From NCBI RefSeq assembly GCF_900177545.1, contig NZ_FXBQ01000001.1, positions 1,134,122-1,198,121 on the forward strand: a stretch of DNA of 64,000 bases. Direction: 5' to 3'. The notes beneath the pieces are model-generated. The model worked only from the letters and a program-made list of their open reading frames with translations. It searched no databases and was not told the origin of the DNA. A program made the position numbers and the translations under genes. The first letter of the stretch is position 1. Each line of letters opens with the position of its first letter. This stretch comes from Maritimibacter sp. HL-12 (GTDB taxonomy: Bacteria > Pseudomonadota > Alphaproteobacteria > Rhodobacterales > Rhodobacteraceae). Of this stretch, positions 1 through 64,000 are shown piece by piece.

Positions 1-2
1 TC

Positions 3-800
3 GACCGTGGCTTCCTGATGGCCGACGGGGTGTACGAGGTCACCAGCGTGCTCGGTGGCAAGCTGATTGACTTCGACGGCCACGCCGCGCGCCTCGCCCG
101 CTCGCTCGCCGAACTCGACATGGCCCAGCCGATCAGCCACGAAGACCTGCTCGCCGCGCACCGCGAACTGGTGGCGCGCAACGACATCGAGGAGGGTCTG
201 GTCTATCTCCAGATCACCCGCGGCAATCCCGGCGACCGCGATTTTGCCTTTCCCGACCCCGAAACCACCCCCGGCACCGTGGTGATGTTCACCCAGTCCA
301 AGCCCGGCCTCGCCGCCAGCCCGGCAGCGAAAACCGGCATCCGTGTGATCTCGATCCCCGATCAGCGCTGGGCGCGGCGCGACATCAAGACGGTGCAACT
401 GCTCTATCCCTCGATGGGCAAGATGGCAGCACTTGCCGCCCGGGCCGACGATGCGTGGTTCATCGAAGACGGCATGGTGACCGAGGGCACATCGAACAAC
501 GCCTACATCGTGAAGGGCGGCAAGATCATCACCCGCGAACGCTCGTCCGACATTCTCCACGGCATCACCCGTGCCGCCGTGTTGCGCTACGCCGCCGAGG
601 CGCAGATGGAGATCGAGGAGCGCAGCTTCACCCTCGCGGAGGCGCAAGCCGCCGACGAGGCCTTCGTCACCTCTGCCACCGCCTTCGTCATGCCGGTGGT
701 CGAGATCGACGGCGCGAAGGTCGGAACCGGCACCCCCGGGCCGGTCGCCGCGCGGTTGCGCGAGATCTACCTCGAGGAAAGCCTGAAAACCGCAATCTGA
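3..800 (+). CDS. D-amino-acid/branched-chain aminotransferase family (class IV PLP enzyme), 5' truncated
   Basis: The gene runs in from before the window; the first visible in-frame residues are DRGFLMADGVYEVT, the conserved N-terminal part of class IV aminotransferases. 265 residues are visible and roughly 20 are missing. The RDIKTVQLL segment carries the expected PLP-binding lysine (K124 counted from the Met at position 18), and EGTSNNAYIV and TSATAFVMPV match the conserved C-terminal blocks. The best match from memory is D-alanine aminotransferase (D-Ala + 2-oxoglutarate), but branched-chain or aminodeoxychorismate-type activity cannot be excluded from sequence alone. The downstream OmpA-type gene begins 132 bp later and looks independent. 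Confidence 0.85.
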   Translation, partial: DRGFLMADGVYEVTSVLGGKLIDFDGHAARLARSLAELDMAQPISHEDLLAAHRELVARNDIEEGLVYLQITRGNPGDRDFAFPDPETTPGTVVMFTQSKPGLAASPAAKTGIRVISIPDQRWARRDIKTVQLLYPSMGKMAALAARADDAWFIEDGMVTEGTSNNAYIVKGGKIITRERSSDILHGITRAAVLRYAAEAQMEIEERSFTLAEAQAADEAFVTSATAFVMPVVEIDGAKVGTGTPGPVAARLREIYLEESLKTAI

Positions 801-932
801 TCCGGGCACCGGCGCTGCGGCGCATTGCCCCGATTGCGCGGTTTGACGCGGGCGCCGGCAATTTCCCCCTTGCCTTGAAGGCTGCTCTCGGGCCTGTCTT
901 GTCGTGCCGATGTTGCTGACAAGGGGAACAGC

Positions 933-2372
933 ATGAGCAAGGGATTGGGCGCGCTCGTCTTTGTCGCCGGTGTGGCCGCACTGGGCTACTGGGGCGCGAA
1001 ATCGCACGCCGTGACGATGGAACAGAAGATCGCCGACGCGGCCGGAGCCGTCATCGCGCAGGCGGTGCACCCGATGGAGGTTGCGGTCAGCGGGCGCGAC
1101 ATCACCCTGACCGGCACCGCCGACACCGAGGCCGAACTCGGCGCACTCGTCACCGGACTCGACGGCATTGGTGGGCGTCGGGTGGTGAACGCCGAAGGCG
1201 TCATGGTTCTGCCGTTGATCGAGCCCTACGAAACCGCGCTCGCCAAGGCCGCCGATGGCAGCATCGCGGCCACCGGCTACGCCCCCACCGCCGCCCTGCG
1301 CGACGCCCTCGCCGCCGACCTGCCCGCGATGGCAGACCTGCCGCTCGGGCATGGCGCGCCCGACGGCTGGGCCACGGCGCTCGGCGCCGGGACCGCCGCG
1401 CTGGCACCGCTCGAAGAAGGCAGCGCCGCGCTCACCGGCCCCACCTTCACCCTTGCAGGCGTTGCCGCCACCCCGTTTGAAGACAGGGATGCGCGGGCCG
1501 CACTGGATCGGCTCGACGGGTTCGACACCGTTGTCGCGATCGAGGTCCTCGACCCCGGCATCGTCGATTTCAACCTCGGCTACGACGCCGGCGAAGGGTT
1601 CCGGCTTGACGGCATCGTGCCGGGATCGCTCGGCAGCGACGGCATCGCCGCCGCGCTCGGAGGCGTCTCGCTCGAAGGTGACGTTGGCACCACATATGCC
1701 GACCTCGACGGGATCGAGCGCGTTCTGGGCGGCCTCGGCACCCGGCTTGGCCTGCTCGAAACCTTCGATCTCGCCGCCAGCAGCGACGGCATCAGCCTTT
1801 CTGCCGCAGCGATGGCCGGGCTCGACGCAGGCACCGTGAGCGCTGCCCTGGCCGAAAGTGTCGGCGAGGAAACCGCGCTGTCGGTCACAGCGGGAGACGC
1901 GCCCGCCGATGGTGCCGAGCGGGTGAACGCCGCCACCGGCCGGGCACAATTCGCACAAGGCGGCATCTGGATGAACGCGCCGGATTTCGAGCCCTCCAAG
2001 GCCGCCTGCACCCGCGCGGCCCGCGAGACCGTCGAAGCCGCGCCGATCCGCTTCGTGACCGGGTCGGCCGAGCTTGATCCGGTGTCGCTCGCCACGGTCA
2101 ACGACGTCGCCGGGATCATCCACCTGTGCACCCGCGACGCGGGCATGCGGGTGGTGATCGGCGGCCATACCGATGCAGAGGGCGATGACGCAACCAATTA
2201 TGCGCTCTCGCTGGCCCGGGCACGCGCGGTGCGCGACGCGCTGGCCGCGCGCGGCATCGCCGCCGGGCGGATGACAGCCATGGGCTACGGCGAAACCGAA
2301 CCCGTCGCCGACAACGACACCGAGGAGGGCCGCGCGCAGAACCGCCGCACGACCTTCGAATGGCCCGGGTGA
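933..2372 (+). CDS. OmpA-family envelope protein with BON-like repeats
   Basis: 479 residues. A single hydrophobic N-terminal segment (about residues 5-22) acts as an anchor or signal. The middle consists of repeated units resembling BON domains (VSGRDITLTGTADTEAE near residue 55, and later similar GI/LxG units). The C-terminal ~110 residues are an OmpA-like peptidoglycan-binding domain: RFVTGSAEL, GGHTDAEGDD, LARARAVRDAL, GYGETEP and NRRTTFEW are all visible. The architecture recalls mycobacterial OmpATb/ArfA. The likely role is a cell-wall-tethered envelope protein; the pore or stress function is inference. The start is supported by AAGGGGAACAGC just upstream. The next gene follows after 27 bp, so the two are probably co-transcribed. 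Confidence 0.8.
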   Translation: MSKGLGALVFVAGVAALGYWGAKSHAVTMEQKIADAAGAVIAQAVHPMEVAVSGRDITLTGTADTEAELGALVTGLDGIGGRRVVNAEGVMVLPLIEPYETALAKAADGSIAATGYAPTAALRDALAADLPAMADLPLGHGAPDGWATALGAGTAALAPLEEGSAALTGPTFTLAGVAATPFEDRDARAALDRLDGFDTVVAIEVLDPGIVDFNLGYDAGEGFRLDGIVPGSLGSDGIAAALGGVSLEGDVGTTYADLDGIERVLGGLGTRLGLLETFDLAASSDGISLSAAAMAGLDAGTVSAALAESVGEETALSVTAGDAPADGAERVNAATGRAQFAQGGIWMNAPDFEPSKAACTRAARETVEAAPIRFVTGSAELDPVSLATVNDVAGIIHLCTRDAGMRVVIGGHTDAEGDDATNYALSLARARAVRDALAARGIAAGRMTAMGYGETEPVADNDTEEGRAQNRRTTFEWPG

Positions 2373-2399
2373 TCCGGGGCCGAATCAAGGAGACATCGC

Positions 2400-3038
2400 A
2401 TGTTCGAAGAATGGGGTTTTCTGATCGGGGAGATGGTGCTGCTCATCATCCTCGCCGCCCTTCTGGGCCTCCTCGTCGGCTGGATCATCTGGGGCCGTCG
2501 AGGCGCGGCGACCAGCGCCGAGACCGATCACTTGCGCGCCGAACTTGCCGCCTGTCGCCAGGAGGCGAGCGCCAAGGATACCCGGATCGCCGCGCTCGAG
2601 GGCGATCTGGCCGCCGCCCGTAACGAAGCGCAAGCCGCCGAGAAAGCCGCGATGGAGGCCGCCGCCGAAGCGGTTGCCGTGGCCGAGGCGGTCGAGGCCG
2701 ATCACGGCGCGCACCCGGTCCATCCCGCTGGTGAAACCGAAGCGGTCGGGGTGAAACCCGCCGCCCTTGCCGCCCCCCGGGAAGGCGGGCCCGACGATCT
2801 GAAACAGATAAGGGGCGTCGGCCCGAAGCTCGAAAAGCTCTGCCACGCCCTCGGATTCTACCATTTCGACCAGATCGCGAACTGGACGGCGGAGGAAATC
2901 GCCTGGGTCGACGCCAACCTTGAGGGCTTCAAGGGCCGGGTAACCCGCGACGACTGGGTGCAGCAGGCCAAGGTTCTGGCGGAAGGCGGCTCCACCGCTT
3001 TCGCCGACAAGGTGAAAAAGGGCGACGTCTACGAATGA
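2400..3038 (+). CDS. Membrane-anchored protein with C-terminal helix-hairpin-helix domain
   Basis: 212 residues. One transmembrane helix lies at about residues 8-30, followed by an Ala/Glu-rich, probably coiled-coil segment (about 40-110). A C-terminal domain then begins LKQIRGVGPKLEKLCHALGFYHFDQIANWT. The GVGPKLE motif is a helix-hairpin-helix of the type found in DUF4332-like proteins and in the C-terminal extension often annotated beside complex I 41-kDa-like subunits. It could bind nucleic acid, but in other proteins such motifs are purely structural. It sits 27 bp behind the OmpA-type gene on the same strand; partners are unknown. Confidence 0.7.
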   Translation: MFEEWGFLIGEMVLLIILAALLGLLVGWIIWGRRGAATSAETDHLRAELAACRQEASAKDTRIAALEGDLAAARNEAQAAEKAAMEAAAEAVAVAEAVEADHGAHPVHPAGETEAVGVKPAALAAPREGGPDDLKQIRGVGPKLEKLCHALGFYHFDQIANWTAEEIAWVDANLEGFKGRVTRDDWVQQAKVLAEGGSTAFADKVKKGDVYE

Positions 3039-3068
3039 CGCCACGCCGGCCCGGCAATCAAGCCCGGG

Positions 3069-3863
3069 TCAGTCGAAGCGCCAGCTCGATGCGGTGACGC
3101 CGCCGAAGATCCCCTGCTGGTGGTAGATGCGCGTGGCAACTGCGCGTTCCGCCGCTCCCAGTGCCACGAACAGCGGCACAAGGTGATCTTCGCGCGCATG
3201 ACAGGCGCGGGCATGGGGCGCGGCCTCCCAATCGAGCAGCGCCTTGGTGCGGGCGTCGGACTCATCCGCAAGCGTGTCATCCAGCCAGGCGTCAAAGGCC
3301 TCGGAGGGCACCTGCGCGCCGGGTCCGAAAAGCCTCAGGTTGTGGTAGCTCAGGCCGGAACCGACAATCACCACGCCCTCGTCGCGCAAGGGCGCAAGCG
3401 CGCGGCCGAGGCGAAAGTGCTCGGCGGGGTCGTAGCTGTCCAGCAACGAAACCTGGAACATCGGCACATCCGCCTGCGGATACATCACGAAGGCCGGCAC
3501 GAAGGCGCCATGGTCGAACCCGCGCGCCGCGTCGAGCGCAACCTCAACCCCCGCCGCCGCGATCAGGCCAGCCGCGCGCTCGGCGATCCGGGGGGCCCCC
3601 GGGGCGGGATAGCCGATCTCGTAGGTGTGGGCCGGAAACCCGCCGTAGTCGTAGACCATCGGCGGGTGCGCATTGTGCATGACCCGAACCTCGCTCGCCT
3701 CCCAATGACCCGACACCATCAGGATCGCCTCGGGCGATTGGGGCAATCCCGCGGGGATCGCCGCGAGCGACGCCTCCAGCGGCGCGAACTCGGCGTGCAT
3801 CTCGTCGATCCACGGCCAAGGCCCACCGCCATGGGAGATGAAATAGCTCGGCATTCGTGTCAT
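3069..3863 (-). CDS. LigB/DODA-type extradiol ring-cleavage dioxygenase
   Basis: 264 residues in the class III extradiol dioxygenase fold (4,5-DOPA dioxygenase-like). The N-terminal SHGGGPWPW, SGHWE and the mid-protein DHGAFVP and GSGLSYHNL carry the histidines and acids that bind non-haem Fe(II) in this family. Homologues open aromatic diols such as catechols; the natural substrate here is unknown. The start at 3863 was chosen because GGAGGCTGCC precedes that ATG; the frame stays open further upstream without a better ribosome binding site. It is transcribed away from the HhH gene and ends 31 bp from it (convergent). Confidence 0.85.
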   Translation of the reverse strand: MTRMPSYFISHGGGPWPWIDEMHAEFAPLEASLAAIPAGLPQSPEAILMVSGHWEASEVRVMHNAHPPMVYDYGGFPAHTYEIGYPAPGAPRIAERAAGLIAAAGVEVALDAARGFDHGAFVPAFVMYPQADVPMFQVSLLDSYDPAEHFRLGRALAPLRDEGVVIVGSGLSYHNLRLFGPGAQVPSEAFDAWLDDTLADESDARTKALLDWEAAPHARACHAREDHLVPLFVALGAAERAVATRIYHQQGIFGGVTASSWRFD

Positions 3864-3963
3864 GGCAGCCTCCGTGCAAGGTGCAGCCATCCTGACATGT
3901 TCCGGCCCCGGTGTATTCCCCGCGCGCCGAACAGCCCGCGCGCGCCTGCGCACATGTTTTCAC

Positions 3964-4090
3964 GGGTCCGAAAATACCTCCGCCGGAGGCAAAAAAATCA
4001 TTCGGCGCGACCTCGCCGCCGCCGTTGTCGTCCGGGGCGCGCGCCCCGCCGCGCGCACGCGCGGCGCGGATCGGCCCGCCGCAGGCGGGG
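3964..4090 (-). repeat. Intergenic repeat/hairpin cluster (GAGGTATTTTCGGACCC type)
   Basis: The 236-bp gap between the dioxygenase and the DUF1244 gene holds no credible gene. On the minus strand it reads GAGGTATTTTCGGACCC (3964-3980), preceded by GCCTCCGGCG. Next to it are a perfect GC palindrome CGGGGCGCGCGCCCCG (4033-4048) and a CCCGCC-GCA-GGCGGG hairpin (4075-4089). The 17-bp core recurs with one mismatch at 33765-33781. Such elements are common between genes in Rhodobacterales; they may act as terminators or REP-like sequences. Confidence 0.5.
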
Positions 4091-4099
4091 CGAAACCGT

Positions 4100-4423
4100 T
4101 CAGCGCTTTTCGCCGCGCACGTTTTCCCTGAACGCCACCTCGAATTCGGCCTGCTTCTCGGGGCTCGCCTCGGTCTGGTTCCGGGCTTTCCAGTCGTCGT
4201 ACGGCATCCCGTAGAAGGCTTCGCGGCCCTCGTCCTTGGTCATCGCGATCCCGCGTTCGTTGGCGGCCTCCTGAAACCAACGGCTCAGGCAGTTGCGGCA
4301 GAAGCCGGCGAGATTCATCATGTCGATGTTCTGCACGTCGGGTCGGTCATCCATCAGGTGCCGGCGCAGCCTGCGAAAGGCCGCCGCCTCAAGCTCCACC
4401 CGGGTCTGGTCGTCGATATCCAT
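4100..4423 (-). CDS. DUF1244 family protein (SMc04008-like)
   Basis: 107 residues, small and soluble. It matches the DUF1244 family from its conserved block NIDMMNLAGFCRNCLSRWF (two cysteines) and the tail motif GREAFYGMPYDDWK. The molecular function of the family is not established. The ATG at 4423 is preceded by AGGGAGGACAGCGC; an upstream TTG at 4444 in frame is less likely. It lies 17 bp downstream of the N-formylglutamate amidohydrolase gene on the same strand, so the two probably form an operon. Confidence 0.85.
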   Translation of the reverse strand: MDIDDQTRVELEAAAFRRLRRHLMDDRPDVQNIDMMNLAGFCRNCLSRWFQEAANERGIAMTKDEGREAFYGMPYDDWKARNQTEASPEKQAEFEVAFRENVRGEKR

Positions 4424-4440
4424 GCGCTGTCCTCCCTGCT

Positions 4441-5181
4441 TCAAAGCTGGGCCGCGTCGAGCACTTCTTCAAGGATCGGCGCAAGCCGTTCGGCCCAGGC
4501 CCATTGTTGCGCGTCGGTTCGGATCAGGTCGTTCCTGAGTTCCACCAACACGTTCACGCGCCCCGGCCGGATCGCGTGGCGATCGACACTGTCACCGTCG
4601 AGGTGGCCGCCGTAAGGTTCGTTTTCACCGACGCAGAGATCAGGTTCGGCGTGCAGTCGGCGCAGCAAGGGCTGGGCGAAGCGGTCGTCCTTGCCGTAGA
4701 GCACGCCGATGTGCCACGGCCTCGGCTCGCGCCCGCGCAACTGCCGGGTGAAGGAATGGATCGCGACGTAAACCGTGTCGTCGCGTCGCGCCGCCATCCG
4801 CGCCACCGCGCCGTGGTAGGGCCGGTAATAGGCGTTGAGCCTGCGCTCCTTCTCGGCGTCGTCGACGTGCCGGTTGGCCGGGATGATCGTGCCGTCATAG
4901 AGCTTCATCAGCACCGTGGGATCGTCCTCGCCCCGGTTCGGGTCGATCACAAGGCGCGAGAAATCCGACATCACCACCGGTGCGCCAAGCAACTCACCCA
5001 GCCCGATGGACACGCCCGCCGCACCCGGGTCCCAGGCGATGTGGCGGGCCATGTCTTCGGCGGGCAACCCGAGGCTGCCGCCATTCACGTCGGGCGGGAC
5101 GGTATTGGACGCATGGTCGCAGGTGATGAGCCAGCGGGAGTCGCGCTCCTCGCCAAGCACGTGAAAAGGCAGGTAGGTCAT
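4441..5181 (-). CDS. N-formylglutamate amidohydrolase family protein
   Basis: 246 residues. The family is recognised from ITCDHASNTVP near the N-terminus, the central SRLVIDPNRGEDDPTVL, VAIHSFTRQLRGR and the C-terminal VLVELRNDLI. The Asp/His/Glu residues in these blocks correspond to the metal-binding residues of HutG-type enzymes. Canonical members hydrolyse N-formyl-L-glutamate to formate and glutamate in histidine degradation; no hut genes are nearby, so the substrate may differ. ATG 5181 is used, with AGAGAGACGA upstream; a TTG eight codons earlier is possible. Confidence 0.85.
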   Translation of the reverse strand: MTYLPFHVLGEERDSRWLITCDHASNTVPPDVNGGSLGLPAEDMARHIAWDPGAAGVSIGLGELLGAPVVMSDFSRLVIDPNRGEDDPTVLMKLYDGTIIPANRHVDDAEKERRLNAYYRPYHGAVARMAARRDDTVYVAIHSFTRQLRGREPRPWHIGVLYGKDDRFAQPLLRRLHAEPDLCVGENEPYGGHLDGDSVDRHAIRPGRVNVLVELRNDLIRTDAQQWAWAERLAPILEEVLDAAQL

Positions 5182-5211
5182 GAAACTTTCGTCTCTCTGG
5201 TTCAAAGCGTT

Positions 5212-5239
5212 CTAGAGCGCATTGCGGGCGGTGAAAACA
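5212..5239 (+). repeat. Dispersed 28-bp intergenic repeat, copy 1
   Basis: This reads CTAGAGCG-C-ATTG, then 8 bp, then GAAAACA. The same pattern with identical spacing occurs at 26292-26319 in an unrelated intergenic gap. It lies between the divergent N-formylglutamate amidohydrolase and pyk genes. Confidence 0.45.
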
Positions 5240-5366
5240 GGTATTCCCCACAAGCCCTGGCAGCGTGGCCAAACCGAAAGCGCCAGTTGCGAGCGCCGCG
5301 GATTTCGGGCATAGAGCGCGCAACCCGCCGTTACCGCAAACACGGCGCAGAGACGAAGGAAAAGGC

Positions 5367-6815
5367 ATGCAACGCCGACGCAAGATCAAGATCGTGGCCA
5401 CCCTGGGCCCGTCGTCCAATGATTACGACACCATCCGGAAGCTGTTCGAGGCCGGTGCCGACGTGTTCCGGATCAACATGTCGCACGGCACCCATGAAGA
5501 GCATCGGGTCCGCCACGAGATGATCCGCCGGGTCGAGCGCGACCTCGGCCGGCCAATCGCGATTCTCGCCGACCTGCAAGGCCCCAAGCTGCGCTGCGGT
5601 GTCTTCGCCGCCGGAGCGGCCGAACTCGAGGAAGGCCAGACCTTCCGCTTCGATCTCGACAAGGCACCGGGCGACAGCCACCGCGTGCGCCTGCCGCACA
5701 AGGAAATCTTCGACGCGCTGGAGACGGGGTCCACCCTTCTGGTCAACGATGGCAAGATCCGCCTGCGGGTCGACGAAAACGGCGAAGACTATGCCAATTG
5801 CACCGTGATCGTCGGCGGCACGATTTCCGACCGCAAGGGCGTGAACGTGCCTGACGTGGTGCTGCCCGTGGCGGCGCTCTCGGAAAAAGACCGCGACGAC
5901 CTCGAATTTGCCTGCGAACTGGGGGTCGACTGGATCGCGCTGAGTTTCGTGCAGCGCGCCGCCGACGTCGAGGAAGCCCGGCGGCTGGTCAATGGCCGCG
6001 CGGCGGTGCTCTCCAAGATCGAGAAGCCCGCAGCGGTCAAGGCCTTCGACGAGATCCTCGAGGTCTCGGACGGGATCATGATCGCGCGTGGCGATCTCGG
6101 GGTCGAACTGCCGGTGCAGAACGTGCCGCCGATCCAGAAACGCCTCACCCATGCCTGCCGCGCCGCCGCCAAGCCGGTGATCGTGGCCACCCAGATGCTC
6201 GAAAGCATGATCGAAAGCCCGGTGCCAACGCGCGCCGAGGTCTCGGACGTGGCGAACGCGATCTACGAGGGCGCCGACGCGGTGATGCTCTCGGCGGAAT
6301 CGGCAGCGGGCAACTACCCGATCGAAGCGGTGATGACGATGGTCAACGTCGCCGTCGAGGTCGAGAGCGACCCGACCTATCGCCGGGTGATCGAGGCGAG
6401 CCGCACGGTCGAGCGGCGCACCGTGGCCGACGGGCTGGTGTCCGCGGCGCGCGAGATCGCCGAAGCCACCGACATCAAGGCGATCTGCTGCTTCACCCAG
6501 TCCGGCACCACCGCGCTGCTCACCGCGCGCGAGCGCCCGCGTGTGCCGATCCTTGCCCTCACGCCGCTGGAAGGCACTGCGCGCAGGCTCTGCCTGAGTT
6601 GGGGCATCTCCTGCCATATCACCTCCGACAACGTCGATCGGTTCAAGCTCGCGGTGGTTTCTGCGGCCCGCGCCGCGCGCGCATCGGGGATCGTCGGGGA
6701 GGAAGACCAGATCGTTGTGACCGCCGGCGTGCCGTTCAACGTGCCGGGCACCACCAACATCCTGCGTGTGGCCCCCTGCGCCGAAAGGTTGATTTTCGCC
6801 ACCGACCCGGAATAA
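5367..6815 (+). CDS. pyk: Pyruvate kinase
   Basis: 482 residues, normal length for the family. It converts phosphoenolpyruvate + ADP to pyruvate + ATP, the last step of glycolysis. Diagnostic segments are KIVATLGPSS and FRINMSHG at the N-terminus, the catalytic-lysine signature SKIEKPAAVKAFDEI, the metal-binding MIARGDLGVE, and ATQMLESMIESPVPTRAEVSDVANAIYEGADAVMLS-type sequence with the usual Thr and Glu. The C-terminal domain contains FTQSGTTALL. The start at 5367 has GAAGGAAAAGGC upstream; the frame extends further 5' without family similarity. A small membrane-protein gene follows after 28 bp. Confidence 0.97.
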   Translation: MQRRRKIKIVATLGPSSNDYDTIRKLFEAGADVFRINMSHGTHEEHRVRHEMIRRVERDLGRPIAILADLQGPKLRCGVFAAGAAELEEGQTFRFDLDKAPGDSHRVRLPHKEIFDALETGSTLLVNDGKIRLRVDENGEDYANCTVIVGGTISDRKGVNVPDVVLPVAALSEKDRDDLEFACELGVDWIALSFVQRAADVEEARRLVNGRAAVLSKIEKPAAVKAFDEILEVSDGIMIARGDLGVELPVQNVPPIQKRLTHACRAAAKPVIVATQMLESMIESPVPTRAEVSDVANAIYEGADAVMLSAESAAGNYPIEAVMTMVNVAVEVESDPTYRRVIEASRTVERRTVADGLVSAAREIAEATDIKAICCFTQSGTTALLTARERPRVPILALTPLEGTARRLCLSWGISCHITSDNVDRFKLAVVSAARAARASGIVGEEDQIVVTAGVPFNVPGTTNILRVAPCAERLIFATDPE

Positions 6816-6843
6816 TGGCAGGGCAGCCCGAGGGGAGCCCGCT

Positions 6844-7068
6844 TTGCAACATGATCTCCAGCTGGTGATCGGCCTGGTCATCCTGGGCTTCACCATCCCT
6901 GCCATCGTCGCCGCCTATTCCGAGGGTCAAACACCGCGGGTCGCCGCGCTCGTGTTTCTGATCGGCGGCGGGTTGGTCGCCTGGGCCGTGCTGCAAAAGC
7001 CTCAAGGCTATACCCTCGACGACATCCCGCAAGCCTTCGTGCGGGTCATAGGCCACTACATCTGGTAG
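6844..7068 (+). CDS. Small two-helix membrane protein
   Basis: 74 residues with hydrophobic stretches at about 7-25 and 33-50 and a short soluble tail ending GHYIW. I do not recognise a family. The start is a TTG at 6844, which is convincing because AGGGGAG (6831-6837) sits at proper spacing; the ATG at 6850 is out of frame. Its position directly behind pyk suggests cotranscription, but a functional link is not evident. Confidence 0.6.
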   Translation: MQHDLQLVIGLVILGFTIPAIVAAYSEGQTPRVAALVFLIGGGLVAWAVLQKPQGYTLDDIPQAFVRVIGHYIW

Positions 7069-7086
7069 GCAAGGGGCCGCGCAGCC

Positions 7087-8121
7087 TCAGTCGAACGTAT
7101 GCGTGACACGGCCAAGCAGCATGAAGGCGCGCGCCGTGCGGGTGCTGCCGAAATGCGCGATTTCCTCGTCCGAAAGCCTGGGCGCGACGGTGGTCAACAC
7201 TTCGTCGAATCGGCGCAGGAAATGATGGGCAGCGTCGCGAAAGATCGGATCCTGCCGCATCCGCCCGGAGGTCAGCGCGAGCGACGACCGGTCGCGCACG
7301 CCCCCCAATCCGGCCACGGCACGCCCGCGCTCGCCCTCGGCGAATCGCCGCCAGACATCGGGGCGGGCAAGATCGGGGCGCAGATCGTCCATGTAGATCC
7401 CGTCCTGGCTCAAGAGCGTGAGCACGTCCTGCGCAGCCTGGATCAGCGAAGCGATCTTGCGGTCTGCCAGCGCGCGGCGCAGCGCGGCGAAGCCTTCTTC
7501 GTCCTCGGCATTCTCGGGAAAGTTGATCGCACGGATCAGGTCGTTGGCCCCGACCGGCGGCGCGAGCGCCTCGGCGGGGGTGCCGAGCGCAAGGCTGGCC
7601 TGCCCGGTATCGGTGTCAACCTGCGGCACGGGCGCGGAGACGGCAACCGGGGCGGGCGCGAGGCGATTGTCCAACCTTGAGCGGGACGAAACGAAGGTCG
7701 CCAGCGCATCCTCGGTGCGACGCTGCTTCTCGGCGATCTCTTCGAGCTTGCGGGTGAGGTCTTGCGGGCGCGGGCCGATGATGTGGGCGTGTTGCGCCTC
7801 GACAAAACTTTGCCGCATGGCATTGAGCGCGTCCTGCAGGCGGCGGCCCTCCTCGCGCATCACCCGCGCCGAACGCGCGGCCGACGCCGCGAGCCAGATC
7901 ACCACGACCGGCAAGGCGACGGCGACAAGGATCATCACGAAACGCAGGGCGTCCGGCGCATCCGGGGCGCTGCCACCAAGAACCACGAAGAACACGATAC
8001 AGGCCAGAAGCCACATCACGGAAAGCGCCAGCGCGATGATTTCGGAGGCGCCAAGGCTCCGGCGCCCGGCGCGCTCGAACACACCGAGGTCGCCCCTTTC
8101 GCCCTGCCATTGCTTCGCCAT
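7087..8121 (-). CDS. Inner-membrane protein with coiled coil, unknown function
   Basis: 344 residues. Two transmembrane helices are predicted by eye at about 26-50 and 61-81. They are followed by a helical, charged stretch (about 85-150) that is probably a coiled coil, and by a soluble C-terminal domain with FPENAEDEEGFAALRRALADRKIASLIQAAQDVLTLL-type helices. No catalytic motif is seen. The start at 8121 has GGGAGCGACGG upstream. It lies 22 bp behind greA on the same strand, so readthrough from greA is likely. I do not recognise a named family. Confidence 0.7.
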   Translation of the reverse strand: MAKQWQGERGDLGVFERAGRRSLGASEIIALALSVMWLLACIVFFVVLGGSAPDAPDALRFVMILVAVALPVVVIWLAASAARSARVMREEGRRLQDALNAMRQSFVEAQHAHIIGPRPQDLTRKLEEIAEKQRRTEDALATFVSSRSRLDNRLAPAPVAVSAPVPQVDTDTGQASLALGTPAEALAPPVGANDLIRAINFPENAEDEEGFAALRRALADRKIASLIQAAQDVLTLLSQDGIYMDDLRPDLARPDVWRRFAEGERGRAVAGLGGVRDRSSLALTSGRMRQDPIFRDAAHHFLRRFDEVLTTVAPRLSDEEIAHFGSTRTARAFMLLGRVTHTFD

Positions 8122-8143
8122 CCGTCGCTCCCGCTTCCGCGCC

Positions 8144-8614
8144 TCAGATGTAATCGATCTCGAGAATCTCGTAACTCTTTTCACCACCGGGGGTTTTCAC
8201 CTCGATGCTGTCGCCCTCGTCCTTGCCGATCAGCGCACGCGCCAGCGGCGACTTGATGTTGAGCTTGCCCTTTTCAAGATCGGCTTCGGGTTCGCCGACG
8301 ATCTGGTAGATCCTTTCCTCGTCGCTGTCTTCGTCGACGAGCTTGACCGTGGCGCCAAACTTGATCGGCCCCGAAAGCCTTGCCGGATCAATCACTTCCG
8401 CCAGCGAGAGAATACCCTCCAGTTCCTTCACCCGGCCCTCGATGAAGCTCTGCTTCTCGCGCGCGGCGTGATACTCGGCGTTCTCCGACAGATCGCCATG
8501 CTCGCGCGCTTCCGCGATCGCGGCGATCACGGCCGGCCGCTCCACCGACTTGAGGTTCTTCAACTCGTCGTTCAGCGCGGTGTGTCCCGCGCGCGTCAGA
8601 AGGATCTTTTCCAT
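8144..8614 (-). CDS. greA: Transcription elongation factor GreA
   Basis: 156 residues, the standard size. It rescues backtracked RNA polymerase by stimulating transcript cleavage. The N-terminal coiled coil contains [22 protein letters not shown], whose Asp/Glu pair at the tip (the DLSEN motif) is the catalytic signature. The C-terminal FKBP-like domain ends [29 protein letters not shown]. The start [10 protein letters not shown] is the family start, although no strong ribosome binding site is visible. It is followed closely by a membrane-protein gene. Confidence 0.97.
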
Positions 8615-8954
8615 GGTCGGTATCACTTGTTCGGCGCGGGCCGGGTTGGCGCGGTTCTGCTCCGCATCAGCCCTAGTGCGGTGGTAATGGTTGTGCAAGT
8701 CGCCCCGCAAGGGGGCGACACGTTTCCGCAAGGGAAAAGCAAATTCGCTTGCTTTGCAATGGTCTTGTTGCCTCGCGCGACCTCGTGACCGGGTCATTGC
8801 GCTGCCAGGCATCGCTGCCGGACCGCGTTAGCGCCGCAGGCTGCGGGGTGCAAACGGCGTGGCGTTGCCGCGCTGCGGCATTTTTCCGTTCCGTCATAAT
8901 TGACCCACCCTCCCCCGACCGCTACCAAAAGCCATCAGTCCGAGGAGGAAACCG
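8615..8954. other. Intergenic region between greA and the ETF-QO gene, structured but without a gene
   Basis: A 340-bp divergent gap that must carry the promoters of both flanking genes. It contains a strong hairpin GTCGCCCC-GCAAG-GGGGCGAC (8699-8719) on the greA side and a terminator-like hairpin with a T-run (8866-8885) on the other. No reading frame with family similarity was found. Confidence 0.6.
8866..8885 (+). terminator. Orphan terminator-like hairpin
   Basis: TGCCGC-GCT-GCGGCA followed directly by TTTTT on the plus strand. No plus-strand gene lies upstream of it, since greA points away, so it may end a short untranslated transcript or attenuate the downstream ETF-QO gene 70 bp later. 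The stem is only 6 bp. Confidence 0.35.
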
Positions 8955-10607
8955 ATGTCCGAGATTGAACGCGAGGCGATGGAAGTCGATGTGGTGATCG
9001 TGGGCGCGGGGCCTGCAGGTCTCTCGGCAGCGATCCGGCTCAAGCAGATCGACGAAGGTCTCAACGTCGTCGTTCTGGAAAAAGGCTCCGAGGTCGGTGC
9101 CCATATCCTCTCCGGCGCGGTGCTCGACCCGTCCGGGCTCGACCGGCTCATCCCCGACTGGAAAGACAAGGGCGCCCCGGTGCGGACCGCGGTCAGCCAC
9201 GACGAGTTTCTCATGCTGTCCGAGAACGGCGGCTTTTCGATTCCCACATGGCCGATGCCGCCGCTGATGTCGAACCACGGCGCCTATATCGTCTCGATGG
9301 GCAACGTCGCGCGCTGGCTGGCCGAACAGGCCGAGGCGTTGGGGGTAGAAATCTATCCCGGCATGTCCTGCTCGGAGTTGATCTGCGATCCCGAATCCGG
9401 CGTGGTCAAGGGCGTGGTGGCGGGCGAGTTCGGCAAGAACCCCGATGGCACCCCCGGGCCGGCCTACGAGCCGGGCATGGAGCTGCTCGGCAAATACGTG
9501 TTCCTCGCCGAAGGCGTGCGCGGTTCGCTCGCAAAACAGGTGATGAGCAAGTTCGAGCTGTGCAAGGGCCGCGATTTTCCCAAGTACGGCATCGGCATGA
9601 AGGAAATCTGGGAGATCGACCCCGCCAAGCACAAGGAAGGCACCGTCACCCACACCATGGGCTGGCCGCTCGGCAAGAACGCCTCGGGCGGCGGCTTTGC
9701 CTACCATGCCGAGAACAATCAGCTTTTCCTCGGTCTCGTGGTGCACCTCAACTACGAGAACCCCCACCTCCACCCCTACATGGAATTCCAGCGGATGAAG
9801 CATCATCCGAAGATCGCCGCGCTGCTCGAAGGCGGCAAGCGCGTGGCGTATGGCGCGCGGGCGATCGCGGCGGGCGGCTACCAGTCGATGCCGAAGGCGG
9901 TCTTCCCCGGCGGCGCGCTGCTGGGCGACAACGTCGGGTTGGTGAATTATGCCCGGATCAAGGGCAACCACAACGCCATGCTCTCGGGTATCGCCGCGGC
10001 GGAGGCGGCGGCCGAAGCGATCAAGGCAGGCCGCTCGGGCGACGTGCTGGACGCCTACGAGGCCGAATTGCGTTCCGGCGACGTGGCGCGCGATCTCAAA
10101 CCCGTGCGCAACGTCAAGCCGCTGATGACGCGGCTTGGCCTGCGGCTCGGGCTGATGGTGTCGGGCTTCGACATGTGGTTCCAGACGATCTTCAAATCCT
10201 CGCTGTTCGGCACCATGAAACACGGCAAGTCGGATGCCGCCGCCACCGGTCGGGCGAAGGATTTTCTCAAGATCGACTACCCCAAGCCCGACGGCACGAT
10301 CAGCTTCGACAGGCTGACAAACCTGAGCTTCTCGGCCACCAATCACGAGGAAAGCCAGCCCTGCCACCTGCATCTGAAAGATCCCGATCTGCCGATCGCG
10401 CTCAACCTGCCGGAATACGACGAACCGGCCCAGCGCTACTGCCCGGCGGGGGTCTACGAGGTGGTGCAGACCGAAGCGGGGCCCAAGTTCCAGATCAATT
10501 TCCAGAACTGCGTGCACTGCAAGACCTGCGATATCAAGGACCCGCAGCAGAACATCACCTGGAAAGTGCCGCAAGGCGGCGACGGGCCGAATTATCCCAA
10601 CATGTAA
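8955..10607 (+). CDS. Electron transfer flavoprotein-ubiquinone oxidoreductase (ETF-QO)
   Basis: 550 residues. This membrane-associated FAD/4Fe-4S enzyme passes electrons from ETF (fatty-acid and amino-acid dehydrogenases) to ubiquinone. The N-terminal [17 protein letters not shown] is the FAD Rossmann motif. MGWPLG, GGFAYH and the AIAAGGYQSMPK region match the family. The C-terminal CPAGVYEV and NCVHCKTCDIKDP supply the four cysteines of the Fe-S cluster. The start has an ideal GAGGAGGAAACCG. ETF alpha/beta genes are not in the window. Confidence 0.96.
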   Translation: MSEIEREAMEVDVVIVGAGPAGLSAAIRLKQIDEGLNVVVLEKGSEVGAHILSGAVLDPSGLDRLIPDWKDKGAPVRTAVSHDEFLMLSENGGFSIPTWPMPPLMSNHGAYIVSMGNVARWLAEQAEALGVEIYPGMSCSELICDPESGVVKGVVAGEFGKNPDGTPGPAYEPGMELLGKYVFLAEGVRGSLAKQVMSKFELCKGRDFPKYGIGMKEIWEIDPAKHKEGTVTHTMGWPLGKNASGGGFAYHAENNQLFLGLVVHLNYENPHLHPYMEFQRMKHHPKIAALLEGGKRVAYGARAIAAGGYQSMPKAVFPGGALLGDNVGLVNYARIKGNHNAMLSGIAAAEAAAEAIKAGRSGDVLDAYEAELRSGDVARDLKPVRNVKPLMTRLGLRLGLMVSGFDMWFQTIFKSSLFGTMKHGKSDAAATGRAKDFLKIDYPKPDGTISFDRLTNLSFSATNHEESQPCHLHLKDPDLPIALNLPEYDEPAQRYCPAGVYEVVQTEAGPKFQINFQNCVHCKTCDIKDPQQNITWKVPQGGDGPNYPNM

Positions 10608-10707
10608 AGCCGCTTGCGCGCAGGGATTCACGCAAGCGTCAGGGTCGATCGGCACGCGGCGGATTGAACCGCCGCCCCGGCCCCATTAGGTTGCAGGCAT
10701 TGTATAC

Positions 10708-12429
10708 GTGACGGAGCTTCCCTTGCCGCATCCCCTCATCCTTCGCGCGCTCGGCCTGTCCGCGCTCATGCTCGGCGTCACCCTCGCACCGGCCCGGGCC
10801 GACGACGGGTTTGCCGGTGCCTATCTCGCGGCCCGCTCGGCCGATCAAAGCGCCGACTACACAGCCGTCGTGGAATACGGTGCCCGGGCATTGGCGGCCG
10901 ACTCCGAAAACAGCGGCCTGATGGAAGGGCTCATCATCGCGCAGATCGGGCTTGGCCAGATCGAACAGGCGGTTCCGGTGGCCCGCAGGCTGATCGCTGA
11001 AGATGACGACAATCAGGTGGCCGGGCTGGTGCTCATGGCCGATGCCATGAAGCGTGAAGACTGGAACGCCGTGCTCGCGCAGCTGGACGAAGGCGTTTCG
11101 GTCGGCGGCTTTCTCGACCAGATGATCGAGGCGTGGTCGTTTATCGGCACCGGCCAGATGGGCCCCGCCGTTGCCCTGTTCGATGATCTGGCCGATGACT
11201 CCGGAACCCGGCAGGCGGCCCTGATCCAGAAGGCTTTGGCGCTGGCGCTGGTCGGCGATCACGAGGGGGCGGCGCGGATCTTTTCCGGCGAGGACGAGGT
11301 GCTGCAGCTGAACCGCGCCGGGATCATCGCCTATGCCCAGGTTCTCAGCCAGCTCGAGCGCAATGCCGATGCTGCCGCCATGCTGGCAACCACCTTCCCC
11401 GACACCGTCGATGCCGAGCTTGTCACCCTGCGCGAAGAATTGGAGGCCGGCAAACCGATTGCCTTCACCGCGATATCAGGCGCGCGCGAGGGGCTTTCGC
11501 GGCTGTTCTACGAAGTTGCCGACTCGCTCGCGGGCGAGACCGACCCGGGGCTGGTATTGATCTATGCACGGATAGCTGAATTTCTCGATCCTGCCACCGT
11601 CGGTGCCACACTGGTCACAGCAGCCGTTCTGGAAGAGGTCGAAAACTACGCGTTGGCAGCAGAATCCTATGCCCGGGTGCCGCAGGATCACCAGGCATTT
11701 CCACAGGCGCAGCTCGGCCGGGCACAGGCGCTGCGGCGCATGGACCGGGTCGAGGAAGCCATCGAGGTTCTGGAAACTCTCATCGCGGCCCGACCGGAGC
11801 TTGCACCGGCCCACGCCGCACTTGGTGACACCTACCGCTTCGAGCAACGCTTCGCCGAGGCAACGCCGCACTACGATGATGCCATCGCGCTGTATGACAG
11901 GGATCGCGCGGCCCAATGGTCGGTCTATTTCGCGCGCGGCATCGCGCTTGAGCGCGAAGGCCGCTGGCCCGAGGCGGAACGCGATTTCCGCAAGGCGCTG
12001 GAATTGTCGCCCGATCAGCCCTCGGTTCTGAACTACCTCGGTTATTCCTACGTCGAGAAGCGCGAAAACCTCGATGAGGCGCTCGACATGATCCAGCGCG
12101 CCGTCGAAGCGCGGCCCTTCGACGGCTACATCCGCGACAGCCTCGGATGGGTCTATTACCGGCTCGGGCGCTATGAAGATGCGGTCGGAGAAATGGAGCG
12201 CGCGGTGGAACTGATGCCGCTCGACCCGGTGTTGAACGATCACCTCGGCGATACCTATTGGGCCGTCGGACGGCTGCGCGAAGCCCGGTTCCAGTGGAGC
12301 CGCGCGCTCTCCTTCATCACCGATGAAACCAACCTCGAGGAACTCGATCCCGACCGGATTCGGCGCAAGCTGGACGTCGGGCTCGACGTGGTGCTTGAAG
12401 AAGAAGGCGGGGAGCCGATCACGCGATGA
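10708..12429 (+). CDS. Exported tetratricopeptide-repeat protein
   Basis: 573 residues. A signal peptide (hydrophobic LGLSALMLGVTLAPARA) is followed by many TPR helical pairs, clearest between about residues 330 and 540 (AHAALGDTYRFEQRFAEATPHYDDAI; NYLGYSYVEKRENLDEALDMIQRAVE; DSLGWVYYRLGRYEDAVGEMERAVEL; DHLGDTYWAVGRLREA). Such proteins act as periplasmic or outer-membrane scaffolds; no specific partner is visible. The GTG at 10708 is the longest start; a TTG at 10723 has GGAG at better spacing and is a good alternative. The stop overlaps ispE by 4 bp (ATGA), so the two are translationally coupled. Confidence 0.85.
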   Translation: MTELPLPHPLILRALGLSALMLGVTLAPARADDGFAGAYLAARSADQSADYTAVVEYGARALAADSENSGLMEGLIIAQIGLGQIEQAVPVARRLIAEDDDNQVAGLVLMADAMKREDWNAVLAQLDEGVSVGGFLDQMIEAWSFIGTGQMGPAVALFDDLADDSGTRQAALIQKALALALVGDHEGAARIFSGEDEVLQLNRAGIIAYAQVLSQLERNADAAAMLATTFPDTVDAELVTLREELEAGKPIAFTAISGAREGLSRLFYEVADSLAGETDPGLVLIYARIAEFLDPATVGATLVTAAVLEEVENYALAAESYARVPQDHQAFPQAQLGRAQALRRMDRVEEAIEVLETLIAARPELAPAHAALGDTYRFEQRFAEATPHYDDAIALYDRDRAAQWSVYFARGIALEREGRWPEAERDFRKALELSPDQPSVLNYLGYSYVEKRENLDEALDMIQRAVEARPFDGYIRDSLGWVYYRLGRYEDAVGEMERAVELMPLDPVLNDHLGDTYWAVGRLREARFQWSRALSFITDETNLEELDPDRIRRKLDVGLDVVLEEEGGEPITR

Positions 12430-13253
12430 TGACGAAAACCTTCGCTCCGGCCAAGATCAACCTCACCCTGCACGTCACCGGCCAGCGCGCCGACGGCTAC
12501 CACCTGCTCGACAGTCTGGTGATGTTTGCCGACGTGGGCGACCGGGTCCGCCTCGTGCCCGCCGATGCGATGTCGCTCGAAGTGACCGGCCCGATGGCCG
12601 CAGGCGTGCCCGCAGACGCGAGCAACCTCGTCTGGAAGGCCGCAGCCCTGCACGATCTTCCGGTTGCGATCACCCTCGAAAAGCATCTGCCCACGGCGGG
12701 CGGCATCGGCGGCGGCTCGTCGGATGCGGCGGCGACGCTGTTCGCGATGGTCGATCTCACCGGAAACGCCACGATGCCGGAGGGCGCAACCGCCCTCGGT
12801 TCCGACGTGCGCGTCTGCCTCGCCCGGCAGGCGGCCCGGATGCGCGGGGTCGGTGACGAGGTGCAGCCGGTGCAAGGCGTGCCGGAATTGCACGTGGTGC
12901 TTGCCAACCCCGGCGTCGCGATGTCGACCCCGGAGGTGTTCGCGGCCCTCGAAAGCAAGCAAAACGAGCCGATGCCGAAGCGGATTCCGCGCTGGCGTGG
13001 CGCATGGTCCGCGATCGACTGGATCTCGAAGCAGCGCAACGATCTCGAAGCCCCGGCGCTGAAACTTGCGCCGGTCATCGGCGACGTGCTCGCGGCTCTG
13101 ACGGCCCTGCCCGGCGCGCGCATGGCGCGGATGTCGGGTTCGGGTGCCACCTGTTTCGCCCTGTTCGAGGACCGGGCCGAGGCCGATGCCGCGGCGGACG
13201 ATCTTGCCGATGCGCACCCCGACTGGTGGGTTACGGCGGCGAGTCTGCATTAG
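12426..13253 (+). CDS. ispE: 4-diphosphocytidyl-2-C-methyl-D-erythritol kinase
   Basis: 275 residues. It phosphorylates CDP-methylerythritol in the non-mevalonate isoprenoid pathway. GHMP-kinase motifs are present: APAKINLTLHVTGQRADGYHLL at the N-terminus, the ATP-binding LPTAGGIGGGSSDAA, and the C-terminal MSGSGATCFALF. The start overlaps the TPR gene by ATGA, a common arrangement in this order of bacteria. The last gene of its unit; a non-coding gap follows. Confidence 0.97.
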   Translation: MMTKTFAPAKINLTLHVTGQRADGYHLLDSLVMFADVGDRVRLVPADAMSLEVTGPMAAGVPADASNLVWKAAALHDLPVAITLEKHLPTAGGIGGGSSDAAATLFAMVDLTGNATMPEGATALGSDVRVCLARQAARMRGVGDEVQPVQGVPELHVVLANPGVAMSTPEVFAALESKQNEPMPKRIPRWRGAWSAIDWISKQRNDLEAPALKLAPVIGDVLAALTALPGARMARMSGSGATCFALFEDRAEADAAADDLADAHPDWWVTAASLH

Positions 13254-13382
13254 GCGAAAACGCCGTGAACCGCTTCGCCCGACGAAGCCGCGAGGGCTTG
13301 GCTCGCGTGATCAAGCCGTCCATTCGATGTTTCAGGTCATGGCATGAGGCGTGATCCGCACTTCTTGGCGAGTGCTTGAGAA

Positions 13383-13398
13383 TTTGTGATCACAAAAA
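13383..13398. promoter_or_regulatory. Palindromic operator-like site, left copy
   Basis: TTTGTGATCACAAA is a perfect 14-bp palindrome followed by two more A. The 14-bp stretch TGTGATCACAAAAA (13385-13398) recurs exactly, in reverse orientation, at 13645-13658. Its size and symmetry fit a dimeric regulator of GntR type, but no regulator gene is adjacent. Confidence 0.4.
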
Positions 13399-13501
13399 GG
13401 TCAGGGCACCCTGAAGCGGTTGAGCCTTCTGATCTTTCTTCATATCCCGTCCTGCTCGACAGGTTATTGCTGTATTTCGGATGAATCCCCTCATCCGACT
13501 T
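13395..13501 (-). ncRNA. Candidate small RNA (about 105 nt)
   Basis: Read on the minus strand from a sigma70-like promoter at 13508-13536, the transcript would fold into TCGGATGA-GGGGAT-TCATCCGA (13477-13498), a small CCTG-TCGAG-CAGG hairpin (13451-13463) and a terminal TCAGG-GTGC-CCTGA hairpin (13401-13414) followed by CCTTTTTG. This is the plan of a trans-acting sRNA. The terminator stem is short, and no expression evidence is available here. Confidence 0.3.
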
Positions 13502-13507
13502 GTCAAC

Positions 13508-13536
13508 ATTTAGACAGAAGCACCTGAATTCGTCAA
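13508..13536 (-). promoter_or_regulatory. Sigma70-like promoter on the minus strand
   Basis: On the minus strand TTGACG (13531-13536), a 17-bp spacer and CTAAAT (13508-13513) match the -35 and -10 consensus at 5/6 and 4/6. The nearest minus-strand gene downstream is none within the gap (ispE is on the plus strand), so it would drive the candidate small RNA. Confidence 0.35.
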
Positions 13537-13642
13537 TATAAAGGGTTGACGTTTTGCATTTCCGCGCCAAATGGCCAAAAAACGAGTCGCACCAATAGGT
13601 TGGCCTCATCTCGCCGGAAAAATCCGTCGCCGCGTCGTGATA

Positions 13643-13658
13643 TTTTTTTGTGATCACA
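13643..13658. promoter_or_regulatory. Palindromic operator-like site, right copy
   Basis: TTTTTTTGTGATCACA; the part 13645-13658 is the exact reverse complement of 13385-13398. It lies about 40 bp from the end of folC. The two copies bracket 246 bp. Confidence 0.4.
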
Positions 13659-13695
13659 GATTGCCCTGCGCTGTTCACCGCCGACCGGAAGGCGC

Positions 13696-14970
13696 TCAGG
13701 CGTTATCCCGCAGCACTTGCCCGGCAAGATAGAGCGAGCCGCAAATCAGGATGCGCGCGGTGGGGTCTTCGACCACGATTGTCGAAACCGCGGCCAGAAC
13801 GTCATCGGCCGTCCGAGTCTGATGTCCTGCGTTGGCGGCGAAACGGGCGGTATCCTCGGCCGAGAGGGTTGCCGCCTCGCCGGGGATCGACACCGCCGTG
13901 AGGCTCGCGGCCCGCCCGGCAAGTGGCCGCATGAACCCGGCCACGTCCTTGGTGTTGAGCATGCCGCAGACAAGATGCGTCGGGCGCGGCGGCAAGCCAT
14001 CGAGCACCCGCGCGAGCATTTCGCCGGCCGCCGGGTTGTGTCCACCGTCGAGCCAAAGCTCGGCCGCCCCGGCCGTCTCGACCAGCGGCCCGGACTGCAA
14101 TCGCTGCATCCGCGCCGGCCAAGAGGCATCGCGCATGGCCGCCTCGCAGGCAGGCTCGGCAAACCCAAGCGCCCGCAGCGCGGCGATCGCCACCCCGGCG
14201 TTCTGAACCTGGTGGTCACCGATCAAGGCCGGAAGCGGCAGGTCGACAAGCCCGGTTTCATCCTGGAACACCAGCCGCCCGCGTTCTTTCCAAACCTGCC
14301 AGTGCTGACCGTGGGCAATCACCGGCGCACCCATCCGCGCGGCCTGCCGTTCGATCACCGCGAGGGCTGCCTCCTCCTGCGGCCCGACCACAATCGGCAC
14401 GCCCGGCTTGATGATCCCCGCCTTCTCGAAGGCGATCTTCTCGATCGTATCGCCGAGAAACTGGGTATGGTCGATCGAGACCGGGGTGATCACGGTCACA
14501 GCCGGTTTCTCGATCACGTTGGTCGCATCGAGCCTCCCGCCCAGCCCGACTTCGAGCAAGGTGTAGTCGGCTGGCGTTTCGGCGAAGGCGAGCAGCGCCG
14601 CCACGGTCGTGATTTCGAAATAGGTGATGCTTTCGCCGCCATTGGCAGCATAGCAGCGGTCGAGCACCTGCGTGAGGTGGTCTTCCGAGATCAACGCACC
14701 CGCAAGCCGGATCCGCTCATGAAAGCGGGCAAGATGCGGCGAGGTATAGGCATGCGCCGCAAGCCCCGCGCCCTCGATACCGGCGCGGATCATCGCCAGC
14801 GTCGAGCCCTTGCCGTTGGTGCCCGCGATATGCACCACAGGAGGCAGACGTCGTTCGGGGTGGCCAACGGCCGCGAGCAGCCGCCAGACCCGGTCGAGCG
14901 TCAGGTCGATCACTTTGGGATGGAGCGACATCATCCGGTCGAGGATGACATCGGAGCCGGGGTTGCTCAC
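13696..14970 (-). CDS. folC: Bifunctional dihydrofolate synthase / folylpolyglutamate synthase
   Basis: 424 residues. It adds glutamate to dihydropteroate and then to reduced folates. The Mur-ligase ATP loop [11 protein letters not shown] is near residue 50, followed by [14 protein letters not shown]; the central [16 protein letters not shown] and the C-terminal [15 protein letters not shown] are family signatures. The start is a GTG that overlaps the accD stop (GTGA), the classic accD-folC coupling. The gene ends at the edge of the AT-richer gap. Confidence 0.96.
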
Positions 14971-15905
14971 TCTTTGCGCGCCTCTTTGGCAGGCTGCTCT
15001 TCCACCAATTCAGGCGCCGGGGCTTCCGGCGCGGGCAGATCGCCGCGCACCGCGGGGGTTTGCCCGAGCAGAATACGCAGGATCGTGACGAGTTCATCCT
15101 TGAGGTTCTTGCGGTGCGTCACCCGGTCGAGCATGCCGTGATCGAGCAGGTATTCGGCGCGCTGGAAGCCTTCGGGCAGTTTTTCGCGGATCGTCTGCTC
15201 GATCACGCGGGGGCCAGCAAAGCAGATCAGCGCGTTCGGCTCGGCGATCTGCACGTCGCCCAGCATCGCATAGGAGGCGGTCACGCCGCCGGTGGTGGGA
15301 TGGGTCAGCACCACGATATAGGGCAGGCCCGCTTCCTTCACCATGTCGACCGCGACGGTGGTGCGCGGCATCTGCATCAGGCTCAGGATGCCCTCCTGCA
15401 TCCGCGCGCCCCCGGCGGCCGAAAACAGCACCAGCGGGCGCTTGAGCGCCACGGCACGTTCGGCGGCGGCAATGATCGCGTTGCCGACATACATCCCCAT
15501 CGAGCCGCCCATGAACGAGAAATCCTGCGCCGCCGCGACGATCGGCGTGCGCCCGATCTCGCCTTCGGCCACCAGCATGGCCTCTTTCTCGGTGGTCGAT
15601 TTCTGCGCGGCCTTGAGCCGGTCGGGGTAGCGCTTCTGGTCCTTGAAGTGCAAGGGATCGGCGACCGGCGCAGGCACATCGACATCGACGAAGATGCCGC
15701 CATCGAACAGCGCCTGGAAGCGGTCGCGCGGGCTGATCGCCATATGATGTTCGCAGGCGGTGCAGACGTGGAGGTTCTGCTCAAGCTCGCGGTGGAACAG
15801 CATCTGGCCGCACTCGGGGCACTTGATCCACAGGTTTTCAGGCACCTCGCGGCGCGAAAACAACGAGTTGATCCGGGGCCGGACGTAGTTGGAGATCCAG
15901 TTCAT
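14967..15905 (-). CDS. accD: Acetyl-CoA carboxylase carboxyltransferase subunit beta
   Basis: 312 residues. The beta subunit of the carboxyltransferase that makes malonyl-CoA for fatty-acid synthesis. The N-terminal zinc ribbon has four cysteines (C29, C32, C48, C51; KCPECG and CTACEHH). The carboxyltransferase core shows FMGGSMG, the oxyanion region [11 protein letters not shown] and [27 protein letters not shown] precedes the ATG. Translationally coupled to folC downstream. The last ~30 residues are an Ala/Pro/Glu tail not needed for the fold. Confidence 0.97.
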
Positions 15906-15933
15906 GTGACTTCCTCGGACTGACTGGCCCTAC

Positions 15934-16854
15934 CTAAGACGAGGGGCCGGTATTTGCAATCGGCCGATGGCGGTTCATCCAGCGCCACCAGGCAAGAAAG
16001 ATCAGCGTTGTCACCGCTGTCTGGGTCAGGATCGAGTAGGTCATGTAGCCCGAAGTCGGGGGAATCTCGGCGAGAAACAGCGAAAACCCTTCGAGCGATC
16101 CCGATATGCCGATTCCGGTCAGCGCGGCGTTGTTGCCGAAGTGCAGCCCCACAGCCGCGCCGAGGTTGCCGGTGCGCAGGGTGATGAAGGCGGCCAGCGT
16201 GCCCATGACCGTGGCGTTGAACACATAGGCCAGCGCGTTAGCCATACCATAAACACCGGGCTGGAAATGCAACAGCCCGAACACCAGCGAGGGCGCAACG
16301 CCCCAGACCAGGGCGGAGCGAAACCGAGCCCGTAATTGTTGCAGCAGGTAGCCGCGAAACAGCGCCTCTTCGGCGAAAACCTGCACGAAGATCAGCGCAA
16401 GGGCGGGGAGAAGCCCCGCGAGCCACGGCAGCATCGGAGCGGCCTGGCGCAGCCCCGGCGCGGCGTCCTGCGGCAGAACCAGGTGCTCAACCGCCATCAG
16501 CCCGTAAAGGCCGGCAGCAAGGCCAAGCATGACGGCCGCCCCAAGACCGACATGGCGCAGATTGAGGCGCCGGTCGGCCCCGAACAGGCTGCTGAAGCCA
16601 CGGCGGTGCAGGGCCGGCAAGACAAGGGCGAGGCCGACATGGAATCCGATGAAGCTCGCAAAGAATACCGCCGCCGAGGCCCAGGTGTTGCCCTGCGCGA
16701 CGATCGCGGTCGGCAGGCCGAGAAGCTGTGCGCCGATCAGCACCATGGCAAAGGAAACGCCAAGCCAGATCGCCATCGTCAACACGAAACCGAGCAATGT
16801 CCGCCAAAGTTGCGTCCGAGGCTTGGCCAATTCCCAGAATGCAGGTTGCGTCAT
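15934..16854 (-). CDS. CPBP-family intramembrane glutamic endopeptidase
   Basis: 306 residues with about eight hydrophobic helices. The Abi/CAAX-protease motifs are all present: EEALFRGYLLQQL (motif 1), FGLLHF (motif 2) and GLHFGNN (motif 3). Members cleave within membranes (Rce1-like) or confer bacteriocin self-immunity; the substrate is unknown. It ends 28 bp before accD on the same strand but lacks overlap, and its relation to accD is probably positional only. Confidence 0.88.
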   Translation of the reverse strand: MTQPAFWELAKPRTQLWRTLLGFVLTMAIWLGVSFAMVLIGAQLLGLPTAIVAQGNTWASAAVFFASFIGFHVGLALVLPALHRRGFSSLFGADRRLNLRHVGLGAAVMLGLAAGLYGLMAVEHLVLPQDAAPGLRQAAPMLPWLAGLLPALALIFVQVFAEEALFRGYLLQQLRARFRSALVWGVAPSLVFGLLHFQPGVYGMANALAYVFNATVMGTLAAFITLRTGNLGAAVGLHFGNNAALTGIGISGSLEGFSLFLAEIPPTSGYMTYSILTQTAVTTLIFLAWWRWMNRHRPIANTGPSS

Positions 16855-16987
16855 CTCGAAATCTCCGGGTCTGTGCCTGCGCAGCTTGACGCCCCGGCTC
16901 GTGATCGTCCAGCAGGTTGCACCAATCGGGGGACTGACTTACTCCTTGGGCAACGCGCGACGGAGGGGGAGAGAAGGCGTGGCCAGC

Positions 16988-17668
16988 ATGGGTTTGCGCG
17001 GTTTTCTGGTGTGCGGTTTGCTGTTGGCCGGCTGTTCGGGCGGCGGCAGTGGCTTGGTCTCAACAGCCGCCACCCGGGGAAGCCCAAGCATTCAGGTTCT
17101 ATCGAAGGCATTCACCATCGAAGGGCCAAGGGGGTTCTGCGTCGATGAAGATGCCACCCGCGAAACAGACACGGGAACCTTCGTCATGCTCGGCGGATGC
17201 GCCGCGATCTCGGGCAACAGGCGCGACGCCAAACCGACCACCCCGGCGATGCTGACCGCTTCGGTCACGCCCGCCGAAGCCCCGCTCGACAACGCCGGTC
17301 TCGACCGGCTGGCGCGGTTCTTTTCAACGCCCGAAGGGCAAGACGCTCTTGCCCGCGGCGATGGCGCTTCGGATGTCGGGGTTCTCGACATATCGCGAAG
17401 CGAGGGTCTCGTGCTGGTCCATGCGCAAGACGGGACGCAACAGGGCGACACGACGGGCGACTACTGGCGCGGGGTCTTTTCGACCGCGGCCCACCTCGTC
17501 ACCATCACCGTGTCCGGTTTTCGCGCAGCTCCGCTGGATGAAAAAACCGGCGCGGCGCTCGCGCGCGACTTCGTCAAGGCAATCCGCCGCGCCAACGCGA
17601 CGGAACCGGCAGGTGCGCAGGGTGCAGGCAACACCGGATTGGCATCTTTTTTCAATCGTTTGCTCTGA
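16988..17668 (+). CDS. Putative lipoprotein, unknown function
   Basis: 226 residues. A lipoprotein signal peptide with lipobox LLAGC (Cys at residue 16) is followed by a Gly/Ser linker and a globular domain, IQVLSKAFTIEGPRGFCVDEDATRETDTGTFVMLGGC, containing two conserved-looking cysteines. I do not recognise the domain. A GTG nine bases upstream (16979) is an alternative start; GGAGGGGGAGAGAAGG precedes both. Followed after 57 bp by the DUF6478-like gene on the same strand. Confidence 0.75.
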   Translation: MGLRGFLVCGLLLAGCSGGGSGLVSTAATRGSPSIQVLSKAFTIEGPRGFCVDEDATRETDTGTFVMLGGCAAISGNRRDAKPTTPAMLTASVTPAEAPLDNAGLDRLARFFSTPEGQDALARGDGASDVGVLDISRSEGLVLVHAQDGTQQGDTTGDYWRGVFSTAAHLVTITVSGFRAAPLDEKTGAALARDFVKAIRRANATEPAGAQGAGNTGLASFFNRLL

Positions 17669-17725
17669 AGAAACCTTTTGATTTAAGTATGGCAACAATC
17701 CTGATCCAGAGGCGATTCCCTTCCC

Positions 17726-18499
17726 ATGGCAAACGGCACCTTCGGTATTCTCGGCGGCCTGCTGCACAAGCGCGCGATGCGTCGCTGGGAGCGGATCGCG
17801 GACCATGCCCCACAAATGCGGTTGAGCAATCTGCGGCTTGCGCGTCTGCGGGCGCTCCAGTTGCGCACCTTGCTGGATCGGGTGGTTCATATTGCCGATA
17901 GCCGTCTTACCTTGCCGCTGATCGGCAACAGCGCGATTCAAAAACCGCTCCACTCGGATTGGGCATGGCGGCCGCAGCTTTGGCGCGGGCCGATCTCGCC
18001 GCCGGGCGTGGCGGCGGCCGAAACCAAGACGAGTTTCGGCAAGGAGGTAACGCTGTTTCACGATTGCCGAATCTCCGAACTCACCGTGCGACAGGTGCGT
18101 AACAGCCGCGAGGCCGATCTGGCACCCTACGGCTTGAAGCTGGACGTGTTCAATTTCGACGGTTCTTTCCTTTCGCTGGTGGCCGAATTGCCCCCCGAGG
18201 CGGTGCAGGGCCTGAAACGCAAGCATCTCGTGCGCATGAATGCGGTGATCGAAACTGAAAACCGGCTGGAAATCTTCGCCCGCCTGAATGTCCGTCACGG
18301 GCCCAATACCGAACAGATCGTGCGGGAACTGCCCTTGCGAAACGAGCAGATCATGGTGGAATTCGATCTCGCCTATACCCAGCTCAACGAAAAACGCGTG
18401 GAAGCGGCCTGGGTCGATCTGATTTTCGAAGGCGCGCGGATGAACCAGATCCTGCTGCGCGACGTGACGTTCAGCCGCCGCCCGCGTGCCGAGCTCTAG
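17726..18499 (+). CDS. DUF6478-like protein
   Basis: 257 residues, soluble, no signal peptide. The sequence (RLSNLRLARLRALQLR near residue 33, GNSAIQKPLHSDWAWRPQLWRGPIS, then FHDCRISELTVRQVRNS) resembles a family of unknown function that is restricted, as far as I recall, to Rhodobacterales (DUF6478). No catalytic motif is visible; the C-terminal half looks beta-rich. It is followed after 9 bp by a small gene that probably belongs to the same operon and may be its partner. Confidence 0.65.
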   Translation: MANGTFGILGGLLHKRAMRRWERIADHAPQMRLSNLRLARLRALQLRTLLDRVVHIADSRLTLPLIGNSAIQKPLHSDWAWRPQLWRGPISPPGVAAAETKTSFGKEVTLFHDCRISELTVRQVRNSREADLAPYGLKLDVFNFDGSFLSLVAELPPEAVQGLKRKHLVRMNAVIETENRLEIFARLNVRHGPNTEQIVRELPLRNEQIMVEFDLAYTQLNEKRVEAAWVDLIFEGARMNQILLRDVTFSRRPRAEL

Positions 18500-18508
18500 G
18501 AGGCGACG

Positions 18509-18892
18509 ATGCCCGAGATCCAACTGACCAAGACGCGCATTCAGGCCGGGGTCTGGGAAGGTGTGCTCACCGGGGCCGACAGCTTGCCGGAAATCGAGGT
18601 GACCCATCTTGCCAAACCGGTCGAGGGGGCGACATTGCGGGAAGACCCGGATGCCGCGGGCCAGTTTCTGGTCCGGGTCCCGATCCCGGCCGATCTGCTC
18701 ACCGAAGGGGTGCAGACCTTCCTGATCACCGACAAGGCCACCGATGCGCGCCTGGCGTCCTTCACCATCGTTGTCGGCCAACCGCTCGACGAGGATTTCC
18801 GCGCCGAGATGGAGCTGTTGCGCGCCGAGCTCGACATGCTCAAGCGCGCCTTCCGCCGCCATTGCGTCGAGACCGCCCCGCGCCCGGGATGA
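18509..18892 (+). CDS. Small conserved hypothetical protein (partner of the DUF6478-like gene)
   Basis: 127 residues. It has an Ig-like, beta-rich N-terminal part (IEVTHLAKPVEGATLRE; FLVRVPIPADLLTEGVQTFLI) and a C-terminal helix with heptad-like leucines (DFRAEMELLRAELDMLKRAF), suggesting oligomerisation. No known family was recognised. TAGGAGGCGACG directly before the ATG is a strong ribosome binding site. The 9-bp spacing to the upstream gene implies co-translation. Confidence 0.65.
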   Translation: MPEIQLTKTRIQAGVWEGVLTGADSLPEIEVTHLAKPVEGATLREDPDAAGQFLVRVPIPADLLTEGVQTFLITDKATDARLASFTIVVGQPLDEDFRAEMELLRAELDMLKRAFRRHCVETAPRPG

Positions 18893-18909
18893 CGTGGCGT
18901 CGCGGGTGA

Positions 18910-20964
<2,055 letters not shown>

Positions 20965-21099
20965 AGCGCTGGCTCCCTGTTTCCGGTCACAAACCAATCC
21001 GCCGAATTACCGCGCAATCGTCGCCTTCGTTCCACAGTCTTGCCCGAATTGCCGCCGATACAATTGTTCGTAGGGGCGATGACTGTAGAAAGATTTGCG

Positions 21100-22005
21100 A
21101 TGGACCGACTGACTGAAATGGAAGCCTTCGCCACCGTGGTAGACCAGGGCGGGTTCACCGACGCGGCGAAGAAGATGGGCATCTCCAAATCCGCCGTATC
21201 GAAACACGTGTCGTCGCTGGAGGCCCGCCTCGGGGCGCGGTTGCTCAACCGCACCACCCGCCGCGTGAGCCCCACCGAAATCGGGCTGGCCTATTACGAC
21301 CGCGCCCGCCGCGTCTTGAACGATGCGGGCGAAGCCGACGCGCTGGTGACCTCGATGCAATCGGCACCCTCGGGGCTGTTGCGGATCTCGGTCGCCACCG
21401 ATTTCGGCGTCAACCACCTCTCGCCGGTGCTCGGAGAATTCCTGCAGGAATTTCCCGACATCACGGTGAACATGGTGCTGAACAACCGTTACGTCGAGCT
21501 GATTTCCGAAGGCTTCGACATGGCCATTCGCGTGGGCGAACTGGAAGACAGCTCGCTGCGCGCCCGCAAGATCGCCGAAACCACGCGGCGTATGGTCGGC
21601 AGCCCGAACTACTTCCAGAAATTCGGCCGCCCGATGCGGATCGACGATCTGAACGACCACAAGCTCCTGCATTATTCGAGCCAGGCCTCGGGCAACGTAT
21701 GGAAAATTCCGGCCGCCTCCGGCGAGGTCCGGCAGGTGCGCACAGCGGGCTGGCTCTCGGTCAACGACGGCCAATCGCTGCTCAACGCCGCGATGGCCGG
21801 GCTCGGCATCGCCTACCTGCCAAGCTTCCTCTATGCGGATGCGATGGAAAAGGGCCTCGTCGAAGACGCGATCCCCGATCTGCCGCTCGACACGCAGGGC
21901 ATCTACGCGGTCTATCCACCGGGCCGGTTCACCCAACCCAAAGTGCGCGCCTTCATCGACTTCCTGGTGAACGCCTTCGCTGAAAAGGGCCCCGACATCT
22001 GGTGA
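21100..22005 (+). CDS. LysR-family transcriptional regulator
   Basis: 301 residues. The N-terminal winged helix contains MEAFATVVDQGGFTDAAKKMGISKSAVSKHVSSLEARLGARLLNR, and the C-terminal substrate-binding domain of the CrgA/DmlR-like subgroup contains GLLRISVATDFG and a DMAIRVGEL segment. The effector and targets are unknown; it lies 135 bp after fadH on the same strand. The start at 21100 places the HTH at the usual distance from the N-terminus. A strong terminator follows the stop. Confidence 0.92.
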   Translation: MDRLTEMEAFATVVDQGGFTDAAKKMGISKSAVSKHVSSLEARLGARLLNRTTRRVSPTEIGLAYYDRARRVLNDAGEADALVTSMQSAPSGLLRISVATDFGVNHLSPVLGEFLQEFPDITVNMVLNNRYVELISEGFDMAIRVGELEDSSLRARKIAETTRRMVGSPNYFQKFGRPMRIDDLNDHKLLHYSSQASGNVWKIPAASGEVRQVRTAGWLSVNDGQSLLNAAMAGLGIAYLPSFLYADAMEKGLVEDAIPDLPLDTQGIYAVYPPGRFTQPKVRAFIDFLVNAFAEKGPDIW

Positions 22006-22056
22006 GCGTTGCCAGACCCTTCGATTTCCCCGGCCTGACTCTCATTGGGCACATCT

Positions 22057-22100
22057 GGAGCGCCGGGCGGTGGCAGCCGCAACGGCGCTCCTTTTTTTTT
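22057..22100 (+). terminator. Rho-independent terminator after the LysR gene
   Basis: GGAGCGCCG (22057-22065) pairs with CGGCGCTCC (22083-22091), followed by a run of nine T (22092-22100). It sits between the LysR stop and the convergent APH/kinase stop. Confidence 0.9.
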
Positions 22101-22105
22101 GGTCC

Positions 22106-23632
22106 TCAGTCGAGCTTCAGAGCCCGCGCCGCCCTTGCGCCCACAACCTCCGGTGCCCCGTCCGCCGCGATCTCGGCCCAGTTTCCCGCCACGGGCGCGC
22201 GCGCGAGTTGCGCGTGAAGCACCGCCACGTCGGCATCCGAGGCATCGCCCTTGCGTGCCGCCACCCTTGCCTCCAGCGTTGCCGGATCGGCGCTGAGCCA
22301 GAGCCCGTCGAACCGAAGGCCACGCGCCCTGGCGAGCCCTTCAGCGGAGTCGCGCTCATCGAGGGCAAGGAAAGTGGCATCGAGGATCGCCGCGTGTCCG
22401 GATGCAAGGACTGCGTCGGCTTTGGCCAGCATCCGGGCATAAACCTCGCGGTTCACTTCCGGGCGGTATGCCTCCAAAGGTAGCGGCGTCGTCGGATCGG
22501 CCCCGAACATCGCCTTGCGTTCCAGATCGCTGCGCAGATGCACGGCGCCGGGGTTCGGGCCAAGACGCGGCGCAAGTTCTGCCGCAATCGTGGTTTTCCC
22601 GCTGCCCGAGACGCCACCGACCGCCAGCAGCCGGGCCGGGGGCGGTGCGAGAAAGGCCCTCGCCTGGTCGAGATAGGCGCGGGCATCGCCGGCCAGCCCA
22701 TCGCTGGCGCGGTCCGGCATCGACTGGACCGCCACCATCGCGCGGATCGCCGCGCGCACGGCGAGAAACAGGGGCAGCGCCCCCAGGCCGCCAAAATCGC
22801 GCGTCACCGCAAGATAGCGGCCCAAGGCCGCGTTGGCCTGCCGCGGCAAGCCGCGGTGCAACAGGTCCATCACCAGGAAGGCGAGATCGTAAAACACGTC
22901 CGTGGTGCCCAGGCGCTCGTCGAATTCCAGCGCATCGAACAGGATCGGCCTGCCCCCGATCATGACGATGTTCTTGAGATGCAGGTCGCCATGGCAGCGG
23001 CGCACAAAACCGTTGCGGCTTCGGGTATCGAGCAACTCGGCCGTGGCCGCGAACCGCGCCTGCGCGATCTCGTTGAAAGCCGCGAGCCGGGCCGCGCCCA
23101 AGACCTCCGTCATCCCGTCGAAGGCGTCCGCCAGTTCGTCGAGGATTTCACCGATCAGGGCCGCGCCATCGGCATCCCGCCGCGCCGCGCTGGCATGAAG
23201 CTCGGCCACCGCCACGCCAAGGGCTTCGGCAATGCCGACCCCGAGCCCGCCGGTTTCGGCAATGCAATCAAGCTCGTCTTCCCGCGCAAACCGGTGCATC
23301 GCCAGTGCATATTCCACCGCCTCGCCGGGGCCGTCGAAGCCAAGTTGCCCCAAGCTGTCGCGCGTGATCGCCACCACCCGATCATAGATCATCGGCGCAC
23401 CGGGCGCGTTCAGTTCGAGCTCGCGTTCGATGATCTTGCGCCGGGTCGCAAGCGCGGTGAAATCGAGGTAGTTGTATTTCACCGCGCGCTTGATCTTGTA
23501 GGCACGGCTGCCCGCCAGAAAGACATGGGCGGAATGGGTGGTGATCACCACGACCGCTTCGCTGAGGCCATGGCTCGCCGGGTCTTTCAGAAAGTCGATC
23601 ACCGCCGCCTGTGCGTCTTCGTGTGACGTCAC
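22106..23632 (-). CDS. Fusion of aminoglycoside-phosphotransferase-like and P-loop kinase domains
   Basis: 508 residues. The N-terminal ~320 residues are APH-like: SRAYKIKRAVKYNYLDFT supplies the ATP-site lysine region, CHGDLHLKNIVMIGGRPILFDALEFDERL the catalytic HxD and metal-binding Asp. The C-terminal ~170 residues are a gluconate-kinase-like P-loop domain: GGVSGSGKTTIAAEL, then DATFLALDERD. The combined protein is a known architecture annotated as bifunctional APH/ATP-binding protein; its substrates are not known. The GTG at 23632 is preferred, with GAGGGCAAA upstream; the open frame before it overlaps the OmpA gene. It follows that gene by 16 bp, so they are cotranscribed. Confidence 0.85.
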   Translation of the reverse strand: MTSHEDAQAAVIDFLKDPASHGLSEAVVVITTHSAHVFLAGSRAYKIKRAVKYNYLDFTALATRRKIIERELELNAPGAPMIYDRVVAITRDSLGQLGFDGPGEAVEYALAMHRFAREDELDCIAETGGLGVGIAEALGVAVAELHASAARRDADGAALIGEILDELADAFDGMTEVLGAARLAAFNEIAQARFAATAELLDTRSRNGFVRRCHGDLHLKNIVMIGGRPILFDALEFDERLGTTDVFYDLAFLVMDLLHRGLPRQANAALGRYLAVTRDFGGLGALPLFLAVRAAIRAMVAVQSMPDRASDGLAGDARAYLDQARAFLAPPPARLLAVGGVSGSGKTTIAAELAPRLGPNPGAVHLRSDLERKAMFGADPTTPLPLEAYRPEVNREVYARMLAKADAVLASGHAAILDATFLALDERDSAEGLARARGLRFDGLWLSADPATLEARVAARKGDASDADVAVLHAQLARAPVAGNWAEIAADGAPEVVGARAARALKLD

Positions 23633-23648
23633 TTTGCCCTCGCCCTGA

Positions 23649-24596
23649 CTATTGGGTGGAAACCAGGATTGCCTCCACCCGCCGATTGACGGTGCGTCCC
23701 TCGCCTGTCTGGTTTGATGCGATCGGCGCGAGATACCCCACACCTTCTGCCTCAAGTTGTCCGGCGTCCACACCGAAATCCTCGATCAACCGCGACATCA
23801 CCGAAGCGGCGCGGCGCTTCGACAGCGAGAGGTTGCCCGCAAGCGAGCCTTCCGCGTCGGTATGACCGACAAGCGCAACCCGTTTGCCCGGGTTGGCCTC
23901 CAGGTATTCTGCAAGAATCTGCAGCGACGAAAAGCTCCCCGGCCCGAGATCGGCCGAACCGGTTTCAAACACCAGGTCGGCCAGAACGAAACGGCCGATC
24001 TCTTCCATTGCCGGACCGATTTCATCGGCGATCTGGCGGGGCAGTGCCGCGTCGGATTCGGCCTTGGTCGAGGTCATCGGCGCGGCAGGTCGGACGGCAA
24101 GCGCCCCGACATGCACGATCTGGACAAAGCCGGCCGAGGGCGAGCGACTGACGAGAAGACTCACGTGATCGGGCGTTTCGCCCGGGGCGGTTGCGGCGAG
24201 AAAGTGATAATCGCCAAGATCAACGTGCATCTCCGGCGCACCGATCACCTCGATGCCATAGCGAAAATCGAAACCGCCGCAGGACTCGGTGCTGCACTCG
24301 AACTCGACATCGTAGCCTTCGCGGACGATCTGGTCCCGCAGATCTAGCAGGATCTCATAGCTGGTCAGCCCGGTGCCGCCAATCCGCCAGGCTTGCCGGG
24401 TCACGCTTCCCGAAACGCTTTCCGTCTCCACCCCGTTCCCCTCGCGCCACGGACCGACCGGCAGAGCATAGCGCCCGGCGGGCTCCACATCTTCAACGCG
24501 CAGTGTCGCGCCCTCGGGCAACGACAGGTCCGCCGCCCCGGCCGCAACCGGCAGGGCCGCAACCAAAGCGGCAAGAAGGTGGGCTAAACGGATCAT
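23649..24596 (-). CDS. OmpA-family lipid/peptidoglycan-binding outer membrane protein
   Basis: 315 residues. A clear signal peptide (LAHLLAALVAALPVAAGAA), then a domain with two cysteines (ECSTESCGGFDFRYGIEV), and a C-terminal OmpA-like domain from about residue 205 with LVFETGSADL, VGHTDAEGSLAGNLSLSKRRAASV and TVNRRVEAI. It should bind peptidoglycan in the periplasm. It is the first gene of a two-gene unit with the APH/kinase fusion, an unusual pairing that may hint at an envelope-linked kinase role (inference). Confidence 0.88.
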   Translation of the reverse strand: MIRLAHLLAALVAALPVAAGAADLSLPEGATLRVEDVEPAGRYALPVGPWREGNGVETESVSGSVTRQAWRIGGTGLTSYEILLDLRDQIVREGYDVEFECSTESCGGFDFRYGIEVIGAPEMHVDLGDYHFLAATAPGETPDHVSLLVSRSPSAGFVQIVHVGALAVRPAAPMTSTKAESDAALPRQIADEIGPAMEEIGRFVLADLVFETGSADLGPGSFSSLQILAEYLEANPGKRVALVGHTDAEGSLAGNLSLSKRRAASVMSRLIEDFGVDAGQLEAEGVGYLAPIASNQTGEGRTVNRRVEAILVSTQ

Positions 24597-24790
24597 CGGG
24601 CCTGTTGGTGCAGGGCAATTTCTGGTTGCGGCAACGCAGCGGGGCCGAAAAGGCGATCCGGCACGGAACCTTCAGATATTGCGCATAACCGAATTTTCAA
24701 AACGGTAAAAGCCTGCATTGCGCCTTGGCCGCGCGCTCGGCATCGAACGGCTTGCCGACATCTTGCAGGGCGCGCGGCCTGTTGGCGCGG

Positions 24791-25534
24791 TCACGCACCA
24801 CTGGGGTGAACCCGGTAGTGATAATGCCCCACGCGGGTCATTCCCATCGTGGCATAGAGCGGATTGGCCGCGTGGTTGCCCTTGGTCACGATCAGGCTCA
24901 GCACCTCCGCGCCCTGGCTCTCGGCCCATTTCGCGGCGGCGCGGATCAGGAGCCGACCGGCCCCCTTGCGTCTTTGGGTCGCAAGCACGTGGATCGCGTG
25001 CACCATCGCGATCCCGTCGTGCAAACCGGCATAGGCCGCACCGCCGGGGTAATCGCCGACACGGGCAAGAACCGCGGTCTTGGGGCAGGTCGCGCGCGCC
25101 ATGGTCGCTTGGCGCGCGTCGCCGATCCCGCCGTCGGCCCAGATATCGCGGACCAGTTCGAGCGGCGGCCACATCGTGTAGGCGGCTGCGCGCGGGATCG
25201 GCTCCTGGGTCAGGTTGCCCACCGCCACCGCCCAGAGATTGACCGGGTCGCGCACAAGGTATCCGTGGTTTTCGAGCAGCGCGTCCAGCTTTTCCTCGCC
25301 CTCCCTGATCTGGAACAGCGGCACCTGGCCGAGCGCGCGCATCGCGGATTCGGCGGCGGGCAGATCGGCATCGGTCACCGGCCAGTCTTCGGTCGCGGCC
25401 GAAACGCGGTTGCCGCCGCCCCGTCCATCGCGAATCGTCCACGCGCCGAGGTGCTGACGGGCGGCGGCGGGCCACGTCACCTCGCAAACCTCGGAGAGCT
25501 TGGCGGCATCGGGAAGGGTGACCGGGCGGCTCAT
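24791..25534 (-). CDS. GNAT-family N-acetyltransferase
   Basis: 247 residues. The acetyl-CoA-binding loop is visible as VLATQRRKGAGRLLIRAAAKWAESQGA, followed by LIVTKGNHAANPLYATMGMTRVGHYHYRVHP, the usual C-terminal half of the GNAT fold. The N-terminal ~90 residues are an extra segment beginning LPDAAKLSEVCEVTWPAAARQHLGAW. The acetylated substrate is unknown. Its start overlaps the stop of the CinA-like gene by 4 bp (ATGA), so it is the second gene of that unit. The 194-bp gap after it holds no gene. Confidence 0.85.
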   Translation of the reverse strand: MSRPVTLPDAAKLSEVCEVTWPAAARQHLGAWTIRDGRGGGNRVSAATEDWPVTDADLPAAESAMRALGQVPLFQIREGEEKLDALLENHGYLVRDPVNLWAVAVGNLTQEPIPRAAAYTMWPPLELVRDIWADGGIGDARQATMARATCPKTAVLARVGDYPGGAAYAGLHDGIAMVHAIHVLATQRRKGAGRLLIRAAAKWAESQGAEVLSLIVTKGNHAANPLYATMGMTRVGHYHYRVHPSGA

Positions 25535-26262
25535 GTCGTCGCCTCGGGGAAGAGCCCGCCGAGTTCGATCATCGCCGCGCTCACCGCCGCGCCGTCATGC
25601 CCGCGCACAACGATATTCGCGCCGAAAACACCGCCCTGGCTGAACGGATAGGACCCGATTGAAAGCGTCGGATAGCGCGCCGCGAGGCCGGCCAGCGGCG
25701 TTGCGATGTCGCCCTCGGGGCGTTCAACCCGCAGGCTTTGCGACAGGAGCGGCTGGCCGTGCGAAATCGTTGCCAGAACGTTGGCCACCATCGCCTCGAA
25801 GATTTTCGGCACCCCGGCGCAGACATGGACGTTGCCCAGGGTGAAGCCCGGCGCGGCGGAGATCGGGTTGTCGATCAGGCGCGCGCCGTCGGGAATGCGG
25901 GCCATGCGCAGGCGGGCCGGCGTTGGCTCGGCCCCGCGCGCTTCCAGGAAAGCGAGGAGGATCTTCTTGGCGTCGTCGCGAATATCGATTCCCACCTCGA
26001 AGGCCTCCGCAACGGCATCGGCGGTGATGTCATCATGGGTCGGGCCGATTCCGCCGGAGGTGAAAACATGATCATGCGCCGACGACAGCGCCCGCAGCGC
26101 GGCGACAATGGCGGCAGCGTCGTCGGAAACGACGCGCGCTTCCTGCAGGTCAATGCCATGCGCGGTGAGCTGGCCAGCCAGGTAGTGCAGGTTCGAATCG
26201 CGGGTGCGGCCGGAGAGGATTTCGTCTCCGATCACGAGCATCGCGGCTGTCGGGTTTGGCAT
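25531..26262 (-). CDS. CinA-like molybdopterin-binding domain protein
   Basis: 243 residues, containing only the N-terminal MoCF/COG1058 domain of CinA and lacking the C-terminal deamidase domain. Signature blocks are AAMLVIGDEILSGRTRDSN, HDHVFTSGGIGPTHDDIT and NPISAAPGFTLGNVHVCAGVPKIFEAM. Related domains hydrolyse ADP-ribose or bind molybdopterin; the role of stand-alone alphaproteobacterial forms is unclear. ATG 26262 is chosen for the AGGAG upstream and because homology begins there. Coupled to the GNAT gene. Confidence 0.88.
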   Translation of the reverse strand: MPNPTAAMLVIGDEILSGRTRDSNLHYLAGQLTAHGIDLQEARVVSDDAAAIVAALRALSSAHDHVFTSGGIGPTHDDITADAVAEAFEVGIDIRDDAKKILLAFLEARGAEPTPARLRMARIPDGARLIDNPISAAPGFTLGNVHVCAGVPKIFEAMVANVLATISHGQPLLSQSLRVERPEGDIATPLAGLAARYPTLSIGSYPFSQGGVFGANIVVRGHDGAAVSAAMIELGGLFPEATT

Positions 26263-26291
26263 GGCGCGGTTTCTCCTGGGTCGGCCCCAGA

Positions 26292-26344
26292 CTAGAGCGG
26301 ATTGATCGGCGCGAAAACAACCGTTTTCACGATCCCCGATCAAT
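26292..26344 (-). repeat. Dispersed repeat copy 2, extended into a long hairpin
   Basis: CTAGAGCG-G-ATTG-N8-GAAAACA (26292-26319) repeats the pattern at 5212-5239. Here it is completed to a hairpin: ATTGATCGG (26301-26309) with CCGATCAAT (26336-26344) and inner GAAAAC (26313-26318) with GTTTTC (26323-26328). It overlaps the HlyD stop and could terminate the secretion operon. Confidence 0.5.
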
Positions 26345-27660
26345 CAGTGCTCGCGAAGCGCCTTTCGGAAATACGCGGTAACCGGACTGGTCAGGTAGGC
26401 CAGCGGGCTGCGCATACCGGTCTGAAGATAGGCATCGACCGGCATGCCGGGCCGCAGGCTTGCGTTGCCGGGCAATCTCGCAACTTCCGCTTCTGGGAGG
26501 ATGATGCGCGCGCGGTAGAAATCACGCCCGGTGCGGTCATCCGTGAAGGCGTCTGGCGAGACTGCGACGACCTCGCCCGAAACCGCGCGACCATGGCGCG
26601 CGTCGAAGGCAGGAAACCGCAAGGACACCGGCTGACCGGCATGGACCTTGTCAACGTCGACAGGATCAACCCGGGCCGCTACCACGAGCAGCGCGTTCTC
26701 GGGCACGATCTGGAGCACCGGCTGCGCCGGTCGGATCACGGCACCGGGGCCGGTTATCTCAAGCGCATGCACCACACCCGCAAGCGGCGCGCGGATGTCG
26801 AGGCGGCCAAGTCGCGCGCGGATCGCCCGTCGCCGCTCCGTCAGTTCAAGTTCACGGCCCTCCTGTTCACTCACCTGCGCAAGAGCCTCCTCGCGCCGCT
26901 GCGCGCGGGCCGCGGCAATCTCATGTTCGATTTCCGCGGCCCGCTCTTCATTGTGGCCAATCGCGGCCTGGATTTCGCCCAGAACACCCTCCAGCCGCGC
27001 GGCCTCGCGTTCCATGGCGAGGACCGGGGCACGCCGGGCGAGGCCGCGGGTAGCCAGCGCCTGTTGAATCTCGATCTCCTCGGCAATCAGGGCAGCTTGC
27101 AGGACGGTCGCGCCCCGCTGCGCGCCAAGGCCCTCGATCTGGGTTCCGATCTGCGCCTTTCGCCGCCGGAGCCGCTCGATCGAAGCCAGATGGTTTTCTC
27201 GCCTTTGAGCAAAGTGGTCGAGATTGCTTGCCAGGAACTCGTCGATGCCTGGCTGGCGTATGGCCGCATCGAGCAGGTCTTCGGAAAACCTCAATTCCGC
27301 AAGGCCATCGCGTTCGGCTTCGAGTCGGGCGCGGCGGGCGCGCAATTCGAGGATCTGCAGTTCGATGATGGTCAAAGCGCTGAGAAGCTCATCCGGATCG
27401 AGGCGGGCAAGCACCTGGCCTGCTGCCACGGTGTCGCCTTCGCGAACGAGGATGTCCGCCACTGCACCACCGTCGGGGTGCTGAACAACCTGACGGCGCG
27501 CGTCAATCTCGACGGTGCCCGGGGCCACGACAGCCCCCTCGATGCGCGCGGTGACCGACCAGATCCCGAAACCTCCGATCAGGACAACGCAGGCCACGGC
27601 ACCGAGGATCAGGGCGTCGCGCGCCGACCAGCGCCGCGAAGGTTCCGCCGCCGTCGTCAT
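26344..27660 (-). CDS. HlyD-family membrane fusion protein of a type I secretion system
   Basis: 438 residues. A single N-terminal transmembrane helix (about 15-36) leads to the HlyD barrel: VVAPGTVEIDARRQVVQHPDGGAVADILVREGDTVAAGQVLARLD. A long alpha-helical hairpin (about 90-285) follows, and then the returning lipoyl half and a C-terminal domain ending LAYLTSPVTAYFRKALREH. It links the ABC exporter in the inner membrane to a TolC-like channel. The start overlaps the ABC gene stop (ATGA). Length and ending match PrsE/AprE-type adaptors. Confidence 0.92.
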   Translation of the reverse strand: MTTAAEPSRRWSARDALILGAVACVVLIGGFGIWSVTARIEGAVVAPGTVEIDARRQVVQHPDGGAVADILVREGDTVAAGQVLARLDPDELLSALTIIELQILELRARRARLEAERDGLAELRFSEDLLDAAIRQPGIDEFLASNLDHFAQRRENHLASIERLRRRKAQIGTQIEGLGAQRGATVLQAALIAEEIEIQQALATRGLARRAPVLAMEREAARLEGVLGEIQAAIGHNEERAAEIEHEIAAARAQRREEALAQVSEQEGRELELTERRRAIRARLGRLDIRAPLAGVVHALEITGPGAVIRPAQPVLQIVPENALLVVAARVDPVDVDKVHAGQPVSLRFPAFDARHGRAVSGEVVAVSPDAFTDDRTGRDFYRARIILPEAEVARLPGNASLRPGMPVDAYLQTGMRSPLAYLTSPVTAYFRKALREH

Positions 27661-29405
27661 GCCACGCCCCCGAGGTTGCCCCCACGCAAGCCCGGTTGGA
27701 TTTCGTGCAGGTTTTGCACCACCTTCCCAAGCACCTCGTCGCGCGGACCGAGCGCCCGGAGCCTGCCCCGGTCGAGCACCATGAGCATTTCGCATTCGCT
27801 GATCGCGGAAGGCCGGTGCGCCATGACGATCACCGCTCCGCCGCGCGCCTTGGTTTTCCGCATCGCGCGGTTGAGGGCGATGGTTCCCTCGTGGTCGAGG
27901 TTCGAGTTTGGCTCGTCGAGAACGAGGATCAACGGGTCGCCATACAGCGCGCGGGCAAGGGCGATGCGCTGCATCTGTCCACCGGAGAACACCGCTCCGC
28001 CGGTCGTGACACGGGTATCGTAGCCGTCCGGGAGGCCGACGATCATGTCATGCGCAGCCGCGCCACGGGCCGCCTCGATCACCGCCCCGGCGTCCGGGTC
28101 GACCGACAGCCCGGCGATGTTTTCGGCAATGGTTCCATCGAAGAGCCGCACCCGCTGCGGCAGGTACCCGATGTAGCGCGCCCGTGCCTCGGGCGTGTAT
28201 TGATCGAGCGGCACCCCATCCAGCCGGATCGTCCCCCTGAGCGGGACCCAGGCGCCCGTGATGGCATGGGCAAGCGAGGATTTCCCCGACCCGGAAGGCC
28301 CGATCACCCCGAGCGCAAGACCCGGGCGCAGAACGAACGAGACCGCCTGCAGAACCGGCTCGGCCCGACCCGGGGGGGCCACGCCGAGGTTTCCCGCTGC
28401 AAGATGGGCGGCAGGTTCTGGCAGGGCAAGCCGCGGTGCCGGTTCCGGGGTAGCGGCCAGTTCATCGATCAGGGCTTGCCACCCCAGGCGGGCACGCTGG
28501 ACCGCAGGCCAATGGCCGATTGCCATTTCCACCGGCGCAAGCGCCCGACCGAGCAGGATCGAGGCAGCGATCATCGCCCCCGCGCTTAGCTCGCCCCGCA
28601 GCACGAGCAACGCCCCGAGCCCGAGCATCGCCGATTGCAGGAACATGCGGAATGACTTCGAGATCGAGGCGAATTGCCCGGCCCGGTCAGACGCATGGAT
28701 GATGTCGCGCAACGCGGCATCCTGCAGATGGTGCCACCGGGCGAACACGCCACCGGACATGCCGAGCGCGCGGACCATTTCGGCGTCGCCCCGCAGGTCT
28801 TGCGCGAGATGGTCTGCCCGCGCGGCACCCCGGTCGGCAGCGGCGGCGAGGCCCGAGGTGAGCCTCTGGTTGAGCATGGCGAGACCGATCAGCAGCCCGC
28901 CCCCGGCGAGGGCAAAGGCCCCAAGCCACGGGTGAAACACCGCGATCCCGGCGAGAAACACCGGGGTCCAGGGAATATCGAACAGCGCGGTGATGACGGG
29001 TGACGCGAACACTCGTTGCACCGCATCGAGATCCCGGAGCGCGTTGGCATTGTGCCCGGCGGAACCCGCACCGTGCGGCGCGCGCCGGAGCATGGCGGAG
29101 AAAACCCGGCGGTCAAGACAGGTCCGAAACCCGGCCCCAACCCGCGCGAGCACCCGCCCGCGCGCATAATCGAGAAGTCCCATCATCAGGAAAAGGAAGG
29201 TCATCAGCGCGAACAGCACGGCCAGCGTGGCCTCCGAGCGCGACCCCAGCACATGATCGTAGACCAAGAGCATGAACAGGGGGCCGGTCAGCATCAGCAG
29301 ATTGACAAGCACGGAAAACAGGCCCACGGCCCAAAGCAATCCCCCTCGCGCACGCAGAACCGCCCGCAACTCCGCTTTTGCATGGCGCTTGTCCACGAAT
29401 CCCAT
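27657..29405 (-). CDS. Type I secretion ABC transporter (PrtD family)
   Basis: 582 residues. An N-terminal six-helix membrane domain (about 15-300) is followed by the ATPase: Walker A GPSGSGKSS, the Q-loop YLPQRVRLFDGTIAENIAG, signature FSGGQMQRIALARAL, Walker B LILVLDEPNSNLD and the H-loop MAHRPSA. There is no N-terminal peptidase or C39-like domain, as expected for RTX/protease-type exporters. AAGGCGAC precedes the ATG at 29405. No secreted substrate or TolC gene is in the window. Confidence 0.93.
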   Translation of the reverse strand: MGFVDKRHAKAELRAVLRARGGLLWAVGLFSVLVNLLMLTGPLFMLLVYDHVLGSRSEATLAVLFALMTFLFLMMGLLDYARGRVLARVGAGFRTCLDRRVFSAMLRRAPHGAGSAGHNANALRDLDAVQRVFASPVITALFDIPWTPVFLAGIAVFHPWLGAFALAGGGLLIGLAMLNQRLTSGLAAAADRGAARADHLAQDLRGDAEMVRALGMSGGVFARWHHLQDAALRDIIHASDRAGQFASISKSFRMFLQSAMLGLGALLVLRGELSAGAMIAASILLGRALAPVEMAIGHWPAVQRARLGWQALIDELAATPEPAPRLALPEPAAHLAAGNLGVAPPGRAEPVLQAVSFVLRPGLALGVIGPSGSGKSSLAHAITGAWVPLRGTIRLDGVPLDQYTPEARARYIGYLPQRVRLFDGTIAENIAGLSVDPDAGAVIEAARGAAAHDMIVGLPDGYDTRVTTGGAVFSGGQMQRIALARALYGDPLILVLDEPNSNLDHEGTIALNRAMRKTKARGGAVIVMAHRPSAISECEMLMVLDRGRLRALGPRDEVLGKVVQNLHEIQPGLRGGNLGGVA

Positions 29406-29486
29406 GTCGCCTTGCCCGTTCCGACGGCGCACCAAGGCGCCCGCCGGCACAGGGTGCGCGCAAATCCCCAAGATTTGGTTATGGCC

Positions 29487-31655
29487 TCAGCGATCGATCC
29501 CGAGAATCGAGCGCAACACGCCCATCAACGAGTCTTCGCCCGGCGGCGTTCGCGTTGTCCCGCCTTGTCCCCCCGGCTGTGGAACGCCGGTTTCCGCGGT
29601 CGGCGGCGCGTCCGGGCGGATCATCGGCAGCGGGTGTGGCGGCATATCCTGGTGCACCCGGACCATCGTTTCGCGCCAGATCTCTGCCGGTAGCCCGCCC
29701 CCGGTCACGCCGGTGAGAGGCGTATTGTCGTCGTAGCCCATCCAGACCCCGGCGACGTAGTCGGCCGTGAAGCCAAGAAACCACGCGTCTCGCGCGGCGC
29801 TGGTGGTGCCGGTCTTGCCCGCCACCTCGCGGTCATCGAGCCGCGCGCGCTGTCCCGAACCGCTCTCGACAGCCTGGTTCATCATGTAGGTGAGGGCCTG
29901 CGCCGCCTGCGGGGTGATGACCCGTTCGCCGATCCCGCCCGCCTGTTCCATCAGCGGCGCGTTGTCGCCGAGCAGGCGCAGGTCGACAAGGCCGTAAGGT
30001 GTGACCGAGGAGCCGCCGTTGAGGATGCCCGCATAGGCCCCCGACATTTCCAGCAAGGTCGATTCCGATGCCCCCAGCGCCAGCGCCGGGCCAAGGGCGA
30101 GATTGCTCTCGATGCCGAACATCGCGGCCACGGTGCGCACGTTCTCGCGGCCCACGGCTTCCGAGAGTTTCACGGCGGGAATGTTGAGCGAGTCGCGCAA
30201 GGCATCGGTGAGGGTCACCCAGCCTCGGGTCTTGCGGTCGAAGTTGGACGGACACCACTCACCCGACCCGACGATGTTCATGCAGAACGGCGCATCCTCG
30301 ATCAGGCTGTCGTAGCGCCAGCCGAGATCGAGCGCGGCACCGTAGACGAAGGGCTTGAACGACGAGCCGGTTTGCCGCAGAGCCTGGGTCGCGCGGTTGA
30401 ACGTGCCCGAGCTCTCGATCTTGCGCCCGCCCACCATCGCGCGCACCGCGCCGTCGGCGCTCATCACCACGATCGCCGCCTGCGCCTTGGAATCCGGGCT
30501 GACCTTGGTTTCGAAAACATGCGCCAGGGCCTCTTCCGCCGCCTTCTGGATCGCCTGATCGAACGTGGTGCGGATGATCACGTCCTCGGTCGTGTCGCGG
30601 GTAAGGAACGAGGGGCCCGAGGCCATCACCCAGTCGGCGAAGTTCCCACCCGCCCGCGCCTCGGCTGCGGCGGAAAGCTCCGCCGGGTTGGCCCGGGCAT
30701 CAGCGGCCTCTTCCGCCGTGAGGTAGCCTTGCTCCTCCATCAACCGAAGCACGGTGAGCGCCCGGTCCCAACTGCGCTGCAGGTTGGCCGTGGGTGCCAG
30801 TGTGCTGGGTGCCGTCAGCAGCCCGGCCAGCACCGCCGCTTCGGAAGGATTGATCTGGCTCGCCGACTTGCCGAAATAGCGTTGGCTCGCCGCCTCGAAA
30901 CCATAGGAACCGGCACCGAGGTAGGCGCGGTTGAGGTAGATCGTGAGGATTTCGTTCTTGGAGTACTTGGCCTCCAGCGCCAGTGCGAAAACCGCTTCCT
31001 TGATCTTGCGCCAGAGCGACGTTTCGCGGCAATCGGCCTCGTATTCGCGCTCGGTCATGCCCGAGGCCGGATCGTAGGGCACGCCGAGGCAGACAAGCTT
31101 GGCGCTTTGCTGGGTCAGGGTCGAGCCGCCATGGCCGGAGAGCGGCCCGCGTCCGGCCGCGAGGTTGATCCGCATTGCGCTGGCAATGCCGCGCGGGCTG
31201 ATGCCGAAATGCTGGTAGAAGCGCCGGTCCTCGGTGGCGATCACGGCATTCCTGAGATGCGGCGACAGCGTCTCGGCGGTGACCAGCCCGCCATATTGAT
31301 CCCCGCGCCACGCGAAAACCTCGCCATGACGGTCGAGCAGGGTCACCGAACCCTGCGCCCGCCCGTCGACGAGCTGGCCAAGCGGCGGCATCGTGGAGGC
31401 GAAATAGAACACCCCGGCCCCGATCATGATCCCGACCACAAGCGTGGCAACCACTGCCAGCCGCAATCCAAGACGGAAGATCCAGCGCAGCAACGCCAGC
31501 GGCCAAGCAATGAAGAACGGCCGCCGCCGCCGCGGCCGCCGGGGCTTGTGCGGCGGCTTCGCGGGCGGTTTTTTCGCCGACTTCTTGCCCCGCGACGCGC
31601 CGGAATAGCGCTTGTCCGCCACCAGCGGCGGTCGCCGCGAACCTTTCTGTGCCAT
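29487..31655 (-). CDS. mrcA: Penicillin-binding protein 1A (bifunctional transglycosylase/transpeptidase)
   Basis: 722 residues. A basic Lys/Pro/Arg-rich cytoplasmic tail (1-50) and one membrane anchor (about 55-80) precede the GT51 domain with EDRRFYQHFG (catalytic Glu), GGSTLTQQ and the second block KIKEAVFALALEAKYSKNEILTIYLN. The transpeptidase domain has TGSSFKP (catalytic Ser), SLN and KTGTTS. It polymerises and crosslinks peptidoglycan. The C-terminus is a Pro/Gly-rich tail. Whether it is class 1a or a related subclass is by general similarity. It is transcribed divergently from glnK. Confidence 0.94.
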   Translation of the reverse strand: MAQKGSRRPPLVADKRYSGASRGKKSAKKPPAKPPHKPRRPRRRRPFFIAWPLALLRWIFRLGLRLAVVATLVVGIMIGAGVFYFASTMPPLGQLVDGRAQGSVTLLDRHGEVFAWRGDQYGGLVTAETLSPHLRNAVIATEDRRFYQHFGISPRGIASAMRINLAAGRGPLSGHGGSTLTQQSAKLVCLGVPYDPASGMTEREYEADCRETSLWRKIKEAVFALALEAKYSKNEILTIYLNRAYLGAGSYGFEAASQRYFGKSASQINPSEAAVLAGLLTAPSTLAPTANLQRSWDRALTVLRLMEEQGYLTAEEAADARANPAELSAAAEARAGGNFADWVMASGPSFLTRDTTEDVIIRTTFDQAIQKAAEEALAHVFETKVSPDSKAQAAIVVMSADGAVRAMVGGRKIESSGTFNRATQALRQTGSSFKPFVYGAALDLGWRYDSLIEDAPFCMNIVGSGEWCPSNFDRKTRGWVTLTDALRDSLNIPAVKLSEAVGRENVRTVAAMFGIESNLALGPALALGASESTLLEMSGAYAGILNGGSSVTPYGLVDLRLLGDNAPLMEQAGGIGERVITPQAAQALTYMMNQAVESGSGQRARLDDREVAGKTGTTSAARDAWFLGFTADYVAGVWMGYDDNTPLTGVTGGGLPAEIWRETMVRVHQDMPPHPLPMIRPDAPPTAETGVPQPGGQGGTTRTPPGEDSLMGVLRSILGIDR

Positions 31656-31763
31656 TGATACGGTCCGACCTGCTCTGTTTTCCGACCAACATAACGACTC
31701 GCCCCGGCGAAGACGAGAGCGAAGACGACGCCGGGCGTCACTGCCCATTTTTTAGCCGCCTAA

Positions 31764-32261
<498 letters not shown>

Positions 32262-32295
32262 GACGGGCCGGACCGAGACAAAAAGGACCAATCCA

Positions 32296-33642
32296 ATGAA
32301 TATCAAGACATTCCTTCCCCTCGCGGCCGCCGCGGCACTTGTGCCGGCGCTCGGGTTTGCGCAGGAAGCCGAGGAAGCGGCGATGGCCACGGGCGAAGCC
32401 GCGGAACACACCCAGTTCATTCTCAACACGCTGCTGTTTCTTGTCGGCGGCTTCCTCGTGTTCTGGATGGCCGCGGGCTTCTCGATGCTCGAAGCGGGCC
32501 TCGTGCGCTCCAAGAACGTGACGATGCAGCTCACCAAGAACGTCGGCCTGTTTTCCATTGCCGCGATCATGTACTGGCTGATCGGCTTCAACCTGATGTA
32601 TCCGGGCGATGGCTGGCTGATCCCGGGCTGGCTGGGGCCAATCTTCTCGCCCACCGTACTCGAAGCCGTGGGCGTTGGTGCCGATGGCGTCGGTGACATC
32701 ACCTATGCTTCAGTCGGGTCGGATTTCTTCTTCCAGCTGATGTTCGCGGCCACCACCGCCTCGATCGTCTCCGGCACGCTGGCCGAGCGCGTCAAGCTGT
32801 GGCCCTTCCTGCTCTTCGTCGTCGTGCTGACCGGCTTGATCTACCCGATCGAAGCTTCCTGGCAGTGGGGTGGCGGCTGGCTGTCCGAGGCCGGGTTCTC
32901 CGATTTTGCCGGCTCCACGCTGGTGCACGCCGCAGGTGGCTTCGCCGCGCTCGCCGGTGCCATCGTGCTCGGCGCGCGGAAAGGTAAGTACGGCAAGGAT
33001 GGCAAGGTCAACGCCATGCCCGGCTCGAACCTCGCACTGGCCACGCTCGGCACCTTCATCCTGTGGCTCGGCTGGTTCGGCTTCAACGGCGGCTCGCAAC
33101 TTGCCATGGGCACGATCGGTGACGTGGCCGACGTGAGCCGGATCTTCGCCAACACCAACATGGCCGCCGCAGCCGGTGCCGTGGCCGCGCTGATCCTGAC
33201 CCAGGTGATCTACAAGAAGGTCGACCTCACGATGGTGCTCAACGGCGCGCTCGCAGGCCTGGTCTCGATCACCGCCGAACCGCTCGCACCCTCGCTGTTC
33301 CAGGCGCTGATCATCGGCGGTATCGGCGGCGTGATCGTGGTCTTCGCCGTGCCGATGCTCGACAAGCTGAAGATCGACGACGTGGTCGGCGCCATCCCGG
33401 TGCACCTGATCGCGGGCTTCTGGGGCACCTTCATCGTGGCCTGGACCAACAGCGGTGCTTCCTTCGGCACGCAGATCATCGGCTTTGCCGCCATCGGTGC
33501 CTTCGTCTTCGTCACCAGCCTCGTGGTCTTCTACCTGATCAAGATGGTCATCGGCCTGCGGGTTTCCGAGGAAGCCGAGGTCATGGGGCTCGACAAGGCC
33601 GAGCTTGGCATGGAGGCCTACCCCGAGTTTACCCCCGGCTAA
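32296..33642 (+). CDS. amtB: Ammonium transporter AmtB
   Basis: 448 residues with a cleavable signal peptide (MNIKTFLPLAAAAALVPALGFAQ) and 11 expected membrane helices. The pore's twin histidines are in LVHAAGGF and IPVHLIAGFWG, and FQLMFAATTASIVSG is a family signature. It conducts NH3/NH4+ and is gated by GlnK. AAAAGGACC precedes the ATG. A strong terminator follows the stop. Confidence 0.97.
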   Translation: MNIKTFLPLAAAAALVPALGFAQEAEEAAMATGEAAEHTQFILNTLLFLVGGFLVFWMAAGFSMLEAGLVRSKNVTMQLTKNVGLFSIAAIMYWLIGFNLMYPGDGWLIPGWLGPIFSPTVLEAVGVGADGVGDITYASVGSDFFFQLMFAATTASIVSGTLAERVKLWPFLLFVVVLTGLIYPIEASWQWGGGWLSEAGFSDFAGSTLVHAAGGFAALAGAIVLGARKGKYGKDGKVNAMPGSNLALATLGTFILWLGWFGFNGGSQLAMGTIGDVADVSRIFANTNMAAAAGAVAALILTQVIYKKVDLTMVLNGALAGLVSITAEPLAPSLFQALIIGGIGGVIVVFAVPMLDKLKIDDVVGAIPVHLIAGFWGTFIVAWTNSGASFGTQIIGFAAIGAFVFVTSLVVFYLIKMVIGLRVSEEAEVMGLDKAELGMEAYPEFTPG

Positions 33643-33670
33643 GCATTCCTCCCATTAGCCGCGAAAACCG

Positions 33671-33700
33671 GCCCGGGCGTTCGCGCCCGGGCTTCTTGTT
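33671..33700 (+). terminator. Rho-independent terminator of glnK-amtB
   Basis: Perfect 9-bp stem GCCCGGGCG (33671-33679) and CGCCCGGGC (33684-33692) with a TTCG tetraloop, followed by TTCTTGTT. It lies 28 bp after the amtB stop. Confidence 0.85.
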
Positions 33701-33737
33701 GAAAAAATGGGCGGCTGCGCCGCGCAGTCCATTTCGA

Positions 33738-33788
33738 TGAGGGGCGCTGCCCCTCAAACTCCCCGAGGTATTTCCGGACCCAAGAAGC
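33738..33788 (+). repeat. Rhodobacterales-type intergenic repeat (hairpin + GAGGTATTT core)
   Basis: TGAGGGGC-GCT-GCCCCTCA (33738-33756) is followed by ACTCCCC and GAGGTATTTCCGGACCC (33765-33781). The 17-bp core matches the minus-strand sequence at 3964-3980 in 16 positions, and a similar GGGGGC-AGA-GCCCCC hairpin lies at 55657-55675. Confidence 0.5.
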
Positions 33789-33791
33789 CGA

Positions 33792-33817
33792 AACGCCGGG
33801 CCCTGAAGCCCGGCGTT
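33792..33817. terminator. Hairpin after the aminotransferase gene
   Basis: Perfect 10-bp stem AACGCCGGGC (33792-33801) and GCCCGGCGTT (33808-33817) with loop CCTGAA. Situated 29 bp beyond the stop of the minus-strand aminotransferase. The T-richness is modest on both sides, so it may serve either strand. Confidence 0.6.
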
Positions 33818-33845
33818 GTGCGTTTTCTCGCGTCTGGCGGGTGGC

Positions 33846-35030
33846 TCAGACGCCCGCGTCGACGATCGCGTCTGCGAGGATGTCGATGGTACGCTCGTTC
33901 AGCCCGGCGATGTTCATCCGGCTGTCACCGACCATGTAGATCGCGTGCTTGTCGCGCATGTAGGCCACCTGCTCCGGGGTGGCCCCGAGCCGGGAGAACA
34001 TGCCGCGATGCTCGGCGATGAAACCGAAACGGTCGGACCCGGTGCGCGCGCGCAGGGCCTCGGCAAGACGCTTGCGCAAGGCGAGCATGCCGGTGCGCAC
34101 CGCTTCCAGTTCCGCCGCCCAGTCGGCCCGCAAGCTGGAATCGTCGAGGATCATCTGCACCAGCCTTGCGCCGTGGTCGGGCGGGAAGGAAAAGTTCTGA
34201 CGGTTGAGATGGGCAAGGCTCGCCTGCGTCAGCGCCTTCGATTTCGCGGTGGGCGCGACCGCCATCAGAAGCCCGGTGCGCTCGCGGTAAAGGCCGAAGT
34301 TCTTCGAGCAGCTCGCCGCGATCATGGTTTCGGGCAGGCGCGCGGCAACAAGCCGGGTGCCCGCCGCGTCTTCCTCGAGCCCGTCGCCGAAGCCCTGGTA
34401 GGCGATGTCGATCAGGGGCACCGCGCCCTTGGCCTCAAGCAGCGTGGCGACCTCGTCCCATTGCGGCAGGGTGAGGTTGGCGCCGGTGGGGTTGTGGCAG
34501 GCACCGTGCAGGAGCACCACGTCGCCGGATTTCACCGCGCCGAGGTCTTCCATCATCCCGGCGAAATCCACCGCGCGGGACTCGTTGTCGAAGTAGCGAT
34601 ACTCGGTCATCTTCATGCCGAGGTGCCGGATGATCGAGGGATGGTTCGGCCAGGTCGGTGCCGAGAGCCAGACGGTGGCCTCCGGCGTGGCCATCTGGAT
34701 CAGTTCGAGCGCCTGGTGGATCGCGCCGGTGCCGCCGGGCTGCGCCGCGAAGGCAAGGCGGTCGTCCTCGATCGTATCGCCCAGCACAAGTCCCGAAAGC
34801 GCACGACCGAAGGCCGGGTCGCCGGCGAGCGCGGTATAGGTCTTGGTGGTTTCCGCCTCCCAGAGCTGCTTCTCGGCGGCCTTTACCGCGCGCATCACCG
34901 GCGTGTTGCCCGAGGCGTCCTTGTAGACACCGACGCCGAGGTCGATCTTGGTGTCGCGCGGATCGTCACGATACTCGGCCATGAGCGCGATGATCTTGTC
35001 GGCGGGAAGTTCCTTGAGGTGTTCGAACAT
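33846..35030 (-). CDS. Aromatic amino acid / aspartate aminotransferase (class I)
   Basis: 394 residues, PLP enzyme of the AspC/TyrB family. The PLP lysine is K243 in SCSKNFGLYRERTG; GVGVYKDASGNTPVMRAV, HGACHNPTGANL and SRMNIAGLNE match the family. It exchanges amino groups between aspartate, tyrosine or phenylalanine and 2-oxoglutarate; sequence does not separate AspC from TyrB activity. ATG 35030 is the family start; the frame continues upstream only as a shadow of the next gene. It is 32 bp downstream of the sulfurtransferase gene on the same strand. Confidence 0.92.
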   Translation of the reverse strand: MFEHLKELPADKIIALMAEYRDDPRDTKIDLGVGVYKDASGNTPVMRAVKAAEKQLWEAETTKTYTALAGDPAFGRALSGLVLGDTIEDDRLAFAAQPGGTGAIHQALELIQMATPEATVWLSAPTWPNHPSIIRHLGMKMTEYRYFDNESRAVDFAGMMEDLGAVKSGDVVLLHGACHNPTGANLTLPQWDEVATLLEAKGAVPLIDIAYQGFGDGLEEDAAGTRLVAARLPETMIAASCSKNFGLYRERTGLLMAVAPTAKSKALTQASLAHLNRQNFSFPPDHGARLVQMILDDSSLRADWAAELEAVRTGMLALRKRLAEALRARTGSDRFGFIAEHRGMFSRLGATPEQVAYMRDKHAIYMVGDSRMNIAGLNERTIDILADAIVDAGV

Positions 35031-35062
35031 GGAGAGGGTCCTGTCTGGCATAGGCGGGGCGA

Positions 35063-35917
35063 TCAGGCCCCGGTTGCGATCCTGAGGTCGTTGTACATGC
35101 CCCATTCGGCCCATGCGCCATCGTAGACGGCATGGCGGGGATGGCCGATGCGGGTGAGCGCGAGATCGAGGATGCAGGCATTGATCCCCGAGCCGCAGGT
35201 GGAAATCACTGGCTTGTCGAGGTCGATACCCGCCGCCGTGAACACCGCCGCGAGGTCTGCCGGGGATTTCATCGTCTGGTCGGCGTTGAGAAGTTCGCCC
35301 CAGGGCACGTTCTTGGAGCCCGGGATATGGCCCATGCGCAGGCCCGGCCGCGGTTCCGGCGCTTCGCCGCGAAACCGGTCGGCGGCGCGGGCATCGACGA
35401 TCTGCCAGTCGCCCAGCTTCGAGGCGGCGGCAACCTGGGTGACATCCTTCACCATGTCGTTCTGACGCGTCACGGTCATGTGCCGGTCGCGCACCAGCGG
35501 GCGGGTATTGGTGACCGGGCGGCCCTCGGCCAGCCACTTCGGCAGGCCGCCATCGAGCACGGCGATATCGGACTTGCCCATCAGGCGGAACAGCCACCAG
35601 ACGCGCGGCGCGGAGAAGATCCCGGCGCTGTCGTAGACCACCACCTGGTGCCCGTCGCCCACGCCCATCGCGCGCATCCGGCTCATGAATTTCTCCACCG
35701 GCGGCACCATGTGCGGCAACTCCGAGCGCAGATCGGCGATATCGTCGATATCGAAGAACCGCGCACCGCGGATGTGAGCCTCGGTGTAGTCCGCCTTCGG
35801 ATCACGGTCGACATTCGGCAGATACCAGGAGGCATCGAGCAGCCGCAGGTCGGGGTCGTCGAGGTGTTGGGCCAGCCAGTCGGTCGAGACCAGTGTTTTC
35901 GGGTCGCTCTGAGGCAT
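35063..35917 (-). CDS. sseA: 3-mercaptopyruvate sulfurtransferase
   Basis: 284 residues, two rhodanese domains. The C-terminal one is active with Cys241 in STCGSGINACI; the loop CGSG(I) is the mercaptopyruvate-type signature, in contrast to the CRKG of thiosulfate sulfurtransferases. It transfers sulfur from 3-mercaptopyruvate to a thiol or cyanide. It precedes the aminotransferase in the same unit: transamination of cysteine by an AspC-type enzyme yields 3-mercaptopyruvate, so the pair could act in sequence (inference). Confidence 0.92.
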   Translation of the reverse strand: MPQSDPKTLVSTDWLAQHLDDPDLRLLDASWYLPNVDRDPKADYTEAHIRGARFFDIDDIADLRSELPHMVPPVEKFMSRMRAMGVGDGHQVVVYDSAGIFSAPRVWWLFRLMGKSDIAVLDGGLPKWLAEGRPVTNTRPLVRDRHMTVTRQNDMVKDVTQVAAASKLGDWQIVDARAADRFRGEAPEPRPGLRMGHIPGSKNVPWGELLNADQTMKSPADLAAVFTAAGIDLDKPVISTCGSGINACILDLALTRIGHPRHAVYDGAWAEWGMYNDLRIATGA

Positions 35918-35978
35918 ATCGGTTCCCCCGTTTTTCCAAAACCTTGCCTACAAAGCGGGGCGGAGCGAAGCAAGGGAA

Positions 35979-37199
35979 TTAGGCGCGGTCGGCCCGCATG
36001 GCGAGAACCGCGCCGAGAAGCGCCACCGCGCCCCCCGCGACGAAGGCGTGGCCCAGTGTCGTGGCCCCGGCGATGGCCGCCCCGATGAAGGGCGCGCTGA
36101 GGATGGCGAGGGTGTTGATCGCCTCGCCGAGAGCCGCCATGCGCGCCATGTGACTCGGCGGCGTTTCGTTCTGGATCACGGTCCGGATCGGCACCAGCGC
36201 GGCCGCCGATGTGAACCCGACGAAGGCGGACCCGGCGAAAAACACCGGGTAGGGCGGCGCGACGGCAAGCGCGGCGGAAAGCCCAACGGCCGCGACGAGG
36301 GCCCCGGACGCCGCCATCGCGAAGGCAATCTGGCGAAACGGCCGGGCGCGCCCTGCGCCGCCCGAGAACAACGCGCCCGCCACGCCGCCCGCCCCGACCG
36401 CCGAGAGAATGAAGCCGAGCTGGATCTCGCTGAACCCGAAATCACGGGTCAGCGGGGCAAAGAAACTGTCGTAGAGAAAGACGCCGAAAAACCCCAGCGC
36501 CATGAGCCCGAGCGCATTCGACAGGGCCGGGCGGTCGCGGGCAATGTGCAGGCCCTCCGCCAGTTGCGCCAGCATCCCGCCCGCCGCCGCCCCGGTTTCG
36601 GCACGCGAGATCGGGGCGAGCCGCAGAAGCAGAAGCGCCGCAAGCGCCGACACCCCGGCATTCAGCAGAAAAACTTCGGCAGGTGCGAGCGCGACCAGCA
36701 GCATGCCGCCAAGGCCGGGCGCAACGATCTTTGCCGCCTGGTTCAACCCGAGGCTGAGGCCGTTCATCGCGGCGCGCTCGCCGGGTGCGGTCAATGCCTG
36801 GATCGACGCCTGCCGCGCCGGGGTGAAAAACGAGTCGAATGCCCCGCGCAGAAAGACCAGCGCAAGCAGCACCGGCCAGTCCTGTGCCAGCGCAAAGAGC
36901 GCCGTGGCACCGGCCTTGGCGACGTTGGACCAGATCATCACGCCGCGCAGCGGGAGCCGATCGGCAATCACCCCTGCCACCGGCCCGACAAGCAGGTAGG
37001 GCAGGCCCATGGCCACGGCGAGCAGCGCGAAGACCAACGGATCGACCTTCCAGCCATAGGCGAGAAGTGCTGCGAGCGCGGTGAAATCGAGCCAGTCGGC
37101 CAGATCGGCGGGTGCCTGCGCGACCAGCAGGCGCCGAAGCTGGGCGTTGCCACGGATCGCACCAAGGCCGCTTGTGTCGTTGTCCCAGGAGGCGGTCAT
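35979..37199 (-). CDS. MFS transporter
   Basis: 406 residues with about 12 hydrophobic helices. The cytoplasmic loop GVIADRLPLRGVMIWSN between helices 2 and 3 is the MFS motif A-like segment, and VFLRGAFDSFFTPARQASIQALT is typical of the MFS_3/enterobactin-exporter-like group. The substrate is unknown. It ends 62 bp before the sulfurtransferase start on the same strand. Confidence 0.85.
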   Translation of the reverse strand: MTASWDNDTSGLGAIRGNAQLRRLLVAQAPADLADWLDFTALAALLAYGWKVDPLVFALLAVAMGLPYLLVGPVAGVIADRLPLRGVMIWSNVAKAGATALFALAQDWPVLLALVFLRGAFDSFFTPARQASIQALTAPGERAAMNGLSLGLNQAAKIVAPGLGGMLLVALAPAEVFLLNAGVSALAALLLLRLAPISRAETGAAAGGMLAQLAEGLHIARDRPALSNALGLMALGFFGVFLYDSFFAPLTRDFGFSEIQLGFILSAVGAGGVAGALFSGGAGRARPFRQIAFAMAASGALVAAVGLSAALAVAPPYPVFFAGSAFVGFTSAAALVPIRTVIQNETPPSHMARMAALGEAINTLAILSAPFIGAAIAGATTLGHAFVAGGAVALLGAVLAMRADRA

Positions 37200-37271
37200 C
37201 CGCGAAACCTAGCCAGCGCGGTGATCCTGGGCAAGTCGCAGGAAGCCCGGGTTGGCCCCGGTCCGCGCCGG

Positions 37272-37394
37272 TCACGTCACGATCATCGACCTGATCACGC
37301 CGACCAGCGCCGTGATGACGCCATCGCCGACGCCACCCGAGGCGACCTTGCCGCCGCCCGCGCCCGCGATGAGGCTGGGGATGAGGTATTCCAT
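37272..37394 (-). CDS. Glycine-rich 40-residue small protein
   Basis: A short gene. MEYLIPSLIAGAGGG opens the protein, followed by a Lys and a Gly/Val-rich stretch with GxxxG spacing, and the end is VGVIRSMIVT. The ATG at 37394 is preceded by GGAGGGAAAC, a near-perfect ribosome binding site, which is the main support for its reality. It is hydrophobic enough for one membrane-embedded segment. No family was recognised; the gene lies alone between the MFS and YaiI genes, all on the minus strand. Confidence 0.5.
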   Translation of the reverse strand: MEYLIPSLIAGAGGGKVASGGVGDGVITALVGVIRSMIVT

Positions 37395-37495
37395 GTTTCC
37401 CTCCGGCGGGCTTGATTCCCGCATGTTGTGGGCACTCGCATCCGGCCCGCCGGCAAAGGCCAGCCGGGCGGCGACAATCGACCGAAGCGGAAGGA

Positions 37496-37951
37496 TCAGC
37501 CTTTGTTACCCGTGGACGCGGCCCGCAGCAGGCGGTCTAGCGTGTCGCGGAAGCGGGCACGGTCGGCGCGTGAGAAGGCCCGTCCGCCGCCCTGGCGAAA
37601 CGGATCGGCGGCGCGCAGATCGGTCATCAGGTCGCGGGTGGCGAGCACGGTGCCGATATTGGCCGCGGTGAAAGCCTCGCCATTGGGCTTGAGAGCGGCC
37701 GCACCGGCCTCGATCGCCCGCGCCGCGAGCGGGATGTCGCCGGTCACCACCACGTCGCCCGGCCCGGCCCGGTCGGCAATCCAGATGTCCGCGGCGTCTG
37801 GGTCGGCGGGCACGTAGACCATCTCGACGAAAGGGTTGGGCGAGGGCCGCAGCCCGCCGTTCGAGACGAAGACCGCAGGCACCTTGTGACGGGTGGCGAT
37901 CTCCTCCACCTCGGCCTTGACCGGGCATGCGTCGGCATCGACGTAGATCAT
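37496..37951 (-). CDS. YaiI/YqxD (DUF188) family protein
   Basis: 151 residues. [36 protein letters not shown] and [30 protein letters not shown] are the diagnostic blocks of this PIN-like family of unknown function; the Asp residues are conserved. The start overlaps the AEC transporter stop by 4 bp (ATGA). The last ~25 residues are basic. Confidence 0.9.
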
Positions 37952-38874
37952 GAGGTCACCCAGGCGATCACCGCCGACACGGTCAGTACCGAGGCGGCGG
38001 TGGAAATCAGGATCGAGGCCGAGACCCGGTGCGGCGCAACTCCGTAATGCTGCGCGAGGATGAAGACATTGCCCGCCACCGGCAGCGCGGCGGCGGCGAT
38101 CATCACCCCGGCGGCGAAGGGCTCCACCGGCAGCACGACAAGCGCCATCACCGCCACCGCGGCCGGGTGCAGCACCAGCTTGGCAAAGGAAAGCCAACCC
38201 GCCACCGCGAGTCGCTCGGCCGACTTGGTGGCCAGCGAGGCCCCGATCGCGAACAGCGCGCCCGGGGTGGCGGCGGCCCCGAGAATGTCGAGCGTGGCGG
38301 TCACCGGCCCGGGCAGCGGCCAGCCGGTGGCCGACCACGCAAGCCCCACCACGATCGACACGATCATCGGGTTGCGCAAGAGCCCGAGGCCCACCGACCC
38401 CAGCACCGCCGGGCTCACCCGCCCGTCACGCCGCGCGGTGATCACGATCACGATCAGGCTGCCAAACACGATCAGGTCGACCACGAGCACCATCATCACC
38501 GGCCCGATCGCGGCTTCGCCCAGCAGCATCACCAGCATCGGGATGCCGAGAAAGCCGACATTGCCGATCACCGCGCATTGCGCCTCGACGGCGGCCTCTT
38601 CCATACCGCGCGCCCGAAACAACGCGATCGCGGTCGCCAGCAGGTAAACCGCGAGCGTCCCGACCAGGTAGGCGAGGAGAAAATCGCGGTCGAACAGGGC
38701 GCGAAGGTCGAGCCGGGCGGAAAACTTCAAAAGCATGGCCGAGAGCGCGAAATAGAACACGAATTTCGTCAGCGCCGCGGTCGCCTCGGCACTGAAGAAC
38801 CCACGCCGACCGGCCCCGTACCCGAGGCCGATCAGGGCGAAGAATGGCAAGGTCTGGATCAATACCGCGAGCAT
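37948..38874 (-). CDS. AEC-family transporter (auxin efflux carrier type)
   Basis: 308 residues with about ten membrane helices. The N-terminal [40 protein letters not shown] and the C-terminal [16 protein letters not shown] match the family, whose bacterial members export or import organic acids such as malate or malonate. The ATG at 38874 has AGGTGCCACTC upstream; a GTG three codons earlier is possible. It is coupled to the YaiI gene. Confidence 0.88.
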
Positions 38875-39001
38875 GAGTGGCACCTAGCATGGCAATTCTT
38901 GCAAGACCATGCCGCCAAAGCCTTTTCCCTCACGCTGAGACTTTGTTCCAATACCGCCCAAGGTGTGAAACTGTGGAACGCACCATGTTGCACCTGACTT
39001 G

Positions 39002-39029
39002 TTGCACGCGCACAGGGCTATGATATGAC
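39002..39029 (+). promoter_or_regulatory. Putative sigma70 promoter of lysA
   Basis: TTGCAC (39002-39007), a 16-bp spacer and TATGAC (39024-39029) lie 26 bp before the lysA ATG. The sequence TGTTGCAC occurs twice just upstream. Confidence 0.4.
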
Positions 39030-39055
39030 GCGCCGCTCCCAGTTGCGAGGCCCAG

Positions 39056-40327
39056 ATGGACCACTTTGACTACCGCGCCGGCATTCTCCACGCCGAAGAC
39101 GTCGCCATCCCGGAGATCGCGGCCGCCATCGGCACGCCGTTCTACGTCTATTCCGCCGCCACCCTGCGGCGGCATTTCCGGGTCTTCGACGAAGCCCTGG
39201 CGGGGATGGATCACCTCGTCTGCTACGCGGTCAAGGCCAATTCCAACGTCGCTGTGCTCAAGCTCCTTGGCGACATGGGCGCGGGCATGGACGTGGTGTC
39301 GGGCGGCGAATACCTGCGCGCGAAAGCGGCCGGCGTACCGGGCGAACGGATCGTGTTTTCCGGCGTCGGCAAGACCCGCGAGGAGATGCGCCTCGCGCTC
39401 GAAGGCGGCATCCGCCAGTTCAACCTCGAAAGCGAACCCGAGATGCTGGCGCTGTCCGAGGTGGCCACCAGCATCGGCGTGACAGTGCCGGTGACAATCC
39501 GCGTCAATCCCGATGTCGACGCCAAGACCCATGCGAAGATCTCCACCGGCAAGAGCGAGAACAAGTTCGGCATCCCGCTCGCCCGCGCCCGTGAGGCCTA
39601 TGCCGAAACCGCCGCGCAACCCGGGCTGAAAGTGGTCGGGATCGACGTGCATATCGGCTCGCAACTCACCGACCTCGCGCCCTATCGTGCGGCCTATGAG
39701 AAGGTCGCGGAACTGACGAGGATCCTGCGCGCCGATGGCCACGAGATCACCCGGCTCGATCTCGGCGGCGGCCTCGGCATCCCCTACGAGCGCTCCAACG
39801 CCGCCCCGCCGCTGCCGGTGGATTACGGTCAGGTCGTGCGCGAAACCGTGGGCGACCTCGGCTGCGAGATCGAGATCGAACCCGGCCGCCTGATCGCCGG
39901 CAACGCCGGTCTGATGGTCACAAGGGTGATCTTCATCAAGCAGGGCGCGGGCCGGAAATTCCTGATCCTCGACGCGGCGATGAACGACCTCGTGCGCCCG
40001 TCGATGTACGAGGCGCATCACGATATCGTCCCGGTCATCGAGCCCGCGCCGGATGCCAGCCATGACAGCTACGACATCGTCGGCCCGGTCTGCGAAACCG
40101 GCGACACCTTCGCGCGTCAGCGCAGCCTGCCGGTCTTCGCGCCCGACGATCTCGTGGCCTTCCGCTCGGCGGGGGCTTACGGCGCAGTGATGGCCTCGGA
40201 ATACAACACCCGGCCGATGATCCCCGAAGTGCTCGTCGACGGCGACCGCTTCGCGCTGATCCGGGCGCGGCCGAGCTACGACGAGATCCTCTCGCGCGAT
40301 ATCCTGCCCGACTGGCTCGCCGACTGA
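39056..40327 (+). CDS. lysA: Diaminopimelate decarboxylase
   Basis: 423 residues. It decarboxylates meso-diaminopimelate to lysine, with PLP bound by Lys60 in VCYAVKANSN. The family blocks VFSGVGKTREEM, NPDVDAKTHAKISTGKSENKFGI, VGIDVHIGSQL, LGGGLGIPY, EPGRLIAGNAG and the C-terminal PVCETGDTF and SAGAYGAVMASEYN are all present. GCGAGGCCCAG is the ribosome binding site. The TIGR02302 gene follows, as in many alphaproteobacteria. Confidence 0.97.
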   Translation: MDHFDYRAGILHAEDVAIPEIAAAIGTPFYVYSAATLRRHFRVFDEALAGMDHLVCYAVKANSNVAVLKLLGDMGAGMDVVSGGEYLRAKAAGVPGERIVFSGVGKTREEMRLALEGGIRQFNLESEPEMLALSEVATSIGVTVPVTIRVNPDVDAKTHAKISTGKSENKFGIPLARAREAYAETAAQPGLKVVGIDVHIGSQLTDLAPYRAAYEKVAELTRILRADGHEITRLDLGGGLGIPYERSNAAPPLPVDYGQVVRETVGDLGCEIEIEPGRLIAGNAGLMVTRVIFIKQGAGRKFLILDAAMNDLVRPSMYEAHHDIVPVIEPAPDASHDSYDIVGPVCETGDTFARQRSLPVFAPDDLVAFRSAGAYGAVMASEYNTRPMIPEVLVDGDRFALIRARPSYDEILSRDILPDWLAD

Positions 40328-40343
40328 TCACATTGCCGCCAAT

Positions 40344-40377
40344 CGCCGGGCCCCGGCCTATGAAGCGGGGCCCGGCG
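40344..40377 (+). terminator. Hairpin after lysA
   Basis: A perfect 11-bp stem CGCCGGGCCCC (40344-40354) and GGGGCCCGGCG (40367-40377) with a 12-nt loop, 16 bp after the lysA stop. There is no T-run, so it may slow rather than end transcription. Confidence 0.5.
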
Positions 40378-40430
40378 CGGTTATGCTGGAGCCGGACGCC
40401 CCGACAAACCGGGGCGCAAAGGGCCCCCGG

Positions 40431-42965
40431 ATGACGCGCACCAACCTGCCCGACGATATCGCAAGGCGGCTTGCCCGCCCGCTTCGGCGCACCCTCGCCG
40501 GGCTCTGGGCGGAGCGCACCGCGCGGGCGTTCTGGCCGCTGGCCACGGTGGTCATGGCGCTCGGGGCGCTGATGCTCTCGGGGATGCTCGCGATCTGGCC
40601 CGGCCGTCTGGGGCAGACGCTCCTCGCCCTGCTCGCGCTGCTCGGTCTTGCCGCCCTCGGGCAGGGCATCCGCACCTTCCGCGTGCCCAACCGTCGCGAG
40701 GCACTCGCCCGGCTCGATGCCACGCTGCCCGGTGCCCCGATCACCACGTTGACCGATACCCAGGCCATCGGTGCCAAAGATCCCGCCAGCGCAGCCGTCT
40801 GGGCCGCGCACCGCGCCCGCGAAGCGGCCCGCCTCGACGGGCTGCGCGCTCCCGCGCCCAATCCCGGCCTGCCCCGGCGCGATCCTTTCGCATTGCGCCT
40901 TATCGCAGCCACCGCGCTGGCCGTGGCGCTGGTCTTCGGCGCAGGCACCGAACGCGGCGATCTGGCCGCTCTCATGCCCGGCAGCGCCGAGGCCGCGCTG
41001 TCGCAGTCGAGTTGGGAAGGCTGGATCGAGCCGCCGTCCTACACCGGCAAGCCCACGCTCTATCTTGCCGACCAACCGCCCGGGCAACTCGAAGTGCCGA
41101 GCGGTGCCCGGGTCACGTTGAGGCTCTACGGCAAACTCGGCGAGATCGACATTGCCGAGACCTATTCGGACGATCGCACCGAAGAAGCCGCGGCCTCCCA
41201 CCTGTTCAAGATCGACGGCGACGGCCAACTCAGGATCGGCAAGGATACCTGGGATATCGTGGCGATCCCCGATGCGCCGCCGCGGATCCAGACTTCCGGC
41301 GATCTCACCCGCACGCTCGACGGCGAAATGCGCCTGCCGTTCGCCGCCAGCGACGATTACGGCGTGTCTGCCGGGCGGGCCCGGATCGCGCTCGACCTGC
41401 CCCGGGTCGAGCGCCGCCACGGCCTTGCCCCCTCGCCCGAACCGCGCACCCCGATCACCGTCGATCTGCCGATGCCCTACCGCGGCGACCGCAGCGAGAT
41501 CGAGGAAATGCTGATCGACAACCTCGCCGAGCACCCTTGGGCGGAGCTTGCCGTGACGGTCACGCTCAGTGCCACCGATGCCGCCGGGCAAACCGGCGAG
41601 AGCGCCCCGGTGGAGATCGTGCTGCCCGGGCGGCGCTTCCTGAACCCGCTGGCCCGCGCCATCGTTGAGCAACGCCGCGATATCCTGTGGACGATCGAGA
41701 ACGCACCGCGGGTCGCGCGGGTGCTCCGGGCAATCTCGAACCGTCCCGAAGAGCTTTTTGCCGACGACAACCAGTATCTCCAGTTGCGCACCGCGGTCCG
41801 CGAACTGGAATCCGACGACCTGACCGCCGAAACCCGGGACGAGACCGCCGACGCATTGTGGCAGATCGCCGTCGAGATCGAGGACGGCAGCCTCACCGAC
41901 GCACTGGAACGGTTGCGGCAGGCCCGCGAACGGCTTTCCGAGGCGATGCGGCAGGGCGCGACGCCCGAGGAACTCGCCGAGTTGATGCAGGAATACCGCG
42001 ACGCGATGCGCGACTACATGGAGGAACTGGCCCGGCGCGAGCCCGAGAATCGCACCGACGAACCCGACCAGGGCGAAGGCATGGAAATGAGCCAGCAAGA
42101 CCTGCAGGAGTTGATGGACCGGATCGAGGAACTGATGCAGGAGGGCCGCATGGACGAGGCCCAGCAGTTGCTCGATATGCTCCAGCAGATGATGGAAAAC
42201 ATGCAGATGACCGAGGGCGCGTCCGGTCAGCAGGGCCAATCCCCCGGCGAACAGTCGATGGAAGGGCTGGCCGAAACTCTGCGCGATCAGCGCGGCCTTT
42301 CCGATGAAGCCTTCCGCGATCTGCAGGAACAGATGAACCCGGGCGCGCAGCCCGGCGAGTCGGGTGAGAACACCGGGCGCGACGGCGGCGAGGGCCGTGG
42401 CCGCGACCATGGCGGCGAGGGCGGCGAACCGGCCGAGCCCGGCGGCGAACCGGGCGGTGGCTCGGCACAAAGCCTGTCCGACCGCCAGCGCGCACTGGAA
42501 GACGAACTGTCGCGGCAGCGCGACAACCTGCCCGGCGCGGGCACCCCCGAAGGCGACGCCGCCCGCGAGTCGCTCGACCGCGCCGGCCGCGCGATGGACG
42601 AAGCCGCCGATGCGCTGGAACAGGACGATATCCCCGGCGCGCTCGATCGGCAGGCCGAAGCGATGGAGGCCCTGCGCGAGGGCATGCGCAACCTCGAAGA
42701 CTCGATGCGCCGCGAAGCCCAGTCCGGTCAGGATGGTCAGCAAGGCCGACTCGCCGGCGACCCCTCGGGCACCGAGCGGTCGGACCCGCTCGGCCGCAGG
42801 CCCGGCGGCGCGGGTGCCTCGGCAACCGACGGACCGCTGGAAGACCGCGAAGACGTCTACCGCCGCGCGCAGGAACTGATGGAAGAATTGCGCCGCCGCG
42901 CCGGCGAGGCAGAACGCCCCGACATCGAACGCGACTATCTGAGGCGGTTGCTCGACCTGTTCTGA
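40431..42965 (+). CDS. TIGR02302 (DUF4175) family large membrane protein
   Basis: 844 residues. Three hydrophobic segments lie in the N-terminal ~160 residues (about 36-60, 62-84 and 150-168); a beta-rich periplasmic part with SWEGWIEPPSYTGKPTLYL follows. The C-terminal half is extremely Glu/Gln/Met/Gly-rich with long helices (EELMQEGRMDEAQQLLDMLQQMMENMQM) and a Gly/Glu low-complexity linker. TIGR02302 is a family of unknown function typical of alphaproteobacteria, often next to lysA. An alternative start is the ATG at 40383; neither has a clear ribosome binding site, and the hairpin before it favours the later one. Confidence 0.85.
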   Translation: MTRTNLPDDIARRLARPLRRTLAGLWAERTARAFWPLATVVMALGALMLSGMLAIWPGRLGQTLLALLALLGLAALGQGIRTFRVPNRREALARLDATLPGAPITTLTDTQAIGAKDPASAAVWAAHRAREAARLDGLRAPAPNPGLPRRDPFALRLIAATALAVALVFGAGTERGDLAALMPGSAEAALSQSSWEGWIEPPSYTGKPTLYLADQPPGQLEVPSGARVTLRLYGKLGEIDIAETYSDDRTEEAAASHLFKIDGDGQLRIGKDTWDIVAIPDAPPRIQTSGDLTRTLDGEMRLPFAASDDYGVSAGRARIALDLPRVERRHGLAPSPEPRTPITVDLPMPYRGDRSEIEEMLIDNLAEHPWAELAVTVTLSATDAAGQTGESAPVEIVLPGRRFLNPLARAIVEQRRDILWTIENAPRVARVLRAISNRPEELFADDNQYLQLRTAVRELESDDLTAETRDETADALWQIAVEIEDGSLTDALERLRQARERLSEAMRQGATPEELAELMQEYRDAMRDYMEELARREPENRTDEPDQGEGMEMSQQDLQELMDRIEELMQEGRMDEAQQLLDMLQQMMENMQMTEGASGQQGQSPGEQSMEGLAETLRDQRGLSDEAFRDLQEQMNPGAQPGESGENTGRDGGEGRGRDHGGEGGEPAEPGGEPGGGSAQSLSDRQRALEDELSRQRDNLPGAGTPEGDAARESLDRAGRAMDEAADALEQDDIPGALDRQAEAMEALREGMRNLEDSMRREAQSGQDGQQGRLAGDPSGTERSDPLGRRPGGAGASATDGPLEDREDVYRRAQELMEELRRRAGEAERPDIERDYLRRLLDLF

Positions 42966-42989
42966 AACGGCAGCGGCAGCAGGCCGCGA

Positions 42990-43922
42990 TCAGGCGTCTC
43001 CGACCAGCGCCTCGATCTGCGCGATGAGCCCCTGCATCGTCGTGTCGAGCCATGCCCGCCCGGCGTTCACCGCCTCGACATAGGCCACCAGCGCGGGTTC
43101 GATCGCCGGAATCGTCTCCGACAGGTTCGGTGCCAGCATGTAGACCGCCAGCAGCAAGGCCGCGAGGAAGATCACCAGGAAGAAGCCACGCGCAAATCCG
43201 CCGCTGCGCGCACCTTCAACGAAGGTCACATCCGCGTCGCGGTCCATGCCGCGCCCGTCCAGGGTGGAATTGATTTCCTCGATATCGGGAAAAAGCTCGC
43301 GCCGCGGTGGTCGCGCGCGCGCATCCTCGGGTTCGGCCTCCGGTGGGGTTTCGGGCTCGGCCACGTCCTCTTCGATCGCCTCGTCTTCATCGAGGCCACG
43401 CATCCGCGCCATCCGTTCGCGCGCGATCCTGCGGCGTTCTTCTTCAGGCGACGGGCTGCTGTCGAGCCCGAGATCGGGCTGGGTTTCAACCTGTTCGGCC
43501 GCCCGGCGCGACAATTCGTGCTCGGCCTCCTCGCGCAGGATCGAACGGACCTCCTCGCCCATCGTGGGCCGACCTGCCGCTTCGGGTTCCGAAACCTCGT
43601 CAGCCCCCTCGCCAGCCTGCGCAGCGACCTCCGGCTCGGCATCGTCGGCCGCGCGTTCTTCCGGGGTGAATTCGTCGGGGGCGGCGCTCTCGTCTTCGCC
43701 TTGAGCTTCGGCGGCCAGACCTTCCGCTTCACCTTCATCCTCGGGCAGGAGGGTGTCGTCGTGGTCGGGCAGCGCCGCGCCGTCATCGGCCTCGGGGTAG
43801 CCCAGCGGCATCTGGTACCAGGCATGGCCACAGGCCGAACATTGCACGTCGCGGCCCGAGTCCGGGATAACGCGATCGTCAACCTCGTATTGTGCGCCGC
43901 AATTGGGGCAAACCAAACGCAT
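42990..43922 (-). CDS. Zinc-ribbon (MJ0042-type) membrane protein
   Basis: 310 residues. An N-terminal zinc ribbon MRLVCPNCGAQYEVDDRVIPDSG...VQCSACGHAW supplies two CxxC pairs. A long acidic region (about 50-190, Glu/Asp-rich) and a basic stretch lead to one transmembrane helix near residue 245 (GFFLVIFLAALLLAVYML) and a short outer tail. Such proteins are common in alphaproteobacteria and their role is unknown. The start at 43922 gives the family N-terminus. Divergent from ftsE, with which it shares a promoter gap. Confidence 0.85.
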   Translation of the reverse strand: MRLVCPNCGAQYEVDDRVIPDSGRDVQCSACGHAWYQMPLGYPEADDGAALPDHDDTLLPEDEGEAEGLAAEAQGEDESAAPDEFTPEERAADDAEPEVAAQAGEGADEVSEPEAAGRPTMGEEVRSILREEAEHELSRRAAEQVETQPDLGLDSSPSPEEERRRIARERMARMRGLDEDEAIEEDVAEPETPPEAEPEDARARPPRRELFPDIEEINSTLDGRGMDRDADVTFVEGARSGGFARGFFLVIFLAALLLAVYMLAPNLSETIPAIEPALVAYVEAVNAGRAWLDTTMQGLIAQIEALVGDA

Positions 43923-44085
43923 TCTGCCCACGCCCTCTTTCCTTCTTCCCGACCGCAACGTCGGGCCCCGTTCCTGCCCCAGTATGCGGAGGGAAACACC
44001 GGAAATCAAACCTTTGCAATCCCGTGATTGAAACAAATCGCCCGGTGGGGCAAAACAGTCGCCAACGAGGGAAGGGTTTCCGGGC

Positions 44086-44757
44086 GTGATCGAATTCGAG
44101 GAAGTCACCTATGGCTACGGCGGCACACCGCTGCTTGCAGAGGTATCGCTGAAGCTCGCACCGGGTTCGTTCCACTTCCTCACCGGCCCTTCCGGCGCGG
44201 GCAAGACCACGCTGCTCAAACTGTGTTACGGCGATCTGATCGCCCAGCAGGGGCGGGTGGCGCTGTTCGGACAGGACGCCCGCCTGCTCAGCCGCGATGA
44301 CGTGGCGCTCACCCGGCGGCGCATCGGCGTCGTGCACCAGGACCAGAAGTTTCTCGATCACCTCTCGGTGGCCGAAAACGTCGCCCTGCCCCTCACCGTG
44401 TCTGGCCGCAGCGCAACCGACGACGATATCCGCGAGTTGATCGGCTGGGTCGGGCTGGAGAACCAGCAATTCGCCAAACCGCCCGAATTGTCCGGCGGCG
44501 AACGCCAGCGTGCGGCGCTGGCCCGGGCGATCATCATGAGCCCGGAAGTGATCCTTGCCGACGAACCCACCGGCAACGTCGATTGGGACATGTCGCTGCG
44601 GCTCCTGAAGCTGATGGTCGAACTGAACCGGATGGGCAAGACGATCATGATCGCCACCCACGATCTCAACCTGATCCGCGCCGCCAAGCAGCAGGTTCAG
44701 GCCAGGGTGCTGCGGATTGCAAATCACCGGCTGCAACTCGCGGGGTCCAACCTGTGA
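44086..44757 (+). CDS. ftsE: Cell division ATP-binding protein FtsE
   Basis: 223 residues. ATPase of the FtsEX complex that activates periplasmic murein hydrolases at division. Walker A GPSGAGKTTLLK, Q-loop VVHQDQKFLDHLSVAENV, signature LSGGERQRAALARA and Walker B VILADEPTGNVD are complete. GTG start at 44086 gives the family-typical N-terminus MIEFEEV. The stop overlaps ftsX by 4 bp (GTGA). Confidence 0.95.
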   Translation: MIEFEEVTYGYGGTPLLAEVSLKLAPGSFHFLTGPSGAGKTTLLKLCYGDLIAQQGRVALFGQDARLLSRDDVALTRRRIGVVHQDQKFLDHLSVAENVALPLTVSGRSATDDDIRELIGWVGLENQQFAKPPELSGGERQRAALARAIIMSPEVILADEPTGNVDWDMSLRLLKLMVELNRMGKTIMIATHDLNLIRAAKQQVQARVLRIANHRLQLAGSNL

Positions 44758-45659
44758 TCCCGCGCCCCTCTGCCCTCCTGCACCTGCTCGCGGGCGATGC
44801 CCAGGCCGACCGCGTGGTGCCGCCCACCGGGATCACCGCCCGGCTCACCACCTTCGCCGCCGCCGCGATGGCCTTCCTCACCGTCTTCGCCCTTGCCCTT
44901 TCGCTCGCCACCGGGCGGCTGGCCGATCGCTGGGGCACGGCCCTCGCACAAAGCTCGACCATCCGGATTTCCGCCCCCGAGGAGCAGATGGACGCGCAGG
45001 TGCTCGCGGTGATGGACGTGCTCGCGACCACGCCCGGCATCCGCGATGCCCGCGTGCTCACCGACGACGAGCAGCGCGCCCTGCTGGAGCCGTGGTTCGG
45101 CCCCGACCTGCCGCTCGACACGCTGCCGGTGCCCCGGCTGATCGAGGTTCTGGAAACCGAGGAGGGCTACGATTCCGCCGGGTTGCGCGCCCGACTCGCC
45201 GGAGAGGCTCCCGGCGCGGTGCTCGACGATCATACCCGCTGGCGCGAACCGCTGGTGCGTGCCGCCGACCGGCTGCGGGCGCTGGGGCTGATCTCGATCG
45301 GGCTGATCGCAACCACCACCGCCGTGATCATCACGCTCGCCGCCTCCGCCGCCCTTGCCGCCAACGAACAGGTGATCCGGGTGCTGCGCCTCGTCGGTGC
45401 CCGCGATGCCTACATCGCCCGTGCCTTCGTGCGCCGCTTCACCCTGCGCGCGCTCGCCGGCGCGGCGCTCGGCGCGGCGTTCGGCATGGCCGCGATCTGG
45501 CTCCTGCCCGACGCCGACCCCACCGGCGGCTTTCTCACCGGGCTGGGCTTTCAGGGTGGCGAATGGCTGCTGCCGCTGCTGATCCCGCCGCTTGCCGCGC
45601 TCGTCGCCTTCGCCGCCACGCGGCGGGCCGCGCTGGCCACGCTCAAGGAACGCAGTTGA
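44754..45659 (+). CDS. ftsX: Cell division protein FtsX (permease)
   Basis: 301 residues with four membrane helices: one at about 35-57, a periplasmic domain (about 65-170), then three C-terminal helices with LIATTTAVIITLAASAALAANEQVIRVLRLVGARDAYIARAF, the FtsX/MacB-like signature. It transmits FtsE ATPase state to periplasmic amidase regulators. GTG start, coupled to ftsE by GTGA and to plsC by TGATG. Confidence 0.93.
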   Translation: MIPRPSALLHLLAGDAQADRVVPPTGITARLTTFAAAAMAFLTVFALALSLATGRLADRWGTALAQSSTIRISAPEEQMDAQVLAVMDVLATTPGIRDARVLTDDEQRALLEPWFGPDLPLDTLPVPRLIEVLETEEGYDSAGLRARLAGEAPGAVLDDHTRWREPLVRAADRLRALGLISIGLIATTTAVIITLAASAALAANEQVIRVLRLVGARDAYIARAFVRRFTLRALAGAALGAAFGMAAIWLLPDADPTGGFLTGLGFQGGEWLLPLLIPPLAALVAFAATRRAALATLKERS

Positions 45660-46408
45660 TGAAAACCGCCCTGCAACTCCTCCGCTCGCTTGTCTTCATC
45701 ACCGTGATGTATCTCGGGATGGCGGTGATTGCCCTTGCCTATTTCCCCCTCACGCTGATCGACCGTGCATGGGCCTTCCGCACCATCCACATCTACACCC
45801 ACTTCGTGCGATGGGCGGCGCGCGTGATCGTCGGCTTGCGCTCCGAGATCCGTGGAACGCCGCCCGAGGGCGAGGTGATCATCGCCTCCAAGCACCAGAG
45901 TTTCTTCGATATCATCCTGATCGTCTCCGCCGTGCCCCGGCCGAAGTTCATCATGAAGAAGGAACTCATCCACACCCCCTTCGTCGGCTACTACGCCAGG
46001 GCCATCGGCTGCATCCCGGTCGACCGTGGGAAACGGGGCGCGGCGGTCAAGCAGATGGTGGCGGACGTGAAAGCGGGTCAGGCCAATCCCGGGCAGCTCA
46101 TCATCTTCCCGCAAGGCACCCGCGTCGCTGCCGGCGCCCACAAACCCTACAAGATCGGCACCGGCGCGCTCTACAGGGAAACCGGGCAGACGGTGATCCC
46201 GGCCGCGACCAACGTCGGCGTGTTCTGGAAACGCCACGGGCTGATGCGCTGGCCCGGTCTTGCGGTGGTGGAATTTCTGCCCGCCGTCGAAGGCGGGCTC
46301 CCGGTCGATGCGTTCATGGCCCGGCTGGAAGACAGTATCGAAACCGCCTCGAACCGGCTGATGGCCGAGGCAGGCTTCCGGATCGAGGCCGACCTTGGCG
46401 ACGATTGA
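45659..46408 (+). CDS. plsC: 1-acyl-sn-glycerol-3-phosphate acyltransferase (PlsC family)
   Basis: 249 residues. It acylates lysophosphatidate in phospholipid synthesis. HQSFFD is the catalytic H(X4)D motif; CIPVDRGKRG and IIFPQGTR are motifs II and III, with Gln in place of the usual Glu of FPEGTR. A membrane helix lies at 8-32. The ATG overlaps the ftsX stop by one base (TGATG), and it overlaps the PPOX gene by 14 bp, making one operon. Confidence 0.9.
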   Translation: MKTALQLLRSLVFITVMYLGMAVIALAYFPLTLIDRAWAFRTIHIYTHFVRWAARVIVGLRSEIRGTPPEGEVIIASKHQSFFDIILIVSAVPRPKFIMKKELIHTPFVGYYARAIGCIPVDRGKRGAAVKQMVADVKAGQANPGQLIIFPQGTRVAAGAHKPYKIGTGALYRETGQTVIPAATNVGVFWKRHGLMRWPGLAVVEFLPAVEGGLPVDAFMARLEDSIETASNRLMAEAGFRIEADLGDD

Positions 46409-47000
46409 AACCATCGAAGCACTTGAGGCGCTCTATGGTGCGCCCGGCCAACCCGCCGTTGCCAAGGTCACAAGCAGGCTCACCCCGAGCCAGCGGGCAT
46501 GGATCGAACGCAGCCGGTTTTGCGTGCTCTCCACCGTCGGTCCGGAAGGCACCGATGGCAGCCCGCGCGGTGACGACGGGCCGGTGGTGCGGGTGGCGGA
46601 CGACCGCACCCTTCTCCTGCCCGACTGGCGCGGCAACAACCGGATCGACAGCTTGCGCAACATTGTCCGCGACGGGCGCGTCTCGCTGATTTTCCTGATC
46701 CCCGGCTCCAACACCGCGATGCGGGTGAATGGCAGCGCCAATCTGCGGACAGACCCCGATCTCCTCGCCGGTTTCGAGAAGGCGGGAAAGTTGCCGCGGT
46801 GCGTCATCGCGGTGCGGATCGCCGAGGTCTACCCGCAATGCGCCCGGGCCCTGATGCGCGCGGAGCTGTGGACCGCGGGGGATCAGGCGCAGGGCCTGCC
46901 CGGCATCGGCGACATGCTGCGCGAAGCCTCGGGTGGCGGCATCGACGGCGCAGCCTACGATGCGGCCTGGCCCGCGCGGGCAAAAACCTCGATGTGGTGA
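46395..47000 (+). CDS. Pyridoxamine-5'-phosphate-oxidase-type flavoprotein
   Basis: 201 residues. The split-barrel fold is indicated by RFCVLSTVGPEGTDGSPRGDDGPVVRVADDRTLLLPDWRGNNRIDSLRNIVRDGRVSLIFLIP-like sequence; the pattern is close to the MSMEG_1061 subgroup of FMN-dependent proteins. Substrate unknown. The TTG start at 46395 lies inside plsC, so translation is probably coupled. Fourth gene of the ftsE operon and the last in it. Confidence 0.85.
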   Translation: MATIETIEALEALYGAPGQPAVAKVTSRLTPSQRAWIERSRFCVLSTVGPEGTDGSPRGDDGPVVRVADDRTLLLPDWRGNNRIDSLRNIVRDGRVSLIFLIPGSNTAMRVNGSANLRTDPDLLAGFEKAGKLPRCVIAVRIAEVYPQCARALMRAELWTAGDQAQGLPGIGDMLREASGGGIDGAAYDAAWPARAKTSMW

Positions 47001-47007
47001 GCGCGGC

Positions 47008-47607
47008 TCAGATCCCGCGCGCGAGAATATAGCCGTTACTGTCGGGGTCTTCGTCGTGATACTCGCGCGTGACCACGCCGGGCATCTTGGCGAATTCGGC
47101 TTGCAGGTTCTCGGGGAACATCGTCGTGCGGATCGACTCGAAGCCGGGCAACTCGCGCAAGATGCTCGCGATCGAGTTCGCGCAATAGGCGTGCGGCACC
47201 GGGCCATTGGCCTTGACCAGCGCGAGCGCGGTTTCGGCCACCTCCGCCGAGACGACGAGATCCTGCCGCACCACCCGCCAACTCGCGCGCGAATGGTAAT
47301 CGATGTAGAAATCCACCGCCGCGTTTGTCATCCCGTGGATCACGTCATGTCGCTCCGGCAGGCGCGGATGGTTGAAACTTCCGGCCGGATCGAACAGCAC
47401 CCGCTCGGAGGGGGCCGACACCAGCAGCGACGAATGCCCGCCATTGCCCGACTTGACGTTGATGACCGAGAAAAGCGTCAGCGACGACGGCCCCGAGGCG
47501 GAGAAACGCGCACGCTCCACGGCCTCATCCGGTGCCCAGACCGGATCGGGCATGGCACAGGCGGAAAGGCCAAGAAGCGCAAAAAGAAGAATCGCGAACC
47601 TACGCAT
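47008..47607 (-). CDS. Putative lipoprotein with permuted papain-like (YaeF/LRAT-type) signature
   Basis: 199 residues. A lipoprotein signal peptide with lipobox LSAC (Cys about residue 17) is followed by a domain containing GNGGHSSLLVSAPSERVLFDPAGSFNHPRLPERHDVIHGMT and, later, PHAYCANSIASIL. A His-then-Cys order is what permuted NlpC/P60 or YaeF-type cysteine hydrolases show, so it may be a cell-wall or amide hydrolase; this is inference from motif order only. An ATG nine bases upstream (47616) is an alternative start. Convergent with the PPOX gene. Confidence 0.7.
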   Translation of the reverse strand: MRRFAILLFALLGLSACAMPDPVWAPDEAVERARFSASGPSSLTLFSVINVKSGNGGHSSLLVSAPSERVLFDPAGSFNHPRLPERHDVIHGMTNAAVDFYIDYHSRASWRVVRQDLVVSAEVAETALALVKANGPVPHAYCANSIASILRELPGFESIRTTMFPENLQAEFAKMPGVVTREYHDEDPDSNGYILARGI

Positions 47608-47679
47608 GGCGAACATGTACCTCGTGAATCAAACAAAAGAATGACACCCGGGCACAAGATCGCGCCCGGGTCGAAATGT

Positions 47680-47814
47680 TCAGGCGTTGAAAAGCGCCAT
47701 CAGGACGACCAGCACGAGAATCACCATCACCGAGCGAACCGTGACCTTGATGAAACCCTCGAAGGTTTTTTCCTGCACGCGGGTGTCCATCGTGCCGTGT
47801 TTGTGTTCAGCCAT
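47680..47814 (-). CDS. aa3-type cytochrome c oxidase subunit IV
   Basis: 44 residues, MAEHKHGTMDTRVQEKTFEG then one membrane helix VMVILVLVVLMALFNA. This is the small alphaproteobacterial COX4_pro_2-type subunit that sits in aa3 oxidase. The ATG at 47814 has TGAGGGATAAC upstream. Nearest genes are unrelated; the other oxidase subunits are not in the window. Confidence 0.85.
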   Translation of the reverse strand: MAEHKHGTMDTRVQEKTFEGFIKVTVRSVMVILVLVVLMALFNA

Positions 47815-47930
47815 GTTATCCCTCACCGTCTGAAGCCAATTCTGTTTCCAACGAGGATTAGACGATTTGTCGCGGCCTGTCACGACCCGCGTGCGCGCGC
47901 GAACACGCTTGTGACCAGGGCGTTTTGCCC

Positions 47931-47959
47931 TTGCCACGCAGGGAGAACCCGCCTATACG
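47931..47959 (+). promoter_or_regulatory. Sigma70 promoter of the rpmI-rplT operon
   Basis: TTGCCA (47931-47936), a 17-bp spacer and TATACG (47954-47959) precede rpmI by 76 bp. Match to consensus 5/6 and 4/6 at ideal spacing. Confidence 0.6.
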
Positions 47960-48035
47960 GCCCCCTCAATCCGCGCGGCCGGCCGAAGAGGCATGCCGAG
48001 TCGCGTGTCACGGGGTTAACTCGAAGGAGACCGAA

Positions 48036-48236
48036 ATGCCCAAGATGAAGACGAAGTCGAGCTGCAAGAAGCGGTTCAAGGTGACGGCCACCGGCCGCAT
48101 CGTGCGGGCCCAGGCCGGCAAGCGCCATGGCATGATCAAGCGCACCAACAAGTTCCTGCGCAACGCGCGCGGAACCACGCTGTTGTCGAAGGCTGATGAG
48201 CAGATCATCAAGCCGATGATGCCCTATTCGCGCTAA
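48036..48236 (+). CDS. rpmI: 50S ribosomal protein L35
   Basis: 66 residues, the standard bacterial length. [26 protein letters not shown] and [17 protein letters not shown] match the family. TCGAAGGAGACCGAA precedes the ATG. First gene of rpmI-rplT; the 13-bp gap to rplT indicates a shared mRNA. In many bacteria L20 represses this operon by binding its own message; no such structure was verified here. Confidence 0.98.
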
Positions 48237-48249
48237 GGAGGCCTGAACC

Positions 48250-48612
48250 ATGCCCCGCACCAAAGGTGGAACCACCACCCACGCCCGCCACAAGAAGGTG
48301 ATCAAGGCCGCCAAAGGCTATTACGGTCGCCGTTCCAACGTTTTCAAGACCGCGACCCAGGCTGTCGACAAGGCCAACCAGTATGCCACCCGCGACCGCA
48401 AGCAGCGCAAGCGCAATTTCCGCGCCCTGTGGATCCAGCGCATCAACGCCGCCGTGCGCGCGCATGACGAGGCGCTGACCTATTCGCGCTTCATCAACGG
48501 TCTGTCGCTGGCCGGCATCGAGGTTGACCGCAAGGTGCTTGCCGATCTCGCCGTGAACGAGCCCGACGCCTTTACCGCCATCGTCGACAAGGCGAAGGCC
48601 GCGCTCGCATAA
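48250..48612 (+). CDS. rplT: 50S ribosomal protein L20
   Basis: 120 residues. The N-terminal [30 protein letters not shown] and the central [20 protein letters not shown] are diagnostic. Early 23S rRNA-assembly protein. AAGGAGGCCTGAACC precedes the ATG. The stop is followed by a strong hairpin terminator. Confidence 0.98.
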
Positions 48613-48637
48613 GCTCCCGTTCGGGAACATGCATTTC

Positions 48638-48680
48638 AGAAGCCGCGGACCTGCAAGGGTCTCGCGGCTTCTTGTCTTTC
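48638..48680 (+). terminator. Terminator/attenuator between rplT and pheS
   Basis: AGAAGCCGCG (48638-48647) pairs perfectly with CGCGGCTTCT (48663-48672), extended by GACC/GGTC inside, and is followed by TGTCTTTC. It separates the ribosomal-protein unit from pheS. No Phe-rich leader peptide lies before it, so it is probably a plain terminator with partial readthrough. Confidence 0.75.
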
Positions 48681-48727
48681 AGGCCCCGCATGGTATCGAC
48701 GGGCCAACCGCAAAAGAGGGCTCGGAA

Positions 48728-49801
48728 ATGGACGATCTGAGGCAAAAGTATCTCGAAGCCATCGCAGGCGCAGGCAGCGAGGCCGCACTGGAAGAGATCC
48801 GCGTTGCCGCCGTGGGCAAGAAGGGCGAAGTCGCGCTCCAGATGCGCGAACTGGGCAAGATGACGCCTGAAGAGCGGCAGGTGATGGGGCCGAAGCTCAA
48901 CGCGCTGAAGGACGAGATCAATTCGGCCCTTGCCGCCAAGAAAGAGGCGCTGGGCGATGCCGCGCTCGATGAGCGGCTGAAAACCGAGTGGCTCGACGTG
49001 ACCCTGCCCGCGCGGCCCCGCCCGGCGGGCACGATCCACCCGGTGAGCCAGGTCACCGAGGAAGTCACCACGATCTTCGCCGACATGGGCTTTTCCGTTG
49101 CCGAAGGCCCGCAGATCGAGACCGACTGGCACAATTTCGACGCTTTGAACATCCCGCCGCACCACCCCGCGCGGCAGGAGTTCGATACCTTCTACATGCA
49201 CCGCGCCGAGGGCGACAACCGCCCGCCGCACGTGCTGCGCACCCACACCAGCCCGGTGCAGATCCGCGCGATGCTGGCCCAAGGCGCGCCGATCCGGGTG
49301 ATCGCGCCGGGCCGGGTCTATCGCTCCGACTACGACCAGACCCACACGCCGATGTTCCACCAGATCGAGGGGCTGGCGATCGACCGCGATATCTCCATGG
49401 CCAACCTCAAGTGGGTGCTGGAAGAATTCTGCCGCGCCTTCTTCGAGGTCGACGAGGTGGAACTCCGCTTCCGCGCCTCGCACTTCCCCTTCACCGAACC
49501 GAGCGCCGAGGTCGACCTGCGGTGCTCGTGGGAAGACGGGCGGCTCAAGGTGGGCGAGGGCGACGACTGGATGGAGATCCTCGGCTCCGGCATGGTACAC
49601 CCGAAGGTGCTGGAAGCCTCCGGCGTGGATCCGACCGAATGGCAGGGCTTCGCGTTTGGGATCGGGATCGACCGTCTGGCGATGCTGAAATACGGCATTC
49701 CGGATTTGCGGGCGTTCTTTGACAGCGATCTGCGCTGGCTGAGGCACTACGGGTTTTCCGCGCTGGATATGCCGACGATGCGGGGGGGATTGTCGCGGTG
49801 A
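48728..49801 (+). CDS. pheS: Phenylalanyl-tRNA synthetase alpha subunit
   Basis: 357 residues. Catalytic subunit of the class II alpha2beta2 synthetase. Motif 2 [25 protein letters not shown] and motif 3 [22 protein letters not shown] are complete; the N-terminal coiled coil (about 5-80) precedes them. AGAGGG precedes the ATG at 48728. Its stop overlaps by GTGA with a low-GC gene, and pheT is 1.05 kb downstream, so pheS and pheT are not adjacent as in most bacteria. Confidence 0.97.
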
Positions 49802-50286
49802 TCTGTTGGCCCGTGATCGGTACGCTTATTGCGTCAGGAACTGCTTTGTTAATCGCCTTTGTGGCTTATCCTTGGCAGAAAGAGAAAGACCGGAGGTTGC
49901 AGCTCGATGCCGAGAAGCGTCAAGCATATAGAGAGTTTTTTGCAACCCTCCAGCATCTTCTTCGCATATCCAGCACATCCGAAAGACCGGGCGTCTCTGA
50001 AGCAATGATCGAAACCCGAAAGGCTTTCAACGCGCTGGTGTTCTACGCACCGATTGAAGTCATTGAGGCGTGCCGAGGAATCATCGACAAGCTTATCGAG
50101 TACAATCGCGCACGAGACTCGAGCCCCGACCGGAACCACAACTTACTGTTCAACGAAGCTCTTCGGCTAGACCAAGAGGCTATGAGCATGGCGAGAGCTG
50201 ATGTTGGATTCTTCAAAGGTGAGGATCAAGAAGCGGCAGCCAAGTTTCTTTATGGGAAATCGTACGAACCGGGCGACGGCATTTGA
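49798..50286 (+). CDS. Low-GC membrane-anchored protein between pheS and pheT
   Basis: 162 residues. One N-terminal membrane helix (about 6-25, [19 protein letters not shown]) is followed by a charged helical soluble part, [29 protein letters not shown]. No family was recognised. Base composition is strikingly AT-richer than pheS and pheT (AT-rich codons such as TTA, ATA, AGA), a sign of recent transfer. The GTG start overlaps the pheS stop (GTGA) and a GGGGGGA ribosome binding site precedes it, so it is probably translated. Confidence 0.6.
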
Positions 50287-50336
50287 TAGAGCAAATTGAA
50301 ACTCTTCTCACTCCCTCCGAAGGCCCAGCCAAACCT

Positions 50337-50391
50337 GTAGGGTGGGGTTCCACCCCACCTCTGGGAATGGCGGGGTGAAACCCCGCCCTAC
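50337..50391. repeat. Imperfect 23-bp inverted repeat (REP-like hairpin)
   Basis: Arms 50337-50359 (GTAGGGTGGGG...) and 50369-50391 (...CCCCGCCCTAC) pair with three mismatches around a 9-nt loop. Sequences of this GTAGGG(T/C)GGGG type are scattered in many proteobacterial genomes. It lies between the low-GC gene and the ASCH gene. Confidence 0.7.
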
Positions 50392-50403
50392 ATCGCAATA
50401 GGC

Positions 50404-50832
50404 ATGCAAATGACCGACGACATGGAAGACCTGCAAGTCACCTATCCCGGCGCGGGGACGTTCAAGTTCGGCGACAGCGCCGCGCTCTGTGCCGAACTCA
50501 TCGCCCTCGTGCGCTCCGGCAAGAAGCGCGCCACCTGTGCGGCGCTCTCGGAGTTCGAGGCGGAGCCGGAGGCGATGCCCGAGGTCGGCCGCTGCGATAT
50601 CGCCGCGAACTGGGATGGCACCCCGGCGCTGGTGATCCGCACCACGCGCCTGCACAAGATCCGCTTTTGCGACGTGCCCGAGGAACTGGCGCTGGCCGAG
50701 GGCGAGGACGAGACGCTGGAGGGCTGGCGCAAGGGGCATGAGGCCTATTTCACCCGCAACGGCGGGTTTGACCCCGAAATGATGCTGCTGTTCGAGGAAT
50801 TCGAGCTTGTCGAGGATCTGGCAGACCGCTGA
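50404..50832 (+). CDS. ASCH-domain protein
   Basis: 142 residues. The ASCH core is visible: VRSGKKRATCAALSEFEAEPEAMPEVGRCDIAANWDGTPALVIRTTRLHKIRF. ASCH proteins bind RNA or, in one group, act as N4-acetylcytidine amidohydrolases (YqfB); which applies here is unknown. Three in-frame ATGs (50404, 50410, 50422) compete and none has a clear ribosome binding site. Separated from pheT by 23 bp. Confidence 0.85.
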   Translation: MQMTDDMEDLQVTYPGAGTFKFGDSAALCAELIALVRSGKKRATCAALSEFEAEPEAMPEVGRCDIAANWDGTPALVIRTTRLHKIRFCDVPEELALAEGEDETLEGWRKGHEAYFTRNGGFDPEMMLLFEEFELVEDLADR

Positions 50833-50855
50833 GCGGTGCCGAAAGAGGAAAAGAC

Positions 50856-53267
50856 ATGAAATTCACACTCTCCTGGCTGAAAGACCACCTCGACACCACG
50901 GCGTCGGTGGACGAGATCGCGGAAACCCTCACCGACCTTGGCCTTGAGGTCGAGGGCATCGAGAACCCGCTGGCCACGCTCAAGGGCTTCACACTCGGCA
51001 AGGTGAAACACGCCGAACAGCACCCCGACGCCGACCGGCTGCGCGTTTGCATCGTCGAGACCGACGAGGGCGACAAGCAGATCGTCTGCGGCGCGCCCAA
51101 TGCCCGCGAGGGGATCACCGTGGTGATCGCCAAGCCCGGCGATTACGTGCCGGGGATCGACCTCACGCTTTCCGTGGGCAAGATCCGGGGCGTGGAATCG
51201 CACGGCATGATGGCCTCGGAGCGCGAGTTGGAACTCAGCGACGAGCACACCGGCATCATCGAGCTGCCCTCGGGCGAGGTGGGCGAGAGCTTCGCCGACT
51301 GGATGGCGAAGAACCGGCCCGAGAAGGTCGACCCGGTGATCGAGATCGCGATCACCCCCAACCGCCCCGACGCGCTCGGCGTGCGCGGCATCGCCCGCGA
51401 TCTGGCCGCGCGCGGCCTTGGCACGCTGAAACCGATGAAAACCGCCAAGGTCGAGGGCAAGTTCCCCTGCCCGATCACCGTCACCATCGACGACGACACC
51501 CGCGAGCACGGCTGCGAAGTTTTCATGGGCCGGCTCATCCGGGGTGTGAAGAACGGCCCCTCGCCCGCGTGGCTGCAACAGCGCCTGCGCGCCATCGGGC
51601 TTCGGCCGATCTCGGCGCTGGTGGATGTGACCAACTTCTTCACCTACGACATGAATCGCCCGCTCCATGTCTTCGACGCCGACAAGGTGCGTGGCAATCT
51701 CCGGGTGCACCGCACCACGGGCGGCGAAACCCTGATCGGCCTCGACGAGAAGGAATACAGCTTCCCCGCGGGGTCCGTGGTGATCTCGGACGCCGAGGAG
51801 ATCGAGAGCATCGCCGGGATCATGGGTGGCCTGCGCACCGGCTGCACCGAGGAAACGGAGAACGTCTTCCTCGAAGCCGCCGTCTGGGACACGATCCAGA
51901 TCGCCAAGACCGGCCGGGCCACGAAGATCAACTCCGACGCCCGCTATCGCAACGAGCGCGGCATCGACCCGGCGTTCAACGCCCCCGCCATCGAACTGGC
52001 GACGCAGATGATCATCGAGTTCTGCGGCGGCGAGCCTTCCGACGTGGTGACGGCGGGCGAGGTGCCCGACGTCAGCCGCGCCTACAAGCTCGACACCGAC
52101 CGGGTGCAATCGCTGGTGGGGATGGACATCCCCGCCGAAGAACAGCGCCGCACGCTCGAAGCGCTCGGCTTCCGGCTGGAAGGCGACATGGCCCATGTGC
52201 CCTCGTGGCGGCCCGACGTGATGGGCGAAGCCGATCTCGTGGAGGAAGTCGCCCGCATCGCGTCGCTGACCAAGCTCGTCGGCAAGCCGATGAGCCGGGC
52301 GCATGTCGGCGTGCCCAAGGCCGTGCTGACCCCGATCCAGAAGCGCGAGAACATCGCCCGGCGCACCATGGCCGCGCTCGGTTACAACGAGGCGGTGACC
52401 TATTCCTTCATCGACAAGGACAGCGCAGAGCTTTTCGGCGGCGGGGCGGATGCCACGATGCTGGAAAACCCGATCTCGTCGGAAATGAGCCACATGCGGC
52501 CCGATCTCCTGCCCGGGCTGTTGCAGGCCGCCGCCCGCAACCAGGCCCGCGGCTTCATGGATCTCGCGCTGTTCGAGGTCGGCCCCGCCTTCGACGGTGG
52601 CGAGCCGGAGGAAAGTCATTTGCAGGTTGCCGGCCTTCTCGTCGGTGGCTCGGCCCCGCGCGACCCCTGGGGGTCGCGCCGCCCGGTCGATGTCTACGAT
52701 GCCAAGGCCGATGCCGAGGCGGTGCTGTCCGCCATCGGCGCCCCGGCCAAACAGATGATCCTGCGAGGCACATCGGCGTGGTGGCATCCGGGCCGGTCCG
52801 GCCAGATCAGCCTCGGGCCGAAGAACATCCTCGCCACTTTCGGCGAGGTGCACCCCAAGGTGCTCGACCGCATGGGCGTGAAGGGCCCCGCGGTCGCCTT
52901 CACGCTCTGGCCCGAGCGCGTGCCCTTCCCCAAGTCCAGCGGCGCGACCCGGCCCGCCCTTGCGGCTTCTGATCTGCAACCGGTCGAACGCGATTTCGCT
53001 TTCGTCGTCGATGCCGGCGTCGAGGCGCTCACGCTGGTGAACGCCGCGCAGGGTGCCGACAAGACGCTGATCGCGAACGTGTCGGTGTTCGACGAGTTCC
53101 ACGGGCCGAAGGCCGAGGCACAGATGGGCGCGGGCAAGAAGTCGCTCGCGATCACCGTCCGGTTGCAACCGCGCGACAAGACCCTCACCGACGCCGAGAT
53201 CGAGGCGGTGGGCCAGAAGATCATCGAGAAGGTCGCCAAGGCCACCGGCGGGGCGCTGCGCGGCTGA
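50856..53267 (+). CDS. pheT: Phenylalanyl-tRNA synthetase beta subunit
   Basis: 803 residues. MKFTLSWLKDHLDTTASVDEIAETLTDLGLEVEG opens the protein, followed by an EMAP-type tRNA-binding domain (about 40-150), the B3/B4 editing domain, B5 with the conserved VEEVARIASLTKL, and the C-terminal FDX-ACB anticodon-binding domain with QPVERDFAFVVDAG and LAITVRLQPRDKTLTDAEIEA. AAAGAGGAAAAGAC precedes the ATG. Confidence 0.97.
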   Translation: MKFTLSWLKDHLDTTASVDEIAETLTDLGLEVEGIENPLATLKGFTLGKVKHAEQHPDADRLRVCIVETDEGDKQIVCGAPNAREGITVVIAKPGDYVPGIDLTLSVGKIRGVESHGMMASERELELSDEHTGIIELPSGEVGESFADWMAKNRPEKVDPVIEIAITPNRPDALGVRGIARDLAARGLGTLKPMKTAKVEGKFPCPITVTIDDDTREHGCEVFMGRLIRGVKNGPSPAWLQQRLRAIGLRPISALVDVTNFFTYDMNRPLHVFDADKVRGNLRVHRTTGGETLIGLDEKEYSFPAGSVVISDAEEIESIAGIMGGLRTGCTEETENVFLEAAVWDTIQIAKTGRATKINSDARYRNERGIDPAFNAPAIELATQMIIEFCGGEPSDVVTAGEVPDVSRAYKLDTDRVQSLVGMDIPAEEQRRTLEALGFRLEGDMAHVPSWRPDVMGEADLVEEVARIASLTKLVGKPMSRAHVGVPKAVLTPIQKRENIARRTMAALGYNEAVTYSFIDKDSAELFGGGADATMLENPISSEMSHMRPDLLPGLLQAAARNQARGFMDLALFEVGPAFDGGEPEESHLQVAGLLVGGSAPRDPWGSRRPVDVYDAKADAEAVLSAIGAPAKQMILRGTSAWWHPGRSGQISLGPKNILATFGEVHPKVLDRMGVKGPAVAFTLWPERVPFPKSSGATRPALAASDLQPVERDFAFVVDAGVEALTLVNAAQGADKTLIANVSVFDEFHGPKAEAQMGAGKKSLAITVRLQPRDKTLTDAEIEAVGQKIIEKVAKATGGALRG

Positions 53268-53331
53268 CCCGCGCGGCCGCCGCAACCATCGGAGGCTGGC
53301 ACAATCCCGGCGTCGGTGGCATCATGGGGCC

Positions 53332-53964
53332 ATGTTCTCGACCCGCGAAGATGCCGGCGAAAAGCTGGCCGAGGCGCTTGACGGCCTTGATCTGACCGAC
53401 CCGGTGGTGCTCGCGTTGCCCCGGGGCGGCGTGCCAGTGGCGATCAAGGTGGCCGAGAGCCTCAAGGCCCCGCTCGATCTTCTCCTCGTGCGCAAGCTCG
53501 GCGCTCCCGGCAACCCGGAACTGGCGGCGGGCGCGGTGGTCGACGGCCCGGCGCACCAGGTGGTTTTCAACCCCGAGATTCTGGCCGCTCACCGGCTCAC
53601 CGAGGCGGATTTCGCCTCTGCGATCCGCGAAAAACTCGCCGAGATCGCCGCGCGCCGCGAGGTCTGGCTGGCCCATCGTGCGCCGGTGCCGATCTCCGGG
53701 CGCAGCGTGCTCGTGGTTGATGACGGGATCGCCACCGGGGCCACCGTGCGGGCGGCGCTCAAAGGTCTTGCTGGCCGGGGCGCGCGCGAGATCATCCTCG
53801 CCGTGCCGGTTGCGCCCGCCGATGTGCAGGCCGCGCTCGCGCCGCTTTGTGACCGGCTGATCTGCCTTGAGACGCCACGCCCGTTCTACGCCGTCGGCGC
53901 GCATTTCGCAGCCTTTCCGCAGGTGTCCGACGACGAAGTCACGGCCTTGCTCGCAGCGCACTGA
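53332..53964 (+). CDS. Phosphoribosyltransferase family protein
   Basis: 210 residues. The PRPP-binding loop VLVVDDGIATGATVRAAL is clear, and LALPRGGVPVAIKVAESLKAPLDLLLVRKLGAPGNPELAAGAV matches the stand-alone type I PRTase group often found beside dienelactone hydrolase genes. Substrate unknown. It follows pheT after 64 bp but has no overlap. Confidence 0.88.
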   Translation: MFSTREDAGEKLAEALDGLDLTDPVVLALPRGGVPVAIKVAESLKAPLDLLLVRKLGAPGNPELAAGAVVDGPAHQVVFNPEILAAHRLTEADFASAIREKLAEIAARREVWLAHRAPVPISGRSVLVVDDGIATGATVRAALKGLAGRGAREIILAVPVAPADVQAALAPLCDRLICLETPRPFYAVGAHFAAFPQVSDDEVTALLAAH

Positions 53965-54081
53965 CCGGGGAAGGACTGGTGCCGTTTCCCCCGATCTTTC
54001 GCGAGAATCCGGCCAAACCTTGTGCTACCATCCCGCCAAGGCCGCACATCCAGAGAGCGGCCGGTTTTCAAGGGGAACAGC

Positions 54082-54513
54082 ATGCTCAAAGAGTTCAAGA
54101 ATTTCATCGCCAAGGGCAACGTGATGGATATGGCCGTCGGGATCATCATCGGCGCGGCTTTCACCGCCATCGTCGGATCGCTGGTTTCCGACCTGATCAA
54201 CCCGATCATCGGGCTGATTGTCGGCGGGCTGGACTTCACCAATATGTACGCGGTGCTTTCGGGAGAGGTCGGCCCCGGGGCCAGCCTTGAAGCAGCGCGC
54301 GAGTCCGGCGCGGTGGTATTCGCCTATGGGGCCTTCCTGACCGCCGTGATCAATTTCCTGATCATCGCCTTCGTGGTGTTCATGCTGGTGCGCTACGTCA
54401 ACAAGGTGAAAGATGCGGCGACCACGAAGACGGTCGAGGAGCCCGCCGCCCCGGCAGGGCCGACGGAACTCGATCTCCTGACCGAGATCCGCGACGCGCT
54501 CGCCACCAGGTAA
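54082..54513 (+). CDS. mscL: Large-conductance mechanosensitive channel MscL
   Basis: 143 residues. Start [45 protein letters not shown] is the hallmark first helix region; the second helix is [27 protein letters not shown]. It opens under membrane tension to release solutes. AAGGGGAACAGC precedes the ATG at 54082; the frame is open further upstream by chance. A terminator separates it from the MscS-type gene. Confidence 0.96.
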
Positions 54514-54532
54514 GCCTTGCCCGCCAGATCGA

Positions 54533-54566
54533 GGGGCGCGCCGAAAGCGCGCCCCGTTTCATTTTC
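54533..54566 (+). terminator. Rho-independent terminator of mscL
   Basis: GGGGCGCGC (54533-54541) and GCGCGCCCC (54547-54555) with loop CGAAA, followed by GTTTCATTTT. It lies 20 bp after the mscL stop and 15 bp before the next gene. Confidence 0.85.
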
Positions 54567-54580
54567 ACGACACAGGAGAC

Positions 54581-55408
54581 ATGACCGTGGAAAACCTCAC
54601 CAACAACCTTTCCGACCTCACCGTCAGCTACCTGCCGGTCATGATCAACGCCGCCAAGGCCTTCGTTGTGCTCGTGATCGGCTGGGTCCTGGCCGGGACC
54701 GCCAGCCGGATCGCACGCCAGCGCCTCGCCGCCCAACCCCGGATCGACCCGACGATCGCGGGGTTCACTTCTTCAATCCTTCGGTGGCTGATCCTGCTGA
54801 TCACGCTGATCGCCGTTCTCGGTGTCTTCGGCATCCAGGCCACGTCGCTCGTGGCCATGCTCGGTGCCGCAACGCTGGCGATCGGCATGGCGCTTCAGGG
54901 CACGCTGGCCGACCTCGCCGCCGGTTTCATGATCGTGATGTTCCGCCCCTATCGCGTTGGGCAATACGTCGATATCGCCGGCACCGCGGGCACCGTGAAG
55001 GATATCAACCTTTTCGTAACCGAACTCGCCACGCCGGACAACGTCCAGATCATCGTGCCCAACGGGAAGGCATGGGGCATGATCATCACCAACTATTCGC
55101 ACCATGCCACCCGCCGGGTCGATCTCGTGTTCGGGATCGGCTACGACGACGACGCCGAGCGCGCCATGGCGGTTGTTGCCCGGCTTGCCGGGGAAGACAC
55201 CCGGGTGCTGGCCGATCCCGAACCATGGCTGCGCGTCACCGCGCTGGGCGACAGCGCGGTTGAGATCACCGCGCGGCTCTGGGTTGCCGCAGACGATTAC
55301 TGGGATGTGAAATTCGCCCTCACCCGCGCCGTGAAGGAGGCCTTCGACGCCGAGGGGATCACCATCCCCTATCCGCATCGCGTCATGGTTCAGGCGGCGG
55401 CGGAATGA
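54581..55408 (+). CDS. Small-conductance mechanosensitive channel (MscS family)
   Basis: 275 residues. Three N-terminal membrane helices (about 18-42, 62-83, 88-112) are followed by the MscS beta domain: GMALQGTLADLAAGFMIVMFRPYRVGQYVDI, then VIVPNGKAWGMIITNYSHHATRRV, and a C-terminal alpha/beta domain. The gating helix TM3 with its Ala/Gly pattern is present. ACAGGAGAC before the ATG is a strong ribosome binding site. It probably has its own promoter, since the mscL terminator lies between the two genes. Confidence 0.93.
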   Translation: MTVENLTNNLSDLTVSYLPVMINAAKAFVVLVIGWVLAGTASRIARQRLAAQPRIDPTIAGFTSSILRWLILLITLIAVLGVFGIQATSLVAMLGAATLAIGMALQGTLADLAAGFMIVMFRPYRVGQYVDIAGTAGTVKDINLFVTELATPDNVQIIVPNGKAWGMIITNYSHHATRRVDLVFGIGYDDDAERAMAVVARLAGEDTRVLADPEPWLRVTALGDSAVEITARLWVAADDYWDVKFALTRAVKEAFDAEGITIPYPHRVMVQAAAE

Positions 55409-55454
55409 ACCCGCGGGGCCGCCCGCCACAGGGGCAAAAAACCCGTTTTCCGCG

Positions 55455-55483
55455 TTGACAGCCGCGCGCGGCGCGGCTATCTG
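55455..55483 (+). promoter_or_regulatory. Sigma70 promoter of the tRNA-Met gene
   Basis: TTGACA (55455-55460), a 17-bp spacer and TATCTG (55478-55483), ending 15 bp before the tRNA. The -35 box is perfect and the spacing ideal. Confidence 0.8.
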
Positions 55484-55498
55484 CCCCTTCGTGTGAAT

Positions 55499-55575
55499 GG
55501 CGTGGTAGCTCAGCTGGTTAGAGCACAGCACTCATAATGCTGGGGTCGGCGGTTCAAGTCCGCCCCACGCTACCA
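55499..55575 (+). tRNA. tRNA-Met (anticodon CAT), elongator type
   Basis: A 77-nt cloverleaf: acceptor GGCGTGG/CCACGCT (G1-U72 wobble), D-stem GCTC/GAGC, anticodon stem CAGCA/TGCTG around loop CTCATAA, T-arm GGCGG TTCAAGT CCGCC, discriminator A and an encoded CCA. The acceptor end with a paired first base and the G-rich D-loop suggest the elongator rather than the initiator; the initiator has an unpaired first base. Confidence 0.93.
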
Positions 55576-55656
55576 CACGCAGCTCCCCGGATCGCGAACC
55601 AGCGCCGCAGCGGCCTTGTCGTGAGGGCGTCCTCCGCCGCGCAACACGTTGGGACA

Positions 55657-55675
55657 GCGGGGGCAGAGCCCCCGC
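55657..55675. terminator. Hairpin between tRNA-Met and ald
   Basis: GCGGGGGC-AGA-GCCCCCGC, a perfect 8-bp stem 9 bp from the ald stop, without a T-run. It belongs to the same GGGGC/GCCCC hairpin type as 33739-33755. Confidence 0.5.
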
Positions 55676-55683
55676 CAACCCGC

Positions 55684-56802
55684 CTATTTTCCAAGCGCCA
55701 GCTTCGGTGAAAGCACGTCGATCGCAAGCGCCTCACCCACCGCGTATTGCGTCAGGTGGCCGGCGTGCACGTTGAGCCCGTCGAGCAGGTGCGGATCGTC
55801 TTCGCAGGCCTGCCGCCAGCCCTTGTCGGCCAGCGCGAGCAGGAACGGCAGCGTGGCATTGCCGAGCGCCAGCGTCGAGGTGCGCGCCACCGCGCCGGGC
55901 ATGTTGGCAACGCAGTAATGCATGATCCCGTCCACCTCGTAGATCGGGTCTTCGTGGGTGGTGGGCCGCGAGGTCTCGAAACAGCCGCCCTGGTCGATCG
56001 CCACATCGACGAGCGCTGCCCCCGGCTTCATCGTCGACAGCATGTCCCGACGCACGATCTTGGGCGCCGCCGCCCCCGGCACCAGCACCGCGCCGATCAC
56101 CATGTCGGCCCCGGCCACCAGTTCGGCGGTCAGCCCGGCACTGGCAAAGCCGGTGCGAAACTCGGTGCGGAACGCGTCGTCAAGCTGGCGCAGACGCGGC
56201 AGCGACATGTCGAGCACGGTCACATCCGCGCCCATGCCCGCGGCCACCCGCGCAGCCTGGGTGCCGACCACGCCGCCGCCGATCACCACCACGGTGGCGG
56301 GGCGAACCCCGGGCACGCCGCCCATCAGCACGCCGCGCCCGCCGTTGGCCTTCTGCAGCGTCCACGCGCCAACCTGCGGGGCCAGCTTGCCCGCCACCTC
56401 CGACATCGGCGCAAGCAAGGGCAACCGCCCGTCGCGGTCGGTCACCGTCTCGTAGGCAATCGCCGTCACCCCGCTGGCGAGCAGGTCGTTTGTCTGGGCC
56501 GGATCGGGCGCAAGGTGCAGGTAGGTGAACAGGATCTGGCCGTCCCGCAGCATCTTGCGTTCGACCGCTTGCGGCTCCTTCACCTTGACGATCAGATCGG
56601 CCCTGGCAAACACCTCTGCCGCGGTCGCCACGATCTCTACGCCCGCGGCGGCATAATCGTCATCGGGAAACCCCGATCCGGCACCGGCGCCGGTTTCGAC
56701 AACCACCGAATGGCCATGGGCAATGGCTTCTGCAGCGGCGCGCGGCGTCAAGCCCACCCGGTATTCCTGCGGCTTGATTTCTCTCGGGCACCCGATCAGC
56801 AT
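55684..56802 (-). CDS. ald: Alanine dehydrogenase
   Basis: 372 residues. It oxidatively deaminates L-alanine to pyruvate with NAD+. [20 protein letters not shown] opens the protein. VKVKEPQ and YLHLAPD contain the catalytic lysine and histidine, [28 protein letters not shown] is the NAD fold, and [22 protein letters not shown] and [16 protein letters not shown] are signature blocks. AGGAGGACGTC precedes the ATG at 56802. Divergent from the Lrp-type regulator. Confidence 0.96.
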
Positions 56803-56938
56803 GACGTCCTCCTGTTGAATTTTCCGAAGCTTGGCGCATTCCCGGCGCAATTGCTTTGAAATCCACGATGCCACTGGCTATGGTCTCGGACGAACTCTTC
56901 GAAGTATCGCCGTTTTCTTGCAAGGATATTCGCCCAGA

Positions 56939-57397
56939 ATGGATCTTGACAGCATGGACCGCCGGATTCTGACCGTTCTCCAGAAGAGCGGCCGGATCTC
57001 AAACGCCGAGCTTTCCGAACAGGTCAACCTCTCGCCGTCCGCCTGCCACCGCCGCGTGCAGCGGCTCGAGAAGGACGGCTATATCCGCAACTACGTGGCG
57101 ATGGTCGATCCCCGCATGATCGAGCTGCCCACCATGGTCTTCGTCGAGATCACCCTGTCTGGCCAGGCCGACGAATTGCTCGAAGCCTTCGAGCGCGAGG
57201 TGGCGCGGGTGCCCGAAGTGCTCGAATGTCACCTGATGGCGGGCTCGGCCGATTACATCCTCAAGGTCGTCGCCCGCGACACCGACGATTTCGCCCGCAT
57301 CCACCGCCAGAAGCTCGCCCGGCTGCCTGGGGTTCAGGGCATGCAATCGAGCTTCGCCCTGCGCACGGTGTTCAAGACCACGGCCTTGCCGGTTTAG
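56939..57397 (+). CDS. Lrp/AsnC-family transcriptional regulator (probable regulator of ald)
   Basis: 152 residues. HTH MDRRILTVLQKSGRISNAELSEQVNLSPSACHRRVQRLEKDGYIRNY, then the RAM domain with VFVEITLSGQ, VLECHLMAGSADYILKVVARDTDDFARI and PGVQGMQSSFALRTV. The head-to-head position next to ald (136-bp gap) strongly suggests control of alanine metabolism, as for AldR/PutR-type regulators; this is context inference. The start at 56939 is slightly longer than an ATG at 56954. Its stop overlaps the MFS gene stop on the other strand by 4 bp. Confidence 0.92.
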   Translation: MDLDSMDRRILTVLQKSGRISNAELSEQVNLSPSACHRRVQRLEKDGYIRNYVAMVDPRMIELPTMVFVEITLSGQADELLEAFEREVARVPEVLECHLMAGSADYILKVVARDTDDFARIHRQKLARLPGVQGMQSSFALRTVFKTTALPV

Positions 57398-58638
57398 GCG
57401 GCGGCAGCCCGAACCGGGGCCAGCGGCCTTTCGCGGATCGGCAGATGGATCAGCGCCGAGAAGGCACCCACACCCACGCCGATCCACCACACGAAGGTGT
57501 AGTCGCCGGTGATGTCATACATCCGCCCGCCCAGCCAGACACCGAGGAAGCTGCCAAGCTGGTGCGAGAAGAACACGATACCATAGAGCGTGCCCATGTA
57601 GCGCAACCCGTAGATATGCGCGACGAGCCCCGAGGTCAGCGGCACCGTCGCCAGCCAGAGGCTGCCCATTGCAATGGAAAACAGGATCACCGAGGTGGGC
57701 GTGATCGGCATCATGATGAACAGCGCGGCAATCACCGTGCGCCCGGCGTAGATCGCGGCCAGAAGGTATTTTTTCTGAAAATGGTTGCCGAGCGCCCCGG
57801 CCAGCAGCGTGCCGCCGATATTGGCCAGCCCGATCAGCGATATCGAGATCGCACCAAGCGCCGACGTGGTGGCAACCCCGAGCGAGGCCAGCGTTCCCGA
57901 GGGGTCGATCGCGCCGCACATCTCGGTGACGAAGGCCGGGAAATGGGCGGTGACAAACGCAAGTTGGTAACCGCAGGAGAAAAAGCCCAGGAAGATCATC
58001 GTGTAAGACGGGTCGCGGAAGGCTTGCTTCAGAACATGGCCGAGGCTCTCCTCCAGTTGGGCGCGATTCGCCACCGTTGGCGTGCGCATCAGGGGCAACA
58101 TCACCAGCGAACCGAGGATCACCGCCGCAAAGACGAGAAACACGCTTTGCCACGGCATCAGCGTAAGCAGCCATTCCGCCACCGGCGCACCAAATACCTG
58201 CCCCGCCGAGCCCGCCGCCGTGGCGATCGCCAGCGTCATCGAGCGGTGCCGATCCGAGGCTGCGCGCCCCACCACCGCAAGGATCACGCCAAACCCGGTG
58301 CCCGCCACGCCGAAGCCGACCGCCACCTCAAGAAGCTGGTGTTCCAGCGGCGTTGTGGCGAAGGCCGAGGCGACCAGACCGGCGGCGTAGAGCAGCGCGC
58401 CGAGCACGATCGCCCGCCTGTCACCGAGCTTTTCCGCGATCGCCCCGAAAATCGGCTGGCCGATACCCCAGGCGAGGTTCTGGATCGCGATCGCGAGCGA
58501 GAAATCGGCCCGCAGCCAGCCAAACTCCTCCGCAATCGGGATCTGGAACACGCCGAAACTCGCGCGAACCGCGAAGCTGAGCATCAGGATCGTGGCCCCG
58601 GCAATCAGAACCGGGGTAATCAGTCGCGCGCTGGTCAT
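57394..58638 (-). CDS. MFS transporter (oxalate/formate-antiporter-like group)
   Basis: 414 residues with about 12 membrane helices. The N-terminal FAVRASFGVFQIPIAEEFGW and AEKLGDRRAIVLGALLYAAGL (motif A region) and the central SLGHVLKQAFRDPSYTMIFLGFFSCGYQLAFVTAHFPAFV fit the group annotated as MFS/OFA or MCT-like carriers of monocarboxylates. Substrate unknown; the proximity to ald/lrp is only positional (convergent). GGAGAGACGA precedes the ATG at 58638. Confidence 0.85.
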   Translation of the reverse strand: MTSARLITPVLIAGATILMLSFAVRASFGVFQIPIAEEFGWLRADFSLAIAIQNLAWGIGQPIFGAIAEKLGDRRAIVLGALLYAAGLVASAFATTPLEHQLLEVAVGFGVAGTGFGVILAVVGRAASDRHRSMTLAIATAAGSAGQVFGAPVAEWLLTLMPWQSVFLVFAAVILGSLVMLPLMRTPTVANRAQLEESLGHVLKQAFRDPSYTMIFLGFFSCGYQLAFVTAHFPAFVTEMCGAIDPSGTLASLGVATTSALGAISISLIGLANIGGTLLAGALGNHFQKKYLLAAIYAGRTVIAALFIMMPITPTSVILFSIAMGSLWLATVPLTSGLVAHIYGLRYMGTLYGIVFFSHQLGSFLGVWLGGRMYDITGDYTFVWWIGVGVGAFSALIHLPIRERPLAPVRAAAA

Positions 58639-58724
58639 TCGTCTCTCCGTCGCGCGAAATTGTGTCAAGGCGCGCGGGCCGTCAATCGCTTTCCTTCATC
58701 CCGCGCGCCCGATATGGCTTGAGC

Positions 58725-59807
58725 ATGAGCGAGACGATTGCCGAGATCTACGCCGCCCGCGTGGCCAGCGGCACCCTGCACCCCGACCCGGCGCAGGAAG
58801 CCGTGTTGTCGATGTTCGAGGATATCCGCCATCACCTTGAAACCACCAGGCTCAAGCGGCGGGGCATCCTCGGCGGGCTGTTCCACAAACCCGAGGAGGT
58901 GCCGCAGGGGCTCTATCTCTGGGGTGGCGTCGGGCGCGGCAAGTCGATGCTGATGGACCTGTTCGTGGGCCATCTCGACATCGCCGAAAAGCGCCGGGTG
59001 CATTTCCACGCCTTCATGCAGGAGGTTCACAATGGCATGCACGCCGCCCGCCAGCAGGGCCTTGCCGACGCGCTTGCCCCGGTAGCCGATGCCTTGGTGA
59101 AAGACCTGCGCCTGCTCGCGCTCGACGAGATGCAGATCACCGACATCACCGACGCGATGATCGTGGGGCGCTTGTTCGAGAAACTCTTCGCCGCCGGCGT
59201 GGTGGTCATCACCACCTCCAACCGTCCGCCCGAAGGCCTCTACGAGCACGGCCTCAACCGCCAGCTTTTCCTGCCGTTCATCGACATGATCCGCGACCGG
59301 CTCGTGGTGCATGAGCTTGCCAGCCCTTCGGACTACCGGCAGAACCGCCTTGCCGGGGCCCCCACCTACTTCACCCCCCTCGGCCCCGAGGCCCGGGCGG
59401 GGATCGAAGCGATCTGGAGCGGCTTTACCGAACATGGCCAACCGCGCCCGCTGGTTCTGGCGGTCAAGGGACGCGAGGTGGAGTTGCCTGCGGTCTGCTC
59501 CGGGGTCGCCCGCGCCAGCTTCTACGAACTCTGCGCAAAGCCCCACGGACCGGCGGATTATCTCGCCATCGCCGAGGCGGTGCGGATGATCATCATCGAG
59601 AATATCCCCCGGCTCGGCCGCGCCAACTTCAACGAGGCGCGCCGCTTCGTCACCCTGATCGACGCGCTCTATGAAGCCCATGTGCGGCTCGTGGCGAGCG
59701 CGGCCGCCGAACCCGAATACCTCTATGTCGAAGGCGAGGGCAGTTTCGAGTTCGAGCGCACCGCGTCGCGCCTGCGCGAGATGCAGTCGGCCGACTGGGG
59801 GCAGTAG
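58725..59807 (+). CDS. zapE: Cell division ATPase ZapE (AFG1 family)
   Basis: 360 residues. P-loop YLWGGVGRGKSMLMDLFVG, then FHAFMQEVH, LLALDEMQITDITDAMIVGRLFEKLF (Walker B) and VITTSNRPPEGLYEHGLNRQLFLPFI match the AFG1/ZapE family, which in E. coli binds FtsZ and affects septation. The start at 58725 gives MSETIAEIY; the upstream frame belongs to the intergenic region. Convergent with the glutathione-transferase gene (9 bp apart). Confidence 0.93.
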   Translation: MSETIAEIYAARVASGTLHPDPAQEAVLSMFEDIRHHLETTRLKRRGILGGLFHKPEEVPQGLYLWGGVGRGKSMLMDLFVGHLDIAEKRRVHFHAFMQEVHNGMHAARQQGLADALAPVADALVKDLRLLALDEMQITDITDAMIVGRLFEKLFAAGVVVITTSNRPPEGLYEHGLNRQLFLPFIDMIRDRLVVHELASPSDYRQNRLAGAPTYFTPLGPEARAGIEAIWSGFTEHGQPRPLVLAVKGREVELPAVCSGVARASFYELCAKPHGPADYLAIAEAVRMIIIENIPRLGRANFNEARRFVTLIDALYEAHVRLVASAAAEPEYLYVEGEGSFEFERTASRLREMQSADWGQ

Positions 59808-59816
59808 CGCCGCGCC

Positions 59817-60824
59817 CTATTCGGCCGCCTGCGCCGACGTTTTGCCGACGTTTTGCCGACCATGTGCCGCCGCCCAGTCCAGCTCCGGACCAACGGGCAC
59901 GATCCGGTGCGGGTTAATCGTTTCGTGAGAGTAATGGTAGTGCCGGATCCAGTGGTCCGGGTGGCAGGTGTCCGCCACGCCCGGCCATTGGTGAAGCTCG
60001 CGCGCATAGGCCCAGAGGTTCGGGTAATCCACCAGCCGCTTGCGGTTGCACTTGAAGTGGCCGTGATACACCTGGTCGAACCGCACCAGCGTGGTGAACA
60101 GCCGCCAGTCGGCCTCGGTGATGGTGTCGCCCACGAGGTAGCGGCGGGTCGATAGCCGTTCTTCCAGCCAGTCGAGGCTGTCGAACAGCGCCGTCACGGC
60201 TTCATCATAGGCGGTTTGCGTCGTCGCGAAGCCGGCCTTGTAGACGCCGTTGTTGACCGTGTCGTACACCCGCGCATTCACCGCCTCGATCTCGTCGCGC
60301 AGCGGCTCGGGCCAGTAATCATTGGTGTTTCCAGTGATCCCGTCGAAGGCCGAATTGAACATCCGGATGATCTCGGCGCTCTCGTTGGAGACGATGGTTT
60401 CACGCATCCGGTCCCACAGAACCGGCACCGTCACCCGGCCCGACATCCCGGGCTCGGCCTTGAGATAGACCTCGCGCAGATAGTCGAAGCCAAACAGCGT
60501 ATCGCCGGTCGCACCGTCGAACAAGTGGTCGAAGCTCCAGCCATCCGACAGCATGTCGGGATGCACCACCGACACGCCGATATGCGGCTCCAGCCCTTTC
60601 AGCGCGCGGAAAACCAAGGTGCGGTGTGCCCATGGGCAGGCATAGGAGACGTAGAGATGATACCGCCCGCTCTCGGCTTTGAAGCCGCCCTCACCCGAAG
60701 GGCCGGGCGCGCCGTCCGGCGTCACCCAGTTGCGAAACTTCTGCGTCGAGCGCACGAACCGCCCGCCCGATTTCTTCGTGTCATACCATGTGTCTTGCCA
60801 GACACCGTTCACCAGTTGGCCCAT
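59817..60824 (-). CDS. Glutathionyl-hydroquinone reductase (YqjG/PcpF-like glutathione transferase)
   Basis: 335 residues, two-domain GST fold of the Xi class. The catalytic Cys63 lies in YVSYACPWAHRTLVFRALKGLE, which replaces the Ser/Tyr of ordinary GSTs. The C-terminal all-helical domain contains FDSLDWLEERLSTRRYLVGDTITEADWRLFTTLVRFD. It reductively removes glutathione from glutathionyl-hydroquinones. AAGGGGG precedes the ATG at 60824. The last residues (HGRQNVGKTSAQAAE) are encoded by an 11-bp tandem repeat. A long in-frame extension upstream is not part of the gene. Confidence 0.93.
   Translation of the reverse strand: MGQLVNGVWQDTWYDTKKSGGRFVRSTQKFRNWVTPDGAPGPSGEGGFKAESGRYHLYVSYACPWAHRTLVFRALKGLEPHIGVSVVHPDMLSDGWSFDHLFDGATGDTLFGFDYLREVYLKAEPGMSGRVTVPVLWDRMRETIVSNESAEIIRMFNSAFDGITGNTNDYWPEPLRDEIEAVNARVYDTVNNGVYKAGFATTQTAYDEAVTALFDSLDWLEERLSTRRYLVGDTITEADWRLFTTLVRFDQVYHGHFKCNRKRLVDYPNLWAYARELHQWPGVADTCHPDHWIRHYHYSHETINPHRIVPVGPELDWAAAHGRQNVGKTSAQAAE
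59833..59860 (+). repeat. 11-bp tandem repeat in the 3' end of the glutathione-transferase gene
   Basis: GCCGACGTTTT is present 2.5 times in tandem (59833-59843, 59844-59854, 59855-59860). The unit length is not a multiple of three, so gain or loss of a copy would change the C-terminal reading frame. Confidence 0.85.
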
Positions 60825-61190
60825 GCCAAACCCCCTTTTTCCTGATCTACAGGTAGTCCCTGGCTCGATCCGGAAAAACGTCACCTCGCGCGCAAGCCTC
60901 GTGCGCTGGTGCACAACCGCGTCGCCGCATCGCGCCCGATTGCCGTTTCCTGCGTTGAGGCGCAGGGCAGCTTGGCCTATACGGGGCAACGACGATGCCC
61001 GAAGGGGCCGGAGTGGTGTGCCGTGGCAAGATCGACCCATGCAGGGGATCGCGCCGCGCAATCGTCGAGAAAGGCACGCTCTCCGCGCCAATGCGGCTGC
61101 TGAAAAAGGATGTGCCATGCGAGCTTTCACCCGTGATATCCCTTTGCGCCTGAGCGCCGGCCCGAAGCCTGAAGCCAGAGGAGCCTGCCA
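60825..61190. other. Intergenic region upstream of the cobalamin operon
   Basis: 366 bp between the divergent glutathione-transferase gene and cbiX, high GC. No family-like reading frame was found; a 25-codon ATG frame ends in the ATGA that starts cbiX and is probably chance. A canonical B12 box (GCCACTG) was not seen, so a cobalamin riboswitch is not supported. Confidence 0.5.
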
Positions 61191-62396
61191 ATGACGAAAA
61201 TCGGCGTGATGATCTGCGGCCACGGCTCGCGCAGCCAAGCGGCGGTGGACGAGTTCAAGGTGCTGGCCGAGAAGCTGCCCGCCTACCTGCCGGACGACTG
61301 GATCACCGATTACGGCTATCTCGAATTTGCCAACCCGGTGATCCGCGCCGGGCTCGACAACCTGCGCAACGCCGGGGCCGAGAAGATCCTTGCCGTTCCC
61401 GGGATGCTCTTTGCCGCGATGCACACAAAAAACGACATTCCCACCGTGCTCAACACCTACGCCGCCGAGCACGGCATCGAGGTGCGCTACGGGCGCGATC
61501 TCGGGATCGACCCGAAGATGATCGCCGCTGCGGGCGACCGGGTGCGCGCCGCGATCGGCGCGGCCAACGCCAAGCACGGAACGGTGCCACTGGAGGAAAC
61601 CTGCCTCGTGGTGATCGGCCGTGGTGCCTCCGACCCCGATGCCAACGCCAATATCGCCAAGGTTGCCCGGCTGTTGCAGGAAGGGCTTGGGCTGGGATGG
61701 CTTGAAGTGGGGTATTCCGGCGTGACCTTTCCGCTTGTCGAACCCGTGCTGCGCCACGCCGCCAGGCTCGGCTACCGGCGGATCGTGGTGTTCCCCTACT
61801 TTCTGTTCTCCGGGATCCTGATCGACCGCATCTATGGCTTCACCGACAAGGTCGCCGCCGATCATCCGGACATTCAATTCGTGAAGGCGGGCTACCTCGG
61901 CGATCACCCCAAGGTTTTGGAAACCTTCGCAGAACGGGTGCGCGAGCAACTGGGCGACGTGCCGCCGCCGAACTGCGGCACCTGCCCCTATCGCACGCAG
62001 GTTCTGTCGCTGCAGAACGGCAAGTCCGTGCAGATCGACCCGGACGAGCGCGCCGGGCACCCGGCGTTCGGCGATGTGCCGCCGCCGGTCTGCGTGATGT
62101 GCAAGTATCGCACCGAGGTGCTTGGCTTCGAGGCCGAGGTCGGCGCGGTGCAGGAAAGCCATCATCACCACGTCGAAGGCCAGGGCGCTTCTGCGCCGGG
62201 CTCGAACGTCGCCGATTGCCCGCTGTGCGATACCTTCTGCACCGGCGAGTGCCGCCTCGACATGCACCACCATCACCACCACCATCATGATCACGGCCAT
62301 GATCACCATCACCACCATGGCCACGATCACCATCACCACCCGGCCTATCCCCATGCCAAACACCCGCATGGCCCCGAATCGGCGCGCCGAAAATGA
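61191..62396 (+). CDS. cbiX: Sirohydrochlorin cobaltochelatase CbiX with Cys motifs and His-rich tail
   Basis: 401 residues. It inserts Co2+ into sirohydrochlorin. The catalytic CGHGSR (His11) is near the N-terminus; VIGRGASD near residue 142 and YFLFSGILIDRIYG near 203 mark the second half. From residue 255 the sequence departs from the core: two copies of GDVPPPxCxxCxYRTxVL (C262/C265, C301/C304), a third cluster CPLCDTFCTGEC (C343-C354), and a tail from about residue 359 in which His dominates, broken by Asp/Gly. Such His- and Cys-rich parts in CbiX homologues bind metal or an Fe-S cluster. GAGGAGCC precedes the ATG; the stop overlaps cobH (ATGA). Confidence 0.92.
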   Translation: MTKIGVMICGHGSRSQAAVDEFKVLAEKLPAYLPDDWITDYGYLEFANPVIRAGLDNLRNAGAEKILAVPGMLFAAMHTKNDIPTVLNTYAAEHGIEVRYGRDLGIDPKMIAAAGDRVRAAIGAANAKHGTVPLEETCLVVIGRGASDPDANANIAKVARLLQEGLGLGWLEVGYSGVTFPLVEPVLRHAARLGYRRIVVFPYFLFSGILIDRIYGFTDKVAADHPDIQFVKAGYLGDHPKVLETFAERVREQLGDVPPPNCGTCPYRTQVLSLQNGKSVQIDPDERAGHPAFGDVPPPVCVMCKYRTEVLGFEAEVGAVQESHHHHVEGQGASAPGSNVADCPLCDTFCTGECRLDMHHHHHHHHDHGHDHHHHHGHDHHHHPAYPHAKHPHGPESARRK

Positions 62397-63055
62397 CCGA
62401 GGCACCGCCCAGACCGCCGCTGCGCTACGAGCGCGATCCGGCGGCAATTTACGCCCGGAGCTTTGCCACGGTGCAAGCCGAGGCTCGGCTTGAGCGTTTT
62501 TCGCCCGGCATGGCACGGCTCGCCACGCGGCTGATCCATGCCTGCGGCATGGTCGAGGTGGCCGACCGGCTGGCATTCTCGCCCGGCGCTTTCGAGGCCG
62601 GGCAAGCCGCGCTGGCCTCGGGTGCGCCGGTGCTGGCGGATTGTGAGATGGTTGCGGCGGGCATCATCCGGCGCTACTTGCCTGCGGGTAACGAGGTCAT
62701 CGTCACCCTGAACGCCGGGGAAGTACCCGCGCGCGCGGCACGGATCGGCAACACCCGCTCCGCCGCCGCCGTCGAGCTTTGGGCCGACCGGCTGGAAGGC
62801 GCTGTCGTCGCCATCGGCAACGCGCCCACGGCGCTGTTTCGCCTGCTCGAACTGATCGACGAGGGCGCGCCGCGCCCGGCGGTGATCCTCGGCTTTCCGG
62901 TCGGCTTCGTGGGGGCCGCCGAATCCAAGGCCGAGCTTGCCCGCGATCCGCGGGGCTGCGATTTCGTCGCGCTGCGCGGGCGGCGCGGCGGCTCTGCGAT
63001 GGCCTCTGCCGCGGTCAACGCGCTTGCCGCCGGGTTGCCGGAAATCGGCGCGTGA
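62393..63055 (+). CDS. cobH: Precorrin-8X methylmutase
   Basis: 220 residues. It moves a methyl group from C11 to C12 to give hydrogenobyrinate. The catalytic His49 lies in RLIHACGMVEVADRL, and VLADCEMVAAGI, GNAPTALFRLLELI and VGFVGAAESK are the family blocks. The start overlaps the cbiX stop (ATGA) and the stop overlaps cobL (GTGA), so the three are translationally coupled. Confidence 0.96.
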   Translation: MTEAPPRPPLRYERDPAAIYARSFATVQAEARLERFSPGMARLATRLIHACGMVEVADRLAFSPGAFEAGQAALASGAPVLADCEMVAAGIIRRYLPAGNEVIVTLNAGEVPARAARIGNTRSAAAVELWADRLEGAVVAIGNAPTALFRLLELIDEGAPRPAVILGFPVGFVGAAESKAELARDPRGCDFVALRGRRGGSAMASAAVNALAAGLPEIGA

Positions 63056-64000
63056 CACCCTGGCTCCATATCATCGGCATCGGCGCGGATGGGATGGGCA
63101 GCCTCGCGCCTGCCGCCCGCGCGGCGCTGGCGACCGCCGAGGTTATCGTCGGAGGTGAACGCCACCATACGCTAACGGATGGTGTAGCCGGTGAACGCAT
63201 CGCCTGGCCCTCGCCTTTCGACGCGCTGATCGACCGTTTGCGGGGCCTGAGCGGGCGTCGCGTCGCCGTGCTCGCCACCGGCGATCCGCTCTGGTTTTCG
63301 GTCGGCGCAAAGATCGCCAACGCCTTCACACCCGGTGAGTTCGTCGTGCATCCGCAGCTTTCGGCCTTCCAACTCGCCGCCGCCCGCATGGGCTGGTCGC
63401 TTGCCGATTGCGAGACCCTCACCGCGCACGGTCGCCCGCCCGAACAGGTGATTCCCTACATCACGCCCGGTGCCCGCCTCCTGATCCTGACCACCGGCAG
63501 CGCGACGCCGGGGCAGATCGCCGGGTTTCTTGCCGCGCGCGGCTACGGCCCCTCGCGCCTCACCGTGCTCGCCAACATGGGCGCCGCAGACGAGCTGCGC
63601 ATTGAGGGGGACGCGGAGAATTGGACCGAAAACGTGCCGGATTTCAACACGCTGGCCGTCGAAGTCCGGCCTGGACACGCGCCCGTGCTCCATGCCCGAA
63701 CACCCGGCCTGCCCGACAGCGCCTTCGCCTCCGATGGCACCATGACCAAGCGCGAGGTGCGCGCGGTGAGCCTTGCCCGGTTGATGCCGATGCGCGGCGC
63801 GCTGTTGTGGGATATCGGCTGCGGCGCCGGGTCGGTCGCGATAGAATGGATGCGCGCTGCGCGCGACGCCCGCGCCATTGGCATCGAACCGCGCGCCGAC
63901 CGCAGGGCCTTTGCCGCCGCCAATGCCGCCACCCTTGGCACGCCGGGGCTGACACTGGTTGAGGGCAGCGCGCCGGATGCTCTCGCGGGCCTGCCCGACC
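63052..64000 (+). CDS. cobL: Precorrin-6Y C5,15-methyltransferase (decarboxylating), 3' truncated
   Basis: 316 residues are visible; the gene runs off the end of the window with no stop. The GTG start overlaps the cobH stop (GTGA). The N-terminal CbiE-type half has LHIIGIGADGMGSLAPAARAALATAEVIVGG and VLATGDPLWFSVG; the CbiT-type half begins near residue 225 with the SAM motif LLWDIGCGAGSVAIEWMR. It methylates C5 and C15 and removes the C12 acetate carboxyl. The fused CbiE-CbiT form belongs to the aerobic pathway. The frame is open throughout. Confidence 0.95.
   Translation, partial: MTPWLHIIGIGADGMGSLAPAARAALATAEVIVGGERHHTLTDGVAGERIAWPSPFDALIDRLRGLSGRRVAVLATGDPLWFSVGAKIANAFTPGEFVVHPQLSAFQLAAARMGWSLADCETLTAHGRPPEQVIPYITPGARLLILTTGSATPGQIAGFLAARGYGPSRLTVLANMGAADELRIEGDAENWTENVPDFNTLAVEVRPGHAPVLHARTPGLPDSAFASDGTMTKREVRAVSLARLMPMRGALLWDIGCGAGSVAIEWMRAARDARAIGIEPRADRRAFAAANAATLGTPGLTLVEGSAPDALAGLPD

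Follow-up and report, generated by a model that had tools for sequence, protein, structure and literature searches.

In the genome of Maritimibacter sp. HL-12, the gap between folC and ispE holds a short block in which we recognize what appear to be the promoter and 5' leader belonging to a gene for a secreted rhodanese-type protein; ancestrally this gene followed folC. We consider it somewhat better than an even bet (about 0.57) that this mRNA leader now stands as an RNA unit of its own, probably controlled by a GntR regulator of the TCA cycle. Comparison of related genomes indicates that the gene has been lost, that the leaders are homologous, and that leader and operators have been retained in ten species. 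That leader and operators persist in several genera makes a live RNA unit moderately credible, and the stretch may survive as a regulatory sRNA connected with central metabolism. Coordinates below refer to 'the window', the 64,000-nt stretch of DNA that was analysed.

The block's upstream neighbor, folC (13696–14970), lies on the same, minus, strand. Its convergent neighbor (12426–13253, plus strand) we take to be ispE, a name that comes from an earlier note on this DNA. The earlier note described a candidate free-standing small RNA of ~105 nt in this gap, made from a minus-strand TTGACG-17-CTAAAT promoter and carrying three hairpins. The letters are as described: TTGACG occupies plus-strand positions 13531–13536 and CTAAAT positions 13508–13513, with a spacer of 17 nt, and the arms TCGGATGA/TCATCCGA lie at 13477–13498, CCTG/CAGG at 13451–13463, and TCAGG/CCTGA, followed by CCTTTTTG, at 13401–13414. 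The region is AT-richer than its surroundings, as was also remarked (47% GC across 13395–13536 versus 66% across the window). The predicted RNA (13395–13501, minus strand) would be ~107 nt long if it ended at the third hairpin, both ends being placed from the promoter position and the terminator-like pattern. What stands of the original description is the promoter and the first two hairpins, which are conserved; the terminator hairpin is not, and the origin of the unit appears to be the leader of a lost gene.

BLASTN located the block in five of seven genomes of the genus, the window's own included, and a protein search added a sixth, G003, which scores 39 bits with the covariance model R1; no block was found in G002 (73% complete). 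In the genus mates the block again follows folC on the same strand, and the best of their matches spans window positions 13443–13602, stopping short of the proposed terminator. The earlier note would have taken the RNA as refuted had this gap proved unconserved in close relatives; they conserve the promoter and first two hairpins, also where the gene is absent, so that objection falls away. A mixed query matched 5/60 genomes: four genus mates, and G017 with a weak piece. Across 295 family genomes BLASTN matched just two, the window's own and a rejected, coding-looking 27-nt piece of G252, and a covariance model was therefore needed. R1 was built from 12 sequences; searched under stricter filters with a cut-off of E ≤ 0.01, the 394 family genomes gave 12 with a match. 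Seven of these matches, at E ≤ 2e-8, all lie just after folC; four are model members (the window's own genome, G075, G235 and G247) and three are new (G340, G359 and G379). The remaining five (E 0.0025–0.0096) were not accepted as carriers: three lie before rhodanese genes, one before another gene after folC, and one where no folC end is near. Motif searches were set aside as well. With one mismatch, 35 of the 394 family genomes matched, but the reversed-pattern control also held many; the exact motif occurred, besides the window, only in G162, where by eye it lies in an apparent coding region, and in G235. The block gave no match in plasmid and phage collections.

Together, the family genomes and the named genomes of a folC scan (best 80 of 581) contain at least 16 carrier species in which the leader follows folC. 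In a folC tree of 25 rows these 16 group together as a single clade (support 89/90). In a 21-row tree the 13 carriers included are not a clade; Celeribacter and Actibacterium fall among them, unresolved.

The identity of the missing gene is suggested by the carriers that retain one. In Maritimibacter alkaliphilus (G235, locus L146) the leader stands directly before a ribosome-binding site and the ATG that opens a gene for 209 aa; the product has a rhodanese domain (PF00581, E 6.2e-10) and what looks like a signal peptide. In A. lamellibrachiae a rhodanese-type gene lies directly behind the same leader. The homologous leader also precedes a gene in G003, G004 and G005, whose products (142, 151 and 152 codons) are shorter and also look secreted; those of G004 and G005 have no Pfam match, and that of G004 matches a rhodanese panel weakly. 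This panel was matched by 24 of 173 folC-downstream stretches (two pooled sets, not deduplicated, carriers included; two of the first 95 were dropped for want of a recognizable folC end), and 21 of the 24 have a TTGAC-type promoter pattern. In the window, a by-eye alignment to the M. alkaliphilus gene places a frame-broken remnant of the signal-peptide region at 13348–13440 on the minus strand: two parts match, the V-I-T codons at the right palindrome and a stretch of 14 nt, but a frame break separates them. Behind the operator the window is similar to M. alkaliphilus at z 4.7. Downstream of the leader there is a frame of 17 codons at most, and then ispE on the opposite strand. Elsewhere in the same genome (G000:C2:366759-367301, L228) there is a rhodanese paralogue with an open frame and an unrelated upstream region.

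A full-length gene was not seen in 10 of the 16 carriers found, and all ten keep the promoter, leader and two palindromes. These are the window, G001, G006, G075, MAG2b27, Aliiroseovarius F20344 (AliF) and S1339 (AliS), G379, G340 and G359. Among their ten sets of loci the rhodanese panel, at E ≤ 0.05, matched only in G006 (0.024) and MAG2b27 (0.005, distant from the leader). A. subalbicans was counted as gene-bearing; its third codon is a stop and no frame near the leader exceeds 51 codons, which could place it among the gene-less carriers instead. Four of the ten gene-less carriers (G006, MAG2b27, AliS and G379) still have an ATG-led frame of 37 codons or more after the leader, a point against the RNA reading.

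The main rival, unlikely on balance, is that the block is a plain relic: a promoter and leader whose gene was lost recently, still decaying and functionless, any transcript being noise. Remnant codons recognizable by eye in the window, G001 and G006, with the frame broken, favor such a reading, since the gene may have been lost only lately and the rest kept in part by inertia. So does the folC tree, which does not cleanly separate gene-bearing from gene-less genus mates, and so does the rhodanese paralogue of the window genome, which is 45% identical to the M. alkaliphilus protein and could make the gene dispensable. Against it stands the strength of what has been kept. The leader is conserved in all six gene-less pairs tested (z 6.5 to 12.4; the test predates the finding of G340, G359 and G379), and both operators are present in all ten gene-less carriers found. 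G075, G340 and G359, moreover, keep the unit with no rhodanese match and no ATG-led frame of more than nine codons behind it. The part behind H2, the second hairpin, is below z 2 in three of the six gene-less pairs (window–G006, window–G001 and AliF–AliS) and similar in the other three (G006–G001, 4.2; window–G075, 3.1; MAG2b27–AliS, 7.2); in gene-bearing pairs it reaches z 10.8 (G004–G003) and 5.6 (G005–G004).

The promoter (13508–13536, minus strand) is recognized by its conservation, because a sigma-70 consensus scan returned no promoter at threshold; CTAAAT agrees with TATAAT at three of six places. The earlier assignment is nonetheless borne out by the relatives, in which the −35 and −10 elements are conserved: promoter similarity is z 8.3 between the window and G006, and z 10.4 between the window and G001. 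Aligned in one orientation, the genus mates have in common a GACTC box, GTCAACCC with TTGAC beyond it, the −10 element and CCTGTCGAGCAGGAC. AliS lacks TTGAC, and the promoter similarity of MAG2b27 and AliS is z 1.8, anchoring being rough there. The GACTC box, read on the minus strand and followed by a run of T, lies at 13584–13588 and is a GANTC sequence, presumably a CcrM-type methylation site. In all 16 carriers found, GANTC occurs 123–135 nt before the TCGAGCAG motif, and it is kept in place while its middle letter varies, as CcrM sites would. Upstream of these 16 leaders, whose sequences are related, 41 GANTC were observed versus 2.8 expected. In other genomes GANTC lies between −35 and −10 in 27/34 TTGAC-type candidates after folC.

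Taken as RNA, the 116-nt stretch 13390–13505 folds better than chance (z −2.64), and of the three hairpins proposed earlier the first two are conserved in relatives. The first, H1 (TCGGATGA/TCATCCGA, 13477–13498, minus strand), beats shuffles on its own (z −4.5, p 0.002; p 0.001 in a second run), and at the same place most relatives form a hairpin with other arms. Combined over 13 related sequences its recurrence is significant (Fisher p 2.8e-6), as it is with one sequence per genus (n = 7, p 2.6e-5); taken singly, A. lamellibrachiae (p 0.78), G359 (0.50), G003 (0.29) and G001 (0.22) are not significant. The second, H2 (13446–13463, minus strand; CCTGTC-GAGCAG-GACGGG, with the TCGAGCAG motif), has a longer, 6-bp form (CCTGTC/GACGGG) besides CCTG/CAGG. 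It is conserved in sequence rather than in pairing: TCGAGCAG is unchanged in all 12 aligned leaders, G003 carries TCGGGCAG, and no compensatory change in the aligned leaders backs either the 4-bp or the 6-bp form. H2 shows no covariation, the kind of evidence to which the earlier note looked. The third hairpin, TCAGG/CCTGA (13401–13414, minus strand), is neither significant nor conserved. A terminator pattern scan lists it (two such sites in 551 bases versus 0.6 expected), its 50 nt do not exceed shuffles (z −0.70, p 0.24), the part behind H2 gives z −0.4 for window–G006 and 1.9 for window–G001, and it sits within the remnant signal-peptide codons of the lost gene. G075 has a strong hairpin ahead of the right operator (z −4.8). 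At gathering score, Rfam returned only a tRNA at 55499 for the window and nothing for 13 related loci; permissive Rfam searches gave sub-threshold matches only, far below gathering scores.

On either side of the unit lies an operator-like palindrome, GTGATCAC. The left copy (13650–13657) falls between the folC stop and the promoter, and the right copy (13386–13393), 264 bp away, overlaps the V-I-T codons of the lost gene. The left palindrome is present in 13 of the 16 carriers found, in one of them with one letter changed. Both occur in 10/10 gene-less carriers versus 2/6 others (Fisher p 0.008, ignoring kinship); with A. subalbicans counted as gene-less, the proportions by hand count become 10/11 versus 2/5 (one-sided p about 0.06). 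In the gene-less carriers, one of which has a left site with one letter changed, the palindromes are 255–267 bp apart, and this range holds for all 12 carriers with both, two of which have one letter changed in one site. The two others with both are A. lamellibrachiae and G004, the latter with one letter changed in its right site. A. subalbicans has the left palindrome and a poor right one, 269 bp apart; M. alkaliphilus has the right palindrome only, and G003 and G005 have none. Copies of GTGATCAC that many named loci have near position 4478 fall within folC and were not counted.

These palindromes recur at genes of central metabolism. In the window genome, a 12-letter form of the pattern has seven sites at ≤1 mismatch, versus none for the reversed-pattern control: two at the block, two in the mdh–sucC gap, one ahead of a GntR/FCD gene that begins just after 1087886 on C2, one before sdhC, where a second copy lies 21 bp away, and one within a reading frame. 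In eight carriers a 10-letter pattern gave 8 to 25 strand matches each, versus 0 to 2 for the controls, and 20 of the pattern-bearing stretches, from six of the eight genomes, were read. Among these relatives, one site stands before gntR in G001, G006 and G359, and pairs of sites stand before sucC (21 bp apart) and sdhC (20–21 bp) in G001, G006, G340, G359 and G379. Before methylmalonyl-CoA mutase in G001, G006 and G359 (L278, L281 and L283) there are GTGATCAC pairs 156 bp apart, another widely spaced pair. The block appears to share its operator with sdhC, sucC and gntR of a predicted TCA-cycle GntR regulon. Four further palindrome stretches (L276, L277, L287 and L290) are near different genes or ones of uncertain identity; either the regulon extends beyond the TCA cycle or part of the sites arose by chance. 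In R. sphaeroides, the GntR protein RSP_0981 was predicted to control genes for succinyl-CoA synthetase, sdh and alpha-ketoglutarate dehydrogenase (PMC4344238). The window genome may be comparable, the palindrome standing before the GntR/FCD gene, sucC and sdhC; in contrast to the candidate proposed here, the accessible text of PMC4344238 assigns no sRNA to the RSP_0981 regulon. The accessible text of PMC5343134 contains no matching regulon, and a literature search did not find TGTGATCACA together with GntR.

A working model of the RNA unit can be assembled from these parts. With the coding part gone, the promoter, leader hairpins and two flanking operators would constitute a short minus-strand transcription unit. 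The palindromes, which lie at about −150 and +110 relative to the predicted start, would both be occupied by a GntR/FCD protein regulating the succinyl-CoA segment of the TCA cycle. This protein would gate transcription, perhaps by bridging the two sites; as a repressor it would silence the promoter between them and release it on a change of ligand. The RNA would then act in trans through H1 and the TCGAGCAG motif. Duplex prediction against the 5' regions of sdhC, sucC, gntR and mcm gave no support for pairing there (z −1.1 to 1.0; 16 of 19 planned tests had a start, and accessibility was ignored).

It is improbable that the conserved entity is regulatory DNA rather than RNA, the paired operators and GANTC boxes forming a protein-bound loop to which the transcript is incidental. 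The narrow range of operator spacings is what a loop might require, including the 269 bp of A. subalbicans with its poor right site, and the distance from H2 to the right operator is likewise held at 59–68 nt though the sequence between is often not conserved. Looping, however, does not call for a hairpin that recurs with changed arms across seven genera (p 2.6e-5), nor for a TCGAGCAG motif that is invariant, in all 12 aligned leaders, between the −10 element and the operator. Least probable of all is a small protein or leader peptide encoded in or behind the leader: MAG2b27, AliS and G379 keep a start codon and frames (39, 43 and 37 codons) that include V-I-T, and there are frames of 102 codons in G006 and 17 in the window, but G001, G075 and G359 have none, AliF and G340 have 1 and 9 codons, respectively, the frames are unlike one another, and TCGAGCAG is invariant at every position.

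Small RNAs derived from 5' leaders (5'-UTRs) are a recognized class in bacteria. The candidate RNA resembles them in that promoter and first hairpins are common with an mRNA leader; it differs in that the downstream full-length gene is gone in ten species. How new bacterial sRNAs originate is, to our knowledge, poorly documented, and the conversion of mRNA to sRNA is directly testable here because close relatives with and without the gene have it, or its absence, behind the same promoter, leader and operators. The locus would add a candidate RNA to the central-carbon regulon of largely marine bacteria. In its fullest form the proposal is tentative, and as a whole rather doubtful: that an enzyme gene was lost repeatedly within a single Rhodobacterales clade while its leader became a regulatory RNA, wired to a TCA-cycle (succinyl-CoA) repressor by two operators ~260 bp from each other and, through GANTC methylation sites, to the cell cycle; a coding gene would thereby have turned into an sRNA gene in several lineages at one locus. 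StsR and UdsC of R. sphaeroides are, as this candidate would be, short regulatory RNAs of Rhodobacterales; UdsC is reported to be 3'-UTR derived, unlike the leader here. The accessible parts of the sRNA papers on R. pomeroyi and Paracoccus mention neither folC nor zapE, and rhodanese once, as a predicted target in R. pomeroyi; the accessible literature on folC, small RNAs and Rhodobacter contained nothing on such a unit.

Other RNA candidates occur downstream of folC in Shimia, Cognatishimia, Thalassovita, Pseudooceanicola and others. They have the same place, a TTGAC-type promoter, no rhodanese match and, by eye, a terminator-like hairpin; they differ from the unit described here in that 0/12 loci matched R1 at E ≤ 0.01 and several have GACAGGCAGGCAGG instead. 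In such loci just after folC in other genera (L159, L175, L203, L214, L069, L072/L209, L085, L130, L171, L210, L207 and L047), the hairpin lies 100–240 nt past the promoter, in some with GACAGGCAGGCAGG before it (by eye; five were folded).

Two further observations concern the surroundings of the unit. With names assigned by eye, folC faces ispE in the window (12426–13253) and in G006 (L005), and zapE in G001, G004 and G005; a shared rearrangement is likely. In four gene-less, Aliiroseovarius-type loci (L148, L149, L151 and L235), an GTTAGGCGGGC- or GTTAGGCAGGC-like sequence is seen by eye behind the right operator and, farther to the 3' end, a GGGGTC stretch; together these are possibly a conserved 3' end of such loci.
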